This document shows positions 1 through 64,000 of a stretch of DNA of 64,000 nt, piece by piece (positions within the stretch are counted from its first letter, which is position 1; each line of letters opens with the position of its first letter). A program made the position numbers and the translations under genes. The notes below the pieces were generated by a model. That model had not been told where the DNA came from and ran no database searches. It saw only the letters and a program-made list of their open reading frames with translations. Source of the stretch: Alicyclobacillus acidocaldarius subsp. acidocaldarius Tc-4-1 (GTDB lineage: Bacteria; Bacillota; Bacilli; Alicyclobacillales; Alicyclobacillaceae); NCBI RefSeq assembly GCF_000219875.1, contig NC_017167.1, positions 1,885,572-1,949,571 on the forward strand. Direction: 5' to 3'.

Positions 1-415
1 GAATGTCTTCGAACAGGGCTTCGAACTTGTCCACCCCGCGCACGAAGACATCGACGCGATTATCTTCCGTATAGACCGCGTAAGCCGTCTTGAGATTCAG
101 CGCGATGAGATCCGCATGGCGCTGTGCGGCCGGTTCCTTGTACAACACATGGCCCGACTCAACCTGCCGGTGCTGGCGCTCCGCGGCGCGCGCCACCCAG
201 GGCGCATTGCGCAGGCGAAACCGGGCCAACCGGTAGCGGCTGATATGTTGTCCAAACAGCACGTACAAGATGAATCCGCCAACTGGAACAAACAACAAAA
301 CCATGAGCCACGCCCACGTGACGGCGGCGTTATGCCGCTCTACGAAAATGATCACGCAGGCCGTGACGAGATCGAGTGCAAAAACGAGCAAGTAGGCGAT
401 GTGCAACCACGGCAT
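1..415 (-). CDS. cls: Cardiolipin synthase, N-terminal part (runs off the window)
   Basis: The visible 138 residues have two N-terminal membrane helices (about 3-25 and 33-53) with the segment FVERHNAAVTWAWLMVLLF, typical of the PLDc_N region of bacterial cardiolipin synthases. A basic stretch follows (RYRLARFRLRN) and then the start of the first phospholipase-D-like domain. The HKD motifs lie beyond the window. The enzyme condenses phosphatidylglycerol molecules to cardiolipin at the membrane. The ATG at 415 has a GGAG seven bases upstream; an in-frame ATG at 436 has no ribosome binding site and is less likely. Identification rests on the N-terminal domain only. Confidence 0.82.
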   Translation of the reverse strand, partial: MPWLHIAYLLVFALDLVTACVIIFVERHNAAVTWAWLMVLLFVPVGGFILYVLFGQHISRYRLARFRLRNAPWVARAAERQHRQVESGHVLYKEPAAQRHADLIALNLKTAYAVYTEDNRVDVFVRGVDKFEALFEDI

Positions 416-455
416 GTTGGGTCTCCATTCCGGCATGGCGCCAGGCGCGGGCGCG

Positions 456-560
456 TCACGGCCGCGCCCGCAGCACCGGCCAGACGAGCGGCGCAAACGC
501 GATACAAAACGCCGCAATGGCCATCCATTTGAGATATGCTTGATCCGCGGGATACGTCAT
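456..560 (-). CDS. Small single-pass membrane protein, 34 aa
   Basis: A short reading frame immediately upstream of cls and in the same direction. It starts at an ATG preceded by a strong GGAGGTG with correct spacing. The product has a polar N-terminus (MTYPADQAYLKW), one hydrophobic helix (about residues 13-31) and a basic tail (RARP). I recognise no family. The ribosome binding site and the membrane-helix composition make translation likely. It may be co-transcribed with cls, whose start is 41 bases further on. Confidence 0.5.
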   Translation of the reverse strand: MTYPADQAYLKWMAIAAFCIAFAPLVWPVLRARP

Positions 561-642
561 ATCGGGCACCTCCAACCGCGTCTGTGCTATAGCGTATGCG
601 CGATCGCCCGTCTCCGACGTTCCCAGAGAGGAGTGAACACCT

Positions 643-966
643 GTGAACGGTTGGTTCTTGGCGGCTGCCATAGCGTCCGAGGTGTTGGCGACTTCGATGC
701 TCAAATTGACACACGGATTCTCACGCCTCTGGCCTTCGCTGGCCGTGGTCCTGGGCTACGCGCTCTCCTTCTACGCGCTCTCGCAGGCGCTTCGAACCAT
801 TCCCATTGGCGTGGCGTACGCCATCTGGTCCGGCGTCGGCACCGCGGCCATCGCGGCGATTGGCGCCGTTGCCTACAGGCAACCTATCACGCCGCTGATG
901 GGTTTAGGCATCGGGCTCATTGTGGCGGGCGTGGTGATCTTGAACCTTCATCGCCCACTCCATTGA
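643..966 (+). CDS. SMR-family multidrug efflux protein (EmrE/QacC-like)
   Basis: The 107-residue protein has four transmembrane helices and the SMR layout: a membrane-embedded acidic residue in the first helix (IASEVLATSMLKLTHGF) and the helix 2-3 segment IPIGVAYAIWSGVGTA. Such proteins form dimers that exchange cationic drugs for protons. The GTG start follows GAGAGGAG. The helix-1 signature is closer to Qac/EmrE than to guanidinium exporters, but substrate cannot be fixed from sequence. The 3' end overlaps the convergent cation transporter by about 50 bases. Confidence 0.85.
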   Translation: MNGWFLAAAIASEVLATSMLKLTHGFSRLWPSLAVVLGYALSFYALSQALRTIPIGVAYAIWSGVGTAAIAAIGAVAYRQPITPLMGLGIGLIVAGVVILNLHRPLH

Positions 967-1948
967 CCTCGCCGTGGCGCATCTCCTGGTGCGCCTGAGC
1001 GCAGAACACGCTCGGCTCGTGAGGATGATCCTCGTCTTCCACCTGAACGGTGACGTGCCCGATATTGAGGTGGCGCAGCCGGTGTTCAATTTCCCGGATC
1101 ACGCCCTGCGTTTCGGATACCGTCGTGACACCGTCCATCTCCACATGGCACGAGAGCGCATTGCGCCCGTTCGCGATGGACCAGATGTGAAGGTCGTGCA
1201 CGCCCCGCACGCCTTCCACCGTCAGGATGGCGTTCACGACGTCTCGGGCATTCACGTCGGCCGGCGCCCCCTCCATCAGAATGCGCGTGGCGCGTCCCGC
1301 GAGCCGGATGGCGCCATAGGCGATGGCCAGCGCGATGGCCACGCTCAGAATGGGATCGATGGGCTCCCAGTGCGTCCAGGCGATCACGGCGCCCGCCGCG
1401 ATGACCCCAAGCGAAGCCGCCATATCGCCCAGCATGTGCAGCACGGCGCTCTGCACGTTGAGATTGTCCTCGCCGCGCATCGCGACGGCCATACCGAGAT
1501 TCACGATAACGCCGACCAAAGCGCTAAGCGACATCCACAGCGGTTCAATCGGCCGAGGGTGCTGTAGCCGGTTCCAGGCTTCCACCATCACCCAAACAGT
1601 GACGCCGAGCAGGAGCAGCGCGTTCAACAGCGCGGCCAGAATGCCAGCGCGATGATAGCCAAACGTCATGCGCGCATCGGACGGCCGCTCTGCCTGTCGA
1701 AGCGCGTACCACGAAAGTCCGAGCGCGGCCATGTCCGTGAGCACGTGGCCTGCGTCCGACAGAAGGGCCAAACTGCCGGACACCACTCCACCGAGAACTT
1801 CCGCGAGAAACACCAGCGCCGTCAACCAGAACGCCAGGCGCATCTTGTCGGCCGGCGCGTGCACGTGCAGCCATTCGCCTTCGTGCACGTGCCCGCCACC
1901 ATGCGCGTGATGATGACCGTGCGGATGTTCGTCATACGAATGGGACAT
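917..1948 (-). CDS. czcD: Cation diffusion facilitator (zinc/cobalt/cadmium exporter, CzcD-like)
   Basis: A 343-residue CDF transporter. It begins with a His-rich segment (residues about 2-30, repeated HPHGHHH / HVHEGEWLHVH), followed by six membrane helices with the zinc-site motif LLSDAGHVLTDM in helix 2 and LHMLGDMAAS in helix 5. A cytoplasmic dimerisation domain follows (GVRGVHDLHIWSIANGRNAL). It would export Zn2+ or similar ions by proton antiport, with the His-rich N-terminus likely binding metal. The ATG is chosen because GAGGAG precedes it; a longer frame upstream has no such site. It overlaps the SMR gene tail-to-tail. Confidence 0.9.
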   Translation of the reverse strand: MSHSYDEHPHGHHHAHGGGHVHEGEWLHVHAPADKMRLAFWLTALVFLAEVLGGVVSGSLALLSDAGHVLTDMAALGLSWYALRQAERPSDARMTFGYHRAGILAALLNALLLLGVTVWVMVEAWNRLQHPRPIEPLWMSLSALVGVIVNLGMAVAMRGEDNLNVQSAVLHMLGDMAASLGVIAAGAVIAWTHWEPIDPILSVAIALAIAYGAIRLAGRATRILMEGAPADVNARDVVNAILTVEGVRGVHDLHIWSIANGRNALSCHVEMDGVTTVSETQGVIREIEHRLRHLNIGHVTVQVEDEDHPHEPSVFCAQAHQEMRHGEVNGVGDEGSRSPRPPQ

Positions 1949-2094
1949 CGTTCTTTCTCCTCGTGCGTGGTCCCGCGGCCCGATCCCGCGATCACCTTCA
2001 CGATATTCGTTCCTCGCCGCCCGCGCAATACCGCAGGCCGGGATCGCCTCTCGCACGCAGTGGGGCGGCCCGAAGGCTCGAGCCGCCCGTCCCA

Positions 2095-5000
2095 TCAACA
2101 TTTGCTGTAACCGCACGCCTCACACTCGTAGCATCCGCCTTGGCGAATCAGCGTGTGCTGATGGCACTCCGGACACCAATCCTTCGCGATGGAATACGCC
2201 CTCAGTTCCGACGGCTTCGCGTCGTCGAGCTCGTCCGGCGCAGACGTCGCCGCCTGGCGCGCGGCCATCTGGCGAAGCGGGAACGTCTCGGCGTGCTCGA
2301 TTAAGGCCTTTGCGATGGCGTCCGGCACCGACGTGATGCGCTGCGCGCCAAAGCCCACGGCATTTTGGCCTCCAATGCCGGAGAAGTGTTTCACCAACTC
2401 CGCCTCGCGGTTGGGGTTGTTCGACTCGCGCAGGTACAGCGTGATGGCCCGGCCGAGCGCCTCGTTGGCCGCGTACACGTCCGATCCGGCCTTGCCGACG
2501 TTGACAAACACCTCGGTGGCCATGTGCGTGTCCGGATCGTCGTTGATCGTGATAAACGCCTTGCCGAGCGGGGTCTCCTTGCGGTACGTCGCACCATAGA
2601 GCACGTCGGGGCGCCGGCGCTTCACGTACCCACCCGGAGCAGGAGCAGCCTGGACTGGTTGTGCCGCCTTTTCGGGTGTCTCCGAAGTTGCCGCGCCCTT
2701 CGCTTCCTGGCCATCGCCCGTTTCGTCGTCCTTCTTCAGCGACAGTACCTGCTCGCTGCGCGATCCGTCCCGGTAGATGGTGATGCCCTTGCAGCCGAGC
2801 TCGTAGGCGAGATCGTACAATTTCACCGTGTCTTCCACCGTGTACGAGTTCGGCGCGTTGCACGTCTTGGAGATGGAACTGTCGATCCATCGCTGCAGCG
2901 CGGCCTGCACGCGCACGTGCTCCTCTGGCGTGAGCTCCATCGCGGTGACGAAGTAGGGCGGCAGGCTCTCCTCGTTCGGATGTGCGCGCCGGTATTCCTC
3001 GACGATCGACGCGTGTTCCTCGAACAAACCGAGGCGAGAGTTGCGGAAGTACGACCACGCGTAGTATGGCTCGCACCCCGTCGAACAGCCGACCATCGTG
3101 CCCGTCGTGCCGGTCGGCGCAATGGTCATGGTCGTGACATTACGCACGCCATGTTTGCGGATGGCGTCGACCACGTGCGGGCGCTCCGCCGCCATGTGGC
3201 GCATGAAGCCGGATTGCAGGAACTTGTCCGCGTCGAACTTCGGAAACGGCCCGTACTCCTTCGCCAGCTCGACGGACTCGAGATACGCCCACTCCGCCAT
3301 GAGCCCCATCAGCACGTCAATCAGCTTGACACTTTCCTCCGAGCCGTAGCGAATGCCGCAGTAGAGCATCAGATCGTGCAGTCCCATGATGCCAAGCCCC
3401 ACGCGGCGTTCGGACATCTGGTTCTGCCGGTTTTCTTCGAACGGATAGTAGGTCGCATCGATCACGGCGTCCTGAAACCGAATCCCCCAGCGCGTCGTGC
3501 GCTCGAGCTCCTCCCAGCGGATGTGATGCAGGAGAAACTCGGCCTCGTCCGCCGGGAACTTCTCGAGAAGGCGGGATCGCACATAAGCCTCGCGCTCGGG
3601 ATCGGAGAATTCGGTCCGAACGCCGCTGTCGCGAAAACCATTGGCAAATCGAGCTAGAACAACCGCTCCGAGGTTGCAGATCCCATAGGGCGGAAGCGGC
3701 TGCTCCCCACACGGATTGGTGGCGACGAGCGGGTTGAAATACCACGAGTTGCTCATCGCGTTGGCTCGACCCAAAAAGACGACGCCCGGCTCGGCGGATT
3801 TCCATGCCGACTCACAGATGTCGCGCCACAGCTTCGCGGCGGAGACCGTTTCTGTCACCTCAAAAGGCTTGCCTTCTTCGATCCAGCGCCCGAAGTCTCC
3901 ATCGAACGCCTCGCGGTACGACGCCGGGACAAATCCGAGCTGCCACGACTCGCCACGGCGTTTCGCCTCCATGAACTCCTCGGACACGCCCACGCTGATG
4001 TTGGCTCCCGTGATGACGCCGTCCACCTGCTTCGCGCGAATGAACTTGGGCAGATCAGCGTGGCGGTCGTTCAAGATGAGCATCAAGGCGCCGCGGCGGG
4101 AACCGCCCTGAAGCGTGAGCTGACAGCCCACGCTCATAATCTCTCCGACGCCCACGGGGCCAAAGCCTTCGCCGAACACCTGGTTCCCCTTGTCGTACAG
4201 AAGCCCCCACGAGTACGCGCCGGACGACCGCCCGTTCACACCGCGGACATAGCTATAGCGCGGGCGAAGCGACGACAGGACGAGCGACACGCGCTTGCCG
4301 TCCCGCATCGCCTCCCACATGTCCCCGAGGGTTCTCGCGATGGTGCTGCGGCTGTCCCCAGGGCTTAGGCAGAATCCGACGGCCTGCGGCACCAGGTGCG
4401 CGTCGGAAGCCAGGATCTTCTCCATGAGCTCGCGCGCACGGATGCGCCCGTGCTCTTCGACGGGAAGACCTTGGCGCAACCACGCGTCGAGATCGCCCGT
4501 CCATTTGTCGTCATACCCCTCCACCGACGTGTCCGGAAACCGAAACACCCACTCGTCGTCCTCTTCCACGGCGCGCCAAAACGCGGCGTCGGCGCGGACG
4601 AGCTTCGTGGAATGAGGGTACTCAGTCTCCAGAAAGTCGGCGAGATCGGGATGCCAGGCGTCTAGGACCAGCATGAGTTCTGTCTTCCGGGACGCCCTGC
4701 TGACGGGAATCAGGGTGCCCTGAGGTGGGATGCGAGACAGGTTCATGCCCACGCCGCCGCTCCGCGCCTGGATTTCGAGCGTCTGGCCAAACGATTCCGC
4801 GTAGTCGCGAAGGTCGGGGCCCACGTTTGGAATCACAAAGCAGTTGTAGCTCGTCACCTGCATGCCCGTTCCCAGCGACGCGTTGATACGCCCGCCTGGG
4901 ACGTAGCGCCAACCCTTCTGAAGCTCGTAAAACGCCTCTTCCCACACCTCCGGCTGGCGCGTGACCGCAGCAGCGCCCCGAGCGACACGCCGCCACATCT

Positions 5001-5298
5001 GCCGAGGTGAGGTTTCGAGCAGCACGTCCACTTGGCTTGCCGGCAAGTCCACGAGCGAACCATCCCGGAGCTCCACCGTGACCTGGTCCGCATCGCGATC
5101 CACCGCCTTCACGCGCGCAAGCTCGTGGTAGGCGCGCTTCTTGTCCAACACGGCGACGACGAGCGCTCCTGGCGCCAAAGCTTCCTTGCGGATGTCTTTC
5201 AGCAAATACCGGTCGGCGACGATCTTTTCACCAGTCGGTCCCAGGTAATCGTCGTCGTTCAGGTCCAGCATAGGCCTCTCCCGTTGTTCGATGGCCAT
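2095..5298 (-). CDS. nrdJ: Adenosylcobalamin-dependent (class II) ribonucleotide reductase
   Basis: A 1067-residue reductase converting ribonucleotides to deoxyribonucleotides. Visible elements are the first active-site cysteine region TSYNCFVIP (about 152), the NPCGEQPLPPYGICNLG motif (about 528) and the APTGTTGTMVGCSTGCEP motif (about 731). A Pro/Ala/Gln-rich linker near 900 is followed by a C-terminal domain ending in the cysteine-rich tail CYECEACGYSKC, which would carry the redox-active pair. The ATG has AGGAGG at ideal spacing. It lies 12 bases behind nrdR, so the two form an operon. A GC hairpin follows the stop (2063-2088) but lacks a T-run. Confidence 0.95.
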   Translation of the reverse strand: MAIEQRERPMLDLNDDDYLGPTGEKIVADRYLLKDIRKEALAPGALVVAVLDKKRAYHELARVKAVDRDADQVTVELRDGSLVDLPASQVDVLLETSPRQMWRRVARGAAAVTRQPEVWEEAFYELQKGWRYVPGGRINASLGTGMQVTSYNCFVIPNVGPDLRDYAESFGQTLEIQARSGGVGMNLSRIPPQGTLIPVSRASRKTELMLVLDAWHPDLADFLETEYPHSTKLVRADAAFWRAVEEDDEWVFRFPDTSVEGYDDKWTGDLDAWLRQGLPVEEHGRIRARELMEKILASDAHLVPQAVGFCLSPGDSRSTIARTLGDMWEAMRDGKRVSLVLSSLRPRYSYVRGVNGRSSGAYSWGLLYDKGNQVFGEGFGPVGVGEIMSVGCQLTLQGGSRRGALMLILNDRHADLPKFIRAKQVDGVITGANISVGVSEEFMEAKRRGESWQLGFVPASYREAFDGDFGRWIEEGKPFEVTETVSAAKLWRDICESAWKSAEPGVVFLGRANAMSNSWYFNPLVATNPCGEQPLPPYGICNLGAVVLARFANGFRDSGVRTEFSDPEREAYVRSRLLEKFPADEAEFLLHHIRWEELERTTRWGIRFQDAVIDATYYPFEENRQNQMSERRVGLGIMGLHDLMLYCGIRYGSEESVKLIDVLMGLMAEWAYLESVELAKEYGPFPKFDADKFLQSGFMRHMAAERPHVVDAIRKHGVRNVTTMTIAPTGTTGTMVGCSTGCEPYYAWSYFRNSRLGLFEEHASIVEEYRRAHPNEESLPPYFVTAMELTPEEHVRVQAALQRWIDSSISKTCNAPNSYTVEDTVKLYDLAYELGCKGITIYRDGSRSEQVLSLKKDDETGDGQEAKGAATSETPEKAAQPVQAAPAPGGYVKRRRPDVLYGATYRKETPLGKAFITINDDPDTHMATEVFVNVGKAGSDVYAANEALGRAITLYLRESNNPNREAELVKHFSGIGGQNAVGFGAQRITSVPDAIAKALIEHAETFPLRQMAARQAATSAPDELDDAKPSELRAYSIAKDWCPECHQHTLIRQGGCYECEACGYSKC

Positions 5299-5310
5299 TC
5301 GAATCCTCCT

Positions 5311-5841
5311 CTATCCTCGCGCGAACGACGTTCCGTCGCCGGAGGGCTTGTCCGCCTGCGCCGGCCGTTCCGCCGCGCGCGCCCGATCACCGATGAGCGC
5401 AAGCACTTCCTTCAGCAGCGTCTCGACATCGCGAAACTCCCGATACACGCTCGCGAATCGGACGTACGCCACGCCGTCGAGCTCCCGCAGCGCATCCATC
5501 ACGCGCTCCCCGATGACCGAAGACGGCACTTCGCGTTCGTACTCGAGCCGCAGCTTTCGCTCGATCTCGTCGCACACCGCCTCCAGCGTCTCCGCAGGGA
5601 TAGGGCGCTTTTCACACGCCTTCATGATGCCGCGGTAAAGCTTGTCGCGGGAAAACTCCTCCCGCTTCTGATCCTTTTTCACGACCATGAGCGGCCGCTG
5701 CTCCACCCGCTCATAGGTGGTAAAACGCCGCCCGCAGGCCTCATGAATGCACTCGCGCCGCCTGCGGATGGTCGTCCCGTCCTCGCCAGGCCTCGACTCG
5801 ATGACGCGCGTGTTGTCCGCTCCGCAATACGGACATTTCAT
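5311..5841 (-). CDS. nrdR: Transcriptional repressor NrdR
   Basis: The 176-residue regulator starts with a zinc ribbon (MKCPYCGADNTRVIESR, second Cys pair in ECIHEACGRRFTTYE), followed by an ATP-cone domain (about 49-139, VVKKDQKREEFSRDKL onward). NrdR senses ATP/dATP and represses ribonucleotide reductase genes through NrdR boxes. It is the first gene of the nrdR-nrdJ operon, and two NrdR boxes lie in its own promoter region, so autoregulation is expected. The C-terminus carries an extra hydrophilic extension of about 20 residues. The start at 5841 opens the universal MKCPYC sequence and has GGGGGTGAG upstream. Confidence 0.96.
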   Translation of the reverse strand: MKCPYCGADNTRVIESRPGEDGTTIRRRRECIHEACGRRFTTYERVEQRPLMVVKKDQKREEFSRDKLYRGIMKACEKRPIPAETLEAVCDEIERKLRLEYEREVPSSVIGERVMDALRELDGVAYVRFASVYREFRDVETLLKEVLALIGDRARAAERPAQADKPSGDGTSFARG

Positions 5842-5902
5842 GCTGCTCACCCCCGTGCGCACCGGGCACTTCGCGGAATCCGCCGCAGATGACAAGCCTT
5901 CC

Positions 5903-5967
5903 GTCCTATATGTAGTGTCAGAAACTCGAGTCACCGCGATTATAAACACTATATCTGCGAGAAACAA
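5903..5967 (-). promoter_or_regulatory. nrdR-nrdJ promoter with two NrdR boxes
   Basis: On the minus strand, TTGTTT (5967-5962) is separated by 17 bases from TATAAT (5944-5939), a near-consensus sigma-A promoter. One NrdR-box-like 16-mer, ACACTATATCTGCGAG on the plus strand (5946-5961), fills the spacer. A second, GTCCTATATGTAGTGT (5903-5918), lies downstream of the -10. Both match the core of the known box (ACACTATATNTAGTGT type). Centre-to-centre spacing is 43 bases, about four helical turns. Confidence 0.8.
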
Positions 5968-6007
5968 GGGTCCAAGCGTTGAACTTCGGCGAGGATCCTT
6001 GGCGGTT

Positions 6008-6868
6008 TCAATGGTGCGGAAGAAGCGACGCCACGGAGTCGACCGTCCACTCAGGGGAATGCGCCGAATCCAGCTCGCCTTCCAAGCCGGACCTGACCCA
6101 CACCGTCGCAAGGCCTGCCGCCCTCCCCGCCGCCACGTCCGTCTCCACGTTGTCGCCGACGATGACGACTTCCTCTCGACGAAGATGGAACCGGTGGAGC
6201 GCATAGTCGACAAACGACGGATCCGGCTTCCCTGTCACGAATACCTCGGCCGATGAAGCGGTCTGCACAAACGCGCCGAGCGCTCCATTGCCAGGCATGA
6301 AACCGTCCTCGACGGGTAGCCGTCGGTCCGGATTCGTCAGAACCATCCAGCCAACGCGATGCGCGACGCGGGCGAGAAGTGCAAGGTCGCCGTAGCAGGC
6401 GTCCGGTGCGAGCCCCACAGCGACGGCAACGGCACGATTCACCCACGCTGCCCGCAGTTCGTCCGCCCGAGCCCTTCGCGGCTCCAACCCTTCATCCCGG
6501 AGAGCCTCTTCCAAACCGGGGCCGCCGACAAATGCGACCATGGGCGGTTCGCCTTGACATTCGGCGGACGTCCGTTGACGAATCAGGAAGGCAGCCGCCT
6601 GGGCGGAGGTAGCCACTTCCTCAGGATGGGCGCCGATGCCGAGATCGCGCAAAAACGCGGCGACCTGAACAGGCGTTCTCGACGAGTTGTTGGTAAAAAA
6701 GATGGGTTGAATGCCCCGCGAGCGAAGGGTGCGAACAAACTCGGGAGCCCCCTCGATCACGGCTCGCCCGCGAAACAAGGTGCCGTCGAGGTCCAGGAGC
6801 GCGCCTTTGAACCCCGAATTCCAGAATGCTTCAGGAGACATCTCCCCTGGCAATGACGCACGAGACAT
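6008..6868 (-). CDS. HAD-superfamily IIA phosphatase (NagD/p-nitrophenylphosphatase type)
   Basis: The 286-residue protein carries HAD motif I as DLDGTLFRG (26-30 is DLDGT), motif II as FFTNNSSR (58-62), the lysine motif in VTGKPDPSF, and motif III as IVGDNVETDVAAG. The C2a-type cap between motifs II and III places it with NagD/AraL-like sugar-phosphate or nucleotide phosphatases. The substrate cannot be predicted. GAGGAGGG precedes the start. It ends just upstream of the nrdR promoter, so it is probably a separate transcription unit. Confidence 0.85.
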   Translation of the reverse strand: MSRASLPGEMSPEAFWNSGFKGALLDLDGTLFRGRAVIEGAPEFVRTLRSRGIQPIFFTNNSSRTPVQVAAFLRDLGIGAHPEEVATSAQAAAFLIRQRTSAECQGEPPMVAFVGGPGLEEALRDEGLEPRRARADELRAAWVNRAVAVAVGLAPDACYGDLALLARVAHRVGWMVLTNPDRRLPVEDGFMPGNGALGAFVQTASSAEVFVTGKPDPSFVDYALHRFHLRREEVVIVGDNVETDVAAGRAAGLATVWVRSGLEGELDSAHSPEWTVDSVASLLPHH

Positions 6869-6948
6869 CCCAGTCCCTCCTCGTATGAATTGATTTAGAC
6901 CAAGCTCTTACGTCAACTACAAACACGCAGGGTTCAAGGGTTGAGTCG

Positions 6949-6963
6949 CTGGGGTATCCCCAG
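6949..6963. repeat. Perfect palindrome CTGGGG-TAT-CCCCAG
   Basis: A six-base inverted repeat with a three-base centre in the 291-base divergent region between the HAD gene and the MBL-fold gene. There is no T-run on either side, so it is more like an operator than a terminator. No regulator is known for it. Confidence 0.35.
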
Positions 6964-7097
6964 AGACAATGACCTTAAGCGTAGGGTCCGGGGCAGTTCT
7001 GGTTCCTCCTGTCGTCACCGCCTGGGTGAACTTCTCGCAAAGACTGTCTTTGCCAGCCGAACAGCAGATCGAGTGTACCACACGATGGGGTGACAAA

Positions 7098-7126
7098 TTG
7101 ACCCGCCTCGAACAAACTTTTAACAT
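7098..7126 (+). promoter_or_regulatory. Putative sigma-A promoter for the MBL-fold/glycosyltransferase operon
   Basis: TTGACC, a 17-base spacer and TAACAT, about 20 bases before the ribosome binding site CGGAGGGG of the next gene. The fit is good in both hexamers and spacing. Confidence 0.55.
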
Positions 7127-7159
7127 GAAACTGATTGTCGCAGAGACGGAGGGGTCGAC

Positions 7160-8020
7160 TTGGCGAATGCAGGGCCATGGGAGCGCGTACTCCCCGGCGT
7201 GTGGTGTATGCGCGTTGCGTATCCGAACGTACTGCCGTACGGAACCGTCAATTTGTATGTGATCGAGGACGGCGGCGAGGCCGTGATCGTCGACGGAGGC
7301 GTCACCGATGGAAATCTCGACCTCGTGATGGCGCACCTTCTGCAACTCGGCATCCAGCGCGTTGCCGCGATCATCGCGACACACTACCACGTCGACCACA
7401 CGGCTGGCATTCCGGCGCTCAAGGCGCGTCTGGCTGCCCCCGCATTCATGCACCCTTTGGACATTTCTGCGTTCGACGTCAAGTTTCCGCATGGAGCTGG
7501 CACTTTTGAACCGTGCCCAGAGCGCCTGCGCGCAGGACATCGCGAGCTCTACATCATCCACCAGCCGGGGCACACCCACGGTCACCTTCACCTGTGGCTC
7601 CCCGACGCCAAGGCGCTCTTTGTCGGCGATCACTTGGTGGAAGAGGGATCCGTTTGGGTGGGGCCGCCGGACGGGCACATGGCGGATTACTACCGCGCAC
7701 TGCAAGCCGTGATGGCGTCAGACGCGGAAGTGGCGCTCCCGGGACACGGGCCCGCCATCTGGCACCCGCAGCTCGCGGCGGAGCGGTTGTACAAGCGGCG
7801 CCAGATGCGAGAGGAGCAACTGTTGGCGATTCTGGCCGGCGGCCCAAAGACGCTGGCCGAACTCACGGCCGCCCTGTACCAAGGCGCCGATTCGCGCGCC
7901 TGGCCGTTCGCGCGTCACACGGTGATGGCGCACCTGGAGCACCTCGAAGAGCGCGGCGCTGTGCGCAAGGCGATGTCCTCCACGGACTGGATCATGCGAT
8001 ATGCACGCACTGAGGAGTGA
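7160..8020 (+). CDS. Metallo-beta-lactamase-fold hydrolase
   Basis: A 286-residue MBL-fold protein with the metal motif THYHVDH (74-80), later ligands in HQPGHTHGHL and LFVGDHLVEEG, and a terminal LPGHGP. The C-terminal 80 residues form a helical, winged-helix-like domain (TLAELTAALYQ ... TVMAHLEHLEERG), as in the LACTB2-type branch. The TTG start is supported by CGGAGGGG five bases upstream and by family alignment at the N-terminus. The substrate is unknown. The stop codon abuts the next glycosyltransferase gene, suggesting co-transcription. Confidence 0.82.
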   Translation: MANAGPWERVLPGVWCMRVAYPNVLPYGTVNLYVIEDGGEAVIVDGGVTDGNLDLVMAHLLQLGIQRVAAIIATHYHVDHTAGIPALKARLAAPAFMHPLDISAFDVKFPHGAGTFEPCPERLRAGHRELYIIHQPGHTHGHLHLWLPDAKALFVGDHLVEEGSVWVGPPDGHMADYYRALQAVMASDAEVALPGHGPAIWHPQLAAERLYKRRQMREEQLLAILAGGPKTLAELTAALYQGADSRAWPFARHTVMAHLEHLEERGAVRKAMSSTDWIMRYARTEE

Positions 8021-8028
8021 ACCCACCC

Positions 8029-9279
8029 GTGAAGCGCTTGTCGTTTGCGAAGGATCGGACGTGGCTCGGGCTGTTGACGGCCATCGCGCTCGTCTATCAC
8101 GTGTATTTCATCGTCAAGGCATGGCGCCAACCCGTCCTGTTGTACGGGGACGCCTATTATTATGATCATTCCGCGCACGTGCTGAACGCGCTGCATCTGT
8201 ACGCGTACTGGAGTTGGGGCCCTGCCGCCCAGGTGACCCCGGGCTACCCGCTGTTCCTCGCACTCGTGTATCGGGTGTCCGCCCTCTTCACGACCAGCCA
8301 TGAGACGGCGATGCACGTAGCGCAGGCGTTTCAGCACCTGCTTGCCGTGGCAGCGAGCGTACTCTTGTATGTGATTGCCCGCTTTCGGCTGCCGCGTTAT
8401 GCGAGTTTCCTCGCCGCGCTCCTGTGGACCGTGTACCCGCCTGTAATTTACGCAAATGATCAACTGCTCACAGAAAACCTCTACATCCCGTTTCTTCTCG
8501 CATTCGTTTGGTCGTTCCTCGTCCTGGTCAGAGACCGCACATGGCCGAGTTTCATCGTCGCGGGCCTGTTACTCGCGGTGACCACGCTCATTCGCCCGAG
8601 CGTCGCACCGCTCTTGGCGGCGCCGGCCTGCCTCTTCTTGCAGCGCGAGACGAGGCGCGCCTGGAGGCCCATGCTGAGAAATTATGCGCTGTACGTCGCC
8701 ACCTTCTGCATCGCCATGGTACCATGGTGGGTGCGCAATCTCGTGGCGATGCACCAATGGATCACGACGGATCTCGACGCGGCAAATCCGCTCCTGTTCG
8801 GCTCGGATCCGACATTCTATAAGGACACGAGCTTGTCGAACGGGTTGACGTACGCGCAGCAAAAGGCCCTCGCCATTCACCGCATTGTGGAGGGCTTTCA
8901 CACCCACCCGCTGGCCTATCTCAAATGGTACACCTTAGACAAACTCGGCTGGCTGTTCGGCACACCCTGGTACAACAGCGTACTGCCGCAACACGCGGGC
9001 CTGTTGACCCGGATCACCTTTGCCTATGCCCACCTGCACCTGATGTGGGTCATCATCGGGGCCATCGGGCTCGCAGCGGGATTCGGGATGCGGTATATTC
9101 GATGGCTGAGCTGGTTGACCGTCTTTCTCATCGTCGTTCAGCTTCCCTTTATCCCAATTAATCGGTACGCGTACCCGACCATGCCCTTTTTGTTTGTCGG
9201 TGTCGGAGCGGTGATTTACCTCGTCACAGCCTGGGCGCGCATGCGCAAGGCGTCGCCGCGCCGAGTCACCGCGCCGTAA
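8029..9279 (+). CDS. GT-C type membrane glycosyltransferase (PMT/ArnT-like)
   Basis: A 416-residue polytopic protein with about ten hydrophobic helices. After the first helix, a periplasmic loop carries the acidic motif LLYGDAYYYDHSAH, in the position of the catalytic Asp of GT39/GT83 enzymes that use polyprenyl-phosphate sugars. It would move a sugar from a lipid carrier to a cell-envelope acceptor outside the membrane. I chose the GTG at 8029 because GAGGAG lies 11 bases upstream; a GTG at 8017 overlaps that site. It is followed by a GT2 and an EmrE-like protein, the other components of such pathways. Confidence 0.75.
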   Translation: MKRLSFAKDRTWLGLLTAIALVYHVYFIVKAWRQPVLLYGDAYYYDHSAHVLNALHLYAYWSWGPAAQVTPGYPLFLALVYRVSALFTTSHETAMHVAQAFQHLLAVAASVLLYVIARFRLPRYASFLAALLWTVYPPVIYANDQLLTENLYIPFLLAFVWSFLVLVRDRTWPSFIVAGLLLAVTTLIRPSVAPLLAAPACLFLQRETRRAWRPMLRNYALYVATFCIAMVPWWVRNLVAMHQWITTDLDAANPLLFGSDPTFYKDTSLSNGLTYAQQKALAIHRIVEGFHTHPLAYLKWYTLDKLGWLFGTPWYNSVLPQHAGLLTRITFAYAHLHLMWVIIGAIGLAAGFGMRYIRWLSWLTVFLIVVQLPFIPINRYAYPTMPFLFVGVGAVIYLVTAWARMRKASPRRVTAP

Positions 9280-9316
9280 GCGCGGACGATTTTCACGATG
9301 GAGGCATGCCCAGACC

Positions 9317-10234
9317 ATGCGAATCGCAGTCCTCATTCCGTGTTACAACGAAGAACTGACCATCGGAAAAGTGGTTCGGGACTTCAAACGCGAACTGCCC
9401 GATGCGGAGATTTACGTCTATGACAACAACTCGCGCGATCGCACGGCGGAAGTGGCGAGGGAAGCGGGCGCCATCGTGCGAAGGGAGACGCGCCAAGGCA
9501 AGGGAAACGTCGTGCGCTCCATGTTTCGCGACATCGACGCGGACGTGTACGTCATGACGGATGGCGACGATACGTACCCCGCAGAATTCGTGCACGATCT
9601 CATTCGGCCGATTATCGAAGGAGAGGCTGACATGTGTATCGGCGACCGCCACTCCGACGGCTCCTACTCGAAGGAAAACAAGCGCCCTTTCCACAACTTC
9701 GGCAACCAGTTGGTGCGGAAGCTGATTAACACCCTGTTTCACGCCGATCTCCGGGACATCATGACCGGGTACCGGGCGTTCAGCCGCCGCTTCGCGAAGA
9801 CCATGCCCATTCAGAGCGAAGGCTTTGAAATCGAGACGGAGATGACGCTTCACGCGCTGGACAAGCGGTTTCGCATTCTGGAGATCCCGATTCAGTATCG
9901 GGATCGGCCGCCAGGCAGCCACTCCAAGTTGAACACGCTCAGCGACGGCATCCGAGTGCTGAAGACCGTCTTCTGGATTTTTAAAGACTACAAGCCGCTC
10001 GCTTTCTTCACGGCAGTCGCGCTGATTCTCTTTTTGGCCGGGCTCGGCGTCGGCATCCCCGTGTTGTACGAGTACTTCTCGTTTGGCCGCATCGCGAAGA
10101 TCCCGTCCGCCATCCTCGCCGTCGGGTTCATGGTGCTGGCCACCAACAGCCTAACGTGTGGCTTCATCTTAGATACCATCGTGCGCCATCACCGCGACTA
10201 CTACGAGCTCTTGCAGAACGAGTTCAAGGACTAA
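9317..10234 (+). CDS. GT2 polyprenyl-phosphate glycosyltransferase (GtrB/ArnC-like)
   Basis: The 305-residue enzyme has a GT-A fold: nucleotide-sugar motif LIPCYNEELTIGKVV, DNNSRDRT, and the metal-binding DGDD at 82-85. A segment YRDRPPGSHSKLNTLSDG lies before two C-terminal membrane helices (about 230-255 and 265-290). That layout matches enzymes transferring a sugar from a nucleotide to undecaprenyl phosphate. The product would be flipped by the next gene and used by the preceding GT-C enzyme. A GGAGG lies 12 bases before the ATG. Confidence 0.82.
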   Translation: MRIAVLIPCYNEELTIGKVVRDFKRELPDAEIYVYDNNSRDRTAEVAREAGAIVRRETRQGKGNVVRSMFRDIDADVYVMTDGDDTYPAEFVHDLIRPIIEGEADMCIGDRHSDGSYSKENKRPFHNFGNQLVRKLINTLFHADLRDIMTGYRAFSRRFAKTMPIQSEGFEIETEMTLHALDKRFRILEIPIQYRDRPPGSHSKLNTLSDGIRVLKTVFWIFKDYKPLAFFTAVALILFLAGLGVGIPVLYEYFSFGRIAKIPSAILAVGFMVLATNSLTCGFILDTIVRHHRDYYELLQNEFKD

Positions 10235-10259
10235 AGACAAAGGAGCGCCAAACCCTCCC

Positions 10260-10610
10260 ATGCGACTTGGCTACGCCATCCTCATTCTCCTCAACGTCTG
10301 CCTGCTCGTCGGCGGGCAGACGCTTTGGAAGTACGGACTGCAACATCGAGATCTCAACAGCCTGCGATCCGTCATCGCGGCCATGTTTTCTCCATGGGTG
10401 ATCTCGGGCATCGTGCTGTATGTCATCGCGACGGTGATCTGGATTTTCCTCTTGAACAAGCTGTCCCTGAGTCTGCTCTATCCCCTGCAGAGCCTCGCGT
10501 ACGTGCTCGCGATTCTCGTGTCCATCTTTGTGTTTCACGAGCACGTGCCCTGGATCCGCTGGGCCGGCGTGCTCGTGATCCTCGCAGGCGTGGCTTTGGT
10601 CGCCGTATAG
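10260..10610 (+). CDS. EmrE-like small membrane protein, probable lipid-sugar flippase (ArnE/ArnF-like)
   Basis: A 116-residue protein with four helices in the EmrE/EamA pattern: GQTLWKYGLQHRD after helix 1, LLNKLSLSLLYPLQSLAYVLAILVS in helices 2-3, and a final hydrophobic helix. It lacks the helix-1 Glu of drug exporters but resembles ArnE/ArnF, which translocate undecaprenyl-phosphate-sugar. Its place directly behind a GtrB/ArnC-like and a GT-C gene supports the flippase role. An AAAGGAG lies 14 bases upstream, which is long. Confidence 0.7.
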   Translation: MRLGYAILILLNVCLLVGGQTLWKYGLQHRDLNSLRSVIAAMFSPWVISGIVLYVIATVIWIFLLNKLSLSLLYPLQSLAYVLAILVSIFVFHEHVPWIRWAGVLVILAGVALVAV

Positions 10611-10642
10611 GCGCCGCCCGCCCGCTGGATTCCTATGGATTC

Positions 10643-11479
10643 CTACGCGTAGTACGTCCCTTCGCACACCCAGTGCGCTTCCCCCGTCATCCACACGTGA
10701 CCGTCCGCGCGAATCTCGATGTCGAGATCGCCCCCCAAGAGGTGCACGGTCACCCGGTTCCGTACAAATCCCTTTTTGGCGAGCGCCGCCACGCTCGCAC
10801 ATGCCCCTGTGCCGCACGCGAATGTCACGCCCGATCCGCGCTCGTACACGCGGAAGTCGATCTCGTCCGGGGCGAGCACCGAGACAAACTCCACATTCAC
10901 GCGTTCGGGAAAGTCGGGATGGGACTCGATGGCGCGCCCGACGCGCTCGACGTCCACCTCATCGACGCAATCGACCAGCGTGACAAAGTGGGGGTTTCCC
11001 ATGCTGACGAGCGTGCCCATATAGCTTGCGCCGCCTGCCTGCACGCGCACGTCGTCGCCGCGATCCGTCCCTCGGTACGGTACGGCTTCCGTGCCGAAAC
11101 GAGCCTCGCCCATATCGATGGTCACAAGCCGCACGCGTCCCTTGACGTCCAGATGCACCTGCGCCGCCACAACGCCTGCCTTCGTTTCGATGGAGAAGTG
11201 CGTGGCGTCGACCAACCCGCGCTCGTAGGCGTACCTGGCCACACAGCGCAGGCCATTGCCGCAGGACTCCGCCTCCGATCCATCCGCATTCCAGATCCGC
11301 ATGCCGACATCCGCGCTGTCGGAGGGCGTGACGAGGATGAGGCCGTCAGAGCCAATCCCTCTGCGCACGTCGCTCACCCGGCGCGCGAGCGACGGGAGAT
11401 CGTCCGTGGGCAGAGTTGTCCGGGCCGTATCGACAAACACATAGTTGTTGCCGAGCGCGTGCATCTTAAAGAACTGCAT
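10643..11479 (-). CDS. dapF: Diaminopimelate epimerase
   Basis: A 278-residue enzyme interconverting LL- and meso-diaminopimelate for lysine and peptidoglycan. The two catalytic cysteines are visible in GSEAESCGNGLRC (Cys73) and FACGTGACAS (about 219). The N-terminus MQFFKMHALGNNYVFVD is that of the family. The start follows AAGGAGG; a longer upstream frame is rejected for lack of homology. It is divergent from tRNA-Leu and converges with the flippase gene. Confidence 0.96.
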   Translation of the reverse strand: MQFFKMHALGNNYVFVDTARTTLPTDDLPSLARRVSDVRRGIGSDGLILVTPSDSADVGMRIWNADGSEAESCGNGLRCVARYAYERGLVDATHFSIETKAGVVAAQVHLDVKGRVRLVTIDMGEARFGTEAVPYRGTDRGDDVRVQAGGASYMGTLVSMGNPHFVTLVDCVDEVDVERVGRAIESHPDFPERVNVEFVSVLAPDEIDFRVYERGSGVTFACGTGACASVAALAKKGFVRNRVTVHLLGGDLDIEIRADGHVWMTGEAHWVCEGTYYA

Positions 11480-11534
11480 ACGAACGCCTCCTTGAGCACG
11501 GTTGAAAAAATCGGGCCACCGATGAAATGATTCG

Positions 11535-11563
11535 TTGCAAACCTCCGTGATTCCTTGTATAAT
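11535..11563 (+). promoter_or_regulatory. Promoter of tRNA-Leu
   Basis: TTGCAA, a 17-base spacer and a perfect TATAAT, about 60 bases before the tRNA 5' end. Confidence 0.75.
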
Positions 11564-11623
11564 GTAATCGTTCGCTGCGGTGCTGATGCGGAAACGGGCA
11601 GCGGACGAAGCAAGCTCAGACAT

Positions 11624-11710
11624 GCGGTCGTGGCGGAATTGGCAGACGCGCTAGATTCAGGTTCTAGTGGGGGCAACTCCGTGGAGGTTCAAGTCCTCTC
11701 GACCGCACCA
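11624..11710 (+). tRNA. tRNA-Leu (anticodon CAG)
   Basis: An 87-base class II tRNA with a long variable arm and an encoded CCA end. The acceptor stem GCGGTCG pairs with CGACCGC. The anticodon stem CTAGA/TCTAG holds the loop TTCAGGT with anticodon CAG at 11658-11660. The T-arm contains GGTTCAAGTCC. It reads CUG leucine codons. Confidence 0.97.
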
Positions 11711-11717
11711 GTGTAGC

Positions 11718-11755
11718 AAAAACCCCAGCCCTTTGCTTCCGGGCTGGGGTTTTTG
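11718..11755 (+). terminator. Rho-independent terminator after tRNA-Leu
   Basis: ACCCCAGCCC and GGGCTGGGGT form a ten-base stem with a nine-base loop, followed by TTTTT. The stretch from here to 11973 shows nothing else I can support. Confidence 0.92.
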
Positions 11756-11976
11756 CTTGTCCTCATGGTCATCATGAGTCCTACTCGCGCCCCACCGGAC
11801 ATGGGCCGCATCTCGCGGATTGGAGGATGGCAGGTCGCCAGCACAAGCTCGCTCCGAGCCCCGATTCAACAATCTTCGACGGTATGGACGGCGCCCTCCA
11901 TTCTCATACTCTGAAATAAGCCTGCCGCACGGCCTCGCCCCGAAGACGCCTACACCAAGGAGCTGAGGCGAATCAT

Positions 11977-12480
11977 GTGGTAGTCATATGTTTCTCGGCC
12001 GCGTTTGTCGCCGTGGTCCTCGCGACGCGCACGCATCTGTACCTTACCCAGTACTGTAGGACCGTGCTCTGGATCGCCGTGATCGCCCTCATGTACAACC
12101 TGGTCTGCCGGGGATACATGATGTGGTATCACCCAAGGTGGTGGTTCATCACCGACAAGCTGTCGCAGCTCATTCAGATCTTCGTGTTGTTCCCTTGTAC
12201 CACGCTCTTGTTCCTCCGCTACATGCCCAGTTCGCTCGGCCGGCGTCTCCTGCATTTCGCGCTGTTTCTGGGCATCTACAGCGCATTCGAGCTCGTACTC
12301 GTGCTGTCGCATGAGATTGAGTACTACCACGGCTGGGCGTTTGGCTGGTCCATCCTGCTCGATTCGTGCATGCTGTTCGTAATGTGGTTGCACGACCAAA
12401 ATTGGCGCCTCTCGCTTGGATTCTGCGGACTCGTCACATCCCTGTTTCTCGCCTGGTTTCACGTCCCATTCGACACCTGA
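11977..12480 (+). CDS. CBO0543-like integral membrane protein of unknown function
   Basis: A 167-residue protein with about five hydrophobic helices and many Trp/Tyr/His residues at the helix ends (e.g. YMMWYHPRWWFITDKLSQ, HEIEYYHGWAFGWSILLD). This resembles the CBO0543 family of Firmicute membrane proteins, which has no known function. The start is a GTG with GAGG eight bases upstream and AAGGAG slightly further. It stands alone between a tRNA and a convergent beta-glycosidase gene. Confidence 0.6.
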   Translation: MVVICFSAAFVAVVLATRTHLYLTQYCRTVLWIAVIALMYNLVCRGYMMWYHPRWWFITDKLSQLIQIFVLFPCTTLLFLRYMPSSLGRRLLHFALFLGIYSAFELVLVLSHEIEYYHGWAFGWSILLDSCMLFVMWLHDQNWRLSLGFCGLVTSLFLAWFHVPFDT

Positions 12481-12487
12481 ACGAAAC

Positions 12488-12507
12488 AGGCCAGCGCACG
12501 CTGGCCT
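12488..12507. terminator. Compact hairpin between convergent genes
   Basis: AGGCCAGC-GCAC-GCTGGCCT is an eight-base perfect stem located between the two stop codons. Neither side has a long T-run, so it is probably a weak bidirectional terminator. Confidence 0.5.
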
Positions 12508-12526
12508 GCATCACATGGAAGAAACG

Positions 12527-13885
12527 TCAACGCGTCTCCGCGGGTTCCATCGGCACCAGTCCGCCCTCGCGGATCACGCTTTGATACCAAAAATAACTAT
12601 CCTTCGGGATGCGAGCGAGCGTATCGTAGTCCACATAGACGAGACCAAATCGCTTCGTGTATCCGAACGCCCATTCAAAGTTGTCCATCAGCGACCAGAC
12701 GTAATAGCCGCGCAGGTTGCCGCCCTCCTCAAGGAAGCGGTGTGCTGCGGCGAAGTGCGACGCGAGATATGCCACTCGATCCGCGTCGTGGACGCCCCCA
12801 TCCTGGACGTGATCGTCGTAGGCGGCTCCGTTCTCGGTGATGTAGATAGGGATATCGCCGTAGTCCCGACGCAGGCGGCAGAGCAGGTCGTACAAACCGT
12901 CGGGATAGACCTCCCAGTCCATCTCAGTGCGGGGGCCTTCGCCCGGCAGGTGCCGAACGCCGAGCAGCGAATCGGACGGATCGTCCGCCACCACGGCGCG
13001 CGTGTAGTAGTTCACGCCCAAAAAGTCGACGGGTGTAGCCATCACTTCCAGGTCCCCAGGCTTGACGGCGTCAAACCCACCGACCACTCGATCCACACGT
13101 TGCAAGAGCTCCTCTGGATACTCCCCTCTGAGGACGGGATCGAGGAACCACCGATTTTGGAACATGTCCTGCCTGTCGGCTGCCGCCAAGTCTTCTGGAC
13201 TTGGCGTGGCCGCATAGACCGGGGTGAGGTTCAAAGTGATGCCGATCTCGCCGCGCAAGCCGAGCTCGCGGTACAGGCGGACCGCATGGCCGTGCGACAA
13301 GAGCAGATGGTGCGCGGCGCGGTATGCGCGGCGCCAGTCCTTCAGGCCCGGCGCGTGTACGCCGATCCCGTATCCCAGGATGGAAGCGCACCACGGCTCG
13401 TTGTGCGTGATCCACATGGGGACGAGATCGCCAAGTTCGCGAAACAGGATTTCGCTGTACTCCAAGAAGCGGGACACGGTATCTCGGCTGTTCCAGCCAC
13501 CCTCGTCTTCTATCCACTGTGGGAGATCCCAGTGATACATGGTGACGGCCGGGCGAATGCCGTTCTCAAGCAGCTTGGTAGAGAGCCGCTTGTAGAAGTC
13601 GAGTCCTTTCACCCAGACGCGCCCCTTCTCTGGCATCACGCGCGGCCAGGCGATAGAGAATCGGTATGACGAGATCCCGAGTTCTTTCATGAGCTGCACA
13701 TCGTCTTCGTAGCGGTGGTAGTGATCGCAAGCGACATCCCCGGTATGTCCCTCGGCGACCTTGCCGGGCGTGTGGGAAAACGTGTCCCAAATCGACCGAC
13801 CACGGCCGCCCTCGCGCGCGGCCCCTTCCACTTGATACGATGCCGTCGCGGTCCCCCAGACGAATGCATCTGGAAACTTGCGCAT
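12527..13885 (-). CDS. Family GH1 beta-glycosidase (beta-glucosidase)
   Basis: A 452-residue GH1 enzyme, the usual length. The acid/base Glu is in WITHNEPW (E163), the nucleophile in YITENGAAYDDH (about E350), and the glycone-binding segment WDLPQW and late FEWAFGYTKRFGL are present. It hydrolyses beta-glucosides, -galactosides or -fucosides; no signal peptide, so it acts in the cytoplasm. The start (MRKFPDAFVWGTATASYQ) is preceded by GGGAGATG. It is the last gene of the ABC importer operon, so imported oligosaccharides are its likely substrate. Confidence 0.93.
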   Translation of the reverse strand: MRKFPDAFVWGTATASYQVEGAAREGGRGRSIWDTFSHTPGKVAEGHTGDVACDHYHRYEDDVQLMKELGISSYRFSIAWPRVMPEKGRVWVKGLDFYKRLSTKLLENGIRPAVTMYHWDLPQWIEDEGGWNSRDTVSRFLEYSEILFRELGDLVPMWITHNEPWCASILGYGIGVHAPGLKDWRRAYRAAHHLLLSHGHAVRLYRELGLRGEIGITLNLTPVYAATPSPEDLAAADRQDMFQNRWFLDPVLRGEYPEELLQRVDRVVGGFDAVKPGDLEVMATPVDFLGVNYYTRAVVADDPSDSLLGVRHLPGEGPRTEMDWEVYPDGLYDLLCRLRRDYGDIPIYITENGAAYDDHVQDGGVHDADRVAYLASHFAAAHRFLEEGGNLRGYYVWSLMDNFEWAFGYTKRFGLVYVDYDTLARIPKDSYFWYQSVIREGGLVPMEPAETR

Positions 13886-13935
13886 CTTGTCATCTCCCTT
13901 GCTGCATCGTTGCCTCACGTACTCGTGGCGCCACA

Positions 13936-14910
13936 TCACCCCGGATGGTGACAGGCGGCATAGTGGCCGGGCGCCACCTCGACGAGCGGCGGTTCCTGTG
14001 ACCGGCAAAGCTCGGAGACGAACGGACACCGGTCGGCGAACGGGCATCCGACGCGATCTTCGAGCAGGTTCGGCGGGCGGTTCGACGTCTCCGGCAGTGG
14101 CCCTTGGTGGCGCGTGCCCGGGGTCGCCGCAAACAACAGCCGCGTGTAGGGATGCACCGGATGCCGAATCAGTTCGGCAGATGGTGCCGTTTCCATGACT
14201 TTGCCGCCGTAAAGCACCATGATGCGGTTGCCAATGTAGCGCGCTGAGGCGAGATCGTGTGTGATGTACAGGAATGCGATGTTCATTTCCTCGCGCAGTT
14301 CGTTCATCAGCTTGAGAATCCCGGCGCGTATCGATACGTCGAGCATGGAGATGGGCTCGTCGGCGACGATAAATTTGGGAGTCACGGCCAGCGCGCGGGC
14401 GATGGCGACGCGCTGCCGCTGGCCCCCCGACAGCTCGTGCGGATACTTGCGCCGCGTCTCGCGGACCGGCGTCAACCCGACCTTGGCGAGCAGCTCATCG
14501 ATGAGATCGGTCACGCGGCCCTGGCCCTCGCGGCGGTACTTTCGCACCGGAAACGCCAGGTGTTGCTCGATGGTACGCGTTGGATTGAGGGAGCCGAACG
14601 GATCCTGAAACACCATCTGCGCGTCCTTTCGATACGCCTTCAGTTCTCGCCCCCGGATGTGCGCCACATCGCGGCCAGCCACCCAGATCTGGCCTTCCGA
14701 CGGCTCGATCATCCGCACCAACGCCTTGCCAATGGTGGACTTGCCCGATCCCGACTCGCCCACGAGCGACAACACCTCGCCAGGCTGGAGCGAGAAACTG
14801 ACGTGATCGACCGGGCGAATGAACCGGCCACGCCCGATGGGAAAGCGGACCACGAGATCGCGCACGTCGACGAGGGCTGTTGCCTGGGCGGTCGCGAGTG
14901 CTTCAGACAT
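13936..14910 (-). CDS. Opp/Dpp-type ABC transporter ATPase (OppF/DppF-like)
   Basis: A 324-residue ATPase with Walker A GESGSGKST (51-59), signature HELSGGQRQRVAIARAL, Walker B FIVADEPISMLD, and the oligopeptide-family C-terminus with a cysteine cluster (GCPFADRCPF ... CRS ... ACHHP). Such clusters can bind iron-sulfur or zinc in this family. The start has GGAGGTGAAGG upstream and overlaps the preceding ATPase gene by eight bases. It powers the adjacent permeases. Confidence 0.9.
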   Translation of the reverse strand: MSEALATAQATALVDVRDLVVRFPIGRGRFIRPVDHVSFSLQPGEVLSLVGESGSGKSTIGKALVRMIEPSEGQIWVAGRDVAHIRGRELKAYRKDAQMVFQDPFGSLNPTRTIEQHLAFPVRKYRREGQGRVTDLIDELLAKVGLTPVRETRRKYPHELSGGQRQRVAIARALAVTPKFIVADEPISMLDVSIRAGILKLMNELREEMNIAFLYITHDLASARYIGNRIMVLYGGKVMETAPSAELIRHPVHPYTRLLFAATPGTRHQGPLPETSNRPPNLLEDRVGCPFADRCPFVSELCRSQEPPLVEVAPGHYAACHHPG

Positions 14911-15898
14911 GAGCCTTCACCTCCGCCTCGTTGAACAGGTGGCACTCCAACACCTTCTCACCCGCTCGCACCTGCGCCGGGCGCACGCGCTTGCAGATGT
15001 CCATGGCGTACGGGCAGCGCGGATGAAACGCGCACCCGGGCGGCAGATCCTGCAAGTCCGGTGGGTAGCCGCCGATACCCTGAATCGTCACGTCGTCCGC
15101 GGTCAACTGCGGGATAGCCTTCAGCAGCCCTTCCGTATACGGGTGATGCCGCTCGGAGAGGTTCAATAAGTGGCTCGGCGTCAATTCGACAATGCGGCCC
15201 GCATACATAATGGCGACGCGGGACGCGAGTTCCGCCACCAGGCTGAAGTCGTGGCTGACAAACAGAATGGCGAAGCCCACCTGCTCCTGAATGCGCCGGA
15301 TCTCGTCCAGGATAGACCGCTGCACCACCACGTCGAGCGCGGTCGTCGGCTCATCCATGATGACGAGCGCCGGGTTGAGCGCAATCGCGATGGCAATGAC
15401 GACTCGCTGCCGCATGCCGCCCGAAAGCTCGTGTGGGTAGCTCTGCAGGTGTTTCCGGTCGATGCGGACGAGATCGAGCAACTCCTGCGCCCGCTCGCGC
15501 GCTGCCTGGCGCGACAGGTCCGGACGATGCGCCAGGATGGTGTCGATAATCTGCGTCTCCACGGTCATCACCGGGTTCAAAGCGCTCATCGCGCTCTGGA
15601 ACACCATGGACATCTTGCTCCAGCGAAACGCCCTGAGTTCCTTTTCAGACAGCGCGTACACATCCTGTCCCAACACGCGCACGCGGCCCTTCGTGACGAC
15701 CGCGTCGCCCCGCAACAGCCGCATGATGGTGTACGCCATTGTCGACTTGCCCGATCCCGACTCCCCAACCAATCCCACAATCTCTCCCCGATGGACAGTC
15801 AAGTTCACATCGCTCACCGCATGCACGAGCCCCGTGTTCGTCACGTAGGCGACAGACAGGTCCTCAATCTGAAGCACCGGTTCTCGCGTCTCTGCCAT
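14903..15898 (-). CDS. Opp/Dpp-type ABC transporter ATPase (OppD/DppD-like)
   Basis: A 331-residue ATPase with Walker A GESGSGKST (45-53), signature HELSGGMRQRVVIAIA, Walker B LVIMDEPTTALD and the C-terminal CAFHPRCPYAMDIC cluster. The ATG at 15898 has GAGGTG seven bases upstream; the ATG two codons earlier is too close to that site. The 5' end overlaps the permease gene. It pairs with the OppF-like subunit as a heterodimeric motor. Confidence 0.9.
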   Translation of the reverse strand: MAETREPVLQIEDLSVAYVTNTGLVHAVSDVNLTVHRGEIVGLVGESGSGKSTMAYTIMRLLRGDAVVTKGRVRVLGQDVYALSEKELRAFRWSKMSMVFQSAMSALNPVMTVETQIIDTILAHRPDLSRQAARERAQELLDLVRIDRKHLQSYPHELSGGMRQRVVIAIAIALNPALVIMDEPTTALDVVVQRSILDEIRRIQEQVGFAILFVSHDFSLVAELASRVAIMYAGRIVELTPSHLLNLSERHHPYTEGLLKAIPQLTADDVTIQGIGGYPPDLQDLPPGCAFHPRCPYAMDICKRVRPAQVRAGEKVLECHLFNEAEVKAHV

Positions 15899-16859
15899 CC
15901 ACATGCACCTCGCTTTGCTGCGCCCAAAGCTCGCGCAAGAGTTTCTCGACCTGCCGGCGCCTGCGCGACGTTCGCAGACGCGGATTCGTCACCTGATCGA
16001 TGCCGAAGTTCATGAGGGCAAAGCTCGTGCCTAGTAGCGCGATGCCGAGCCCCGGCGGCACGAACCACCACCACGCCCCGCTCATCAGCGCGCTGTTCTG
16101 CGTCGCCCAGTACAGCATCGTGCCCCAACTCGTGGAAGCCACGTTTTCGAAGCCGAGGTACGCGAGTCCCGACTCCGCCAGCACCGCCGCCAGGCAGGCG
16201 TACATCACGTTGGACGCGACCACGCTTGTCATGTTCGGCACGATCTCGAACACGATGATGCGAAGTGTGGACATGCCCGACAGACGGGCCGCCGCGATGT
16301 AATCCCGGCTTGCGATGGTCATGGCCATCGACCGCATCACGCGCGCGCCCCACGCCCAGCCCGTCAGCGCGATAATGAGACCGTTCATGTACGGCGTCGT
16401 GTTGTGCACGTACGATTCGATGATAATGAGCAGCGCCAAGCCTGGCATGACAAGGAAGATATTGCAGAGTGCATTCAGGATGGAGTCCACTACGCCTCCC
16501 ACGTAGCCAGCCGTGACCCCAATCAGGATGGCGATAACGGTGCTCAACAGTCCGGCGCCAACGCCTACGATGAGCGTGGTCCGCGTGCCCCAAATAAATT
16601 GGGAAAACACGTCTTGGCCCAGGCTCGTCGTACCAAACCAGTGCGCGTGCGACGGAGGTTGAAGCATACCAAACGCCGTCGACGTCGGATTGTACGGCGC
16701 GATGGCAGGTGCGAACACGGCGACCACCAGAAACACGCCAAAGAGCACCACGCCCGCAAGAGCCTTCGGATTTCGAAAGAACTGGCGCAACGCCGAGTTC
16801 CTGCGCCGACTCGCGCGTTTCGCGCGCGACTCCGCCACATCGATGGCTGCGATGGTCAT
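15864..16859 (-). CDS. ABC transporter permease (OppC/DppC-like)
   Basis: A 331-residue permease with a basic N-terminus, a first helix (ALAGVVLFGVFLVVAVFAPAI), the family motif HWFGTTSLGQDVFSQFIWGTR, and five more helices containing the coupling segment RDYIAAARLSGMSTLRIIVFEI. It forms the membrane channel with the OppB-like protein. The start codon directly follows the OppB stop, with GGGGGG upstream. Confidence 0.9.
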   Translation of the reverse strand: MTIAAIDVAESRAKRASRRRNSALRQFFRNPKALAGVVLFGVFLVVAVFAPAIAPYNPTSTAFGMLQPPSHAHWFGTTSLGQDVFSQFIWGTRTTLIVGVGAGLLSTVIAILIGVTAGYVGGVVDSILNALCNIFLVMPGLALLIIIESYVHNTTPYMNGLIIALTGWAWGARVMRSMAMTIASRDYIAAARLSGMSTLRIIVFEIVPNMTSVVASNVMYACLAAVLAESGLAYLGFENVASTSWGTMLYWATQNSALMSGAWWWFVPPGLGIALLGTSFALMNFGIDQVTNPRLRTSRRRRQVEKLLRELWAQQSEVHVDGRDARTGASD

Positions 16860-17846
16860 TCACGCCGCCCCCCTTCTGCGCACGCGCGGATCGAGCCGTC
16901 CATACAGCATATCGACGATGAAATTGATGACAAGGGCCGTCACGGCGATGATGAGAAACATCCCTTGAATGAGCGGATAGTCTTCACTCGCCACCGCGTT
17001 CGTCAGTCCGTAGCCGATACCTGGATAAGAAAATACTTGTTCGATGAGAATCTGCCCGCCGATGATGGACGAGAGGGCGATGGCCACGGAGGTCAACTGC
17101 GGCAAAAGCGCATTTCGAGCGGCATACGAAAAAATCAGTCTACGTTTCGATACCCCTTTGGCTTCGGCGAACACCACGTAGTCCTCGCCGAGCGTCGTGA
17201 TCATGTTGTTACGCATGCCGACAATCCAACCGCTGATGCTCCCGACAAACACCACCACCGCCGGCAGGAGGCTGTGATAGACCGCGCTTGCCAGAAATGG
17301 GCCATTGAGCCCTGGAGTCACATCATCGCCGTACCCGTGCGCGAGCGGAAACCAGTGATGGACGAATCCGAAAAAGTAGATGAGAATGAGCCCGAGCCAG
17401 AAAGTTGGAATGGCCTGGCCGAACATCGTAGCCACTGGGATTACGTTGTCCGCGGTTCCGCCGCGGCGCCAGGCAATCAGAATGCCAATGAGGGTTCCGA
17501 CGACCACCGCAATGATGGTCACCACACCAAGCAGCACGATGGTCCACGGCAGGCTCGTCTCAATGATGTTGACCACCGGCGTCGGAAAGTACTGAAACGA
17601 AGCGCCCCAGTGTCCCGTCAACAGGTTGCCGAGATATTGAAAATACTGCTGCCAAAGCGGTCCGTTCGACAGCCCGAGCTGCTCCTCAATCGCCTTGAGC
17701 GCGGCAGGATTGATGTTCCCCGCTTGCTTTGCAATCATCGCCTGCGCCGGATTCCCGGGCATGAGGCGCGGCAAGATAAAGTTGAGCGTGATGGCTGCCC
17801 AAAGCGACAAGATGAGAAAACCAAATCGATCTAGAAAATACCGCAT
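16860..17846 (-). CDS. ABC transporter permease (OppB/DppB-like)
   Basis: A 328-residue permease with six helices, the N-terminal motif NFILPRLMPGNP, a GHWGASFQYF segment after the first periplasmic region, and the coupling loop EDYVVFAEAKGVSKRRLIFSYAARN. The start follows GGAGGG. Between it and the binding-protein gene lies a large stem-loop that may set relative expression. Confidence 0.9.
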   Translation of the reverse strand: MRYFLDRFGFLILSLWAAITLNFILPRLMPGNPAQAMIAKQAGNINPAALKAIEEQLGLSNGPLWQQYFQYLGNLLTGHWGASFQYFPTPVVNIIETSLPWTIVLLGVVTIIAVVVGTLIGILIAWRRGGTADNVIPVATMFGQAIPTFWLGLILIYFFGFVHHWFPLAHGYGDDVTPGLNGPFLASAVYHSLLPAVVVFVGSISGWIVGMRNNMITTLGEDYVVFAEAKGVSKRRLIFSYAARNALLPQLTSVAIALSSIIGGQILIEQVFSYPGIGYGLTNAVASEDYPLIQGMFLIIAVTALVINFIVDMLYGRLDPRVRRRGAA

Positions 17847-17878
17847 GCAAACTACCCTCCTTCTGGGACGGGCACACC

Positions 17879-17930
17879 GGCGGCGGCTGCGCCCATGTAT
17901 CCGCTTACTCCTATCCTAGCTGCCGCCGCC
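17879..17930 (-). other. Large GC-rich stem-loop between binding protein and permease genes
   Basis: On the minus strand GGCGGCGGC-A-GC pairs with GC-A-GCCGCCGCC across a loop of 28 bases. It lacks a T-run. Position and form suggest an mRNA-stabilising or partial-attenuation element, often found after highly expressed binding-protein genes. Confidence 0.55.
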
Positions 17931-17953
17931 TCGTTCATAAAGCGACTGCCCGC

Positions 17954-19663
17954 TCACTTCACCGGCTTCAGGTGATCCATGATGATGGCCGCCGCCTGAT
18001 AGGTGTACGGCGCGGGATTGATCCAGAGGTTGTTGGCCGTCGGGAAGCCCGTGAAGTGACGGTCGTTGTACTCGTACCAGAGCGCGCCATCCAACAGCGG
18101 GATGACCGGCAGTTGGCTCGCCACCAGTCGCTCAATCCTGTACATCACCTGGTGCTGAACCCGGCTATCGGTGGTCGACGAAAACTCGTTGAACCACTGA
18201 TCCACCTGCGCATTGCGATAGCCTTCTAAATTAAAGGACCCGTGCGAATCCAACATGTCGTAATACGTCGTGTACGGCGTAGGCCCCACGTTGGTCCACG
18301 AAATGGCGAGGTCGTAGTGCGGCGTCTGACCCGGGCCCGGATCGATGGCGCTGTAGTAGGCCGAGAACTGCTCCTCCTGCACGTTCACGGCGATCCCGAC
18401 CTTCGCCAACTGCTGCTTGATGAGCAGCGCGTCTTCGTCCCAGTCGCTCCAACCGCTGACCGTGAGTAAGTTGAAAGACAACTCCTTGCCGTGCAACGCG
18501 AAGATTCCGTTTTGGTCCTTGCGGAAGCCTGCCTTCTGCAAAATCTGCACCGCTTTCGCATCGTTGAGCGTAAATGCACGATAGCTCGCAGGGAGGCTGG
18601 GGTCCAACCACGACGACTGGGGCGGCAATACAAGGCTGGTAGGGACAGCCGGCTTCTCGTAGCCTGTCTCCCCGATTTTCGACAGCGCATTTCGGTCAAT
18701 GGCCAGGCTGATAGCCTCGCGCACAGGTAGCATGGCGAGGAGCGGGTTGTGCAGGTTCGGATAAAGTTCCACCGGTTCGTTAGGCGGGAACAGATAGTGA
18801 TTGTGCGCCGGATCGGCCGCTACAAAGGTCTTTTCGACATTGGGGATATTGATGCCGGCGTATTGAATCTGACCGCTCGCGAGTGCCAGATCGGCACTGG
18901 AGTTGCTGGCAAACGCCGGATAATTGAGAGTCTTGACCTCGGGTGCCCCTCCGTAATAACGCGGATTGGCCGTGAATTGATAGTCCTGGGTTGTGAAGGA
19001 CGACAGCTTAAATGGGCCCGTGCCAATGGCATTCAAGTGCGTGATCTTGGCTTTGGCCGGATCACCAAGCGACTTCCACTGATGAGCCGGCACAATGTAC
19101 GTGCCTCCGAGGACGTACTGCTCGGCAAACGGGATGTTGGGCTGCTCGAACTGGAACACAACCGTGTACTTTCCTTCAGCTTGGACACTTTTCAGCTGCT
19201 GCCACACGCCGTTGGTATCCGCATCAGGATACTTCTTGAGATCCTCGAATGTAAAGACGACATCCTGCGCCGTAAACGGAACTCCGTCCGTCCAGACTGC
19301 GTTTTTGCGCAGAGAAACCGTGAGGGTCTTCCCGCCGTTCGAAAAACGGAACGAGGTCCCCAGCAGGTTGAACTGTTTCCCGGTCGTATTGTCGAAGTAG
19401 AACAGCGTCTCGTAGATATTACCTAAGGTACCGGGCATGCTGTTCGTACTGAACGGATTGAAATTGTCCGAAAAGGTGCCCGTGACATTTGGCGCGACGG
19501 TCAGGACCGAACTCGACGACGCACTGGCCGCTCCTGGCGACGGCGTGGAAGAATGGCTGGTGCTGTTGACCGAGGTGTTTGCTGCGCCACACCCGGCGAC
19601 ACCCACCACAGCGAGACCTACCGCAGCAGCGACCCATCCTCGACTTCTCTTCGACCGCTTCAT
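17954..19663 (-). CDS. SBP-family-5 substrate-binding lipoprotein, probably for beta-linked oligosaccharides
   Basis: A 569-residue exported protein with a basic N-terminus, hydrophobic core and lipobox VVGVAGC (Cys about 25), then a Ser/Thr linker and a cluster-C fold (GKTLTVSLRKNAVWTDGVPFTAQDV is the family signature region). By fold the group binds oligopeptides, but several thermophile members bind cello-oligosaccharides. The GH1 gene at the end of this operon and absence of peptidase genes favour a sugar ligand. This is inference. The start has AAGGGGG upstream. Three palindromes and a cre site lie before it. Confidence 0.85.
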   Translation of the reverse strand: MKRSKRSRGWVAAAVGLAVVGVAGCGAANTSVNSTSHSSTPSPGAASASSSSVLTVAPNVTGTFSDNFNPFSTNSMPGTLGNIYETLFYFDNTTGKQFNLLGTSFRFSNGGKTLTVSLRKNAVWTDGVPFTAQDVVFTFEDLKKYPDADTNGVWQQLKSVQAEGKYTVVFQFEQPNIPFAEQYVLGGTYIVPAHQWKSLGDPAKAKITHLNAIGTGPFKLSSFTTQDYQFTANPRYYGGAPEVKTLNYPAFASNSSADLALASGQIQYAGINIPNVEKTFVAADPAHNHYLFPPNEPVELYPNLHNPLLAMLPVREAISLAIDRNALSKIGETGYEKPAVPTSLVLPPQSSWLDPSLPASYRAFTLNDAKAVQILQKAGFRKDQNGIFALHGKELSFNLLTVSGWSDWDEDALLIKQQLAKVGIAVNVQEEQFSAYYSAIDPGPGQTPHYDLAISWTNVGPTPYTTYYDMLDSHGSFNLEGYRNAQVDQWFNEFSSTTDSRVQHQVMYRIERLVASQLPVIPLLDGALWYEYNDRHFTGFPTANNLWINPAPYTYQAAAIIMDHLKPVK

Positions 19664-19692
19664 GCTTCGTTCCCCCTTCTCGACGTCATAGC

Positions 19693-19706
19693 CGAAATCG
19701 ATTTCG
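19693..19706. promoter_or_regulatory. Operator 1: perfect palindrome CGAAATCGATTTCG
   Basis: A 14-base perfect inverted repeat with a central CpG, the architecture of LacI-family operators. It lies 30 bases before the start of the binding-protein gene, where a repressor would block initiation or elongation. Confidence 0.65.
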
Positions 19707-19761
19707 ACCGAGTGCGCAGAGCAACCAGCACAAAGATGCAGACGATATCAGGCATCCCAGC

Positions 19762-19775
19762 CGAAATCGATTGCG
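19762..19775. promoter_or_regulatory. Operator 2: CGAAATCGATTGCG
   Basis: Matches the perfect copy at 13 of 14 positions and starts 69 bases from it. Confidence 0.6.
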
Positions 19776-19820
19776 CCATCAAGGCGCTGCAAGCGCTCTC
19801 GTCGCTATTTTGCCACGGCG

Positions 19821-19835
19821 ATGAAAGCGAATGCA
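19821..19835. promoter_or_regulatory. cre site (CcpA) upstream of the sugar operon
   Basis: ATGAAAGCGAATGCA fits every fixed position of the CcpA consensus WTGNAANCGNWNNCW. It lies among the palindromes, suggesting carbon catabolite repression on top of substrate-specific control. Confidence 0.6.
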
Positions 19836-19892
19836 AGAGGAAATTCGCAATCGTTTTGGTGCAAGTGGCGAAGTGGACGACTCCGGTGGTCT

Positions 19893-19906
19893 CGAAATCG
19901 ATTACG
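19893..19906. promoter_or_regulatory. Operator 3: CGAAATCGATTACG
   Basis: A third copy, 13 of 14 identical to the perfect palindrome, just downstream of the preceding lipoprotein gene. A weaker fourth copy (11 of 14) is at 19846-19859. Confidence 0.6.
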
Positions 19907-19936
19907 GCAAGAGCACGCGATCCCAGAGAAAAGCGC

Positions 19937-20377
19937 TCACGAACGCGGCAACTTGGACCGGTATCGGTCCAGGGCCTGCTTCAGCGTCCGAAGCGAGTCC
20001 TGCAGTTCGTTGTACACCTTGGCCGGGGCCCCTTCTCCGGTGTACGCGTCGCAGAGCGCCACTACTTGCTGTGCGTCCGCAAACAATTCTCCGTTCGGCG
20101 AAAGGGGCGGAGCGCTGCTGCCTATCGCCTGAACAGATTGAAGTTCGGTGTCGAAGCTCTCATTCCGGTTCTCTTTCAGGGCCTGTTCCACGCCGCGATA
20201 AATGGCGCTGCATACCGCGTATAGCTTCGGATCGACCTGTGTCTCGCTCGCCACCTGCACACCCGCCTGGCGCCCGCTTGGGCCAGAAGACGAGTTCGTT
20301 CCACGAAGAGGCGTGCCACACCCCGCAATTAACGTACAAACCATCGCGATGCTCGCGATAGCCCATTGCCGATTCAC
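19937..20377 (-). CDS. Small secreted lipoprotein of unknown function
   Basis: A 146-residue protein with a short basic start, hydrophobic core and lipobox TLIAGC, so it is anchored outside the membrane. The mature part is hydrophilic and largely helical (AVCSAIYRGVEQALKENRNE, VYNELQDSLRTLKQALDRYR), with two further cysteines. I recognise no family. The GTG start has GGAGGG six bases upstream. It follows the ferredoxin gene, from which it is separated by a terminator. Confidence 0.65.
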   Translation of the reverse strand: MNRQWAIASIAMVCTLIAGCGTPLRGTNSSSGPSGRQAGVQVASETQVDPKLYAVCSAIYRGVEQALKENRNESFDTELQSVQAIGSSAPPLSPNGELFADAQQVVALCDAYTGEGAPAKVYNELQDSLRTLKQALDRYRSKLPRS

Positions 20378-20411
20378 ACCGCTCCCTCCTCTCGGCACAA
20401 CCCTCTCAAGT

Positions 20412-20446
20412 CAAAACCGCCGGTCCGCGCAAGCGGAACCGACGGC
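20412..20446 (-). terminator. Terminator after the ferredoxin gene
   Basis: On the minus strand CCGTCGGTTCCGC and GCGGACCGGCGG pair around TTGC (with one bulge and a G-T pair), followed by TTTTGACTT. Confidence 0.75.
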
Positions 20447-20467
20447 TCCAGGGCGTCACACCCCATC

Positions 20468-20707
20468 TCAGCGGTTGCGGAAGAAATTCCGGTTCTTCTC
20501 GATGAACTCCTTCTCGTCCTCTGGAACAAACTCCTCTTGATAGATGGCGTTGACCGGGCAAACCGGCTCGCACGCAGCGCAATCAATGCACAGATCGGGG
20601 TCAATATAGTACTGATCCGGACCCTCGTGGATGGCGTCCACTGGGCACGTCTCCACGCAGTCCGCGGCCTTTTCCCCAATGCAAGGCGACGTGATGACAA
20701 ACGGCAT
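20468..20707 (-). CDS. fdxA: 7Fe ferredoxin ([3Fe-4S][4Fe-4S])
   Basis: A 79-residue ferredoxin. Seven cysteines at 9, 17, 21, 40, 43, 46 and 50 match the Bacillus/Thermus seven-iron type: C-x7-C-x3-CP for the [3Fe-4S] cluster and CIDCAACEPVCP for the [4Fe-4S] cluster. The tail is acidic (EEFVPEDEKEFIEK). It is a cytoplasmic low-potential electron carrier. GGGAGG precedes the ATG. It is transcribed alone, with its own promoter and terminator. Confidence 0.93.
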   Translation of the reverse strand: MPFVITSPCIGEKAADCVETCPVDAIHEGPDQYYIDPDLCIDCAACEPVCPVNAIYQEEFVPEDEKEFIEKNRNFFRNR

Positions 20708-20756
20708 TCGCGTGAGCCTCCCTCGAATCCTTATCGTAGATGATGTCCTCGTTACA

Positions 20757-20786
20757 GATATACACCAAATCTATAGGAAAACTCAA
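20757..20786 (-). promoter_or_regulatory. Putative ferredoxin promoter
   Basis: TTGAGT (20786-20781), an 18-base spacer and TATATC (20762-20757) on the minus strand, about 50 bases before the ferredoxin start. Confidence 0.5.
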
Positions 20787-20890
20787 ACGAAAGTTTTGCA
20801 TGTCACGGTTCTGTCGAATTCGATCTTTTGTCCTACCTGGAGAGGTTGTCCCGCCAGTTCCGTATTCCGCACACGGCCCGCCAGATTCCC

Positions 20891-20918
20891 AAAAAAAGCC
20901 GCCCCATTTTGGGGCGGC
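20891..20918 (-). terminator. Strong terminator with no gene in front of it
   Basis: On the minus strand GCCGCCCC-AAAAT-GGGGCGGC is followed by seven T. It ends transcripts arriving from higher coordinates, yet no minus-strand gene lies between here and pstB. Just before it, GGTTC-GTGCAT-GAACC nested in AAGCG/CGCTT gives further structure. The gap 20708-21337 otherwise holds only the fdx promoter, a second terminator and the Pho box. Confidence 0.8.
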
Positions 20919-21173
20919 AAGCGCGGATTGGGGTTCATGCACGAACCGCTTAAGCACAGGTCCAGCGCACTCTCACTGTAGCATCGAAACGTAAAGGCCG
21001 ATTGACAGCTTTGTGAAGAGGATATTGAAAGATTTTGAAGTTCTCTGACACGAGTGCGGCACGCAGTCAAACGGTTGTCACAAGATGGACACATGTTCAC
21101 CCACAAGAACCGACGCGACCTGAGAGTATTTGAAGTACACTAGAGTGCGTCATCATCGACTTCTCCACACAGG

Positions 21174-21206
21174 AGCCACGCCGCGGTCACGACGCCGTGG
21201 CTTTTG
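21174..21206 (+). terminator. Plus-strand hairpin with T-run upstream of the Pho box
   Basis: AGCCACG pairs with CGTGGCT across a 15-base loop, followed by TTTTG. It would stop plus-strand transcription before the pstB promoter. No plus-strand gene precedes it. Confidence 0.5.
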
Positions 21207-21215
21207 TGTTGTTCC

Positions 21216-21251
21216 TCACAAAATCTACACAAACCTCACACGTCCTTAACA
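21216..21251 (+). promoter_or_regulatory. PhoP box (four direct repeats) of pstB-phoU
   Basis: TCACAA, TACACA, TCACAC and TTAACA start at 21216, 21226, 21236 and 21246, a strict ten-base period, matching the Bacillus PhoP half-site TT(A/C/T)ACA. A -10-like TATTGT follows nine bases after the last repeat (21261-21266). This is the layout of PhoP-activated promoters, where PhoP replaces a good -35. Confidence 0.72.
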
Positions 21252-21337
21252 TTCACCCGGTATTGTGTTCTGCGGAATCATGCGTGTCTTGAGGATAGAG
21301 AGACTGGAAACGGCATAGGATTGGGAGGAGACAAGTC

Positions 21338-22090
21338 ATGGGCAAGTCCATGACGGTTCGCCGCTTAAACGCATGGTACGGCGCACACCAGGTGTTGCAC
21401 AATATCGACATGGACATCGAGGAGAATCGCGTGACCGCCATCATCGGCCCGTCGGGCTGTGGAAAATCGACGTTCATTCGGTGCCTGAATCGCATGCACG
21501 AAACACATCCCCAGGCCCGCGTGGAAGGGGACATCCGACTGGCCGGTGAATCGCTTTTTGACCTGGACCCGGTCGATGTCCGCCGCATGGTGGGCATGGT
21601 CTTTCAAAAACCAAATCCATTCCCCACCATGTCGATCTTCGACAACATCGCCATTGGGTTGAAATTGGCGGGCATCCGCCGCCCTAGCGAACTGCGGGAT
21701 CGCGTCGAACGGGCGCTGCGAATGGCGGCCCTTTGGGACGAGGTGAAGGATCGTTTGGCCAAGCCTGCAACGGCGTTGTCAGGCGGCCAACAGCAGCGCC
21801 TCTGCATCGCACGAGCCATCGCCGTGGAACCCGAAGTGTTGCTCATGGACGAGCCTGCTTCCGCCTTGGATCCTATTTCGACTATGCGCATCGAAGAGCT
21901 GATCGAAGAGATCAAGCAGACGTACACCATCGTGATTGTGACGCACAACATGCAGCAGGCGGCCCGCATCGCGGACAAGACGGCATTCTTCTACCAGGGC
22001 CATCTCATCGAGATGGACGACACGTCGCAAATGTTCACGAAACCGAAAGACAAGCGCACGGAAGATTATATCACCGGCCGATTTGGATGA
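21338..22090 (+). CDS. pstB: Phosphate ABC transporter ATP-binding protein
   Basis: A 250-residue ATPase with Walker [10 protein letters not shown] (37-45), the PstB-typical [22 protein letters not shown]? region beginning at the Q-loop, signature [15 protein letters not shown], and Walker [13 protein letters not shown]. It powers high-affinity phosphate import by PstSCA, whose genes are 6 kb away on the opposite strand. The ATG follows GGGAGGAG. It is co-transcribed with phoU behind a PhoP box. Confidence 0.95.
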
Positions 22091-22124
22091 GATCCAATCT
22101 CGCGCGAACGAAGGGACGAGCCGT

Positions 22125-22781
22125 ATGCACCAACGCCAAGCCTTTGACATCGCCCTCAAGGAACTCAAGTTGAAGCTTTTGCACATGGGTGGAGACGTGC
22201 AGGAGTCCATCCGCCACGCTGTCGCCGCTGTGCTCAAACACGACCAAGCGCTCGCAGAACGCGTCATTGAACGGGATCGGGAGATCAATCGCCAGGACCA
22301 CGAAGTCGAGGATCTGTGCATCCGCCTCATCGCCACCCAGCAGCCCGTAGCCGGCGATCTTCGCAGAATCGTCGCAGGCATGCGGCTCGCCGTCGACCTC
22401 GAAAGGATGGGAGATCTCGCCGTCGATCTCGCCAAAACGGCCCTGCGCCTGTCCACGCCCCCCATGCAGGAACCAGCACGTCGGCTGCACGAAATGGCGG
22501 AAGCGGTCGACCGCATGGTGTCTGAGGGCTTGAACGCCTATGTGAACAGTGACGCGGACGCGGCGCGCCGATTGGCGGAAATGGACGACGCGGTCGATCG
22601 CGACTATCGGCTTCTCGTGGAAGAACTCTTCACCGACCACCCCGATGCCTCCGGGACGCCGCAACAGCGGATGCTCGTTGCGTTCTGCGGCCGCTATCTC
22701 GAACGCATCGGCGATCACGTCACCAACATCGGCGAGAGCGTCCTGTACATCTTGACCGGCGAACGGTCGGATCTGAACTGA
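22125..22781 (+). CDS. phoU: Phosphate signalling protein PhoU
   Basis: A 218-residue all-helical protein made of two three-helix repeats, each with the metal-cluster motif: DLERMGDLAVDLAK in the first and YLERIGDHVTNIGE in the second. PhoU links PstB activity to the PhoR kinase. I chose the ATG at 22125 with AAGGGA eight bases upstream, which gives the usual family length; a TTG 14 codons earlier overlaps pstB but lacks a binding site. Confidence 0.93.
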   Translation: MHQRQAFDIALKELKLKLLHMGGDVQESIRHAVAAVLKHDQALAERVIERDREINRQDHEVEDLCIRLIATQQPVAGDLRRIVAGMRLAVDLERMGDLAVDLAKTALRLSTPPMQEPARRLHEMAEAVDRMVSEGLNAYVNSDADAARRLAEMDDAVDRDYRLLVEELFTDHPDASGTPQQRMLVAFCGRYLERIGDHVTNIGESVLYILTGERSDLN

Positions 22782-22911
22782 CGTCGACAAAACTCGACGA
22801 TCCGCGAGAAACTTGTGACACAACCGTCAAAGACGGTCGCCTACGCTCCGTCTGTGTCGCTGCCCCTCGTGGTAGACTGGAAGCAGATGATCGTGGCTAG
22901 GAGGGGTTGTG

Positions 22912-23052
22912 GTGGAAAAGAAGAAAGCTGCGCAAGATCCCGTCCAGCGCCTGTTCGCGTTCCTCCAATACCTTGAAAAAGCCGCGTTTGCCGCGTCCGT
23001 CGCCATTCTCGCTGGCACCGCGGGTTACGTGACGATACACGCCGTCTCCTGA
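22912..23052 (+). CDS. Small membrane protein, 46 aa
   Basis: A short frame starting at GTG with GGAGGGG five bases upstream. The product has a basic N-terminus (VEKKKAAQDPVQRLFAFLQ) and one hydrophobic helix (FAASVAILAGTAGYVTI). It ends 33 bases before a strong bidirectional terminator, consistent with a real transcript. I recognise no family. An amphipathic start plus one helix suggests a membrane-attached regulatory or structural peptide, but this is inference. Confidence 0.55.
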   Translation: MEKKKAAQDPVQRLFAFLQYLEKAAFAASVAILAGTAGYVTIHAVS

Positions 23053-23084
23053 CGCTGATTGGCGCGTGAAGTCGCCGAGATCGA

Positions 23085-23126
23085 GAAAAGGGAGGGAGTG
23101 CGGTGAAGCCGCGCTCCCTCCCTTTG
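23085..23126. terminator. Bidirectional terminator
   Basis: AAAGGGAGGGAG-T-GCGG pairs with CCGC-G-CTCCCTCCCTTT around TGAAG. A- and T-runs at the two stem ends suit both strands. It separates the small membrane protein from the convergent NlpC/P60 gene. Confidence 0.85.
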
Positions 23127-23132
23127 ATCTCC

Positions 23133-24029
23133 TTACCCGTTCTGTCCGATGACCCGACGCGCGCCGATGTAGTGGTCGGCCCAATAGGGATCCGACAAGC
23201 TGTCGATCTCGACGGACGTGCTTGCCGCGTTGATGAACTGGCCATTGCCGAGGTAAATCCCGTCGTGAGATGGGCCGCTTCCGTATGTATCAAAGAACAC
23301 GATATCCCCCGGCTGCAGATTGCCCTCCGAAATCGGAACCCCCACCCCGTACTGCGCGTAACTCGTCCTAGGCAGCTGAATGTAAAAGTGGGCATACACA
23401 TACTGAATGAAGCCCGAACAATCAAAAGCCGATGGGCCGTTCGCCCCCCACTCGTACGGATCCCCGAGGAACGTGCGCGCATAGTCAGCCACTGCAAACC
23501 CAAGCGCGCTCTGAGTGAGCGACGCGTTCGACGACCCGGGTGAACTTCCGCGGCTGGACAGGGACGCTTGTTGGACGGCCGAGTTCGCTGAGGAAGAAAG
23601 AGACTGGGGTTTCGAGACCCGGAGCGATTGGCCAGGGTGGATGGCGCTGGACGAGGTCAGGCCGTTCCACGCTTCCAGCTGCGACATGCTGATGTGAAAC
23701 TTCTCGCTGATAGACCACAGCGAGTCACCAGGCTGAACCACGTACGTGGATGCTCCTGAACGGGCCGAGGAAGGTGCAGAGGATGACGCCGACGTGGAAC
23801 CGCCAGGGGAGATCACGAGGACCTGCCCCGGGTGAATGACGTCGGACGAAAGATGGTTCCATAACTCCAATTGGTGCACCGTCACGTGGAACTTCGCTGC
23901 GATTTTGTAGAGGCTGTCGCCAGCGCGCACGGTGTACGTCGCGGACGAAGCCAACGCCGTGGCCGGTACGAGAGAAGCCCCCAGGCACGCGGCCAACCAA
24001 CCTACGCTTGCTGCGATTCGAGAGCGCAC
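23133..24029 (-). CDS. LysM / NlpC-P60 cell-wall endopeptidase
   Basis: A 298-residue secreted protein: signal peptide (1-28, ending ATALAS), LysM domain at 31-74 (YTVRAGDSLYKIAAKFHVT), Ser-rich linker, second LysM at 95-138, Ser-rich linker, then an NlpC/P60 domain with the catalytic Cys204 in FDCSGFIQ, His255 in SHDGIYLG and Asn267 as likely third residue. It would bind peptidoglycan and cleave stem peptides, in growth, division or sporulation. The start is a GTG with a weak ribosome site. Confidence 0.9.
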   Translation of the reverse strand: MRSRIAASVGWLAACLGASLVPATALASSATYTVRAGDSLYKIAAKFHVTVHQLELWNHLSSDVIHPGQVLVISPGGSTSASSSAPSSARSGASTYVVQPGDSLWSISEKFHISMSQLEAWNGLTSSSAIHPGQSLRVSKPQSLSSSANSAVQQASLSSRGSSPGSSNASLTQSALGFAVADYARTFLGDPYEWGANGPSAFDCSGFIQYVYAHFYIQLPRTSYAQYGVGVPISEGNLQPGDIVFFDTYGSGPSHDGIYLGNGQFINAASTSVEIDSLSDPYWADHYIGARRVIGQNG

Positions 24030-24259
24030 TCGCCAAAGCCCCTTTGCTCCACAGAGATGCTTGCTTCGGGGCTTATTATACCGGGCGCTTTCGAGTTCGA
24101 CAATCGTATTTTCATAGATTTGCGAACAACTTCGAACATCAGGACGATTTTTGTCCCATGATGTCCAATCTCCCTGAACGCGCGTCGGCCTGACAAGTTT
24201 CCGGAGGGCCTCGAGTCCGATACAATGAAAGAGGGTTGAAACTTGAAAGGAGTCACATC

Positions 24260-24742
24260 ATGGCGATTGACGAATACGCTTTTCGCAAGGCCCTGGCCCG
24301 ATTCGCTAGCGGCGTGACCGTGATCACAGCAGCGACGGAGGGCGAGATGGGCGGGATCACGGTCTCAGCCTTCTGTTCGCTGTCACTGCTCCCACCGCTC
24401 GTCCTCGCGTGCATCGACGAGCGAGCCAGCATTCTTCCACTTCTTCGCCGATCCGGCGCGTTCGCAGTCAACATTCTGTCCGATGATCAATCCGGGCTGT
24501 CGAACCAGTTTGCGAGTAAGATGTCCGATAAGTTTCAGGGCGTCTCGTACGATGTGGGTCCGCTGGGCCAGCCGCTCCTCGCGGGCGCACAGGCTTACCT
24601 CGTTTGCACGCTCGTTCACGAATGGAAAGGTGGAGATCACCGCGTCGTCGTCGGACAAGTCGAGGCGGCGTCCGCCGACGAATCGCGAACGCCGCTGCTC
24701 TACTACGCGAGCCAGTACGGCTCGTTTCAGCCCCTCTCCTGA
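24260..24742 (+). CDS. Flavin reductase-like protein (FMN-binding split barrel)
   Basis: A 160-residue protein of the HpaC/flavin reductase family: MAIDEYAFRKALARFASGV at the start, the FMN-contacting GITVSAFCSLSLLPPLVLACID, and the C-terminal DHRVVVGQVE. It reduces flavin with NAD(P)H or holds FMN for a partner monooxygenase; no monooxygenase is nearby. The ATG has AAGGAG seven bases upstream; an ATG eight codons earlier lacks one. A TACAAT -10 is at 24221-24226. It overlaps the convergent glycosyltransferase gene by 16 bases. Confidence 0.85.
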   Translation: MAIDEYAFRKALARFASGVTVITAATEGEMGGITVSAFCSLSLLPPLVLACIDERASILPLLRRSGAFAVNILSDDQSGLSNQFASKMSDKFQGVSYDVGPLGQPLLAGAQAYLVCTLVHEWKGGDHRVVVGQVEAASADESRTPLLYYASQYGSFQPLS

Positions 24743-25860
24743 ACCACAACCGGGGCCGCAGCCGGCGCTATGCGCCCAAAAGCTTGATGACGTTCGCAAG
24801 CACGAGCGAGGCACAGCGACACGTACGACGCGGCTCCCGGCTTCCCCAACTCGATAGCCCGCATCCGCATTGCGCGTTGCGTCTCCTCGGACCAATGCGC
24901 AAACAGGTCGTCGAGCTCAGCGAGGGTGCTTGCAATCCGTCCGGCGCCGAGGCGCTCGATGCACCTCGCGTTTTCCCGTTCCTGCCCCGGCAACGGCTTG
25001 TAAAACACCATGGGCGTACCCGACGCGAGGCACTCGGCGATGGTCACACCGCCGGCCTTGGCGATGACGAAGTCCGCTTGCTGAAGATGGCTCGCCACAT
25101 CGTCGGTAAAGCCAATGGGGTGAATCCTGGCGTGGCCCATTCGCTCCGCAAAGGCCTGCACTCGCTCCAGCATTCGCGCGTTTCGGCCGCACATGACCTC
25201 GATGACGTGATCGGGAAAGTGGCGAATGAGTCGCTGAAGCACCCCTTCATACTGAGGAAACACGCCCCGTCCGCCGGTCAACAGCACGATGCGACGCGCA
25301 CCGTCGAGGCGAGAAAGCGCGCAGCGGCGAAACTGATCCCGCACCGGGATTCCGCCCACCTCCACCCGGACATCTGAGCGAAAGCGCCGCACGTGCGCCG
25401 CCGCTTCCTGTGTCGGCACCACCATGAGATCCGCGTTCGCATGCACCCAGCGGCTGTGCACGGCGAAATCCGTGAGCACAACGGCCACCACCGGCCGCGG
25501 CCCCGGCGGCAGCTCCGCCAGCGCATGGTCGGGGAACAGCTGCACGATCACGTCGGGTTGAAACTCGCGGATGGCTCGCCATGCCGCTCCGCGCGAAAAA
25601 CGCGCCAAAAACGCCCACAGGGGATGACGAATGGACAAATTCTTCGTCCAATCGTAACTCCAGCCGTAGAGCGCAGGCGCGTAACGTGTGCTCCATTCGA
25701 ATATGCGCTCGTTCATCCTCGCAAGCGATGCGCTGGTCTGCCGAAACGTATCCACCGCCTGGACTTCGGCACCGAGATCCCGCGTGAGCGCTTCCGAAAG
25801 CGCTCGCGCCACCTGCACATGCCCGTCGCCAAACGAAGCATAGAGCAACAGACACCTCAT
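24727..25860 (-). CDS. MGDG-synthase/UgtP-type glycosyltransferase
   Basis: A 377-residue GT-B enzyme: N-terminal glycolipid domain starting YASFGDGHVQVARAL, a mid-protein LLTGGRGVFPQYEGVLQRL, and the C-terminal nucleotide-sugar site ADFVIAKAGGVTIAECLASG followed by PLPGQERENA. Relatives transfer glucose or galactose to diacylglycerol. Its start overlaps the YkoP-like stop (ATGA), so the genes are translationally coupled. A second, distinct copy opens the same cluster. Confidence 0.85.
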   Translation of the reverse strand: MRCLLLYASFGDGHVQVARALSEALTRDLGAEVQAVDTFRQTSASLARMNERIFEWSTRYAPALYGWSYDWTKNLSIRHPLWAFLARFSRGAAWRAIREFQPDVIVQLFPDHALAELPPGPRPVVAVVLTDFAVHSRWVHANADLMVVPTQEAAAHVRRFRSDVRVEVGGIPVRDQFRRCALSRLDGARRIVLLTGGRGVFPQYEGVLQRLIRHFPDHVIEVMCGRNARMLERVQAFAERMGHARIHPIGFTDDVASHLQQADFVIAKAGGVTIAECLASGTPMVFYKPLPGQERENARCIERLGAGRIASTLAELDDLFAHWSEETQRAMRMRAIELGKPGAASYVSLCLARACERHQAFGRIAPAAAPVVVQERG

Positions 25861-26486
25861 GAGTCCAGAGACACGACCTCACCGCGACCTTGGTCGTCCG
25901 TCATGACGCCCTCGCGCGCGGAGAGCGCGCCCTCGCCAAACATCTCGATGATCTTCTGCTTGGAAGCGACGACGAGCTTCGGCTGTAACACATCTCGATG
26001 CGTCTGCAGGATGTGATCTGCATCCGGATTGACCATTTTCAGGATATTCGTCAGGTGCCAACTGGTCACGGCGCGCACGAACGGATTGCGAAGCGGGTAC
26101 GTGTGAAAACCGAAGTGCTCGATTCCACGGTGAATCATGGTGATCCCGTACAACACCTGAGCGTCCTCAAATTTCTCGTGCTGAACGGCCTTCGCTAGCG
26201 CCGGCAACGAGACACGCGCTTGCCTCAAGAGCCGCACAATCGCCCGCACGATGTTGGCATCCTCGCGAAGCGCCCGTTCGATGAGCGCGTTGTTCATGTG
26301 CATCTCCACGACGGGATCGCCCGGGCGAACCACAATCCCATCGACCTCGAAGGTCCGACCGAGATACCGGCGGCGGGCAACGAAAAACAGGTGCTCTGTG
26401 CCGGGCTCCAGTTCCTCCAGGTGCAGAGCGCGATGAAATAAGGCTTCCCATGCATCAAAGACCGCCCGCGCTGCCCGATTTGGCAT
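25857..26486 (-). CDS. YkoP-like protein of unknown function
   Basis: A 209-residue soluble protein without signal or membrane helix. The segment GDPVVEMHMNNALIERALREDANIVRAIVRLLRQ and the stretch FGFHTYPLRNPF resemble the YkoP family of Bacillus, which has no known activity but occurs beside glycosyltransferases. GGGAGGGG precedes the start. Position between a deacetylase and a glycolipid glycosyltransferase suggests a role in envelope glycolipid or polysaccharide formation. Confidence 0.55.
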   Translation of the reverse strand: MPNRAARAVFDAWEALFHRALHLEELEPGTEHLFFVARRRYLGRTFEVDGIVVRPGDPVVEMHMNNALIERALREDANIVRAIVRLLRQARVSLPALAKAVQHEKFEDAQVLYGITMIHRGIEHFGFHTYPLRNPFVRAVTSWHLTNILKMVNPDADHILQTHRDVLQPKLVVASKQKIIEMFGEGALSAREGVMTDDQGRGEVVSLDS

Positions 26487-26498
26487 GGTCTCCCCTCC

Positions 26499-27197
26499 CT
26501 ATTCGCAGTCCGACGCGAGCACGAATGTGTAGCCGCGTCTTCGCACTTCCTCGACCACAGCCGGGATGGCCGCAATCACACTCTCCGGCGCACCGCGCTC
26601 TGCGCCCGCGGACTCATCGCTGTCGTGGAGCACGATCACCGAGCGCGCATCGAGCTTGGCGAGAATGCGGCGAACCAGTTCCTCTGGAGGTGTCCTTCGC
26701 CAGTCGCCCACCATGACGCTCCACAACAGCATCGACATGCGCGATCGCCTGAGCAAAACGAGCGTCGCCAGGTTGCACGCGCCCCAGGTTGGCCGGTAGA
26801 CCCGAGGTTGAATGCCAAACCGCTGCGCCAAGATGTCCCGGGCTCCCACGCATTGACGCGCCGTAAGTCCGGGGGGCAACAGCGGCACGAACCAATGGCG
26901 ATACCCATGCACCTGCACTTCGTGCCCCTCCGCCAGCATCCGTTCGACAATCTCGGGATGACGGAGGGCGTGCTCGGCGATCACGAAGAACGTGGCTCTT
27001 GCTCCCGCTTCCCTGAGCGCGTCCAGAAGCCGGGGCGTGTATACGGGATGGGGGCCATCGTCAAAGGTGAGTGCCACGCATCCTGGCTTCGGCGTTCGGC
27101 GAATGCAGGAACGCCCCAAGCCCCGCGTCCAGACGAAAGGCAACCCTGCGTACACCACCAGGATGGCGAAGACAACCGCCACCAACCACCCGATCAC
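26499..27197 (-). CDS. Polysaccharide deacetylase family protein
   Basis: A 232-residue CE4/NodB-domain protein with an N-terminal membrane anchor (about 3-22). Motif 1 is VALTFDDGPHPVYTPRLLD with the catalytic base Asp. The metal-binding region HGYRHWF replaces the usual HSxxH, so metal binding may be altered. The last motif is SVIVLHDSDES. The GTG start follows GAGGGAG; a longer upstream frame has no support. It probably acts on an envelope polysaccharide or glycolipid at the outer membrane face. Confidence 0.8.
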   Translation of the reverse strand: MIGWLVAVVFAILVVYAGLPFVWTRGLGRSCIRRTPKPGCVALTFDDGPHPVYTPRLLDALREAGARATFFVIAEHALRHPEIVERMLAEGHEVQVHGYRHWFVPLLPPGLTARQCVGARDILAQRFGIQPRVYRPTWGACNLATLVLLRRSRMSMLLWSVMVGDWRRTPPEELVRRILAKLDARSVIVLHDSDESAGAERGAPESVIAAIPAVVEEVRRRGYTFVLASDCE

Positions 27198-27208
27198 GGC
27201 GCTCCCTC

Positions 27209-28381
27209 TCACGTCGGAAGAAGCTCGGGCGGCCACTCCGGCGACACGGAGCGGCACGGAAGCTTCTTCGTGGCATACAGCATGATCTTCTGCGCGATGC
27301 GCTCCGCCGCGCCACAGCTCGGCATCGCGCTGCAAGCCTCGCGCATGCGGCTCAGGATGGACGGGTCTTCACGCACCGAGAGCAAGAACGCCTGGGCTTC
27401 CGCTGGGGATTTCACGCACACCGCCACACCTGCCTGCTCGGCAAACCGCGCATTCGCCTCCTCTTGCCCCGGAATCGGCCGGTAGATGAGGAGCGGCAGC
27501 CGCATCGCGATGGACTCCGTCAGCGTCAGCCCACCCGGCTTCGTGACGATGAGGTCCGCCATCGCCATGAACTTCTCAATCTCGTTCGTGTACCCGAAGA
27601 CGCGGACCCGCTCGCTCTGGATCGCGGAAAAGCGGCGCTCCAAGCGACGATTGTGGCCACAGATGATGAGGTACTGCATGCCCGACTCGGGAATGAACGA
27701 CTCCCATACGCCGGGATCAGCCAGAATCCCGCTGCCGCCCCCCATGAGCAAGATAATCGGGATTTCTTCTTGAAAACCGATTGAACGAATCAGTTCAGAC
27801 CGATGTGCCAAAAGGCGCTCGACGTTTTCCTCTCGGAACTTCCGGCGCAGCGGGATTCCCACGACGTCCACCGCGTGTTCGGGAATGCCGTACGAGACGA
27901 GATCGCGCTTGACCTCATCGGTCGCGACAAAGTAATGATCCGCGAAGTCGTGATACCATTGGCGATGAGCCGTGTAATCCGTCACGATGGCCAAGTTCGG
28001 GATGTCGATTTTCCCTGCGCGGCGCAGTTCGCCGACGACCCCCATTGGCGTCGGAAACGTGCTCGCGATGCAGTCAGGCCGGTAATACGCGATGTACTCT
28101 TGGATGCGCTCAATGCCGATGTGGTTGACATATCGCTGAAGGGCGGAATCCGGGTCGATCCGCGACATGGACTTATAAAAAAGGCCGTACAACCCCGGCG
28201 CCCGCTTCACGCCCTGAATCAGGCTGAACTTCGCAAACGAGCGCAGCGCTGGATTCAGGAGCCCCACGTAGTCGACCACTTCGACTTCAGCATCTCTTTC
28301 CTTGAGCGCCTCCATCACGGCGTACGCCGCCTGGTTATGTCCCGAGCCAAACGACGCGGTCATCAGCAAAACGCGGCGCAT
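27209..28381 (-). CDS. MGDG-synthase/UgtP-type glycosyltransferase (second copy)
   Basis: A 390-residue GT-B enzyme: MTASFGSGHNQAAYAVMEAL at the start, LLMGGGSGILADPGVW in the middle, and the donor site ADLIVTKPGGLTLTESIAMRLPLL plus PIPGQEEANA. It is clearly paralogous to the gene at the other end of this four-gene run. Two such enzymes in sequence could build a diglycosyl lipid. GAGGGGG precedes the ATG. It is the first gene of the cluster. Confidence 0.87.
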   Translation of the reverse strand: MRRVLLMTASFGSGHNQAAYAVMEALKERDAEVEVVDYVGLLNPALRSFAKFSLIQGVKRAPGLYGLFYKSMSRIDPDSALQRYVNHIGIERIQEYIAYYRPDCIASTFPTPMGVVGELRRAGKIDIPNLAIVTDYTAHRQWYHDFADHYFVATDEVKRDLVSYGIPEHAVDVVGIPLRRKFREENVERLLAHRSELIRSIGFQEEIPIILLMGGGSGILADPGVWESFIPESGMQYLIICGHNRRLERRFSAIQSERVRVFGYTNEIEKFMAMADLIVTKPGGLTLTESIAMRLPLLIYRPIPGQEEANARFAEQAGVAVCVKSPAEAQAFLLSVREDPSILSRMREACSAMPSCGAAERIAQKIMLYATKKLPCRSVSPEWPPELLPT

Positions 28382-28462
28382 TCGTCTCGCCCCCTCAAAT
28401 CTTCCACAGCTCTATTCTAAACTTGAAGGATTCACCGGACAACTGAACAAGACCATCCATGG

Positions 28463-28504
28463 CCAAAAGAACAAAGCGGAGAAGGCCCCACGCACCTTCT
28501 CCGC
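28463..28504 (-). terminator. Terminator after pstA
   Basis: On the minus strand GCGGAGAAGG and CCTTCTCCGC form a ten-base perfect stem around nine bases, followed by TTTGTTCTTTT. Confidence 0.88.
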
Positions 28505-28548
28505 TTATGGTATTCGTTGTCCTGGCCGAATAGCCGCACGAACAAGGG

Positions 28549-29403
28549 TTACGCCGTAGATCGCCCGCCCCGCGCCGAGGAGCGCCACACGACAAGGCGC
28601 ACGACGAGCTGGATGATGAGGATCAGCATGAGTAGGACGAATCCCGCTGCATACGCGAGTTGGCGAGCCTGAGCGTAAGGCTCGTCCAGGTACGTGTACG
28701 CGACATACGTCAGATACCCTACCTGCGAATGGGTCAGCGCGAGCGACGGATTGTTCGAGTTCCACCCCGCGGTGTAAAGGAGCGGGGCTGTCTCGCCGAG
28801 GCCGATAGCGATGGCGAGCAAAAGACCCGTGGCCATCCCGGAAGCAGCAGGTCTCCAAACCGTCTTCAAGATGGCTTGCGTCCGCGTCATCCCGAGAGCC
28901 CAGGCCGCCTCGCGCTGCAACAGCGGTACCTGTTGCAGGCTGGTGTCCGTCGTGCGAAGAATGTAGGGCAACATGATAAGCGTCAGCGCCACACCGCCCG
29001 CGAGCGCAGAAAAGCCCCAATGGAAACGCAGCACCAGCAGCAAATAGCCGAAGTAGCCAATCACGATGGAAGGCACGCCGGACAGCACCTCGGCCACAAA
29101 CCGGATGGCGGCGGCGAGCCGCGGCGGGGCAAACTCGGACGTGAAAATTCCACCCAAGATACCAAGGGGTGCAGCGAACACGACGCCTATCAAGACGAGC
29201 TCAAAGGTGCCCAAGATGGCGTTTTCCAACCCGCCCGCGATTCCTTGCGTGGGCTCAAACAGCATGAAGAGACGAAACGAGCGAATGCCCTGCCACAGAA
29301 CGGAGCCGACGAGATCCACGAGGCCAAAGAGAACAAGCGCAAACGCCAGCCAGGCGAATCCCCAACCCAGCGCGCTTTTCCATTTCCGCCGACGTCTCCT
29401 CAT
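28549..29403 (-). CDS. pstA: Phosphate ABC transporter permease PstA
   Basis: A 284-residue permease with a very basic N-terminus (MRRRRRKWKS), six helices and the coupling segment LQREAAWALGMTRTQAILKTVWRPA. The conserved SGVPSIVIGYFGYL motif is present. The start overlaps the pstC stop (ATGA). It is the last gene of pstS-pstC-pstA. Confidence 0.94.
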   Translation of the reverse strand: MRRRRRKWKSALGWGFAWLAFALVLFGLVDLVGSVLWQGIRSFRLFMLFEPTQGIAGGLENAILGTFELVLIGVVFAAPLGILGGIFTSEFAPPRLAAAIRFVAEVLSGVPSIVIGYFGYLLLVLRFHWGFSALAGGVALTLIMLPYILRTTDTSLQQVPLLQREAAWALGMTRTQAILKTVWRPAASGMATGLLLAIAIGLGETAPLLYTAGWNSNNPSLALTHSQVGYLTYVAYTYLDEPYAQARQLAYAAGFVLLMLILIIQLVVRLVVWRSSARGGRSTA

Positions 29404-30398
29404 GACGCAACCACCCCTTCTCGACGCCGCGGGCGCACCAACCAACGGGCCACCAGGTTCGTGGCGAGCGTGATGGCGAGGAGGAGCAACGCGAGTTCGG
29501 AAAGTGCGTGGACCGCCATGCCCGAGGCGTCCGTCTCCGCGCTGTCCAACTGGTTCGCAATGAACGCGGCCATCGTGGAAATCGGACTATAGAGGTTCTG
29601 CGGCAAAATGTTCGTCGCGTTGCCGGACACCATCAAGACCGCCATCGTCTCGCCCATCGCGCGGCCCCAACCGAGCGCAACAGCGCCGATGAATCCTTCG
29701 CGGATGTAGGGCAGAGCGATGTAGCGCACCACTTCCCATGACGTCATCCCAATGCCAAGCCCGCCCTCGCGCGCGAGGACCGGCACCTGCTCGAGCAGAT
29801 CGCGCGTCGTCGCCGTGATGATGGGCACAATCATCATGGCCAGCACGATGCCGCTCGCCAGCAGGCTGTAGCCCGTCCCCGTTTGCCCGCCGAAGAATGG
29901 AATAAAGCCTAGAATAGACTTCAGAAACGGCGCAAAGGTATTGGCGATCCATGGCACCAGCACAAGGATGCCCCACAGGCCGATCACGACGCTCGGAATC
30001 CCTGCCAACAACTCCACCAGGATGTTGAGAAGAAAGCCGAGCAGCCCGCGAACGCGGTAGGCGAGAATCAGCGCGGTCCCGACCGAGACCGGCACGGCGA
30101 TGATGAGCGCGATGACGGAGGACAACAGCGTGCCCACGACGAACACAAGCGCGCCGTAGGACGCACCGGCGGGCGCCGTGATGCCGTTTCTGTGCGTCAG
30201 GGCCCCGTATAGGTTCCCCATGTCCCAGCGCGTTTCGGTGAGAAAGTGAATCCCCATAAAGCGAATGGTCGGGATCGATTCAACCAAGACGATGGCGGCA
30301 ATGGAGACCAAGAACACGGCAGGGCTGGCGGCCCCAATGGCCGCCAGCACCCGAAACCCGCGATCCCAGGCCTTGGCCGCTTTTGAAACCTTGCGCAC
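29400..30398 (-). CDS. pstC: Phosphate ABC transporter permease PstC
   Basis: A 332-residue permease with six to seven helices, the PstC motif ELLAGIPSVVIGLWGILVLVPWI and coupling loop LAREGGLGIGMTSWEVVRYIALPY, then GWGRAMGETMAVLMVSGN. The GTG start has AGGAGGG upstream. It forms the channel with PstA and is driven by PstB, encoded in a separate operon. Confidence 0.94.
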   Translation of the reverse strand: MRKVSKAAKAWDRGFRVLAAIGAASPAVFLVSIAAIVLVESIPTIRFMGIHFLTETRWDMGNLYGALTHRNGITAPAGASYGALVFVVGTLLSSVIALIIAVPVSVGTALILAYRVRGLLGFLLNILVELLAGIPSVVIGLWGILVLVPWIANTFAPFLKSILGFIPFFGGQTGTGYSLLASGIVLAMMIVPIITATTRDLLEQVPVLAREGGLGIGMTSWEVVRYIALPYIREGFIGAVALGWGRAMGETMAVLMVSGNATNILPQNLYSPISTMAAFIANQLDSAETDASGMAVHALSELALLLLAITLATNLVARWLVRPRRREGVVAS

Positions 30399-30425
30399 GG
30401 CATGCCCTCCTGGTATCTATCGGTG

Positions 30426-31553
30426 TCAGCCTTTGATCTTCTGGATCTGCGCCTCGCTCTTGGAGTGCACACTCGTCGGCAGCGGCAGGAAGTGTACCGG
30501 CGTCAAGAACTTCGCGCTGTTGCCTTCAGACGGGTTGATGGCCCACTCCAAGAACGCCTTCAGTGCGTCGGCTTTCGCCGCATTCGGCTGATCGTCCTTC
30601 ACGATGAGGTATTCGAAGTTGATGATGGGATACGAGTTAGCACCCGGCTCGTCGATGAGCGAGATCCGCTCGTCGGCCGGCACGCTCTTCACGCCCTCCT
30701 GGGCAGCGGCCTGAATGGTCGCGCTGGTGGGTAGGACGTACTTGCCAGCCTTATTTTCGAGCGCCGCGTAGCCGAGGCCCTGTTGGACGGCCTTGTCCAG
30801 CCAGCTGATGCCCACATAGCCGACGGAGTACGGTGTCTTCGAGAGGGCGGCCACGACGCCCTGATTGCCTTTCGCGCCAATCTCCGTCTGCAAACCAGGC
30901 CACGAGATGGTGGTGCCATAGCCGTAGTTCTGATTCCACTCAGCACTCGACTTGCTCAGGTACTGCGTGAAGAGGAACGTGTCGCCGGAGCCGTCCGAAC
31001 GAACGACAGGCTTGATCACCTGGTGAGGAAGCTTGACGCCTGGATTCAGGGCCTTGATCTTCGCGTCGTCCCAGTACTGGATCTTGCCCTCATAAATCTC
31101 GGCGAGCACCTGGCCATTCAGTTGGAGATGCCCTTTCACGCCAGGCAGGTTGTACATGATCTGCTGCGCCGAGATCGCCACGGGTATATTGAGCATGTCC
31201 GGGTGCTGCTGAATCTGAGCATCCGCCATGTACGCGTCCGACGCGCCGATATCCACCGTGCCTGCGATGGCATCGGAAATGCCCGTTCCGCTGCCCGTCG
31301 ACGCGGCTGTCATTTGCACGCCAGGATGAAGCTTATGGTAGGCAGGAATCCACTGCGCGTTAAAGAGCGGATACAAAAGCGACGATCCCGTCTCGGTGAG
31401 CGTGACGTTCGCCACACTGGCCGCCTGCTGGGACGAATTGCTCGGCGCCGTGTTTTGGGTCGAGGAAGACGAATTCGACGTCCCGCAACCCGCCACCACA
31501 CCGACAGCGGCGACAGCCGCCAGACCCGCAAACCACTTCGAACGCAACTTCAC
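30426..31553 (-). CDS. pstS: Phosphate-binding lipoprotein PstS
   Basis: A 375-residue lipoprotein: basic start, hydrophobic core, lipobox VVAGC (Cys23), Ser/Thr-rich linker, then the PstS fold with phosphate-contacting motifs GSSLLYPLF, STGSGTGISDAIAG, GASDAYM and VVRSDGSGDTFLFTQYLS. It captures phosphate outside the cell. The GTG start follows AAGGGGG; frames reading further upstream enter the IS element and are artefacts. Only 30 bases separate the start codon from the IS end. Confidence 0.95.
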   Translation of the reverse strand: MKLRSKWFAGLAAVAAVGVVAGCGTSNSSSSTQNTAPSNSSQQAASVANVTLTETGSSLLYPLFNAQWIPAYHKLHPGVQMTAASTGSGTGISDAIAGTVDIGASDAYMADAQIQQHPDMLNIPVAISAQQIMYNLPGVKGHLQLNGQVLAEIYEGKIQYWDDAKIKALNPGVKLPHQVIKPVVRSDGSGDTFLFTQYLSKSSAEWNQNYGYGTTISWPGLQTEIGAKGNQGVVAALSKTPYSVGYVGISWLDKAVQQGLGYAALENKAGKYVLPTSATIQAAAQEGVKSVPADERISLIDEPGANSYPIINFEYLIVKDDQPNAAKADALKAFLEWAINPSEGNSAKFLTPVHFLPLPTSVHSKSEAQIQKIKG

Positions 31554-31583
31554 GCAAAGGTCCCCCTTATCGTCTTCTGTGCT

Positions 31584-31601
31584 AGAGAGCTCTGAAAAAG
31601 T
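31584..31601 (+). repeat. IS terminal inverted repeat, pstS side
   Basis: AGAGAGCTCTGAAAAAGT, identical to the reverse complement of the other end. Confidence 0.88.
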
Positions 31602-31728
31602 GGGGAATTTCGCGGGATCAGGGGAGCCAATCAGAAATCCGTGTGGTCGGATACCTGTGGTTGAAGGCTGAATGAGTGGGGCTGGTTCGTATTTCCGTCG
31701 ATTTGTTCCGTTGACCATCCTTAGCACA

Positions 31729-33162
31729 TTACGAAGCAGGGACGGGTTTCGATGCTCGACCCTGGATCAGGTTGACGATCCGTTTCACGTTCACAACCAA
31801 AAACGTGAGATACACTTGGATGGCTACACGCCACTTGCCGCGGTAGCGTGCGCGTCCCAGGCCATGCCATTGTTTCAACTCGCCAAATGTGCGTTCGATG
31901 GCCTTCCGGTCGTGCAATGCTCGCCGTAAACTTCGCTGGCTCTGAAGTGACTCCCGAACCCGGTCGCTGAGATACACTCGCTTCCGGGTTTCCTTCTTTC
32001 CCAGACACGCGGTTTTCAATGGGCAGTTTTGGCAATCGGTTTGCGAAAAGTAGTACAGAAACCCGCCTTTGAAAGGCGTTTTTCCGCTCGTCTCCTTCCG
32101 TCCTGGGCACACAAAGGTGTCTTTCCGAGGCCGATAACGGAATCGTGTCTTCGCCAGGACACCGGCGTTTCGTGAAGGAATCTCCGGCTTTGCGCCATGG
32201 CTGCGAATGGCGTTTCGATTCCCGATCGAGTCATAGCCTTTGTCGGCCACCACCGAAGTAAACCGATGCCCTTTGCGGACGTCCTGTTCAAGCAGTTCTG
32301 GCAGGTGCTCTCCTTCGTGTTCGTTCCCGCTCAATATTTGAACAGAAGTGACAATCCCAGAGGCATCCATGGACGCGTGGGCTTTGTAACCAAAAAACGG
32401 AGTCCGTTTGTTTTTGAATCCCCACCTGCCGTCCGGGTCGATCAAGTTGGTCACACCCCCTTCCCCCGACAGAATCTGTGCCACCGTGTCCCGCAAAGAC
32501 TGCAATTCCGTATGGCCCGCAGCATCAACCGCGTCGAGCAAGTGTTGGGTCAACTTCTCCTCTTTGGCCAGGTCCGGCTCGGATGCATTCGTGTACTCTT
32601 CTTGTAGCTGGTTCGCCGTCTCCGCAGCGGTCTTGGCATCTATGCGCTCCCAAGCACGGAACAGACGCCGCCGTGCAGCACGGAGTAACTCCTTCCGGTT
32701 TTGTACGGCTGCATTCGCCGAAATCACCGTGGCATCCACACACTGCCGTTTCCCTTCAAGAAGCCCCTTTTGGCGGGCCTGTTCCACGATGCGGTCCAAT
32801 AGCCGGGCGCATCGTTCAGGTCCCAGTCGGCGGCGGAACACGACCAGGGTGGAGTCGTCAGGGGTATCGTCATCCAGAGAAAAGTGGGCAAAGGCACGAT
32901 ACAACAGGTTGTACCGCAGCTCCTCTGCAACCCGTACGTCTGACAGGTTGTAGAAGTACGCGAGAAACAGCACACGCAGGAGCTGTTCAGGCGCATAGGC
33001 AGGACGGCCATGATGGAGACTATACAGATCGCGGGTTTCTTCTTCCACGAAAGAAAAGTCGATATGTTGGTCAATGGCAAGAAGAATGTGATTCTCCGGC
33101 AACAGCTTTCGAATCAACCAGTCATCCCATAGCGAACGTGAATCCGGGAAGCGCGTGAGCAT
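31729..33162 (-). CDS. IS1182-family transposase (DDE type)
   Basis: A 477-residue transposase. The N-terminal DUF772-like domain has HHGRPAYAPEQLLRVLFLAY and FSLDDDTPDDSTLVVFRRRL. The DDE core shows the first Asp in CVDATVISANA, the second in VVADKGYDSIGNR, and the Glu in AIERTFGELKQWHGLGRARYRG. A Cys-rich insert (CPGRK ... DCQNCPLKTACLGKKE) is typical of the group. The frame is intact, so the element may still move. Its transcription runs towards pstS. Confidence 0.93.
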   Translation of the reverse strand: MLTRFPDSRSLWDDWLIRKLLPENHILLAIDQHIDFSFVEEETRDLYSLHHGRPAYAPEQLLRVLFLAYFYNLSDVRVAEELRYNLLYRAFAHFSLDDDTPDDSTLVVFRRRLGPERCARLLDRIVEQARQKGLLEGKRQCVDATVISANAAVQNRKELLRAARRRLFRAWERIDAKTAAETANQLQEEYTNASEPDLAKEEKLTQHLLDAVDAAGHTELQSLRDTVAQILSGEGGVTNLIDPDGRWGFKNKRTPFFGYKAHASMDASGIVTSVQILSGNEHEGEHLPELLEQDVRKGHRFTSVVADKGYDSIGNRNAIRSHGAKPEIPSRNAGVLAKTRFRYRPRKDTFVCPGRKETSGKTPFKGGFLYYFSQTDCQNCPLKTACLGKKETRKRVYLSDRVRESLQSQRSLRRALHDRKAIERTFGELKQWHGLGRARYRGKWRVAIQVYLTFLVVNVKRIVNLIQGRASKPVPAS

Positions 33163-33167
33163 GAGGA

Positions 33168-33498
33168 TCAGTCCTCCAGCATCAGACGGCGATTGTACTC
33201 GCCCAGTTTCTGTAGCGCCTCTCGCGCGGCGCGAAAACGCTCAACCCCAGTGCGTACGGCATCCACTTTGTCGGCGGGACGTGGCAGGTACGCGTCCGGC
33301 CATTCTCCGACCACGTCAGCAGGTAGTACGGCCCGTGTTTTGCCCGGAATGGCAGATGCAATTGGGTTTGCCACAAGTGCGGTAGGTTTCGACAAGTGAG
33401 CCAGCGATCGCTCCATCGAGATGAGCGAGCAAGTGTTGCTGTTGACGATTTCGATGTAGGACGAGGATGCTTCTTTTAGACAAAGGGATCACCACCAA
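33168..33498 (-). pseudogene. DUF6788-like IS-associated protein, broken by two frameshifts
   Basis: Three frames read in order give one recognisable protein: SLVETYRTCGKPNCICHSG, then KHGPYYLLTWSENGRTRTC, then DKVDAVRTGVERFRAAREAL. This matches DUF6788 proteins, often beside transposases. Joining them needs one extra base in a G-run near 33342 and another in a C-run near 33280, so both lesions look like single-base losses in short homopolymers. The start is uncertain (TTG at 33498 or 33483). Confidence 0.7.
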
Positions 33499-33551
33499 TC
33501 CGATGTGTTATACACATATAAGAATACCGTGAAATCGCCCAATGAACAATG

Positions 33552-33569
33552 ACTTTTTCAGAGCTCTCT
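33552..33569 (-). repeat. IS terminal inverted repeat, menH side
   Basis: ACTTTTTCAGAGCTCTCT on the plus strand, the exact inverse of the other end. Confidence 0.88.
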
Positions 33570-33621
33570 GCTACGTAGTTTGTCACGTTAGCGGCGTAAC
33601 GAACCGCCGCCTTCAGGAACG

Positions 33622-33675
33622 AGCGTACCAAGGGGATGTGAAGGCGCATTGGAGAGATGCTGAATTTGATGTGAA
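33622..33675 (-). promoter_or_regulatory. PhoP box and promoter of pstS, now cut off by the IS
   Basis: On the minus strand TTCACA, TTCAGC, TCCAAT and TTCACA start every 11 bases (33675, 33664, 33653, 33642). A -10-like TACGCT begins nine bases after the last repeat (33627-33622), the same offset as in the pstB promoter. With the IS removed, the -10 would lie about 80 bases before the pstS start, close to the 71 bases seen for pstB. Confidence 0.68.
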
Positions 33676-33739
33676 GATTTGTCCGATGGGGATTTACAAA
33701 CTTTACGGTGCATTTACAAACGGGGCGGGCGCCTCGCGC

Positions 33740-34576
33740 TCAATGCAGGCGCCCCTGCGAAGAGAAGAACTGCGCGAGCCAAGTTGCGAACCGGTCCGGT
33801 TGTTCCAAATGCGGCGTATGACCCGCGCTCTCGATGGCAACGTGCACGGCGTTTTGAAGGCGCGATTGCATGCGCTTGGCCATCCCTGTGAACTTCGCGT
33901 CCAGCGCTCCTGTAACTAAGGCCACTGGCATCCTCAGCCGCCCTAACGCGCCCCAATACGACGGCTGGCGCCCCGTCCCTAACCCGCGCAGACTCTGGGC
34001 ATAGCCGCGCGCGCTTCCCGAAAGCCTGATGGCGCGCTGGCGCGCCTTCTCCTCTTCCGGCAGCGCTTCGTGCGTCGCAAAGATGGGGCGGCGCTCCCAT
34101 TCGGAGACGAACCATTCGAGACCGCGCGCTTCGATCTCGTCCGCCAACGCATCGTCCTCGCGCCGGCGCGCCTCACGCTCGCTCGCATCTTCAATCCCGG
34201 GCGACGCAGACTCCAACACGAGCGCGCGCACGCGCTCAGGATGAGCAATGGCAAATGCGAGTGCGACGCGCCCGCCCATCGAATACCCCACCACTTGGCA
34301 GGACGGAATCCTGAGCTCTTCGAGGAGCGCGTCGAGATCGCGCACGGTTTCGTCCATGGAATAGCGCCCGGCGTCATCGGGCACGTCGCTTGCGCCGTGC
34401 CCCAGAAGGTCCGGCAAGATGGCACACGGCCGGCACCCTAGGCCTGCAAGCCGTTCCAGGACGGGCAAGAACACGTCGCCCGCGCCGGTGAAGCCGTGCA
34501 GAAACAGACACGGCTCGCCGCCCGGGACGAGCCGGTACGCGTATCGAACGCCGCGGACCAAGGCCACGCGCTTCAT
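33740..34576 (-). CDS. menH: SHCHC synthase MenH (alpha/beta hydrolase)
   Basis: A 278-residue alpha/beta-hydrolase with oxyanion region LFLHGFTGAGDVF, nucleophile Ser99 in VVGYSMGGRVAL, and the catalytic His in SAGHTPHLEQPDRF. MenH eliminates pyruvate from SEPHCHC in menaquinone synthesis. The start overlaps the menD stop by four bases, and it is the last gene of the men operon, which supports the assignment over a generic hydrolase. Confidence 0.9.
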   Translation of the reverse strand: MKRVALVRGVRYAYRLVPGGEPCLFLHGFTGAGDVFLPVLERLAGLGCRPCAILPDLLGHGASDVPDDAGRYSMDETVRDLDALLEELRIPSCQVVGYSMGGRVALAFAIAHPERVRALVLESASPGIEDASEREARRREDDALADEIEARGLEWFVSEWERRPIFATHEALPEEEKARQRAIRLSGSARGYAQSLRGLGTGRQPSYWGALGRLRMPVALVTGALDAKFTGMAKRMQSRLQNAVHVAIESAGHTPHLEQPDRFATWLAQFFSSQGRLH

Positions 34577-36261
34577 CGGGCACCCACGCCCATCGCGCTC
34601 GCGAGCCTCGCGACGAGATCGCGGTAGATCCGCGGGCTCTCCTCGTTTGGAAAGCGAACCTCCACCACCGTGAGCCCCGGACGCTCCATCCCTTCGCGCA
34701 GTCCGGCCATCAGGTCACCGGCATCGTCAGCGCGCACGTACGTCCCCCCGTACGCGCGAACCATGGGCGCAAAGTCCAGCTCGTGCGGCGTGGTGAACCA
34801 ATCGATCTCGCGCGGCCTCTCCGCCTGCGCCAGATGGCGGAAAATCCCGCCGCCGCCGTTGTGCACAAGGACCACGACGAACGGAGACGACAGTTCGCGA
34901 GCTGCGGCAAGCCCGTTCAAATCGTGGTAAAACGACACGTCTCCAATCGCGAGGAGCGTCGGTCGCCCGGAAGCGACGGCGTGGCCGAGGGCAGTGGACG
35001 TGACCCCGTCGATGCCGCTGGCGCCGCGATTCCCATAAACTTGAACGCCCGCTCTCGTGAGCGCCAAGGCGTCGGCGTCCCGAATCGGTCGGCTATTGCC
35101 CAGCACGAGCACCTGCCCCGGGTTCAGAGACTCGACCGCCATGCGCACCGCCGCGCCCTCGAACCAGGGCAGAGACTCCTGGAGCGCGCGCCGCGCAGCG
35201 TCGGACGCCTGCCGCCAGACCTCCCGGTACTCGCTCCAATTCCCGAGCGCGCCGTGCACCTCATGGAGCCACGGCGTCGGGTCCCCGATGACCACGTGCG
35301 TGGCGTGATGTCCGCTGTCGCGATACAGGGGCGTCTCGTCAAACACCACGAACGCTGCCCGCGCTTCCCGAAGCCACGAGGCGAGCGCCTTGGACGTCGG
35401 CTCGCCGCCGAAGCGCAGGACGAGATCCGGAGGTTCTGGAGCAGCCCCCGCGCGGAGGACGAGATCGTAGTGCGGCACGCTCGACTCGCTGTCGCGGCAC
35501 TGGCTTAAGATGTCCGCCAAAAGGGGAATGCCGGACGCGCCGGCGAATCGAGCCACGCCTTGCGCGAGGGACCCAGGGCGCATGGGGCCGGCAACGATCA
35601 CAGGCCGCCTAGCGCGGGAAAGCGCCTCCTCCACCTGAGCGAGCGCAGAGGGCGCGCACAGGGCTCCGGCGGCAGGGTGCCCCTGAATGGCGGAAAGTCC
35701 CTCGAGCTCACGGGATTCGCTTCTGCGGGGAGGAAGGAGCGGTTCCCGAAACGGCACATTGACGTGCACCGGACCCTCGGGGACGGTCTTGGCCACGAGC
35801 CCGGCGCGCAGGGCCAGGCCCCGCAGGTTGAGCGCCAAGTCGATCCTGTCCTCGGGCACGGGTGTTTCACAAGTCCATTTCACGTGCGCGCCAAACAGAT
35901 TCGGTTGGCGGATGGTCTGATTGGCCCCGACCTCGCGCAGTTCAGCGGGCCGATCCGCGGTCAACACCACGAGGGGCACCCGCGAGAAATAGGCTTCGAC
36001 GACCGCGGGATACAGATTGGCCACCGCCGTGCCGGACGTGCAGACCACGGCCACGGGCTCTCCTGACTGGCGGGCTAGGCCAAGCGCGAAAAAGCCGGCG
36101 GATCGCTCGTCCATATGGGAGACGGGCGCGATGCCGCCGTGCTCGAGGAGCGCAAAGACGAGCGGCGTGTTGCGCGATCCCGGCGAGATGACCGCGCGTC
36201 TCACCCCGCTCGCGTACAATCCGTCCACCAGCGCGTGCACTGGCCACAGATCCGGATTCAA
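34573..36261 (-). CDS. menD: SEPHCHC synthase MenD
   Basis: A 562-residue thiamine-diphosphate enzyme adding 2-oxoglutarate to isochorismate. Visible are the N-terminal VISPGSRNTPLVFALLEH, the ThDP-activating Glu region VCTSGTAVANLYPAVVEAY, and the ThDP-Mg motif IGDVSFYHDLNGLAAARE. The TTG start at 36261 has GGGGAGG upstream and overlaps the menF stop; a longer frame adds a low-complexity Arg-rich tail without homology and is rejected. Confidence 0.94.
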   Translation of the reverse strand: MNPDLWPVHALVDGLYASGVRRAVISPGSRNTPLVFALLEHGGIAPVSHMDERSAGFFALGLARQSGEPVAVVCTSGTAVANLYPAVVEAYFSRVPLVVLTADRPAELREVGANQTIRQPNLFGAHVKWTCETPVPEDRIDLALNLRGLALRAGLVAKTVPEGPVHVNVPFREPLLPPRRSESRELEGLSAIQGHPAAGALCAPSALAQVEEALSRARRPVIVAGPMRPGSLAQGVARFAGASGIPLLADILSQCRDSESSVPHYDLVLRAGAAPEPPDLVLRFGGEPTSKALASWLREARAAFVVFDETPLYRDSGHHATHVVIGDPTPWLHEVHGALGNWSEYREVWRQASDAARRALQESLPWFEGAAVRMAVESLNPGQVLVLGNSRPIRDADALALTRAGVQVYGNRGASGIDGVTSTALGHAVASGRPTLLAIGDVSFYHDLNGLAAARELSSPFVVVLVHNGGGGIFRHLAQAERPREIDWFTTPHELDFAPMVRAYGGTYVRADDAGDLMAGLREGMERPGLTVVEVRFPNEESPRIYRDLVARLASAMGVGAR

Positions 36262-37613
36262 GGCCCGACCTCCCCTAGCACGCCCAAGGCCTCCCGCATC
36301 GGCCTGAGCTTGAGTTCGCTCTCCTGCCACTCGGCGACCGGATCCGACCCTTCGACAATCCCACAGCCCGCGAAGAGCGCGGCTTCCCCGGCGTCGACAA
36401 AGGCTGAACGCAGGCACACGTCGAGTTCGCCCTCTCCCTGGGCATACGTTCCGAACGCACCCGCGTAATACCCACGCGGCCAGCCCTCATGGGCGGTCAC
36501 ATAACTCGTGGCCTCCCGCTGGGGTGTTCCTGCAACCGCGGGGGTCGGGTGAAGCGCCTTCGCCAGGTCGAACAGCCCTACGCCAGGTTTCAACCGCCCC
36601 CACACCCGCGTCCGCAGATGCTGCACGTTTGCCAGTTTGAGCACCGCGGGCTCAGACTCGGCCTCCACGCGCTCACAGAGCGGCGCGATGGATTGCAGGA
36701 CGTGATCGACCACGGCTCGGTGCTCCCGCTGAATCTTCGCGCTCGCGAGGAGCTCGTCCTGGAGTTTGCGGTCTTCCTCGTCGCTCTGGCCTCTGCGCGC
36801 CGTACCGGCGAGACAGTCGATCTCGGCCATCTGCGCCCGGACCTTACAGAGTCGCTCGGGGCTCGCGGACAAAAGCCATCTCCCTTGCCAGGAGAGCGCG
36901 AAGACATGGCTCTCGGGATACCGTGAAGCAAGCATCTCGAGGGCCTCGTCGAGCGGGCGCGTGACGCGGCCGGTGACGAAGCGGGCGACCACCACCTTGC
37001 TGAGCCGCCCTTGACCAATCTCTCGGAGCGCGCGATGGACCTTGTCCGCAAACCGGCGAAAATCCTCAGGCTCTTCGAAGAGCGGGCGCTCCCTTGAGGG
37101 GTCTTCACCGTGGACGTCGAGGAGATCCATGACGTCCGCGCGCACGTCCATCTCGTCAGCGCCGCGCGGCGGCATGTAGACCACATTCGCGACGTCCGAA
37201 GAAGGCGCCTTCGTGAGGTACAGCCTGGGCGCAAACCAGATGGACTTCGGCCAAGCCGCCCAGATGCCGAGGGGAAGGGCGTGGAAATCGAACGGAACGG
37301 CCCCAAACCACGGCAGGTCCGCCGGAAGTTGTTCCTGCGCAAAGCGAGCCTTCAGATCGTCCCAGTCGTCGTCCGCGCTCGCCACCAGCTGGCGGTATAC
37401 GCCCACCCCGAAACGCTCTTCTCCGCTTGGCGGACGGCTGTAGACAGCGGGTTCCCAGCGATGCCAGTGGGCGAGCGACGCAAGCGAGCGGTCCCACGGA
37501 ACGCGCAACCGAACGGGCAGGTCTGTCTGCCCGCGCGCCGACGCCTCGGTAAATGCCTCGACGATTCGCGCGAAAAGGCTTTGTCGCAGTGCTTCCTGCG
37601 CCGTCACGCTCAT
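36258..37613 (-). CDS. menF: Isochorismate synthase MenF
   Basis: A 451-residue chorismate-utilising enzyme. The C-terminal catalytic domain shows KVVVARFVTGRV, FALSWQGRWLLSASPERL, the DCLAGTARRG motif, the LQSIAPLCERVEAESEP region and AFGTYAQGEGELDVCLRSAFVD. It converts chorismate to isochorismate, the entry to menaquinone. The ATG overlaps the menE stop (ATGA), so translation is coupled although the ribosome site is weak. Confidence 0.92.
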   Translation of the reverse strand: MSVTAQEALRQSLFARIVEAFTEASARGQTDLPVRLRVPWDRSLASLAHWHRWEPAVYSRPPSGEERFGVGVYRQLVASADDDWDDLKARFAQEQLPADLPWFGAVPFDFHALPLGIWAAWPKSIWFAPRLYLTKAPSSDVANVVYMPPRGADEMDVRADVMDLLDVHGEDPSRERPLFEEPEDFRRFADKVHRALREIGQGRLSKVVVARFVTGRVTRPLDEALEMLASRYPESHVFALSWQGRWLLSASPERLCKVRAQMAEIDCLAGTARRGQSDEEDRKLQDELLASAKIQREHRAVVDHVLQSIAPLCERVEAESEPAVLKLANVQHLRTRVWGRLKPGVGLFDLAKALHPTPAVAGTPQREATSYVTAHEGWPRGYYAGAFGTYAQGEGELDVCLRSAFVDAGEAALFAGCGIVEGSDPVAEWQESELKLRPMREALGVLGEVGP

Positions 37614-39139
37614 TCCTGCATCACCCACTTTCTCATCTCGTAGCGCATCAGCTTGCCGGACGCCGTGCGCGGCAACGCCTCGACTTGCCGGATTTCGGCG
37701 GGCACCTTGTAATGTGCGAGCCGACCTCGAAGCTCCTCGCGAAGCGCGCGCGCCATTTCGTCCGTGAGCACCTTGCCCGGCTCCAGGACTACGAACGCCA
37801 CGGGCACCTGCCCCCACTCGTCGTCCGGTTTTCCCACGACGCCGGCGTCCACCACACCGGGAAGCGCGAGCAGCTGCGACTCGATCTCAGCGGGATACAC
37901 GTTTTCCCCGCCCGACACGATGAGATCCGCGCGCCGATCCAACACGTACAAAAAGCCCTCTTCGTCGAAGCGCCCGATGTCCCCCGTGTGGAGCCATCCC
38001 CCGGCTAGCGCGCGTTCCGTCTCCTCTTTTCTGTTATAATAACCAGCGAATACAGTCGGGCCCTGCACGAGGATCTCACCCTCGACACCAGGCGCTGTCG
38101 TGGGCCCAGACGGGCCCTGTACAGCGATGCGCGTGTTGGCAAGCGGGCGCCCGGACGACCCCATCTTGCGCAGCGCGTCAGCTAGGTCGATGGTCGCCAC
38201 CTGCGTGTTCGTCTCCGTAAGCCCATAGCTCTGCGCGACCGGCAGGCCGAGCTCGAGCGCGCGCTCCAGCACAGGGCGAGGACAGCCCGCGCCGCCCAAC
38301 AGGATGGCGCGCAGCCGCGCTGGGTACGGCCCACGCCGCAGCTTGAGAAGCCGCGCGAGCATCGTCGGCACAAGCGACACCAGCGTGATCTCGCCGGAAT
38401 CTAAGGCGTGATCCACCCGTTCCGCGTCAAACCGGTCGTGCACGACGGCCGTCGTGCCGTAGATCAGGCTCCGCATGAGCACACCCATGCCGCCGACGTG
38501 AAAAAGCGGCATCGGGACGAGCCAGTGCTCGTCCGGATCGAGGCCGAATTGAAGTACCGACGCCATCGCGCTGTACCAATGGTTTTGATAGGTGATCATG
38601 GCGCCTTTGGGCCTGCCCGTCGTGCCGCTCGTGTACACGATGGCGTGCACCGAGGGAAGGGACACGTCGATGGGCGCGACAGATACGGACCCCTCGCGCG
38701 ACTCGGCCTCCCAAGCGCGTTCCGACAGGATCACGGTCTGCACGGGGCGCGACGCGATGTCCGCCACCCGAGACGCGAGTGGCGCCGCCGATTCGTCGCA
38801 CAGCACATAGGACGCTCCGCAGTCCTCGACTTGATACGCCAGTTCGTGCGGCTGAAGCCGCCAGTTGAGTGGCACGAGAACGGCGCGAAGCAACATCAGC
38901 GCGTGCAGGCAAAGCGCGTGCATGAGTCCCTGATGACACATCACGGCGACGCGATCGCCCGGGCGGACACCGAGCGCGAATGCCCTGGCCGCCACCGACC
39001 TCGCCGCGGCGTACAGCTCGGCGTAGGTCACGGCGCGATGTTCCGACCGAAGTGCCACGCGCCCGGGTCTGCGCTCCGCGTGAAGCGACAGCCAATCCGG
39101 CAAGAAGGCGACGGGCGCCTGCGCTCGCTCTACATTCAT
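37610..39139 (-). CDS. menE: o-Succinylbenzoate-CoA ligase MenE
   Basis: A 509-residue ANL-superfamily ligase with the AMP-binding motif VYTSGTTGRPKGAMITYQNH, the SYGLTETNTQVATI segment, GWLHTGDIGRFDEEGFLYVLDRR and the C-terminal catalytic lysine in LPRTASGKLMRYE. By sequence alone it could be another acyl-CoA ligase; its position between menB and menF fixes the role. Confidence 0.9.
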   Translation of the reverse strand: MNVERAQAPVAFLPDWLSLHAERRPGRVALRSEHRAVTYAELYAAARSVAARAFALGVRPGDRVAVMCHQGLMHALCLHALMLLRAVLVPLNWRLQPHELAYQVEDCGASYVLCDESAAPLASRVADIASRPVQTVILSERAWEAESREGSVSVAPIDVSLPSVHAIVYTSGTTGRPKGAMITYQNHWYSAMASVLQFGLDPDEHWLVPMPLFHVGGMGVLMRSLIYGTTAVVHDRFDAERVDHALDSGEITLVSLVPTMLARLLKLRRGPYPARLRAILLGGAGCPRPVLERALELGLPVAQSYGLTETNTQVATIDLADALRKMGSSGRPLANTRIAVQGPSGPTTAPGVEGEILVQGPTVFAGYYNRKEETERALAGGWLHTGDIGRFDEEGFLYVLDRRADLIVSGGENVYPAEIESQLLALPGVVDAGVVGKPDDEWGQVPVAFVVLEPGKVLTDEMARALREELRGRLAHYKVPAEIRQVEALPRTASGKLMRYEMRKWVMQE

Positions 39140-39197
39140 GATGGCCGTTCACCCCCCGCCTTCAAACGCGGTTGTCGACAGGCGTGGACTCGCCGCT

Positions 39198-40016
39198 TCA
39201 GGGCAGCCGCGGGAACTTGCTGAAATCGGGCGGACGCTTTTCGAGGAACGCTCGGGCGCCCTCCTTCGCCTCGTCCGTCATGTAGTACAGCATCGTGGCG
39301 TCGCCCGCAAACTGCTGCAGCCCGGCCGCGCCGTCGGTGTCCGCGTTGAACGCCGCTTTCAGGAAGCGGATGGCAATCGGGCTCTTCTCCAGGATTTCCT
39401 TCGCCCAGCGGATCGATTCTTCCTCAAGCCGCTCGAGGGGAACCACCGCGTTCACGAGCCCCATTTGCAGGGCTTCCTGAGCGTTGTACTGCCGGCAGAG
39501 GAACCAGATTTCCTTCGCCTTCTTCTGGCCCACGAGCCGCGAGAGAAGCGAGACGCCGTAGCCACCGTCAAAGCTGCCGACCTTGGGCCCAACCTGGCCG
39601 AACACGGCGTTCTCCGCTGCAATCGTCAGGTCACAGCAGACGTGGAGCACGTGACCCCCACCGATGGCGTAACCCGCTACCACGGCGATAACCGGTTTGG
39701 GCAACGTGCGGATGAGCCGCTGCAGATCCAGCACGTTCAGTCTCGGCACGCCATCGCTGCCGACGTAGCCACCGTGGCCGCGCACGCGCTGATCGCCGCC
39801 GGAGCAGAACGCCTCGTCCCCTTGGCCGCGCAACAGCACCACACCAGTGGAACTGTCGTCGCGGATGTGTTGAAAGGCGTCGATCATCTCCATCACGGTC
39901 TCCGGTCGAAACGCATTTCGGACCTCCGGGCGGTTGATGGTGACCCGCGCAATGCCTTCGGCCCGCTCGTAGATAATGTCGGTGTACTCTTTCACTCGCT
40001 CCCAATTGAGCGTCAT
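39198..40016 (-). CDS. menB: 1,4-Dihydroxy-2-naphthoyl-CoA synthase MenB
   Basis: A 272-residue crotonase-fold enzyme with [56 protein letters not shown] and the MenB-specific [19 protein letters not shown]. It cyclises o-succinylbenzoyl-CoA. GAGGAGG precedes the ATG. It is the first gene of menB-E-F-D-H and faces menA. A menC gene is not present in the cluster. Confidence 0.96.
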
Positions 40017-40085
40017 GAGAAAGCCTCCTCGCGCAAAGTGGTTTAGGCCCTGTTGATGTCCGATCTCGCCGATTGACGCGAACTC

Positions 40086-40114
40086 ATTATAGACCTTGTC
40101 CCATGGGCCTGCAA
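40086..40114 (-). promoter_or_regulatory. Promoter of the menB-E-F-D-H operon
   Basis: TTGCAG (40114-40109), a 17-base spacer and TATAAT (40091-40086) on the minus strand, about 70 bases before menB. Confidence 0.7.
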
Positions 40115-40255
40115 AAGCGATGGACGGTTGCCGGAGAGAAGGGCGAGTGGTAGGATCGCGAGGGACTCATCTCTCGTGAAACCGCGATTCGGTCGGGGCG
40201 TTTGAGCGATTCTCTTGAGGCGATTAACGTCCTCTCTTGTGTGAGGTGACTTGTA

Positions 40256-41158
40256 TTGACAGGTGCGAGCCGCCTGCGCGTATGGTGGCGCGTGCTTCGC
40301 CCGTTCACCCTGACGGCGAGCATTGTTCCTGTGATTGTCGGCACCGCTGTCGCCGTGCCGTCGTATCCGTTTCACCTGTGGCGCTTTGTCGCGATGCTGT
40401 TGGCTTCGATTCTGATTCAGTCGGCGACCAACATGTTCAACGAATACTACGATTATCAGCGCGGCTTGGACGACGAGCGCATGGTGGGCATCGCGGGCAC
40501 CATCGTGCGAGATGGCGTTCCGCCCAAGGTGGTGCTCCGTCTGGGGTTCGCGTTTCTGGCCGCCGCCCTGCTTTTGGGCGTGTACCTCTGCGCGACGACG
40601 AGCTGGTGGCTGGCCCTAGTGGGCGTCTTGTGCATGGCTGTGGGGTACTTCTACTCGGGCGGCCCGGTGCCTCTCGCCTACACCCCGTTCGGCGAGATCG
40701 CCGCTGCCACCGCGATGGGACCGACCATCGTGCTGATTGCGTTCTACCTGCAGAGCGGGACGGTCACCCTGCGGGCGCTGTGGGTGTCCATCCCGATTGG
40801 TCTATTGATTGGCGCCATCTTGTTTGCCAACAACATGCGCGACATGGCACAGGACGCCGAAGGCGGACGGCGCACGATGGTCATCCTCATCGGCCGGGAG
40901 CGGGGGCGTGTGTTGTTCGCAAGCGTGTTTGTGGCCGCGTATCTCGTCGTCGTGGCGATGGTGGCCCTCGGCGTGCTGACGCCGTTCGCGCTCCTCGTGC
41001 TATTGACGGTGCCGACGGCGGTCTACGTGGTTCGCCTCTTCTACCAGTACACGGAGCCGGCCAAACTCCACAAGGCCGTGAAGGGCACCTCGAACCTCCT
41101 GTTCCGGTTTGGCGTCCTGATGGTGTGCGCGTTCCTCGTCTCCACGCTCCGCTTTTAG
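40256..41158 (+). CDS. menA: 1,4-Dihydroxy-2-naphthoate polyprenyltransferase MenA
   Basis: A 300-residue UbiA-family enzyme with eight or nine helices. The two Asp-rich motifs are NMFNEYYDYQRGLDDERM and NNMRDMAQDAEGGRRTM. It attaches the polyprenyl side chain to dihydroxynaphthoate in the membrane. The TTG start follows GAGGTGA. It is divergent from menB. Confidence 0.94.
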   Translation: MTGASRLRVWWRVLRPFTLTASIVPVIVGTAVAVPSYPFHLWRFVAMLLASILIQSATNMFNEYYDYQRGLDDERMVGIAGTIVRDGVPPKVVLRLGFAFLAAALLLGVYLCATTSWWLALVGVLCMAVGYFYSGGPVPLAYTPFGEIAAATAMGPTIVLIAFYLQSGTVTLRALWVSIPIGLLIGAILFANNMRDMAQDAEGGRRTMVILIGRERGRVLFASVFVAAYLVVVAMVALGVLTPFALLVLLTVPTAVYVVRLFYQYTEPAKLHKAVKGTSNLLFRFGVLMVCAFLVSTLRF

Positions 41159-41172
41159 AAGGTCAAAGACGA

Positions 41173-41207
41173 GCGGGCTGCCGAGTGATTCGGCAGCCCG
41201 CTTTTTT
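41173..41207 (+). terminator. Terminator after menA
   Basis: GCGGGCTGCCG and CGGCAGCCCGC form an 11-base perfect stem around AGTGATT, followed by six T. It touches the end of the convergent fdhD gene. Confidence 0.95.
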
Positions 41208-42049
41208 CACGCCCCTTCGATGGCGCCCCGTACCTTCTTCGCGTCCGCCAAGCGCCACGGATGGCTGTACACGTTGAAGGACCGGCCGCGGACAAAGCCG
41301 ATGGCGGTGATGTTCAACTCCTCGGCGAGATCGACGGCGAGGAGCGTCGGCGCGCCTCGGGCGATCACGACCCCTACGCCGATCTTGGCGACTTTGAGCA
41401 GCACCTCAGACGAGATCCGGCCGCTGAACGCCACGGCTGTGCCCGACAGGCGCTCGCCCGCCCGCAGGCAGTGTCCGTAGATCTTGTCCAGCGCATTGTG
41501 GCGACCGATGTCCGCCCTGGCCAAGACGAGCTGCCCATCTCGAACCAGCGCCGCCACGTGCACGCCCCCTGTTTCCTCGAACAACCCGGACGACGCGTCG
41601 AGGAGATCCATCGCCCGAAAGACGTCGTCCGCCGAGATCGTCACCGGATCCTCGACCGGCCGCGCGGTCAGAGCGTCGCTCTGAAAATAAAAGCTCTGAC
41701 GCCCCTTCCCGCAGCAAGACCCGATGTACCGTTTGTTGTAAAGGGCCGGGGAAAGCACAGCGCCGGACTTCGTCTGCACGCGAGCCGTTCCCGTCCACAG
41801 GCTCACCTGAATCGACTCGACATCGTCCACGCCGCGAATGACCCCTTCCGACGCGAGAAAGCCATACACTAGATCCTCCACGTAGGTCGGCGTGCACACG
41901 AGCGTCGCAAACTCCTCGCCGTTGACGAACAGCGTGAGCGCGAATTCCGTCGCGATCACGTCCTCCTCCTCGCGGTACTGACCGGAACGATACCGGAGCA
42001 CGAAGCGCCTCTGCGTCTCCGCTCCCCCAAAGCGCGACACGCCATTCAC
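41207..42049 (-). CDS. fdhD: Formate dehydrogenase accessory sulfurtransferase FdhD
   Basis: A 280-residue protein with the sulfur-transfer cysteine pair in GSCCGKG (112-113), the TGGVHVAALVRDGQLVLARADIGRHNALDKI segment and SGRISSEVLLKVAK. FdhD passes sulfur from a cysteine desulfurase to the molybdenum cofactor of formate dehydrogenase. The GTG start overlaps the DUF1641 stop. It lies two genes behind fdhF in the same operon. Confidence 0.95.
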   Translation of the reverse strand: MNGVSRFGGAETQRRFVLRYRSGQYREEEDVIATEFALTLFVNGEEFATLVCTPTYVEDLVYGFLASEGVIRGVDDVESIQVSLWTGTARVQTKSGAVLSPALYNKRYIGSCCGKGRQSFYFQSDALTARPVEDPVTISADDVFRAMDLLDASSGLFEETGGVHVAALVRDGQLVLARADIGRHNALDKIYGHCLRAGERLSGTAVAFSGRISSEVLLKVAKIGVGVVIARGAPTLLAVDLAEELNITAIGFVRGRSFNVYSHPWRLADAKKVRGAIEGA

Positions 42050-42552
42050 ACCTCAGGCCCCCTGTCCTTGTGCGCCGACTCGCCCGGCTCGGCGAGCCCG
42101 CTGCCCATGCCCTTCAGAAAGGCGAACAACATGGCGAGCGAGCGGCCGACGTCCGGATCGCGCAGCGCCCTAAGGACATCATACACCCCCATTCTCGCGT
42201 TTGCCTCGCCCTCGGCGGCGCGCTCGAGGCCTCTGGCCACCGCGTGAAACACGCGCTCCATGTCTTCGGGCCGGACGACGCTCAAGAACTGCACGATGCC
42301 AATCAAGTTCTTGAGCCCGTCCGTCACCCCTTTGCGCGAAATCGCATGAACGACCACGCGCAGCACGTCGTCTCCCTGCTCGACCAAAGCCCGCACGATA
42401 GGGATGAGCCCCTTCTCTTCGCACGCTTGGAGCAGCCTGAGCCCGTCCACAATGCCGTCCGCACTTTGAATCATTGCCTCTTCCACGCGCGCCTGCGCCT
42501 CGCGCCGCTCGTCCCGCGGCTCGCGCACAATCTCCCGAATCGGTTGCGCCAT
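42046..42552 (-). CDS. DUF1641 (YrhD-like) protein
   Basis: A 168-residue, mostly helical soluble protein. The core LKNLIGIVQFLSVVRPEDMERV and the C-terminal LRDPDVGRSLAMLFAFLKGMG are those of DUF1641. In Bacillus the homologue yrhD sits beside the fdhF-like yrhE. The function is not known; consistent linkage suggests a role in assembly or electron transfer of the dehydrogenase. It starts four bases before the fdhF stop side of the operon, with GGGGGGTGAG upstream. Confidence 0.85.
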   Translation of the reverse strand: MAQPIREIVREPRDERREAQARVEEAMIQSADGIVDGLRLLQACEEKGLIPIVRALVEQGDDVLRVVVHAISRKGVTDGLKNLIGIVQFLSVVRPEDMERVFHAVARGLERAAEGEANARMGVYDVLRALRDPDVGRSLAMLFAFLKGMGSGLAEPGESAHKDRGPEV

Positions 42553-42556
42553 GGTC

Positions 42557-45517
42557 TCACCCCCTCGCCTTTTCCTTCGCCGCCTCGGTCACCGGCACGT
42601 AACCGCGCCGCAACCACTTCCGCTCGACGCCGACGCCAGGCTGAGGATTCGGCCTGTGCATCCGGAAGTTGAACCTCGTCATGGGACTCTCGCCGCGCGG
42701 CCGAATGACTTCCATCCGCACCTGAAGTTCCTTGTACGCTGGCGTGTGCGTGGTCTCATCCGACTCGCTCGACGTGAGGATGTTGATGGCCTCGTCGTCG
42801 TTCGAAGTGTTCATCGGCAAGTACATCTGTTTGCCCTTGACGCGATCCGTCACCACGACCGGCACCTTCAACTCCCCATACGGTGAAATGAGGCGCACGA
42901 GAGCCCCCGTCTCAATGCCACGCTCCTTGGCGAGCTCGGGCGACACCTCGAGATACGTCGTCGGCACCTTTTCCTTGAGGCCGTGCACGCGATACGTCAG
43001 ATTCCCCTCGTGGAAGTGCTCAAGCATGCGGCCGTTGTTCAGGTGGAGATCGTACTCCGGTTCAAACGCGGTCGGCTCAATCCACTTGGCGGGCACAAGT
43101 CGCGCCTTCCCATTCGGAAACGGAAAACCGTTCGTGTAGAGCAGCGGCGTATCGGTCCCGTCAGGATGGACCGGCCACTGCAAGCTTCGATAGCCCTCCA
43201 GCCGGTCCCATCGGACTCCTTGCATCAGCACCGCCAAGCTCGCCATCTCCTCGAGGATTTCGGATGGATGAGTGTACATCCAGTTGGCGCCGAGGCGATT
43301 GGCGAGATCGCGCAGGATGATCCAGTCTGGCCGGGAATCCCCGAGCGGTTCGAACACCTGGTACAGGCGCTGGATGCGCCGCTCCGTGTTCGTGAAGGTG
43401 CCCTCCTTCTCGAGGCTCGGGCTTGCGGCGAGCACCACGTCCGCATACTCGGCCGTCTTGCTGAAGAACACGTCGATCACGACGAGCAAATCCAGCTTCG
43501 CGAACGCCTCGCGGACGTAATGCGAGTTCGAGTCCACGAGTGCCATCTCTTCGCCCTGAATGATGAGCGCCCGCAGTTTGCCCTCGTGGATGGCGTCCAC
43601 CATCTCGTGGTTGTCAAGCCCCTTGCTCGTCGGGAGCTCCACGCCCCAGGCGGTCTCGTACTTTGCGCGCACGGCCGGATCGTCGACGCGCTCGTAGCCC
43701 GGCATGTACACGGGGCTGCAACCCATGTCGCCCGCGCCCTGGACGTTGTTGTGACCTCGGAGCGGATAGGCCCCGGTGCCTGGCCGCCCGACGTTGCCCG
43801 TCACGAGCAGGAGATTGCAAATGGCGGTACTGGTCTCGCTGCCCCCCTTGTGCTGTGTCACCCCCATCGCCCAGCAGATGCAGGTCGACTTCGCCTCGTG
43901 GATCATCCGGGCGATCTGAATCACAGTGTCGTGCGGAACGCCCGTCATGCGCTCGGCGTACTCGAGCGTATACGGTTCGAGCGAGCGGACGAAATCTTCA
44001 AAACCGTCGACGTGATGGCGCACGAAGTCGGCGTCGTGCCATCCCTGATCGATGATGTACTTCGTCACAGCCGAGATGAGCACCAAATCGGTTCCGGGAT
44101 TCGGCCGTACGAACAGGTCAGCGCGATGCGCGAGATCGTGTTCACGCAGGTCGATCACGATGTGCTTTTGGCCGTACTTCTTCTTGGCTCGCCGCATGCG
44201 GGTCGAAAAGACGGGATGGGATTCGGCCGGGTTGGCGCCGACGATGATCAGCAGATCGGCCATGGCGAGATCGTGCAGCGAGCCGGTGTCGCCGCCGTAG
44301 CCCATGGTCCGGCGCAGCCCCTCGGTGGCGGGAGACTGGCAGTAGCGCGAGCAGTTGTCGATGTTGTTCGTGTGGAGCACAGCGCGCGCGAGTTTTTGCA
44401 TCAGATAGTTTTCCTCGTTGGTACACTTCGACGACGAGATTAAGGCCACGGCGTCGTCGCCATACTGCTGGCGAATTTCAGTCACGCGCTTCGCGATGAA
44501 GTCCAAGGCCTCGTCCCAGGACACCTCGTGAAACGCGTCGCCCTTGCGGATGAGGGGCTTCGTGAGGCGGTCTGGGCTGTTCACGAAATCCCAACCGAAC
44601 TTTCCCTTGACGCAGGTGGAGATCTGGTTGGTCGGCGCCTCCATCTGCGGCTCGACCTTCAGAATGTCTCGGTCCTTCGTCCAGATGTCGAACGAGCAGC
44701 CCACACCGCAGTACGTGCACACCGTCTTCGTCCGCTTGATCCGGGAGTTGCGCATGTGGCTCTCGACTTCCGAGATGGCGAAAATGGCGCGGTAACCTGG
44801 TTCGACCGCCTTCGTCACGTCAATCATCCGCTGCAAAGGCTCCGGTTCAATGCCCGTGAGAAAGCCGGCCTTGCCGAGCATCGACTTTTCCATGAGCGCG
44901 TTGCACGGGCAGACGGTCACGCAGTGGCCGCACGAGACGCACGACGACTCGTTGATGGGCACGTCGTTGTCCCAGATGACGCGCGGAATCTCGCGGTCCC
45001 AGTCGATGGAGAGCACTTCACTGACCTGCAGGTTCTGACACGCCTCGACGCATCGACCACAAAGGATGCACTGACTTGGATCGTACCTGTAGAACGGGTG
45101 GGACATGTCGACTTCGTACGGTTTCTCGCGGAACGGGTACGACTGGTGGTCGATGTCCATTGCCATGGTGGTGTTGTGCACCACGCAGTTGCCATTGTTG
45201 TTGTCGCACACCGTGCAGTAGAGGTCGTGATTTTTCAGGATGCGATCCATCGCCTCCTTGCGCGCGTACCGCGCGGCCACGGATTTGGTGCGGACCGACA
45301 TGCCATCGGCGACCGGGGTCGCGCACGCCCGGACGAGATCGCCATTCACCTCCACCATGCACGTGTCGCAGGTCTCGATGGGGCCAAGCGCAGGATGATA
45401 ACAGATGTGGGGAAAGTCTAGGCCGGCCGCCAACATCGCCTGCAGGATGGTCTCCCCCTCGGTCGCCGTCAGGGGCGATCCGTCCAGCGTGAAGGTTCGC
45501 TTTACATCAACGCTCAT
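42557..45517 (-). CDS. fdhF: Molybdenum-dependent formate dehydrogenase alpha subunit
   Basis: A 986-residue soluble enzyme. Order of domains: [2Fe-2S] ferredoxin-like (CYHPALGPIETCDTCMVE), NADH dehydrogenase G-type Cys motif (YCTVCDNNNGNC), two [4Fe-4S] clusters (CILCGRCVEAC, CVSCGHCVTVCPC), then the Mo-bis-MGD catalytic part with its own cluster (CTYCGVGCSFD) and catalytic Cys in NCSRYCQSPATEGL (about 389). A Cys rather than selenocysteine is used. It oxidises formate to CO2. AGGAGGG precedes the ATG. First gene of fdhF-DUF1641-fdhD. Confidence 0.95.
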   Translation of the reverse strand: MSVDVKRTFTLDGSPLTATEGETILQAMLAAGLDFPHICYHPALGPIETCDTCMVEVNGDLVRACATPVADGMSVRTKSVAARYARKEAMDRILKNHDLYCTVCDNNNGNCVVHNTTMAMDIDHQSYPFREKPYEVDMSHPFYRYDPSQCILCGRCVEACQNLQVSEVLSIDWDREIPRVIWDNDVPINESSCVSCGHCVTVCPCNALMEKSMLGKAGFLTGIEPEPLQRMIDVTKAVEPGYRAIFAISEVESHMRNSRIKRTKTVCTYCGVGCSFDIWTKDRDILKVEPQMEAPTNQISTCVKGKFGWDFVNSPDRLTKPLIRKGDAFHEVSWDEALDFIAKRVTEIRQQYGDDAVALISSSKCTNEENYLMQKLARAVLHTNNIDNCSRYCQSPATEGLRRTMGYGGDTGSLHDLAMADLLIIVGANPAESHPVFSTRMRRAKKKYGQKHIVIDLREHDLAHRADLFVRPNPGTDLVLISAVTKYIIDQGWHDADFVRHHVDGFEDFVRSLEPYTLEYAERMTGVPHDTVIQIARMIHEAKSTCICWAMGVTQHKGGSETSTAICNLLLVTGNVGRPGTGAYPLRGHNNVQGAGDMGCSPVYMPGYERVDDPAVRAKYETAWGVELPTSKGLDNHEMVDAIHEGKLRALIIQGEEMALVDSNSHYVREAFAKLDLLVVIDVFFSKTAEYADVVLAASPSLEKEGTFTNTERRIQRLYQVFEPLGDSRPDWIILRDLANRLGANWMYTHPSEILEEMASLAVLMQGVRWDRLEGYRSLQWPVHPDGTDTPLLYTNGFPFPNGKARLVPAKWIEPTAFEPEYDLHLNNGRMLEHFHEGNLTYRVHGLKEKVPTTYLEVSPELAKERGIETGALVRLISPYGELKVPVVVTDRVKGKQMYLPMNTSNDDEAINILTSSESDETTHTPAYKELQVRMEVIRPRGESPMTRFNFRMHRPNPQPGVGVERKWLRRGYVPVTEAAKEKARG

Positions 45518-45584
45518 CTCGATCCCTCCTGCACTCGGGTGGTCACACGTCGTCCATTAGAATGCCCAATGGGTTGGCAACCGT

Positions 45585-47684
45585 TCAGTTCCACGCGGGC
45601 GGCTGCCGCAGACTTTCCACCACCACCTTCCAGTTCGTTTCCGGGCGATCGCAGCGAAAGCCCCGACAGACGAAGTACTGCGGGGTTCCATCTCCGGCCA
45701 TGGGGTACATGGACGCGTCGCCGCGCGCGTCACTCGTCAGCCAGACCGCCTCCGGCAGCTCCATAGCCCCGAGTTCCCTGGCCCGCCGCGCCGCTTCCTC
45801 CCGTGGCGCCGCGATGACGATTTCCGTGGATCCCACTTCGCTCATCATGGCCGCGGTCACGAGCCACAGGCAGTCCATGGGCGCCGACCTGATGTCCCCG
45901 CCAAACGCTCGCAAGAGTGCATCCAGCCGATCCGCGTATTCGGCGTCGCCGGTCAGCGCGTGCAACATCCAGAGGTTGTGTGCCGACTGACTGTTGGCGG
46001 ACGGCATCGCGCCGTCATACACGGGCTTCGGCACCGCGATGAGCGACTCCGCGTCTCGGCCGTAAAACGTGTACCCGCCCTGAGCCTTGTCCCAAAAGAG
46101 GGCATCCTGCACCGCCTGCCAATGCCTTGCGCGATCCAGATACGCGCGGTCGAGCGTCGCGCGATAGAGCTCCAGATACGCGGCGACGAGATAGGCGTGA
46201 TCGTCCGCATAGGCGAAGATCCCGGCTTCGCCGTCCCGATACCGCGCGAGGAGCCTGCCGTCATCAGGGCGCACCAGGATGCGCTCGATGGCAGCCACCA
46301 CCTCCGTGGCCCGGTTCACCCACGCCATTTCTCCAAACGCAAGGCCAGCGCGCGCAAGTCCATACGCCATGAGCGCATTCCAGGCGGTCAAGCACTTGTC
46401 GTCAATGGCCGGGCGTTCGCGCCCGTCCCGAACCGCGCGCAGCTTCGCGTTGAGGTCGTCGAGCTTCTGCCAGAGTTCTTCTTCGGTCATGCCGCGAGAA
46501 GCCGCAAACGCCGCCGGGTCCTGATCGATGTAGTTCGGCACGTTCGCGCCCTCGAAGTTGCCGGCTTCCGTGATGTCGTAGAAGGCGTTGAACAGTTCTC
46601 CATCTTCAGGACCGAGTGCCGCGATCACGTCCTCCGGCCGCCAGAGGTAAAAGCGGCCCTCTCCGCCCGCCGAATCCGCGTCTACCGCGCTGTAGTAAAG
46701 GCCCTCGGGTGATTGCATCTCGCGATCGAAAAACGCGACGGTCTGCCGGACGAAGCGCAGGAACGCCGGATCTTTGGCGTGGACGTAGGCGTCCGCATAC
46801 GCGGCGAGTGCGAGCGCGTTATCGTAGAGCATCTTTTCAAAGTGCGGCACGCGCCAGAACGGGTCCGTGCTGTAGCGCGCCATGCCGCCACCGACGTGAT
46901 CGACAATGCCGCCCCGCTGAATGGCGCGAAGCGTGGACAACGCCATGGCTGCCGCGCGCTCGTTCGGGCGCAGCCGCGCGTAGCGCAGCAAAAATTGCAC
47001 GCGGTGGAACGTGGGAAATTTCGGTGCCGGGCCGAATCCACCGTACTCGTGGTCAAACGCCGCTTCGAGCGCCTGGTACGCCTGGTCCGCGGCATCCCGG
47101 CCGCGCGCCTCACCCGCTTGTCCCTCGAACAGGGGCTGCATGCGCTCCGCCATGGATCGGCTCGCCCGTTCCAGACGCGCGCGATCCGTCTGCCACAGCC
47201 TGGCGATCTCCTGCAGGATCTGAATCAGCCCTGGCGGCCCGTATCGCGGCGTCTTGGGAAAGTAAGTTCCTGCAAAAAACGGGTACCCGTCGGGCGTCAT
47301 GATGATGGTCAGCGGCCATCCGCCCTCGCCCTGTAGCGCTTGGCAATAGGTCATGTAGATGTGATCGATGTCCGGGCGCTCCTCGCGGTCGACTTTGATG
47401 GCGACGTAGTGCTCATTGAGGATGGCTGCCACCTTTTCATCCTCGAAGGATTCGTGGGCCATCACGTGACACCAATGGCAGGTCGAAGGGAACTCCTTGG
47501 GCCCCCGAAGGGGCTACGAATAGCCGATGGACAAAAACACGGGCTTCGACTCGCGCTTGGCTCGTTGAAAGGCTTCTGGACACCAGGGGTACCAGTCGAC
47601 GGGCTGATGGGCGTGTTGGAGCAGATAAGGCGACTTTTCGTGGATCAATCGGTTTGTGTGCCTCGCGGGTCCTTCGTGAGCCAC
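45585..47684 (-). CDS. DUF255/YyaL thioredoxin-domain protein, interrupted by a 33-nt in-frame insert
   Basis: Two frame-matched pieces make one protein. The first ends [10 protein letters not shown] followed by TAG; after 33 bases the same frame resumes with [19 protein letters not shown] and runs intact to the end. The family sequence here is [15 protein letters not shown], so the insert sits exactly between the Ser and Thr codons. The rest has the N-terminal thioredoxin fold ([23 protein letters not shown]) and an alpha/alpha toroid glycosidase-like domain. Without the insert the protein would be about 688 residues, the usual length. I prefer the GTG at 47684; an ATG at 47720 lacks a ribosome site. 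It is either a recent pseudogene or a bypassed gene. Confidence 0.8.
47484..47516 (-). other. 33-nt insert with bypass-like features in yyaL
   Basis: Read on the minus strand: codon TCG, then TAG at once, then a G-CCCC-TTCG-GGGG-C hairpin that includes the G of TAG, then AAGGAG, six bases, and a second TCG from which the conserved protein continues. Identical take-off and landing codons, an adjacent stop, a tetraloop hairpin and a Shine-Dalgarno-like element before the landing codon recall T4 gene 60. A plain insertion with a TTCG duplication explains it too. Confidence 0.75.
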
Positions 47685-47721
47685 GCCGCGCACATCCTTT
47701 CTGGATTCGTTTTCCTTCATT

Positions 47722-47865
47722 CTACCGCAATTCGACCGAGGAAGATACGGAAAACGACGACGATTGGATCCGTGTGAGCAGCGTACGCACGTGGCGGCTT
47801 CGTTTGAGCTCTAACTCGCAGACATCATCTCTCGGTTGAACCTTTAGATACATCTCGTTTGACAT
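47722..47865 (-). CDS. Possible small protein, 47 aa
   Basis: A frame starting at ATG with GAAGGT five bases upstream and ending one base before the upstream ATG of yyaL (TAG-A-ATG). The product ([20 protein letters not shown]...) is hydrophilic, with a Ser-rich C-terminus. I recognise no family and coding is uncertain. The surrounding 47721-47965 region is AT-richer than its neighbours and shows nothing else I can support. Confidence 0.25.
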
Positions 47866-47965
47866 CGGTACCTTCGTTACCATAAATACTCTAATGTTCT
47901 TCCTCATGTAATTCTTTATTATTTCGCATCGTGAGCCCAAAAATTATGTTGAGGAGGTGATCAGG

Positions 47966-48692
47966 GTGGGTTCTGAGTCAAACAACATCCAGTCTAACCA
48001 AGGGGATTCGAAGTCCAAACAAAGTTCTACATCCCCTCGGCCCGCATGGAAGAAAAAGAGATTTCTTTTTCCGGCTGCCGTCATCGCAATCGTGATCATC
48101 GCATCCGCAGCATCACATGGTAGCCATCAGACAACAGCCACATCTTCGGCCGGTGGTTCCGCTTCGACCACGACATCGGCTTCTCATACGAGCTCTTCTG
48201 ATGCGAGCAGCACCTCTGCGACCAACTCCTCATCCTCTTCCACGAAATACAAGCTCGTCCAATAGCGGATCAGACTCCAACGCCTACAAAGTAGGCCAGA
48301 CGTTCGAGGATGGTTCGCTGCAAATTACTGTGAACAGCGTGAAGATGACAAAAACAGTAGGGGATGTCGCGGACGGACTTGGGGATACGGCCAATGATGT
48401 CTTTTACGTGGTGAATGTCACGGTAAAGAACAATGGAACTTCCCCAACGACGATTGACGATTCGATGTTTACCCTTCAAGCGAATGGATCCACCTATGAC
48501 GCCGACACCAATGCGGACGTGGATGATAACACAGACGCCAACAACGACATGTTCTTAAACCAACTGAACCCAGGCGTCTCCATGTCGGGCAACGTCGTAT
48601 TCGACGTGCCTCCAAACCTGACCAAGAACGTGGACATGGTGATCCAAGGCGGAATGCTGGGTCTCGCGCAAGCCACGGTTCAGTTGACCTAA
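47966..48692 (+). pseudogene. DUF4352 membrane-anchored protein, frameshifted
   Basis: The first frame gives a polar N-terminus, a membrane helix (FLFPAAVIAIVIIASAAS) and a Ser/Thr-rich linker ending at a stop at 48265. The +1 frame continues with NTSSSNSGSDSNAYKVGQTF and a complete DUF4352 domain (VNVTVKNNGTSPTTIDDSMF). One extra base near 48240-48255, probably in GAAAT, joins them. The GTG start at 47966 follows a perfect GGAGGTGATC. DUF4352 proteins are surface-anchored beta-sandwich proteins. Confidence 0.75.
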
Positions 48693-48719
48693 TTCCTACG
48701 GAATGCTCGTATCTTCCTG

Positions 48720-48750
48720 AAAAACGCCGCTCCTACGCAGAGCGGCGTTC
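48720..48750 (-). terminator. Terminator between DUF4352 and the EamA gene
   Basis: AACGCCGCTC and GAGCGGCGTT form a ten-base stem; on the minus strand it is followed by five T. The plus side has a shorter pyrimidine run, so it may work both ways. Confidence 0.82.
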
Positions 48751-48826
48751 TCTTGTACACGGTCCTCGTACTCGCCACAAACGCTCACTCGGAGACGAGC
48801 CCGGGCCGCGCGGGGGCACTCGTCGT

Positions 48827-49771
48827 CTAGGACTTCGCCCGCGCCAAAAGCGTGACGGTCAAAAGGACACAACCCATGCCAAGTAGCGCTGCCCAGGTCA
48901 GGGGCTGATGCAGCACGGTCACAGCGAGCGCAGTCGCCGCCAACGGCTCGCCGCTCGCAACGAGGCTCGCGTCCGCCGGGGTGATGTCGCGAAGGCTCGC
49001 CAAATACAAATAGAACGGGACGAGCGTGCCGAACAACACGACAAAGCCGACGAGAAACCACCCGCCAAACGGCAGCGCAGGTATTCCGTTGTGAGGCAGG
49101 CCGATGGCCACCATGGCGGAACCGCCAATAAGCATCCCCCAGGCCGTGACTACGAGCGGGCCGAAAGTGGCAAGGAGCGGCACTGGATACAACGTGTAGA
49201 CGGCTACAGCGACGGCCGACAAAAGCCCCCAGCTCACGCAGGCATCGGAGACCGCGAGCCGCCCAAGATGGCCGTCCGTGACCAAGAGAAAGCAACCTGA
49301 CATGGCAAGCGCCGCGCAGATGACTTCCAGATACGAAGGAAGTCGACGAGATCGCGCGGCCCCATACGCGACAATGACGAGAGGGGCCATGTATTGGAGA
49401 ACGGTGGCGGTTGCCGCATTTCCCGTGCGAATGGCGGCAAAGTAGGTGTACTGGACGCCGAGGAGTCCGGCGAGGCCAAAGATCGTCAACCGGAACGCGG
49501 ACGCCCGGGATCGCCATGGCGCGCAAACCGCGGCCGGACTCGCGGTCCAACAGGCGGCAGCGAGGAGCAGCACTCCGGATACGACCATTCGAACGGCGAC
49601 GAGCCACGCCGGATCGACGTGATAGGCGTGGAACAAAACCTGTGCCGCTGTTCCGGAGACGCCCCACAATACGGAGCCGAGCAGCGCGAGCGAAATGCCT
49701 CGCCAACGGCGGAATCGATCCGTCTGTGCGACGGATCGCACGAGTTGTGCGATAGACAGGGTGTCGAACAC
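48827..49771 (-). CDS. EamA/DMT-family transporter
   Basis: A 314-residue protein with ten helices in two EamA repeats: LALLGSVLWGVSGTAAQVLF begins the first, and WGLLSAVAVAVYTLYPVPLL the second. PADASLVASGEPLAATALAVTVLHQPLTW is the signature near the end of the second repeat. It probably exports an amino acid or metabolite; the substrate cannot be told. The GTG start has GAGAGGATGAAG upstream. Confidence 0.85.
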   Translation of the reverse strand: MFDTLSIAQLVRSVAQTDRFRRWRGISLALLGSVLWGVSGTAAQVLFHAYHVDPAWLVAVRMVVSGVLLLAAACWTASPAAVCAPWRSRASAFRLTIFGLAGLLGVQYTYFAAIRTGNAATATVLQYMAPLVIVAYGAARSRRLPSYLEVICAALAMSGCFLLVTDGHLGRLAVSDACVSWGLLSAVAVAVYTLYPVPLLATFGPLVVTAWGMLIGGSAMVAIGLPHNGIPALPFGGWFLVGFVVLFGTLVPFYLYLASLRDITPADASLVASGEPLAATALAVTVLHQPLTWAALLGMGCVLLTVTLLARAKS

Positions 49772-49865
49772 GAATCTTCATCCTCTCTCCACTGTTCGGG
49801 ATGGCCGATGGAGACTCGCGCGCCTCATCCGTGGTGAAACATGCGGGTCGATGACCGAGCATACA

Positions 49866-50675
49866 TCAGCCATCCCCGCCCTCAAACCACGTGTACGCCT
49901 GGGGCTGATCCAACCACAAGACTGGGACGGTACAGTGGAGGCTCAAAGCCTCGGCAATGCGCCGCATGCCCGGCGACTCGCTCGCCTGGTGGCCGAGCCA
50001 CAGCACGGCACGGGAGAGCCCCATCGCCGCCGCGTCCCGCGCGTACTCCATGGCCTCCCACTCCGGCCCCTCGCCGGCCAAGACCACATCGGCACCCGTC
50101 TCTTGGAACACGTGGGCGACGAGATCCCCCGTGCCTCGGTAGCCAGGCAAAAGCGCGGCGCGGCGCACCACATCAGCGCGTCCGGAGATGCGCACGCGCG
50201 GCAGGCCGAGGCGAGCGCACACCTCTCGCACCACGTCGTCCAGCCGGTGGCCTTCTGGCCATACGATGACGGGCACGTCGCACGGCGCCGCAAGCCGAAG
50301 TCGCACGTCCGCCGCCCATCCGAGCGCCTCCGCGAGCCCTTCGGCGATCCAGTCGGGCGCCGTGCGATGCGGCCGATCGTGCAGGCGATACACCGCGACG
50401 CCGAGATCGAGCAAGCGCCGCTTCTTCTGCGAAGCGACGGCGTCATTGGCGGGCGCATCGCCTTGGTGGCGAAAGAAGGCGCCCTCGTGGCTGAGCAGAA
50501 GATCAATCCCATTCGCCCGCGCCGCCTCCACGGCGGACACGGATGCGACAAACGTCACGCCGACGGCGCGCACAGGCGTCTCCGCATCCCCGCACACAAG
50601 GCCGTCGACGGAGATGGCCCGGTCGTCGCAAGGCATCATCGATTCAAGCACCGCGATCACGTCTCGCACGCGCAT
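49866..50675 (-). CDS. Nif3/DUF34-like protein with altered metal-site residues
   Basis: A 269-residue protein with the Nif3 layout: an N-terminal GVTFVASVSAVEAARANGIDLLLSHEG region and a C-terminal ADVVLAGEGPEWEAMEYARDAAAMGLSRAVLWLGHQASE region. In typical members the first reads HHP and the second GEISHHDALDA...GHYxSE. Here the first His is Ser and the second His pair is missing, so the dinuclear metal site is probably changed. The ATG at 50675 is preceded by GGGGGCG. It is divergent from the thiamine operon. Confidence 0.7.
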   Translation of the reverse strand: MRVRDVIAVLESMMPCDDRAISVDGLVCGDAETPVRAVGVTFVASVSAVEAARANGIDLLLSHEGAFFRHQGDAPANDAVASQKKRRLLDLGVAVYRLHDRPHRTAPDWIAEGLAEALGWAADVRLRLAAPCDVPVIVWPEGHRLDDVVREVCARLGLPRVRISGRADVVRRAALLPGYRGTGDLVAHVFQETGADVVLAGEGPEWEAMEYARDAAAMGLSRAVLWLGHQASESPGMRRIAEALSLHCTVPVLWLDQPQAYTWFEGGDG

Positions 50676-50701
50676 GGAAACGCCCCCAGCGCAGGCCGCC
50701 A

Positions 50702-50730
50702 TGGCCAGCGGTTCTCTCAGATGCTATGAT
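50702..50730 (+). promoter_or_regulatory. Putative promoter of the thiamine salvage operon
   Basis: TGGCCA, 17 bases, TATGAT, ending 21 bases before the riboswitch. The -35 is poor, the -10 good. Confidence 0.45.
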
Positions 50731-50751
50731 AGATTGCAAACGAGCTTGGAT

Positions 50752-50835
50752 GCCACTAGGGGAGCGAAAGCTGAGACGGGGGACACCCCGAACCCTTTGA
50801 ACCTGACCTGGGTAATGCCAGCGTAGGAAAGTGGC
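50752..50835 (+). ncRNA. TPP riboswitch (THI element)
   Basis: Closing stem GCCAC/GTGGC. The conserved CTGAGA (50771-50776) follows GGGGAGCGAAAG, and the second half contains ACCCTTTGAACCTGACCTGG and GTAATGCCAGCGTAGGAAA. All TPP-binding core segments are present. It controls tenA-thiD-thiM-thiE. Confidence 0.96.
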
Positions 50836-50865
50836 GCATGGGACCCCTCCCGTGTTCCCCTTATG

Positions 50866-50883
50866 GCCTCCGGCAGAGGAGGC
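50866..50883 (+). promoter_or_regulatory. Shine-Dalgarno-sequestering hairpin of the TPP riboswitch
   Basis: GCCTCC-GGCAGA-GGAGGC: the right arm is the tenA ribosome binding site (GGAGG eight bases before the ATG). This points to control of translation initiation. Only GTTTT follows, so termination is less likely. Confidence 0.65.
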
Positions 50884-50890
50884 GTTTTCC

Positions 50891-51589
50891 ATGTCCTTTT
50901 CCGCATCGCTCATTGCCATGTCCAATCCCATTCTCGACGCCATTGTGCGCCATCCGTTCGTGCGAGGAATCGCCGAAGGGAACCTCCCAAAAGAAGCGGC
51001 CATTCGCTACGTCAGCCAGGACGAGCCGTATCTGGAGACCTATCTGCGCGTCTTCGCGCATGCCGCGGCGCTCGCGCCAAGGCACGAAGACGTGGCCGAC
51101 TTCCACGGGCGCATGACGCTTCTCCTCGGCGGTGAGACCGAGGCCCATGACAACCTGCTCAGTTACGCGGGGGCGACGGCGCAGGACGTGGAGAGCTGGC
51201 CGAAGCTGCCCACCCTGCACCACTACGAGAGCCACCTCCTGGCCTCGGCGGCGCGCGGCGACTTCGCGGAACTCGTGGCGGCCATCCTGCCGTGCCATCA
51301 CGTGTACGTCGAGATCGGCCAGCGGCTCGAACCCATCCTCGAGGAGCGGCCAGATCACCCCTTCGCGGCCTGGATCCGCTTCTACGCCGATCCCGGCATG
51401 CAGGGCGCGACGCACCGCCTGTTCGCGATGATCGATCGCGAGGCCGCCCACTTCTCGCCCGAGCGGGCTCGCCGGGTCGAGGCGGCGTTCGTCGCGAGCT
51501 GCCACCTCGAGTACCGGTTCTTCGACATGGCGTACCGCGGCGAGTCGTGGCTTCCCAAGGAGGCGGTGCAGGATGTTTCGACGCCCTGA
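50891..51589 (+). CDS. tenA: Aminopyrimidine aminohydrolase TenA
   Basis: A 232-residue helical protein with the TenA motifs YVSQDEPYLETYLRVFAHA, the catalytic Cys in AAILPCHHVYVEIGQRL and the Glu in CHLEYRFFDMAYRGE. It hydrolyses aminopyrimidine breakdown products of thiamine for salvage. The start is fixed by GGAGG in the riboswitch hairpin. It overlaps thiD by 17 bases. Confidence 0.93.
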   Translation: MSFSASLIAMSNPILDAIVRHPFVRGIAEGNLPKEAAIRYVSQDEPYLETYLRVFAHAAALAPRHEDVADFHGRMTLLLGGETEAHDNLLSYAGATAQDVESWPKLPTLHHYESHLLASAARGDFAELVAAILPCHHVYVEIGQRLEPILEERPDHPFAAWIRFYADPGMQGATHRLFAMIDREAAHFSPERARRVEAAFVASCHLEYRFFDMAYRGESWLPKEAVQDVSTP

Positions 51590-52466
51590 CGGCCACGTGG
51601 CGCGCATGCTGACCATCGCCGGATCCGACTCGGGCGGCGGCGCAGGCATCCAGGCGGACCTGAAGACGGCCCACCAGTTCGACGTGTACGGCATGAGCGT
51701 GCTCACCGCCGTCACCGCGCAGAACACTGTCGGTGTGCAGGCCGTGCATCCGCTGCCCGTGGACATCGTGCGCGCGCAGCTCGAGTCCGTGCGCGACGAT
51801 TTGGGCTTTGACGCCATCAAGACTGGCATGCTAGGTACTCGAGCCGCTATTGTCGCCGTCGCGGAAATCCTCGCCGGCGTCGACTGCCCCATCGTCGTGG
51901 ACCCGGTGATGATCGCGAAAGGCGGCGAGGCGCTGCTCCATCCGGACGATGTCGCTGCCGTGATCGAGCGCATGTTGCCGCTCGCGTTTGTCGCGACGCC
52001 CAACGCGCCGGAGGCAGAGCGACTGACCGGCATCCCCATCCGCTCACTCGCGGACGCGGCACGGGCGGCGGAGGCGCTCGGCCGCCTCGGCGCGCAGTAT
52101 GCCGTGGTCAAAGGCGGACATCTCGAAGGCGCGGGCCATCTCGCCATCGACGTGGTGTTCCACGACGGCACCTGGACGTTTTTCGCCGCCCCCCGCGTCC
52201 CAAGCCACAAGACCCACGGCACCGGCTGTACATTTTCGTCCGCCATCGCCGCCAGCTTGGCGCGCGGCGCTCGGCCGCTCGAGGCCATCGCCGCGGCGAA
52301 ATCGTACATCTCGCGCGCCATCGCGGCGGCCGCGGACTGGGACGTCGGCCGCGGGCATGGGCCGACGGATCACAGCCAATCCCCCGTCTGGCCGGAGCGG
52401 ATGGAGGCCGGGCGGATGTACGTGTTCGATGGCCACCAGTTTGCCGAGACCGCTCCTCCACTCTGA
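51573..52466 (+). CDS. thiD: Hydroxymethylpyrimidine (phosphate) kinase ThiD
   Basis: A 297-residue ribokinase-fold enzyme with MLTIAGSDSGGGAGIQADLK, the substrate-binding TAVTAQNTVGV, DPVMIAKGGEALL, and the anion-hole/catalytic motif HKTHGTGCTFSSAIAAS. It phosphorylates HMP and HMP-P. AAGGAGG lies inside the end of tenA, nine bases before the ATG. Confidence 0.95.
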   Translation: MFRRPDGHVARMLTIAGSDSGGGAGIQADLKTAHQFDVYGMSVLTAVTAQNTVGVQAVHPLPVDIVRAQLESVRDDLGFDAIKTGMLGTRAAIVAVAEILAGVDCPIVVDPVMIAKGGEALLHPDDVAAVIERMLPLAFVATPNAPEAERLTGIPIRSLADAARAAEALGRLGAQYAVVKGGHLEGAGHLAIDVVFHDGTWTFFAAPRVPSHKTHGTGCTFSSAIAASLARGARPLEAIAAAKSYISRAIAAAADWDVGRGHGPTDHSQSPVWPERMEAGRMYVFDGHQFAETAPPL

Positions 52467-52496
52467 GATTTGGCTCAGCCGAAGGGAGATTTGCAC

Positions 52497-53300
52497 ATGC
52501 AGATGGGACAATGGCTCCAGCGCGTGCGCGAGGAGCGCCCGCTCGTCCACAACATCACGAATTTGGTCGTGACGAACGTCGCGGCGAACACGCTACTCGC
52601 GCTCGGCGCCTCACCCGTCATGGCGCACGCGCACGAGGAGGTCGCGGACATGGTCGCCGTCGCCCGCGCGCTCGCGCTCAACCTGGGCACGCTCGACCCG
52701 TACGTCGTGACGAGCATGGATCTCGCGAGCGAAGCTGCGAACCGCCGCGGCGTGCCGATTGTGCTCGATCCCGTCGGGGCCGGCGCCACGCCGTACCGGA
52801 CCCACGCGGCGATGCGGCTCCTCGAGGCGCGGAACATCCAGGTTCTGCGCGGAAATCAGGGCGAGATCGGCGTCATCACGGGCGCGGGCGGCGAGGTGGC
52901 GGGCGTCGACGCCAAATCTGCCGGGACCGGACTGGTCGACGCCATGATGCGGTTCGCGCGCGATCGCGGCCTCGTCGTCGCGGCGACGGGGGAGCGCGAT
53001 CTCGTCACCGACGGCGAGGTGGTGTACGAGCTCGAGAACGGCCATCCGTGGGAAGCAGCCATCACCGGATCCGGGTGCTCGCTGACGGCCGTGATCGGCG
53101 CGTTTGTGGCCGTCTCGGATGGGACGAAGGGCGGGCTCCTCGAGGCGACCGTCGCCGCCATCACGTGTTTCAACGTGGCGGCCGAGATGGCAGCCGAGGG
53201 CGCGAGCGGACCGGGGAGCTTCCAGGTTCGGCTGCTCGATGCGCTGCACGCCATCACCCCAGGCGACGTCGACGCCCGGGCGCGCATTCGGAAAGGATGA
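52497..53300 (+). CDS. thiM: Hydroxyethylthiazole kinase ThiM
   Basis: A 267-residue ribokinase-fold enzyme with PLVHNITNLVVTNVAANTLLALGASP, VLDPVGAGATPYRTHAAMRLL, LRGNQGEIGVI and the C-terminal AAITGSGCSLTAVIGAFVAV. It phosphorylates the thiazole moiety for salvage. The ATG at 52497 follows GAAGGGAGA. Its stop overlaps the region before thiE. Confidence 0.95.
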   Translation: MQMGQWLQRVREERPLVHNITNLVVTNVAANTLLALGASPVMAHAHEEVADMVAVARALALNLGTLDPYVVTSMDLASEAANRRGVPIVLDPVGAGATPYRTHAAMRLLEARNIQVLRGNQGEIGVITGAGGEVAGVDAKSAGTGLVDAMMRFARDRGLVVAATGERDLVTDGEVVYELENGHPWEAAITGSGCSLTAVIGAFVAVSDGTKGGLLEATVAAITCFNVAAEMAAEGASGPGSFQVRLLDALHAITPGDVDARARIRKG

Positions 53301-53305
53301 GTGGG

Positions 53306-53941
53306 ATGACAAGGCGGGACTGGACGGACAAGCTCCGCGTGTATCTCGTGACGGACGACCGCCCGGACCACGGCGAGGTCGCGACCATCGTAGAGCAGGC
53401 GCTCGCGGGCGGCGTGACTTGCGTGCAGTTGCGGCGCAAACAGGAGGACGGCGGGCCCATGCTCAAGCTCGCCCTTCGCCTGCGGGAGCTCGCGTCCGCC
53501 CACGGCGCGCTCTTCATCGTGAACGATCGGCTCGACATCGCCCTTTTGTCGGGCGCGGACGGGGTGCACGTGGGACAGACGGACCTCCCTGCCTCCCTCG
53601 TGAAATCTCGCTTTCCCGAACTCGTCGTCGGCGTTTCTGCGCGATCCGTCGGGGAAGCGGTGCAGGCCGAACAGGACGGCGCCGATTACCTCGGCGTCGG
53701 ATCCGTGTATCCCACGGCGACCAAAGGCGACGCCGTCCTCACGGGCCTGGATGTGCTCGCCGCCTGCAAGGGCGCCGTCCGCATTCCCATCGTCGGCATC
53801 GGCGGCATCACCGTCGAGCGGGCGCCGGAGGTCATGGCTGCAGGCGCAGACGGCGTCGCGGTCGTATCGGCCATCATGTCGGCGCCCGACCCGAAAGCTG
53901 CGGCTGCGGCGTTCGTGGGACGAACATTCATGAATAGCTGA
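53306..53941 (+). CDS. thiE: Thiamine phosphate synthase ThiE
   Basis: A 211-residue TIM-barrel enzyme with LRVYLVTDD, CVQLRRKQED, LFIVNDRLDIALLSGADGVHVGQTDL, GADYLGVGSVYPTATK and VGIGGITVERAPEVMAAGADGVAVVSAI. It joins HMP-PP and thiazole-P. The ATG at 53306 has AAAGG nine bases upstream; an ATG three codons earlier overlaps the thiM stop. Last gene of the salvage operon; thiC and thiG are not nearby. Confidence 0.95.
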   Translation: MTRRDWTDKLRVYLVTDDRPDHGEVATIVEQALAGGVTCVQLRRKQEDGGPMLKLALRLRELASAHGALFIVNDRLDIALLSGADGVHVGQTDLPASLVKSRFPELVVGVSARSVGEAVQAEQDGADYLGVGSVYPTATKGDAVLTGLDVLAACKGAVRIPIVGIGGITVERAPEVMAAGADGVAVVSAIMSAPDPKAAAAAFVGRTFMNS

Positions 53942-54057
53942 CAAATCTCGTGAACAAGGAACGGCTGAGCCTGGCTGTGTAAACCGCCATGCCCGATTGG
54001 GCACAAGACGCAGATGAAAATTGCGAGCCTCCGTTTTCTCATCGAATCATTGCGTCG

Positions 54058-55165
54058 TCAGCCCCCCTTCCTGGCTCTTCGTTCCAGATGGAAGCGGACG
54101 CGCTGCAAAGTCAATCCAAGCAGCGGCACACCTACCACCGTGAACAAGAGGTAGGATGGTCCCACGTGTTCGATGAAATATGTCATCTGAGCGACATTGC
54201 GATAAAAATACAATCCGCCCACAAACATCGCCGTTCCGGTAGGTAACACCGCCCAGCGGTAGTCACGCGTCTTACAAAGGTCCTGAATTCCCGTGCACAT
54301 CGCCAAATGGATGATGGTTATCTTTGAGATGATAGTCATCAAGACGGCAATTCCGTAGATCGTATCTAATCGTTCGATGAAGCGCCCGATGCGTACGACG
54401 CGAATCAACTCCAACACGGGATACTGCAGATAACGCACCGTGAATCCGAACACGCCAACGGTCAGGAGGAGCACGATGAGAATCAACACGGTGGATATGG
54501 AAGCCGCGATCACGATGTCGATGGGAAGCTTCTCGGGCGATCTCAAATTAGGAACAAATTGGATTGCAAGTGAAAATTCCAACCCATAGACGAACATCGG
54601 GACGATCGACGCCTTCCATACAGGCAGCCAGCCACTCGAAAAAACAGGATAAAACTGATGAACATCGCACAAAGTTAAGGGTAAGAGAATAAGGAGCGGG
54701 AGCACCACAACGGCGAGAGGAACAACAAATTCGTTTGCGCGTGCGAAGGACTCAATGCCTACATAGGCAATGTAAACGACGCTGGCGCAGCCGATAACTG
54801 CCACAGCAGTTTCCGATGTATAGGGCAACGAAGCGACGGTCACAAAAAGTGTAAACTCCCTCGCCACCACTGTCCCGACCAGAAAAACAACCGAAACATA
54901 CCATATAACGAATGCATTACCTATCACAGGCCCCGCCATGGCGAGGAACGCCCCGGTTGCTCGCAAGCTTGGGAACTTCCGAACGTGAACGTGAGCAATA
55001 CCCGCCGAGATCAGGCCTCCAACAAACAATGAAGGAACGGCCATCCACGCATCCGTCACGGTGAACTCCGTGATCACGGAAGGAATGACAAGAACTCCGG
55101 TCCCCCATGGTCAACCATATGAGAAGCAAGATGAGTTGATATCGAGATATCTGTTCTTTTCTCAT
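54058..55165 (-). pseudogene. GerAB-type spore germination permease, frameshifted
   Basis: The start MRKEQISRYQLILLLIWLTMG is in one frame; the rest (GVLVIPSVITEFTVTDAWM onward, about ten helices of the GerAB/YndE fold) is in another. The change falls in ATGGGGGACC near 55100: four instead of five G restore TMGTGVLVIPS. So one extra G disrupts it, either by decay, phase variation or sequencing error. Intact, it would be the membrane-transporter-like subunit of a GerA germinant receptor. It follows the gerA and gerC subunit genes. Confidence 0.85.
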
Positions 55166-55168
55166 GGC

Positions 55169-55336
55169 TCACAACCCAAATAACCATTTGGTGGCCGTCC
55201 CAAACACGAGTTCTAACGGATAGAGGGGTTGAAAGTCTGGCCACCACTGAAACAACAGCGCCAAATATGCGATCACGACAAAGCATACGCTCAAAAACCA
55301 AACGAGGATTGGTCCCCAAGCGGGTCTCTTTACCAC
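55169..55336 (-). CDS. Small membrane protein of the germination operon, 55 aa
   Basis: A GTG start with GAAGGGGAAG upstream. The product has a basic N-terminus (VKRPAWGPILVWF), one long hydrophobic helix (LSVCFVVIAYLALLFQW) and an aromatic tail. It lies between gerC- and gerB-type genes with almost no spacing. Some germinant receptor operons encode a small fourth membrane subunit (GerD/2C-like), which this may be. Confidence 0.6.
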   Translation of the reverse strand: MVKRPAWGPILVWFLSVCFVVIAYLALLFQWWPDFQPLYPLELVFGTATKWLFGL

Positions 55337-55349
55337 ATAATCTTCCCCT

Positions 55350-56483
55350 TCACCCCGGCGATCGAGTCGAAAGTCCAGAGTGGACAATGTGAGGATGAAT
55401 GACATAGGACACGTCGCATGTCTTCCACCAGGACGGATCTTTGCGCTCCAATATGCGAAATAACTGGGGTGCCGTTCGATACAGCGGCATTCGCCACAGA
55501 TTGACGTCAGCGGAGCGCATACGCATGATGCACTGATGGATGTCACGCTGAATGTCGCGTGCCGCTTGATCTTCAAGGATCTCAAACGTCGTTCGGTCAG
55601 GAACATGTCCTGGACTCATCGCCTCAATGTATCCATTCCCCCACCACTTGATAATGACGCACAGCTTGTTTTTATGATACCTAAAACCCAATGATGTATG
55701 CGTATGCACCCATCTAATACAAACTTGTCCTGATTCACCGCGCAATGAATCTTGAAATACGACTCTTTGAACCAAATTGCGCGTATCTCCTAGCAACCAA
55801 AGTGCTCCATTGTCTCGAGGAGGGCATATGGACCACCACGCGATGCCTCCCTGAGGATCCACAAATGCGAGACCTGCAACCCAATTGGCCGCCTGTGGAT
55901 CAAGCCACGGTAAATGGGCAACTCCGTATGGAGCATTCCAGGCGCGCAACAGGCGGAATTGTTCCGCCCGAAAAGCGTCCGTGCATGCTCCCCACTTTTG
56001 AATCGCCTGCCGGATCGTGATGGCGAGCGGCGTCTCGCTTCGGTTGGAAATGGCCCAAATTTGGTCGGCATCTCCCCGAACTGCGACCATCATTTCATTC
56101 AGGCGTAATTCGCGATTTCGTTCTAGTTCGTCCAAAACAGATGCAAATCTATTGGAGATCACCTTGTCGCTCAACACGACCAACGTGTTGTGCGACAGAT
56201 AAACGCGCTTGTCCATCTTCTTTTGAATATTTTCCAGAGCGGACGCCATGCTCAATCCTTCTCCGGTGACCAACATGTCCTGATTTTGATGCGCAGACGT
56301 GTCATCTGATGCGGACTCTCTGGACCCCATAATGTCGCATGTCACACGCAGGTGGTGATTAGGGGTTTCGTCCATCGACATTCCAACGACCACAGCGAGG
56401 TCTTCCACTTCGCTGTAATCGCCGCAGCTCGTCACCATGCATGTAACTGCCATCACCAATGTCACCAGCCGGTAACGCTTCAC
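55350..56483 (-). CDS. Ger(x)C-family spore germination lipoprotein
   Basis: A 377-residue lipoprotein with lipobox CMVTSC (Cys about 20) and the GerAC N-terminal segment DYSEVEDLAVVVGMSMDE. The middle includes RVYLSHNTLVVLSDKVISN, typical of the family's domain 1. It is the outer lipoprotein subunit of a GerA receptor in the spore inner membrane. Its start overlaps the gerA-subunit stop by four bases. Confidence 0.87.
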   Translation of the reverse strand: MKRYRLVTLVMAVTCMVTSCGDYSEVEDLAVVVGMSMDETPNHHLRVTCDIMGSRESASDDTSAHQNQDMLVTGEGLSMASALENIQKKMDKRVYLSHNTLVVLSDKVISNRFASVLDELERNRELRLNEMMVAVRGDADQIWAISNRSETPLAITIRQAIQKWGACTDAFRAEQFRLLRAWNAPYGVAHLPWLDPQAANWVAGLAFVDPQGGIAWWSICPPRDNGALWLLGDTRNLVQRVVFQDSLRGESGQVCIRWVHTHTSLGFRYHKNKLCVIIKWWGNGYIEAMSPGHVPDRTTFEILEDQAARDIQRDIHQCIMRMRSADVNLWRMPLYRTAPQLFRILERKDPSWWKTCDVSYVIHPHIVHSGLSTRSPG

Positions 56484-57964
56484 GGCCGAATCTGCCTCCG
56501 TCCGCGTGCTCGCTTTGGGTCCACAGGTTCAAATTCCTCAGGTCGACGGCCCATATCCCACCAAGGAGCACGCACCAGGGCATCTTTCCAATCCGTCAAA
56601 ATGGTTGGCCCAACGGGTGCAAGATAGGGAACGCCAAAGGAACGAATGGACGCGAGGTGAACAATCAACAAAATCCCCAGAATTGCGACACCATAAAGTC
56701 CAAATAGGCCTGCACATAAGACAAACAAAAATTGTAACAACCGTGTCGCCTGCACCATCCCCAAGGCTGGCGCGGTAAAGGAGGCGATACCGGTGGCGGC
56801 AACAATAATGATCATGCCCGCGGACACGATCCCGGCGCGCACTGCAGCCTCACCGATGACCAGGGTGCCCACAATACTCACAGACTGCCCCACGGCTCTA
56901 GGCAATCTCGTTCCCGCCTCCCTCAGTGCCTCGAACGCAAACATCATGAAAAGCGCTTCAAAGACCGTCGGAAAAGGGATCCCGGTGCGCTGAGAACTGA
57001 TCGTTTGAACGAGCGGCGTGGGGACCAAATCCTGATTATAAGTCAACAACGAGACATACACGGCCGGAAGTAGCACCGATGACCAAAACATGATGTGGCG
57101 CAAGAGACGTAGAGGCAAGGCGAGCGTGTAATGCATGTAGTAGTCTTCTGGAGACGTGATGAATTGCGCGAATGTCGCGGGGAGCACCATACACGTGGGG
57201 TTGCCGTCCACTACAATCGCGACTCTTCCCTGCAGCAGCCCCGACACCACGCGTTCGGGTCGCTCCGTTTCCTCGATGGTTGGAAATATCGTCCTTGGTG
57301 CATCCGTAATCCACTCCCTGACCACATTCATGTCGACCACACCATCAATGCACACCTTAGATAATCGCGAGGACACCTCTTGAACGAGTTGAGGCTTCGT
57401 AATACCTTCCACATATAAGAGGGAAACCGTCGTTTTCGTTCGCTCACCGATTGTGAAATCGAGGATCCTGAGGTCCGGTGAGCGTAATCTCTTCCGCAAT
57501 AAGGCGATATTCAGAACGCGGTTCTCCACGAACGCCTCTTGCGGCCCCTGTAACGTCGGTTCTTTTTCCGCTCGATCAACCTGGCGACCTGGCAAGGACT
57601 CGACGTCCCAGATGAAAGCTGTTCCGAGTCCGTCTTGAAAGAGAACCGCTTTCCCTCCCAGCACAGCTGTGACCACGTCATCTCGCTTCTCAGTTGCGTT
57701 CATCGACATCCATAGTGCCTGCAGCCCCAAGTGCTTCAAGGATGATATGGACTTCTTTGACACTTCTTCCAAGCGCAAAATCGAGAGTCCCATTTGAATA
57801 CGCTCTGCAGCCACAAGACCGTCGATCCACACAACGAAGGCGAGGGATCCGTTCCATTCAAACGGCATTCTCTTGAGATCAGGAGCGGAGGCTAAACAAG
57901 CCTGGAGCATCAACCAGTTGTCTTCGACCCGCTTCGATAGAAGCCCATCTGCTCTGCCTGTCAT
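56480..57964 (-). CDS. GerAA-type spore germination protein
   Basis: A 494-residue protein. The N-terminal soluble domain has FTIGERTKTTVSLLYVEGI and the conserved LQGRVAIVVDGNPTCMVLPATF. The C-terminal half has about five helices including PFPTVFEALFMMFAFEALREAGTRLPRAVGQSVSIVG, the family hallmark. It forms the ligand-gated channel subunit of a germinant receptor. GGTGATGCAGG precedes the ATG. First gene of the A-C-small-B operon. Confidence 0.92.
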   Translation of the reverse strand: MTGRADGLLSKRVEDNWLMLQACLASAPDLKRMPFEWNGSLAFVVWIDGLVAAERIQMGLSILRLEEVSKKSISSLKHLGLQALWMSMNATEKRDDVVTAVLGGKAVLFQDGLGTAFIWDVESLPGRQVDRAEKEPTLQGPQEAFVENRVLNIALLRKRLRSPDLRILDFTIGERTKTTVSLLYVEGITKPQLVQEVSSRLSKVCIDGVVDMNVVREWITDAPRTIFPTIEETERPERVVSGLLQGRVAIVVDGNPTCMVLPATFAQFITSPEDYYMHYTLALPLRLLRHIMFWSSVLLPAVYVSLLTYNQDLVPTPLVQTISSQRTGIPFPTVFEALFMMFAFEALREAGTRLPRAVGQSVSIVGTLVIGEAAVRAGIVSAGMIIIVAATGIASFTAPALGMVQATRLLQFLFVLCAGLFGLYGVAILGILLIVHLASIRSFGVPYLAPVGPTILTDWKDALVRAPWWDMGRRPEEFEPVDPKRARGRRQIRP

Positions 57965-58033
57965 CCTGCATCACCAGCGTACCTGGAATGCGATTCTCCC
58001 GTAGCGTTCACCAAACTCGATTTCCCTATGCGT

Positions 58034-59436
58034 CTAGACGAGTGGGCACCCTGTAATCCTCGCAACCTCGGCATCCCACGCAACAAGGTCGCTATGATCC
58101 AAGGCGTGAACCGAAGGCTTACCGAGCGCTCGCAAGCCGACGCCTATCTCGTCGGCACACGCCTGAAGAAACTTTGCCAACGACTCTGCCCCGGTGCGGA
58201 CATCAAACTTCGTCGAAATCTCAGCATTGGCCCACGCGATCTGAGTCGGAGGTTCGAACGGCAGTGTGCGCGCGAGTTGAGTATGCACGACTGCAAATAG
58301 TGCAGCTGTCCCCATGTAAACCGCCGAAGCGCCCAAACAGAGCGCTTTCATAATGTCCCCCGGTGTTCGAATCCCGCCCGAGACAATGAGGTCCACCCTA
58401 TCCTGGTACCCTTGCGCGCGCAGAAATCGAGCAGCACGACAAAGGGCGGAGAGTGTGGGAATCCCAAAATCGTCAACAAGCACCGCAGGAGACGCATGGG
58501 TCCCTCCCTGTGCCCCATCGACCACAATCACATCTGCGCCAGCTTTCACCGCCCACTCAATGTCTTGCTCAATGTAGTGACTCGCTGAAATCTTAACCGC
58601 AATGGGGACTCCCCCGCTTATCCTCCTTAATTTTCTGATTAGAGACTGAAATGCGCGTATTCGCTCGACTTCGGGATGGCCGGCCGGTATATAGGCCACG
58701 TCCGACGCATCGGTCAGCCCCAAGTCTCTGAGGGTAGTTCGATCCAGACCTTTCGCGGAGACAAACGTCCCAGAACCGACATTCGCTCCTTGTCCGAAGC
58801 GAATTTCAATCATATGTGCTCGTTGGAAAACCGATTCGCCCCCGCGCCATGGCGCGCGATGGTACTGAACCACCAATTTGTCTGCCCAGTGTGTCCATTC
58901 CGCTATGACGGGGCCTTGCCCCGCATTGCATGCCGTTCCGGCTTTGGCCGTACCAAGCGCAATCGCTTGGACAATGGGCTTTCGTAAAGCAACACCATAC
59001 CCCATGGCACTTACAAGGATGGGCATCGACAATTGCAGCGGCCGCTTACAGTGTCGACCGATAGTGACCTGAAGATCCACTGGATCCGTCAACTCAAGAG
59101 GACGACGGCGAAGAGGGCCCGGCGTGAGAAGCAGCCCGTCAAAATGCGGGAAAGGGCGCCCTGTCCCAATCGGCTTTTCCAACGCTCTGCCGCTCTGCGC
59201 GCGCAACTCATTTTCCAACGTCCATTGTAGACCGAATTTTTAAGCGCCGTGTAACCCTCTAACAGGTTGCTCGTATAAGGATCTCGAAATACAATTTCTG
59301 TGAATCTGCGCACGGCCAGCCTGAAGAAAATCCGTAATAGCCACGGAGATAACAATAGCAGCAGAAGGAAAACGACGCTCAGCTCGACCCCAATGACGAT
59401 GCATACATTTTGGAGAAACTCTACCTTGCTCCCCAT
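58034..59436 (-). pseudogene. FMN-binding glutamate-synthase-like protein, frameshifted
   Basis: The N-terminal frame has a membrane helix (VELSVVFLLLLLLSPWLLRI) and FRDPYTSNLLEGYTALK. The other frame continues with LENELRAQSGRALEKPIGTG and a full GltB-like TIM barrel (GGTHASPAVLVDDFGIPTL, DLIVSGGIRTPGDIMKALCLGA). One more A in the A5 run near 59240 would join them. Membrane-anchored relatives bind FMN; the physiological reaction is not established. The ATG at 59436 follows AGGAGG. Confidence 0.82.
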
Positions 59437-59541
59437 ACCTTCCTCCTGAACCAGATGAAACGCACCATCACGTGTGGTCTCTCGCGATATGTCGCCTCCC
59501 CCCATAGTCTCGACATCGAAACCTAGTCCTACACGTCATAC

Positions 59542-61326
59542 CTACTCGCCGAACACTCCGTTCGTGAGGACACTGGACCCTACTTCTCGCTGAATGCTCC
59601 ACAACTCGCTGTAGACGCCGCCTCGATGAACGAGCTCGCGATGCGTACCGCGCTCGACGACGCGTCCTTCGTGTAATACGAAGATCTGATCCATGTATTC
59701 CATGCCCGTCAGCCGGTGGGTGACCCAGACTACGGTCTTGTCCCGCAGCGCGGTAAAAAACGCTTCCATGAACGAGCGTTCCGTTTCGACGTCGAGCGAA
59801 GACGTCGGTTCGTCACAGAGTACGACCTCGGCCCCAGAGAGCACGGCCCGTGCGAGGGAAAGTCGCTGACGCTCACCGCCCGAGAGCGAGTACCCGCGAT
59901 CATGCAGCACCGTGTCGAGCCCCTTCGGCAGCCGCGAAACGAGATCCTCGAGCTGCGCGATGGAGAGGGAGGCCATGAGTTCCTCGTCCGTAGCATCAGG
60001 CCTCGCGAGCAAGAGATTCTGGCGAAGTGTCGTGTGAAAGATGTATGTATCCTGTGGCACGGCTGTGACGAGACGTCGAAGCTCAGCCTCCGCCCAGCCA
60101 ACGAGTGGATGGCCGAACCATCGCACCTCGCCCTCATCGGGGGCGACGAGACCTAGCACCACGTGGAGCAACGTCGATTTACCGGCCCCGCTGTCCCCAA
60201 CGATGGCAACCCGATGACCACGGGGGACCTCGATGTCGACGTCCCTCAGCGCCCACACGCCTCCCCGGCGGCAGGAAAGGCCGCGCGTCGAGAACGCCGT
60301 ATGGGTGGAAGCGAGAGCGACTGGCAAGGTGGCCGACGCCCCTTCGCTCTCCGCTTGTGGACCGACCTCCCCGCTCGACACCGGCGCGAGATCGGCCATC
60401 TTCCCAACCGACCGGCTCACCTCAAAAACATCCGCGAATGCTGGTCCCACAGCGGTCCAAGGTTCCATGGCCGCCATGACCATCAGTGTCACGGCTGCTA
60501 TCATCGTGCCAGGCAAGTGCGCCATGAGATGCAATTCGATGGCCTCGGCGAGAACGACCGCCACAGTCGCCGTGGCGCCCACATACAACGTTCCATCGAG
60601 GATCGCGCGCACGGCGTCGAGGTGAGCAGTCAGCCGCTCCTCCTCCTCTTCCCAACTGTCCAGGCGCGCGAGCATCTCGTCAATCTCGCCATGCGCGAGT
60701 AGCTCCTCGATCCCACGGACGAGATCGTCCATCCCGGCTTCGCGCCTCTGGCGAATGGCGAACCTCGAGCTATGCCAGCGATTCGAGATCAACAAGGCCA
60801 GTAACGGTGCCCCGATTCCTGCCACGAGAACGCCGAGCGCGAATGTCACCGCGAGGCTCACATCCACCCGTGCGAGCCATGCACCCACCAGCGCGCTCGA
60901 AGCAAGGCCGCTCCCGAGTGGCAAAAGAAGCCTCAGAAGCCCGTTCTGCACTTGTTCCATGTCCGTCAGGATGAGATCCAGGGTCGACACGGTGCGACGG
61001 CCAATCAAGAAATCCGGATGGCGCTCTAGATGCGAAAATACGAGTGCGCGCAGGCGTGCCGTCAGACGAAGGACGGTGTCGTGCGAAATCAGGCGCTCGA
61101 GATAACGAAACGCCGCCCGACTGGTGCCGAAAAACCGCACGCCCACAATGGGCACCCACAGCATCAGAATCGTCGGCGGTTTGAGCGCCGCGGCGGAAAT
61201 CAGGTAGCCCGCCGTCGCCATCATCGCCGCGGCGGCCACGAACGTGGCGGAGGAAAGCCCAGCGCTACCCGCTACACGGCCGACGACTGGACGCACAAAT
61301 CCCCACAGCCAGCTCATGCGTCTCAT
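59542..61326 (-). CDS. cydC: ABC exporter subunit CydC (cytochrome bd assembly)
   Basis: A 594-residue exporter half: six helices, then an ATPase with Walker A GDSGAGKST, the Q-loop in VPQDTYIF, signature YSLSGGERQRLSLARA and Walker B VVLCDEPTSSLD. The GYLISAAALKPP segment near helix 1-2 is typical of CydC. CydDC exports glutathione/cysteine or heme-linked reductant needed for bd oxidase. GAGGAGGTG precedes the start at one-base overlap with cydD. Confidence 0.9.
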   Translation of the reverse strand: MRRMSWLWGFVRPVVGRVAGSAGLSSATFVAAAAMMATAGYLISAAALKPPTILMLWVPIVGVRFFGTSRAAFRYLERLISHDTVLRLTARLRALVFSHLERHPDFLIGRRTVSTLDLILTDMEQVQNGLLRLLLPLGSGLASSALVGAWLARVDVSLAVTFALGVLVAGIGAPLLALLISNRWHSSRFAIRQRREAGMDDLVRGIEELLAHGEIDEMLARLDSWEEEEERLTAHLDAVRAILDGTLYVGATATVAVVLAEAIELHLMAHLPGTMIAAVTLMVMAAMEPWTAVGPAFADVFEVSRSVGKMADLAPVSSGEVGPQAESEGASATLPVALASTHTAFSTRGLSCRRGGVWALRDVDIEVPRGHRVAIVGDSGAGKSTLLHVVLGLVAPDEGEVRWFGHPLVGWAEAELRRLVTAVPQDTYIFHTTLRQNLLLARPDATDEELMASLSIAQLEDLVSRLPKGLDTVLHDRGYSLSGGERQRLSLARAVLSGAEVVLCDEPTSSLDVETERSFMEAFFTALRDKTVVWVTHRLTGMEYMDQIFVLHEGRVVERGTHRELVHRGGVYSELWSIQREVGSSVLTNGVFGE

Positions 61327-63083
61327 CAGGCAAGCACCTCCTCGCCACGGTAACGGCTCACCATAGCGTGAAAATAGCCATGCGCACGCAGAAGTTCCTC
61401 CGGTCTGCCCTCTTCGACGAGCCGACCGCCTTCGAGGACGAGGACGCGATTGGCCGCGAGTGCCACGCTCAGTCGATGCGCGACAACGATGGAAGTCCGC
61501 TGCCGTAACCAAGGAATCAGATGCCTCTCAAGCGCGCGCTCGGTGGCGAGATCGAGCGATCTCGTCGGCTCATCGAGCAGCGCCACGGCCGGCCTTCGAA
61601 GGACCAAGCGCGCCAGCGCCAGCCGCTGCCTCTCGCCGCCCGAAAGCTGCACCCGCTCGCCGTCGAGCTCCGTATCCATGCCGCCAGGCAACCGCTCGAC
61701 GACCTCGTCAAGCCCCGACATCCAAAGCGCCTCCCGAATCTCCTCGTCGGTTCGCGGCTCTTTCCACGTGACGTTATCGCGCAGCGTCGCGTGGAACCAC
61801 GTTGGCTCCTGCGCGACGAGGCCCAGGTGACCGCGAAACACGCCGAGATCGATCTCGTCGAGCGGCACGCCGCCGACCAGCACCTCACCTGACTCCGGCC
61901 GGATGAAGCCGAGCAGCACGGCGAGAAGCGTGCTCTTGCCCGCGCCGCTCGGCCCGACGACGGCGACCAGCTCGCGCGGGCCAATCCGGAACGAGACGTC
62001 CTGAAGCGCGGGCTTCGCGGCGCCGGGGTAGCGGACCGTGACGTGACGAAACTCGATGGTGACGCCCTGCGGGCTCAAAAGCGGCGTCCGGCCTCCGTCG
62101 CGTAGCGGCATGGCAGGTATCGGCGTCTCGAGCACCTCCCGGTGCTGCTCAAGCATCGCCACGCCGTCCCGCGCCGCGTGATATTGGGCACCCGCCGTGC
62201 GAATCGGCAGGTAATATTCCGGCGCGAGCAGGAGCAGCACGAGCGCCGCGGCGAAGTCCATGCGGCCGTTCAGCAGGCGGATGCCGAGCGAGACGGCCAC
62301 GAGGCCGATGCTCACCATGGTGAAAAGCTCCGTCACGAGCGAGGACAGAAAGGCGAGCCGGAGTACCTTCATCGTCGTCCGCCGGTAATCGTCGGCCACG
62401 CGCTCGATGATCTCCACCTGCGCCCGGCTGCGCCCAAACACCTTCAGCGTCCAGAGCCCGCGCACCACGTCGAGGAAGTGGCCCCCGAGGCGTTCGAGGG
62501 CCTCAAACCGCCTGTCGGTGGCTTTCTGCGCTGCCTGCCCCACGAGGACAAGCAGCAGCACCATGAAGGGCACCGTCGCCGCAAGAATGACGGCCGTCAA
62601 CCGATCCTCAACCGCAGCAAACGCGAGGATGGCGATTGGCACCGCCGCGGACGCAGCCGCTTGCGGAAGATAGCTCGCGAGATACGCGTCCATTCCGTCG
62701 ATCCCGTCCGTGAGCCACGTCCGCCACGCTCCGGCCGGATGGCGGCGAACCTCCACCGGCCCAAGCGCAGCCATCTGCTCGACCATCTCGCGCCGAATGC
62801 GCCGTTTGACGTGCGAGGCGAAGCGCTGGGACAGCCACTTGGCGGCTGCCATCAGGACCGCCCTCGCCGCAATGACGGCGAAAAAGGCGATGAGCGCGGC
62901 GAACCACGCATGTGCCCCCTCCGCACGCGGGAATACGGAACTCACAGCCCGCGACAGGTACCACGCCTGCGGCAGGACCAAGAGCCCGGCGAGCGCGGAT
63001 GCGGCGGATGCGAGCAGGAACATACGTCGTTCCTGGCGCGTCGCGACAGGCAGGTGACGAGTGACGGAACGCACCGGCTTCAC
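61326..63083 (-). CDS. cydD: ABC exporter subunit CydD (cytochrome bd assembly)
   Basis: A 585-residue exporter half: transmembrane domain with PQAWYLSRAVSSVF near the start, the loop FGRSRAQVEIIERVADDYRR, then Walker A GPSGAGKST, signature VQLSGGERQRLALARL and Walker B VALLDEPTRSLD. The GTG start has AAGGAACG upstream. It stands between cydB and cydC in one transcription unit. Confidence 0.92.
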   Translation of the reverse strand: MKPVRSVTRHLPVATRQERRMFLLASAASALAGLLVLPQAWYLSRAVSSVFPRAEGAHAWFAALIAFFAVIAARAVLMAAAKWLSQRFASHVKRRIRREMVEQMAALGPVEVRRHPAGAWRTWLTDGIDGMDAYLASYLPQAAASAAVPIAILAFAAVEDRLTAVILAATVPFMVLLLVLVGQAAQKATDRRFEALERLGGHFLDVVRGLWTLKVFGRSRAQVEIIERVADDYRRTTMKVLRLAFLSSLVTELFTMVSIGLVAVSLGIRLLNGRMDFAAALVLLLLAPEYYLPIRTAGAQYHAARDGVAMLEQHREVLETPIPAMPLRDGGRTPLLSPQGVTIEFRHVTVRYPGAAKPALQDVSFRIGPRELVAVVGPSGAGKSTLLAVLLGFIRPESGEVLVGGVPLDEIDLGVFRGHLGLVAQEPTWFHATLRDNVTWKEPRTDEEIREALWMSGLDEVVERLPGGMDTELDGERVQLSGGERQRLALARLVLRRPAVALLDEPTRSLDLATERALERHLIPWLRQRTSIVVAHRLSVALAANRVLVLEGGRLVEEGRPEELLRAHGYFHAMVSRYRGEEVLA

Positions 63084-63092
63084 CTTCGTTCC

Positions 63093-64000
63093 TTAGTATT
63101 CGAGCGGGTGATCGCTCGACAGACGCTTCCGGAACACCCAGTAACTCCATCCCTGGTACAGGAGAACGAACGGCACCACCGTCAACGCGACGATGGTCAT
63201 CACCTTCAGCGAATACGGATTCGATGCCGTGTTGTAAATCGTCAGGCTCCACGCCGGATTCAGCGAGCTGACCATCACCCGTGGGAACAAGTCCATGAAG
63301 ACCGTGATGGTCGAAAGAACGATGGTCAGCCCCGTCATGAAGAACGCCCAACCGTCCCGCTTCGCGCGAATGAAGAACTGGACCGAGAACAGCGCCAAAC
63401 CGGCCAGGACAGGCACGACACCCGGGTCAATGCCCCGGCGCGTAAACATATCCGTTTCGAGATAGCTCAGCACGACGAACAGGAAGGTGAGCGCCGTCGC
63501 CCAGGCACCAATTGCCGTGGCGGCCGCGCGAGCTCGCTCCTGCAGCACGCCGGACGTTCTGAGCGAGATGAAGAGCGCCCCGTGCAGGATGAAGAGAAGC
63601 GTCATGCTCACCCCGCCCACGACGGAGTACAGGCTGATGAGATCCCAGAACGATCCGACGTAATTCTTGTTCTGATCAATCGGCACGCCGTGCATCATGT
63701 TGGCAAGGGCAATGCCCCACAGGAGTGGTGGCAACAGGCTGCCGCCGAAGATGACCCAGTCCCAGAACGTCCGCCAAACCGGATGTTCCACCTTGCTCCG
63801 AAACTCGAAGGCGACACCTCGCCCGATGAGCGCCACCAGCAGCAGAAAGAGCGCCATGTAAAATCCGCTGAACAGCGTGGCATACCAGCCGGGAAAGGCG
63901 GCGAACATCGCCCCGCCCGCCGTGATGAACCACACCTCGTTGGCATCCCAGAACGGCCCGATGGTGTTGATGAGCAGCCTGCGTTCCTTATCCGTCTTGC
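63093..64000 (-). CDS. cydB: Cytochrome bd ubiquinol/menaquinol oxidase subunit II (5' part outside window)
   Basis: 302 residues are visible, about 85-90 percent of a CydB. The segment NTIGPFWDANEVWFITAGGAMFAAFP at the window edge is the family hallmark, followed by FSGFYMALFLLLVALIGRG and seven or so helices ending WVFRKRL. The enzyme reduces O2 with quinol without proton pumping. cydA would lie just beyond the edge. Confidence 0.95.
   Translation of the reverse strand, partial: KTDKERRLLINTIGPFWDANEVWFITAGGAMFAAFPGWYATLFSGFYMALFLLLVALIGRGVAFEFRSKVEHPVWRTFWDWVIFGGSLLPPLLWGIALANMMHGVPIDQNKNYVGSFWDLISLYSVVGGVSMTLLFILHGALFISLRTSGVLQERARAAATAIGAWATALTFLFVVLSYLETDMFTRRGIDPGVVPVLAGLALFSVQFFIRAKRDGWAFFMTGLTIVLSTITVFMDLFPRVMVSSLNPAWSLTIYNTASNPYSLKVMTIVALTVVPFVLLYQGWSYWVFRKRLSSDHPLEY

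Follow-up and report, generated by a model that had tools for sequence, protein, structure and literature searches.

The closest described counterpart of the locus analyzed here is gene 60 of T4; its signals, the byp elements and the scarcity of other cases are described in the parts of PMC5009743 and PMC11194080 on which this outline draws. According to those parts of PMC5009743, gene 60 may be a gene rescued after having been split by mobile DNA, and in the mitochondria of Magnusiomyces capitatus many short inserts, the byps, are tolerated by bypassing, with imperfect matches between take-off and landing sites also reported. Outside the 81 inserts in the mitochondria of one yeast, the same parts name T4 gene 60, a likely case in a Streptomyces phage and a Prevotella report that was not followed up. 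The bypass in the terminase of Streptomyces phage Hau3 and the 29-nt hop of Prevotella loescheii are single cases that were proposed (PMC5009743, same parts), and the account, as far as used here, gives neither of them a link to an integration site. Among the matches listed for the open-access literature, as far as their text was available, there was no report of bypassing in Alicyclobacillus or of yyaL as an integration site.

The window, by which we mean the whole stretch of 64,000 nucleotides of Alicyclobacillus acidocaldarius subsp. acidocaldarius Tc-4-1 DNA that was analyzed, carries yyaL (DUF255, PF03190) as two pieces on its minus strand. The 5' piece (47514..47720), supported by its PF03190 match and the dN/dS given below, starts with the ATG at 47720 and runs for 68 codons to ...SIGYS, ending in TCG TAG. 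The take-off codon TCG (Ser, 47517..47519) is read directly from the sequence and is TCG in 54 of the 57 distinct class I 5' ends; the stop codon TAG (47514..47516) follows directly on its 3' side. A G-CCCC-UUCG-GGGG-C hairpin (47501..47514), a shortened form of the 14-bp UNCG-capped stem of the relatives, takes in the last base of TAG. It is followed by the Shine-Dalgarno-like AAGGAG (47493..47498), kept in 3 of the 6 members of the window's clade, and, six bases further on, by a second TCG (47484..47486), the putative landing codon, which is invariant in all six although the bases neighbouring it turn over. The resume codon ACC (Thr, 47481..47483) opens the 3' piece (45585..47483), TCHWCHVM and onward, which reaches its stop at 45587-45585. 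Counted from TAG through the second TCG, the gap measures 33 nt. It is a multiple of three, so readthrough was tested separately. The original prediction, that YSTCHWCH is split between Ser and Thr by 33 nt and that the downstream frame has no further lesion, agrees with this reading, in which every element was found in place and the 632 codons of the 3' piece run without interruption.

In T4 gene 60 (AF158101, gap at 2803-2852) the take-off codon is likewise followed at once by UAG, the landing codon is identical to the take-off codon, and GAG stands six nt before the landing GGA. The gene 60 GGA UAG lies within the UUCG-capped stem AUGGAUAGCC-UUCG-GGCUAUCUAU, with stop and take-off codon both inside, whereas the stem of the window holds only the last base of the stop. 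The gene 60 gap is 50 nt with the landing codon, as against 54, 51 and 33 nt, the commonest lengths in yyaL. For the parallel that had been drawn between the two loci, AF158101 thus shows matched codons, an adjacent UAG, a UUCG-capped stem and GAG before landing. From the sequence comparisons described below, we consider it probable that the window gap is what is left of an attachment-site arm and that ribosomes cross it by programmed bypassing, so that the broken gene could still give whole protein.

A recent 33-bp insertion flanked by a TTCG duplication, which the original prediction had kept as the simpler hypothesis, is refuted by the distribution of the gap, which is present in 14 of 15 genomes of the genus, always at the same codon boundary, and recurs in other families. 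In the fifteenth genome (G004) the contig begins inside the gap, and the take-off side is out of view. Within the family, the domain is found in 38 of 41 genomes, and 32 of the 38 have both pieces and the gap; the others are four intact genes (G018, G019, G023, G040), G004, cut at the gap, and G039, with 5' pieces only. In all, 86 gapped loci were tabulated, of which 58 are gapped genes running into a real yyaL 3' end, mostly from Bacilli, with two from Clostridia (Lacrimispora, Syntrophomonas). Of 299 genomes drawn evenly from the class, 118 had a match; 28 stretches with short- or doubled-looking open frames were fetched from them, and 13 of the 58 real genes come from these stretches. Of 80 homologues in genome contigs, among the matches listed, 72 were intact, 4 had no motif and 4 were split (Syntrophomonas, Lacrimispora, Paenibacillus, and L028, which is the G038 contig). 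Left outside the 86 were L127 and L210, without TGYCAYTG after the gap, the frameshifted copy L221 and the re-fetches L232-L237.

The tabulation did not require a Ser before the gap, and any gap lacking an immediate stop would have been classed apart; the cases without an immediate stop were gapless attL-type or degenerate copies. A stop stands at the start of the gap in all 58 gapped genes (TAG 50, TGA 6, TAA 2). In these 58 genes with a real yyaL 3' end, the same codon boundary together with a stop right after Ser is far beyond chance. Gap lengths, counted with the landing codon, range from 17 to 61 nt, the commonest being 54 (10/58), followed by 51 and 33 (6/58 each); 26 of the 58 are not multiples of 3, and the short-gap class of 17-21 nt has no hairpin. 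A pattern search for the site gave 31 matches in 21 of the 41 genomes, against 2 for the reversed-pattern control. All 31 fell at yyaL 5' pieces, coordinates being compared by eye, and in the 41 genomes the exact pattern was not seen at any other gene.

A hop to the triplet before Thr would yield a product identical to the uninterrupted protein, except that L037 would resume at a Cys codon. The landing codon is identical to the take-off codon in the window and in 26 of the 58 genes, and when wobble is counted the take-off tRNA would pair at the landing triplet at three positions in 34, at two in 23 and at one in 1 of the 58. Over 47 distinct sites, take-off and landing match at 2.34 of 3 positions on average, compared with 0.43 to 1.21 at twelve other offsets. 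In a permutation test that allowed wobble and assumed the tRNAs from the codon, with L258 (take-off GGG) dropped beforehand, none of 20,000 permutations reached the observed pairing of 61 distinct sites, a value inflated by relatedness among the sites. The 21 sites with a take-off codon other than TCG likewise exceeded all 20,000 permutations (0 of 20,000), with the same inflation by relatedness. Their take-off/landing pairs are TCC/TTT (4), AGC/AGT (3), TCC/TCT (2), TCC/TCA (2) and, once each, AGC/AGC, TCA/TCA, TCC/TCC, TCC/GCT, AGC/TGA, AGT/AGA, TCA/TTT, AGC/AGA, AGC/CGT and TCT/ACC; exact codon identity among these 21 (3 of 21, p 0.12) is not significant. Five distinct arms with TCG take-off land on TGG, with the middle base mismatched, and in L027 the landing site is a stop triplet at which only one position pairs. 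The matched TCG may partly echo the host attB sequence TCG ACC. As a landing-codon control we used the att half-sites of element copies: 17 distinct right half-sites gave 6 TGG, 2 CGG and 9 others, and 19 distinct left half-sites of the same copies gave 4 TCG, 4 CCG, 3 TGG, 2 TCA, 2 AGA and 4 others, a comparison that is suggestive only.

A hairpin-like start of the gap was found in 71 of the 86 loci, 58 of these 71 with a UNCG loop, and 15 of the 86 are without it. In 31 distinct class I sequences of the relatives the stop lies in the 14-bp stem, where 94.2% of cells pair; sliding the 3' side leaves 29.3 to 49.3%, and shuffling the 3' letters among sequences gives 92.9% on average. In 8 sequences one pair, at the third base of the Tyr codon, differs at both of its bases. 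Such pairs are no more numerous than in the shuffles (1 vs 1.1), nor are further pair types (6 vs 7.1), but the covariation score is above them (0.136 against 0.110, 0 of 500 shuffles). L255 has TGA as its stop and UGACC-UUCG-GGUCA as its stem, TAG..CTA being swapped for TGA..TCA. Three relatives folded against shuffles gave z values of -4.07, -4.55 and -6.51. The hairpin that had been described as including the last base of UAG in the window is present at 47514-47501; with its five pairs it is short, and its fold is no better than that of shuffled sequence (z -0.45).

The strongest competitor of bypassing is re-initiation, in which translation would stop at TAG and restart near GGAG, and YyaL would work as two chains. 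Many loci, the window included, do have an SD-like GGAG that precedes the landing triplet by 6-9 nt, although it is lost in L004 and L006 and absent from the short-gap class. The earlier statement that AAGGAG has no start at usable distance holds for the window genome and for 49 of the 58 gapped genes, in which there is no in-frame ATG, GTG or TTG between the last in-frame stop and Thr, so that a canonical start before Thr is impossible there. It fails for the other nine (L146, L152, L153, L157 with GTG, L161, L169, L247, L248 and L249), which have an in-frame ATG or GTG before Thr that could serve for a restart, in some at good SD distance; L146 reads GGAG-TTTCCA-ATG-TCG-ACC and the prophage contig L169 reads GAGG-ATATAA-ATG-TTT-ACT. 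Against re-initiation, L147, L160, L226, L139 and phage L170 have an in-frame stop directly before the landing codon, so that only TCG, GCG, TTT, TCA or Thr itself could start. Moreover, TCHWCH is kept at the protein level in the window clade with no start before it, and re-initiation would need neither a piece ending exactly at Ser nor a correlated landing codon. We regard it as unlikely.

The source of the gap is indicated by extra yyaL 5' copies without a 3' piece in several genomes; relatives of the window's 5' piece travel on integrative elements. In G017, G030, G032, G038 and G021, copies on the contig of the real gene share its strand and lie upstream of it, with copy-to-copy distances of up to about 270 kb (G017). 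The stand-alone copies match yyaL up to ACCTGTCAYTG and then diverge; over 1,705 nt the G017 real gene and one G032 stand-alone copy (L129, L135) have 99.6% identity, and they diverge within the att core. The DNA between copies need not all be mobile. Between two copies in G030 there are, by eye, cytochrome oxidase-like genes.

In many copies the core region is a palindrome of attachment-site type, symmetric about the TG of CAY-TGG. The half-sites match at 20 of 24 positions in L128, L132, L135, L207 and L219 and at 19 of 24 in phages L167 and L170, with 4 to 18 in other copies and 0 in the degenerate L258. From junction comparison and this half-site symmetry in relatives, the corresponding core of the window is ACC TGC CAT TGG (47472..47483, minus strand), with the crossover presumably at the TG of TGG (47474-47473). 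The integrase family has Resolvase, Recombinase and Zn ribbon domains and matches the PHROG 95 integrase; all three Pfam domains are present in 5 of 6 integrase ORFs and two in the truncated one (L132). With only a few kilobases fetched at most loci, strong integrase matches were obtained at 11 of 31 stand-alone-copy loci and at 3 of the 53 gapped-gene loci tested, and at none of 4 gapless attL-type and 5 intact loci; weak matches occur at L027, L130, L131, L215, L245 and L251. The longer stretches beside the copies in G017, G030 and G032 do show the integrase (L233, L235, L232).

All four junction types, attP, attB, attL and attR, were found. The attP type, a gapped 5' piece with both arms, is seen on the 151-kb phage contig L170, where the integrase directly adjoins, and at the end of phage contig L167. 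The attB type is the gapless, uninterrupted gene (G018, G019, G023, G040, G044), and in the attL type a gapless 5' half from the host runs into foreign DNA (L225, L214, L168); the right arm of L225 and the DNA following it agree with L142 of another genome, as two printouts compared side by side show, and L168 is the start of a phage contig with head, connector and lysis genes. The attR type is the gapped real gene, with 58 cases, among them L169, whose contig has portal and minor-head genes and an integrase upstream. Since all att-type junctions are seen, the gap travels on the element; it consists of the left attP arm together with a stop module, which mostly has a hairpin, and closes the carried 5' end. 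The junctions were presumably made by this integrase. The TCHWCH codons thus look like the attachment site of a large-serine-integrase family, and the best-supported origin of the gap is the left arm of that site, which would have been brought in with a replacement yyaL 5' end.

Some copies lie near matches to defence families, for which eight proteins chosen by eye were tested: GajA and GajB of Gabija (L126), LmuA and LmuB of Lamassu (L136), a class II pAgo (L205), QatA (L207) and DrmD (L131). In other hosts, L250 and L257 look like elements that leave the gene whole and free of a gap, which would argue that the carried 5' end serves to restore the gene; neither of these two stretches yielded an integrase. 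The exact hairpin form was not found in viral contigs (0), and a DNA search of phage records gave no match. One protein match in the phage records (H1), on an unannotated faecal scaffold, was set aside. In a Paenibacillus plasmid match the 5' piece has no gap, and the part viewed shows no annotated integrase.

No relative of the yyaL-type integrase was found in the window, and no second yyaL 5' half in its genome, where three recombinase-family genes all lie far from yyaL. Because the window clade shares the arm remnant GGAGTTYCCT..CGACC with G024 and G033, the element appears to have been lost from this clade, with the bypass site kept by descent. The AAGGAG of the window is probably at the same time what remains of the left arm of attP (GGAGTTYCCT). 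This bears on the possibility of a gene switch, with YyaL off while the element is in and restored by its excision, for which phage-regulated genes offer a parallel. Excision would indeed rejoin the gapless host 5' half at attL (L225, L214, L168) with the 3' half. Such a switch would, however, leave the conserved 5' copy on the elements unexplained, as it would the window clade, in which the gap persists while the window shows no related integrase and the genome no second 5' half. We consider it very improbable.

In the proposed mechanism of bypassing, large serine integrases would insert phages and other elements into yyaL at the TCHW codons, and each element would bring a replacement yyaL 5' end, so that integration joins the 5' end of the element to the 3' end of the host gene. 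The carried 5' end would stop at a Ser codon (TCG TAG in the window) because a left attP arm that serves as a palindromic integrase site cannot also supply the right codons; in the long-gap class this stop would lie inside the hairpin, and the arm would then follow as a non-coding gap. A ribosome with Ser-tRNA in its P site would stall at the stop, let go, slide across the gap and re-pair at the landing triplet (TCG in the window) before ACC, giving a protein with GYS-TCHWCH uninterrupted. The carried 5' ends, the att-type junctions, the adjacent integrase and the codon correlation are evident from comparison of loci, as are the selection on the two halves and the neutral gap described below; the hop itself, its efficiency and the single polypeptide we infer. 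The earlier reading of the interruption as a bypass-like gap is accordingly the best supported, with bypassing as its presumed mechanism.

Selection was analyzed in the window's clade (six genomes, 15 pairs, pS about 0.4). The last 50 codons of the 5' piece have a dN/dS of 0.034 and codons 51-544 of the 3' piece one of 0.118; in TCHWCHVM, all pairs taken together, there are 21 synonymous differences and no non-synonymous one. Read as codons, the gap has a pN/pS of 1.00 (0.92 without G014). Strict selection on the halves together with a neutral gap indicates that translation into protein covers the two halves but not the gap, and that TCHWCH is translated in the window clade without a preceding in-frame ATG, GTG or TTG after the stop. 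The last 10 codons of the 5' piece show fewer synonymous differences (pS 0.175 vs 0.437), a possible first hint of a nascent-peptide stimulator or 5' stem-loop of the gene 60 type.

These values also bear on readthrough in the window genome, by which TAG would be decoded and 11 residues added before TCHWCH. The gap of 33 nt is in frame in the six clade members, as readthrough would have it, but its pN/pS of 1.00 contrasts with the dN/dS of 0.03-0.12 on the flanks, the 11 residues would stand beside the CxxC motif, and 26 of the 58 gaps elsewhere are out of frame. Given the neutral gap and the out-of-frame gaps elsewhere, readthrough was rejected as extremely improbable. A decaying pseudogene or inert integration scar, suggested by an ORF interrupted by a stop and by the support for an att-scar origin, is just as hard to credit and was rejected, since the constraint on the 5' end, TCHWCHVM and the 3' piece in the six genomes contradicts it.

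Beyond the window, we think it rather likely, with somewhat less assurance than for the window gap, that bypassing is a widespread mobile repair device of phages and defence-bearing elements in Bacilli and Clostridia, placed at the active-site codons of yyaL, in which a replacement gene start is coupled to a gene-60-like hop signal that evolved from the attachment arm and shares bases with it. If so, bacteria would hold a natural family of dozens of bypass sites in one target gene, with gaps of 17-61 nt, differing hop lengths, varied codon pairs and a built-in origin as an attachment scar, and the rules of take-off, sliding and landing could be read by comparison and tested. It would also explain how an element can target the active-site codons of a conserved gene without killing the gene. 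For annotation, such yyaL genes need not be pseudogenes.

A palindromic attP and a short core with a TG centre are typical of large serine integrases (PHROG 95), and the yyaL family resembles them in both and in its domain set. It differs from them in its target, the active-site codons of yyaL, and in that the element supplies the 5' end of the gene with a bypass-like gap. With the byps, yyaL has in common the apparently bypassed inserts and the imperfect codon matches; the byps, however, are mitochondrial, context-independent and spread over many genes, whereas yyaL is one gene with one site and mostly a structured hairpin, in bacteria and phages. Compared with gene 60, take-off in yyaL would be at Ser (UCG, UCC, AGC, UCA, UCU) instead of Gly GGA, landing is often by 2 of 3 pairs or by wobble, and there is a short class of 17-21 nt without a hairpin; the gap in yyaL is the presumed attP arm of an integrase, occurs in many elements and many hosts, and would be bypassed by analogy. 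In one respect the likeness to gene 60 may go further, as yyaL too may be a gene rescued after being split by mobile DNA.

Within the last 10 codons of the yyaL 5' piece (window 47517-47546), the synonymous difference (pS) was 0.175, compared with 0.437 over the last 50 codons. This reduction upstream of the gap points to a possible additional RNA signal preceding the take-off site. On the other side of the gap, the gapped gene of Lacrimispora (L037, position 2985) resumes at a TGT codon and not at a Thr codon, giving CCHWCH, so that a ribosomal hop at this site would alter the residue preceding the CxxC motif. Moreover, an in-frame ATG closely precedes the landing codon in a subclass of the gapped sites (L146, L152, L153, L161, L247, L248, L249 and the prophage contig L169), and an SD-like stretch is often present in this subclass. 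Judging from these sequences, hop and re-initiation variants may occur side by side in one family of sites.

Contig breaks were found inside or near the attachment core in contig C52 of genome G004 (L165), in contigs C83 and C86 of genome G042 (L206 and L208) and in the IMG/VR phage contig L167, as would be expected if assembly were defeated by near-identical 5' copies. Three recombinase-family (PF07508) genes are located elsewhere in the genome of strain Tc-4-1 (G000:C1, 1001115, 1196036 and 2379716).

Two loci, L250 (G276) and L257 (G122), appear to carry elements that rebuild yyaL and leave no gap in it: the gene is intact, and upstream of it lies a 5' half that is gapless and is bordered on its right by foreign sequence. 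The ORFs of L257 resemble, by eye, an arsenic cassette. Additionally, genes judged by eye to resemble a cytochrome oxidase operon lie between two yyaL 5' copies in genome G030 (L235, 12971-17899); they may belong either to the cargo of an element or to the core chromosome.

The defence-family comparison near the 5' copies covered eight proteins. Protein family matches near stand-alone 5' copies were to Gabija A and B (L126, 2503-6106), Lamassu A and B (L136, 2740-6267), a class II pAgo (L205, 4391-6316), QatA (L207, 41-1888) and DrmD (L131, 1283-4192). Within this order, yyaL may serve as a hotspot for defence islands.
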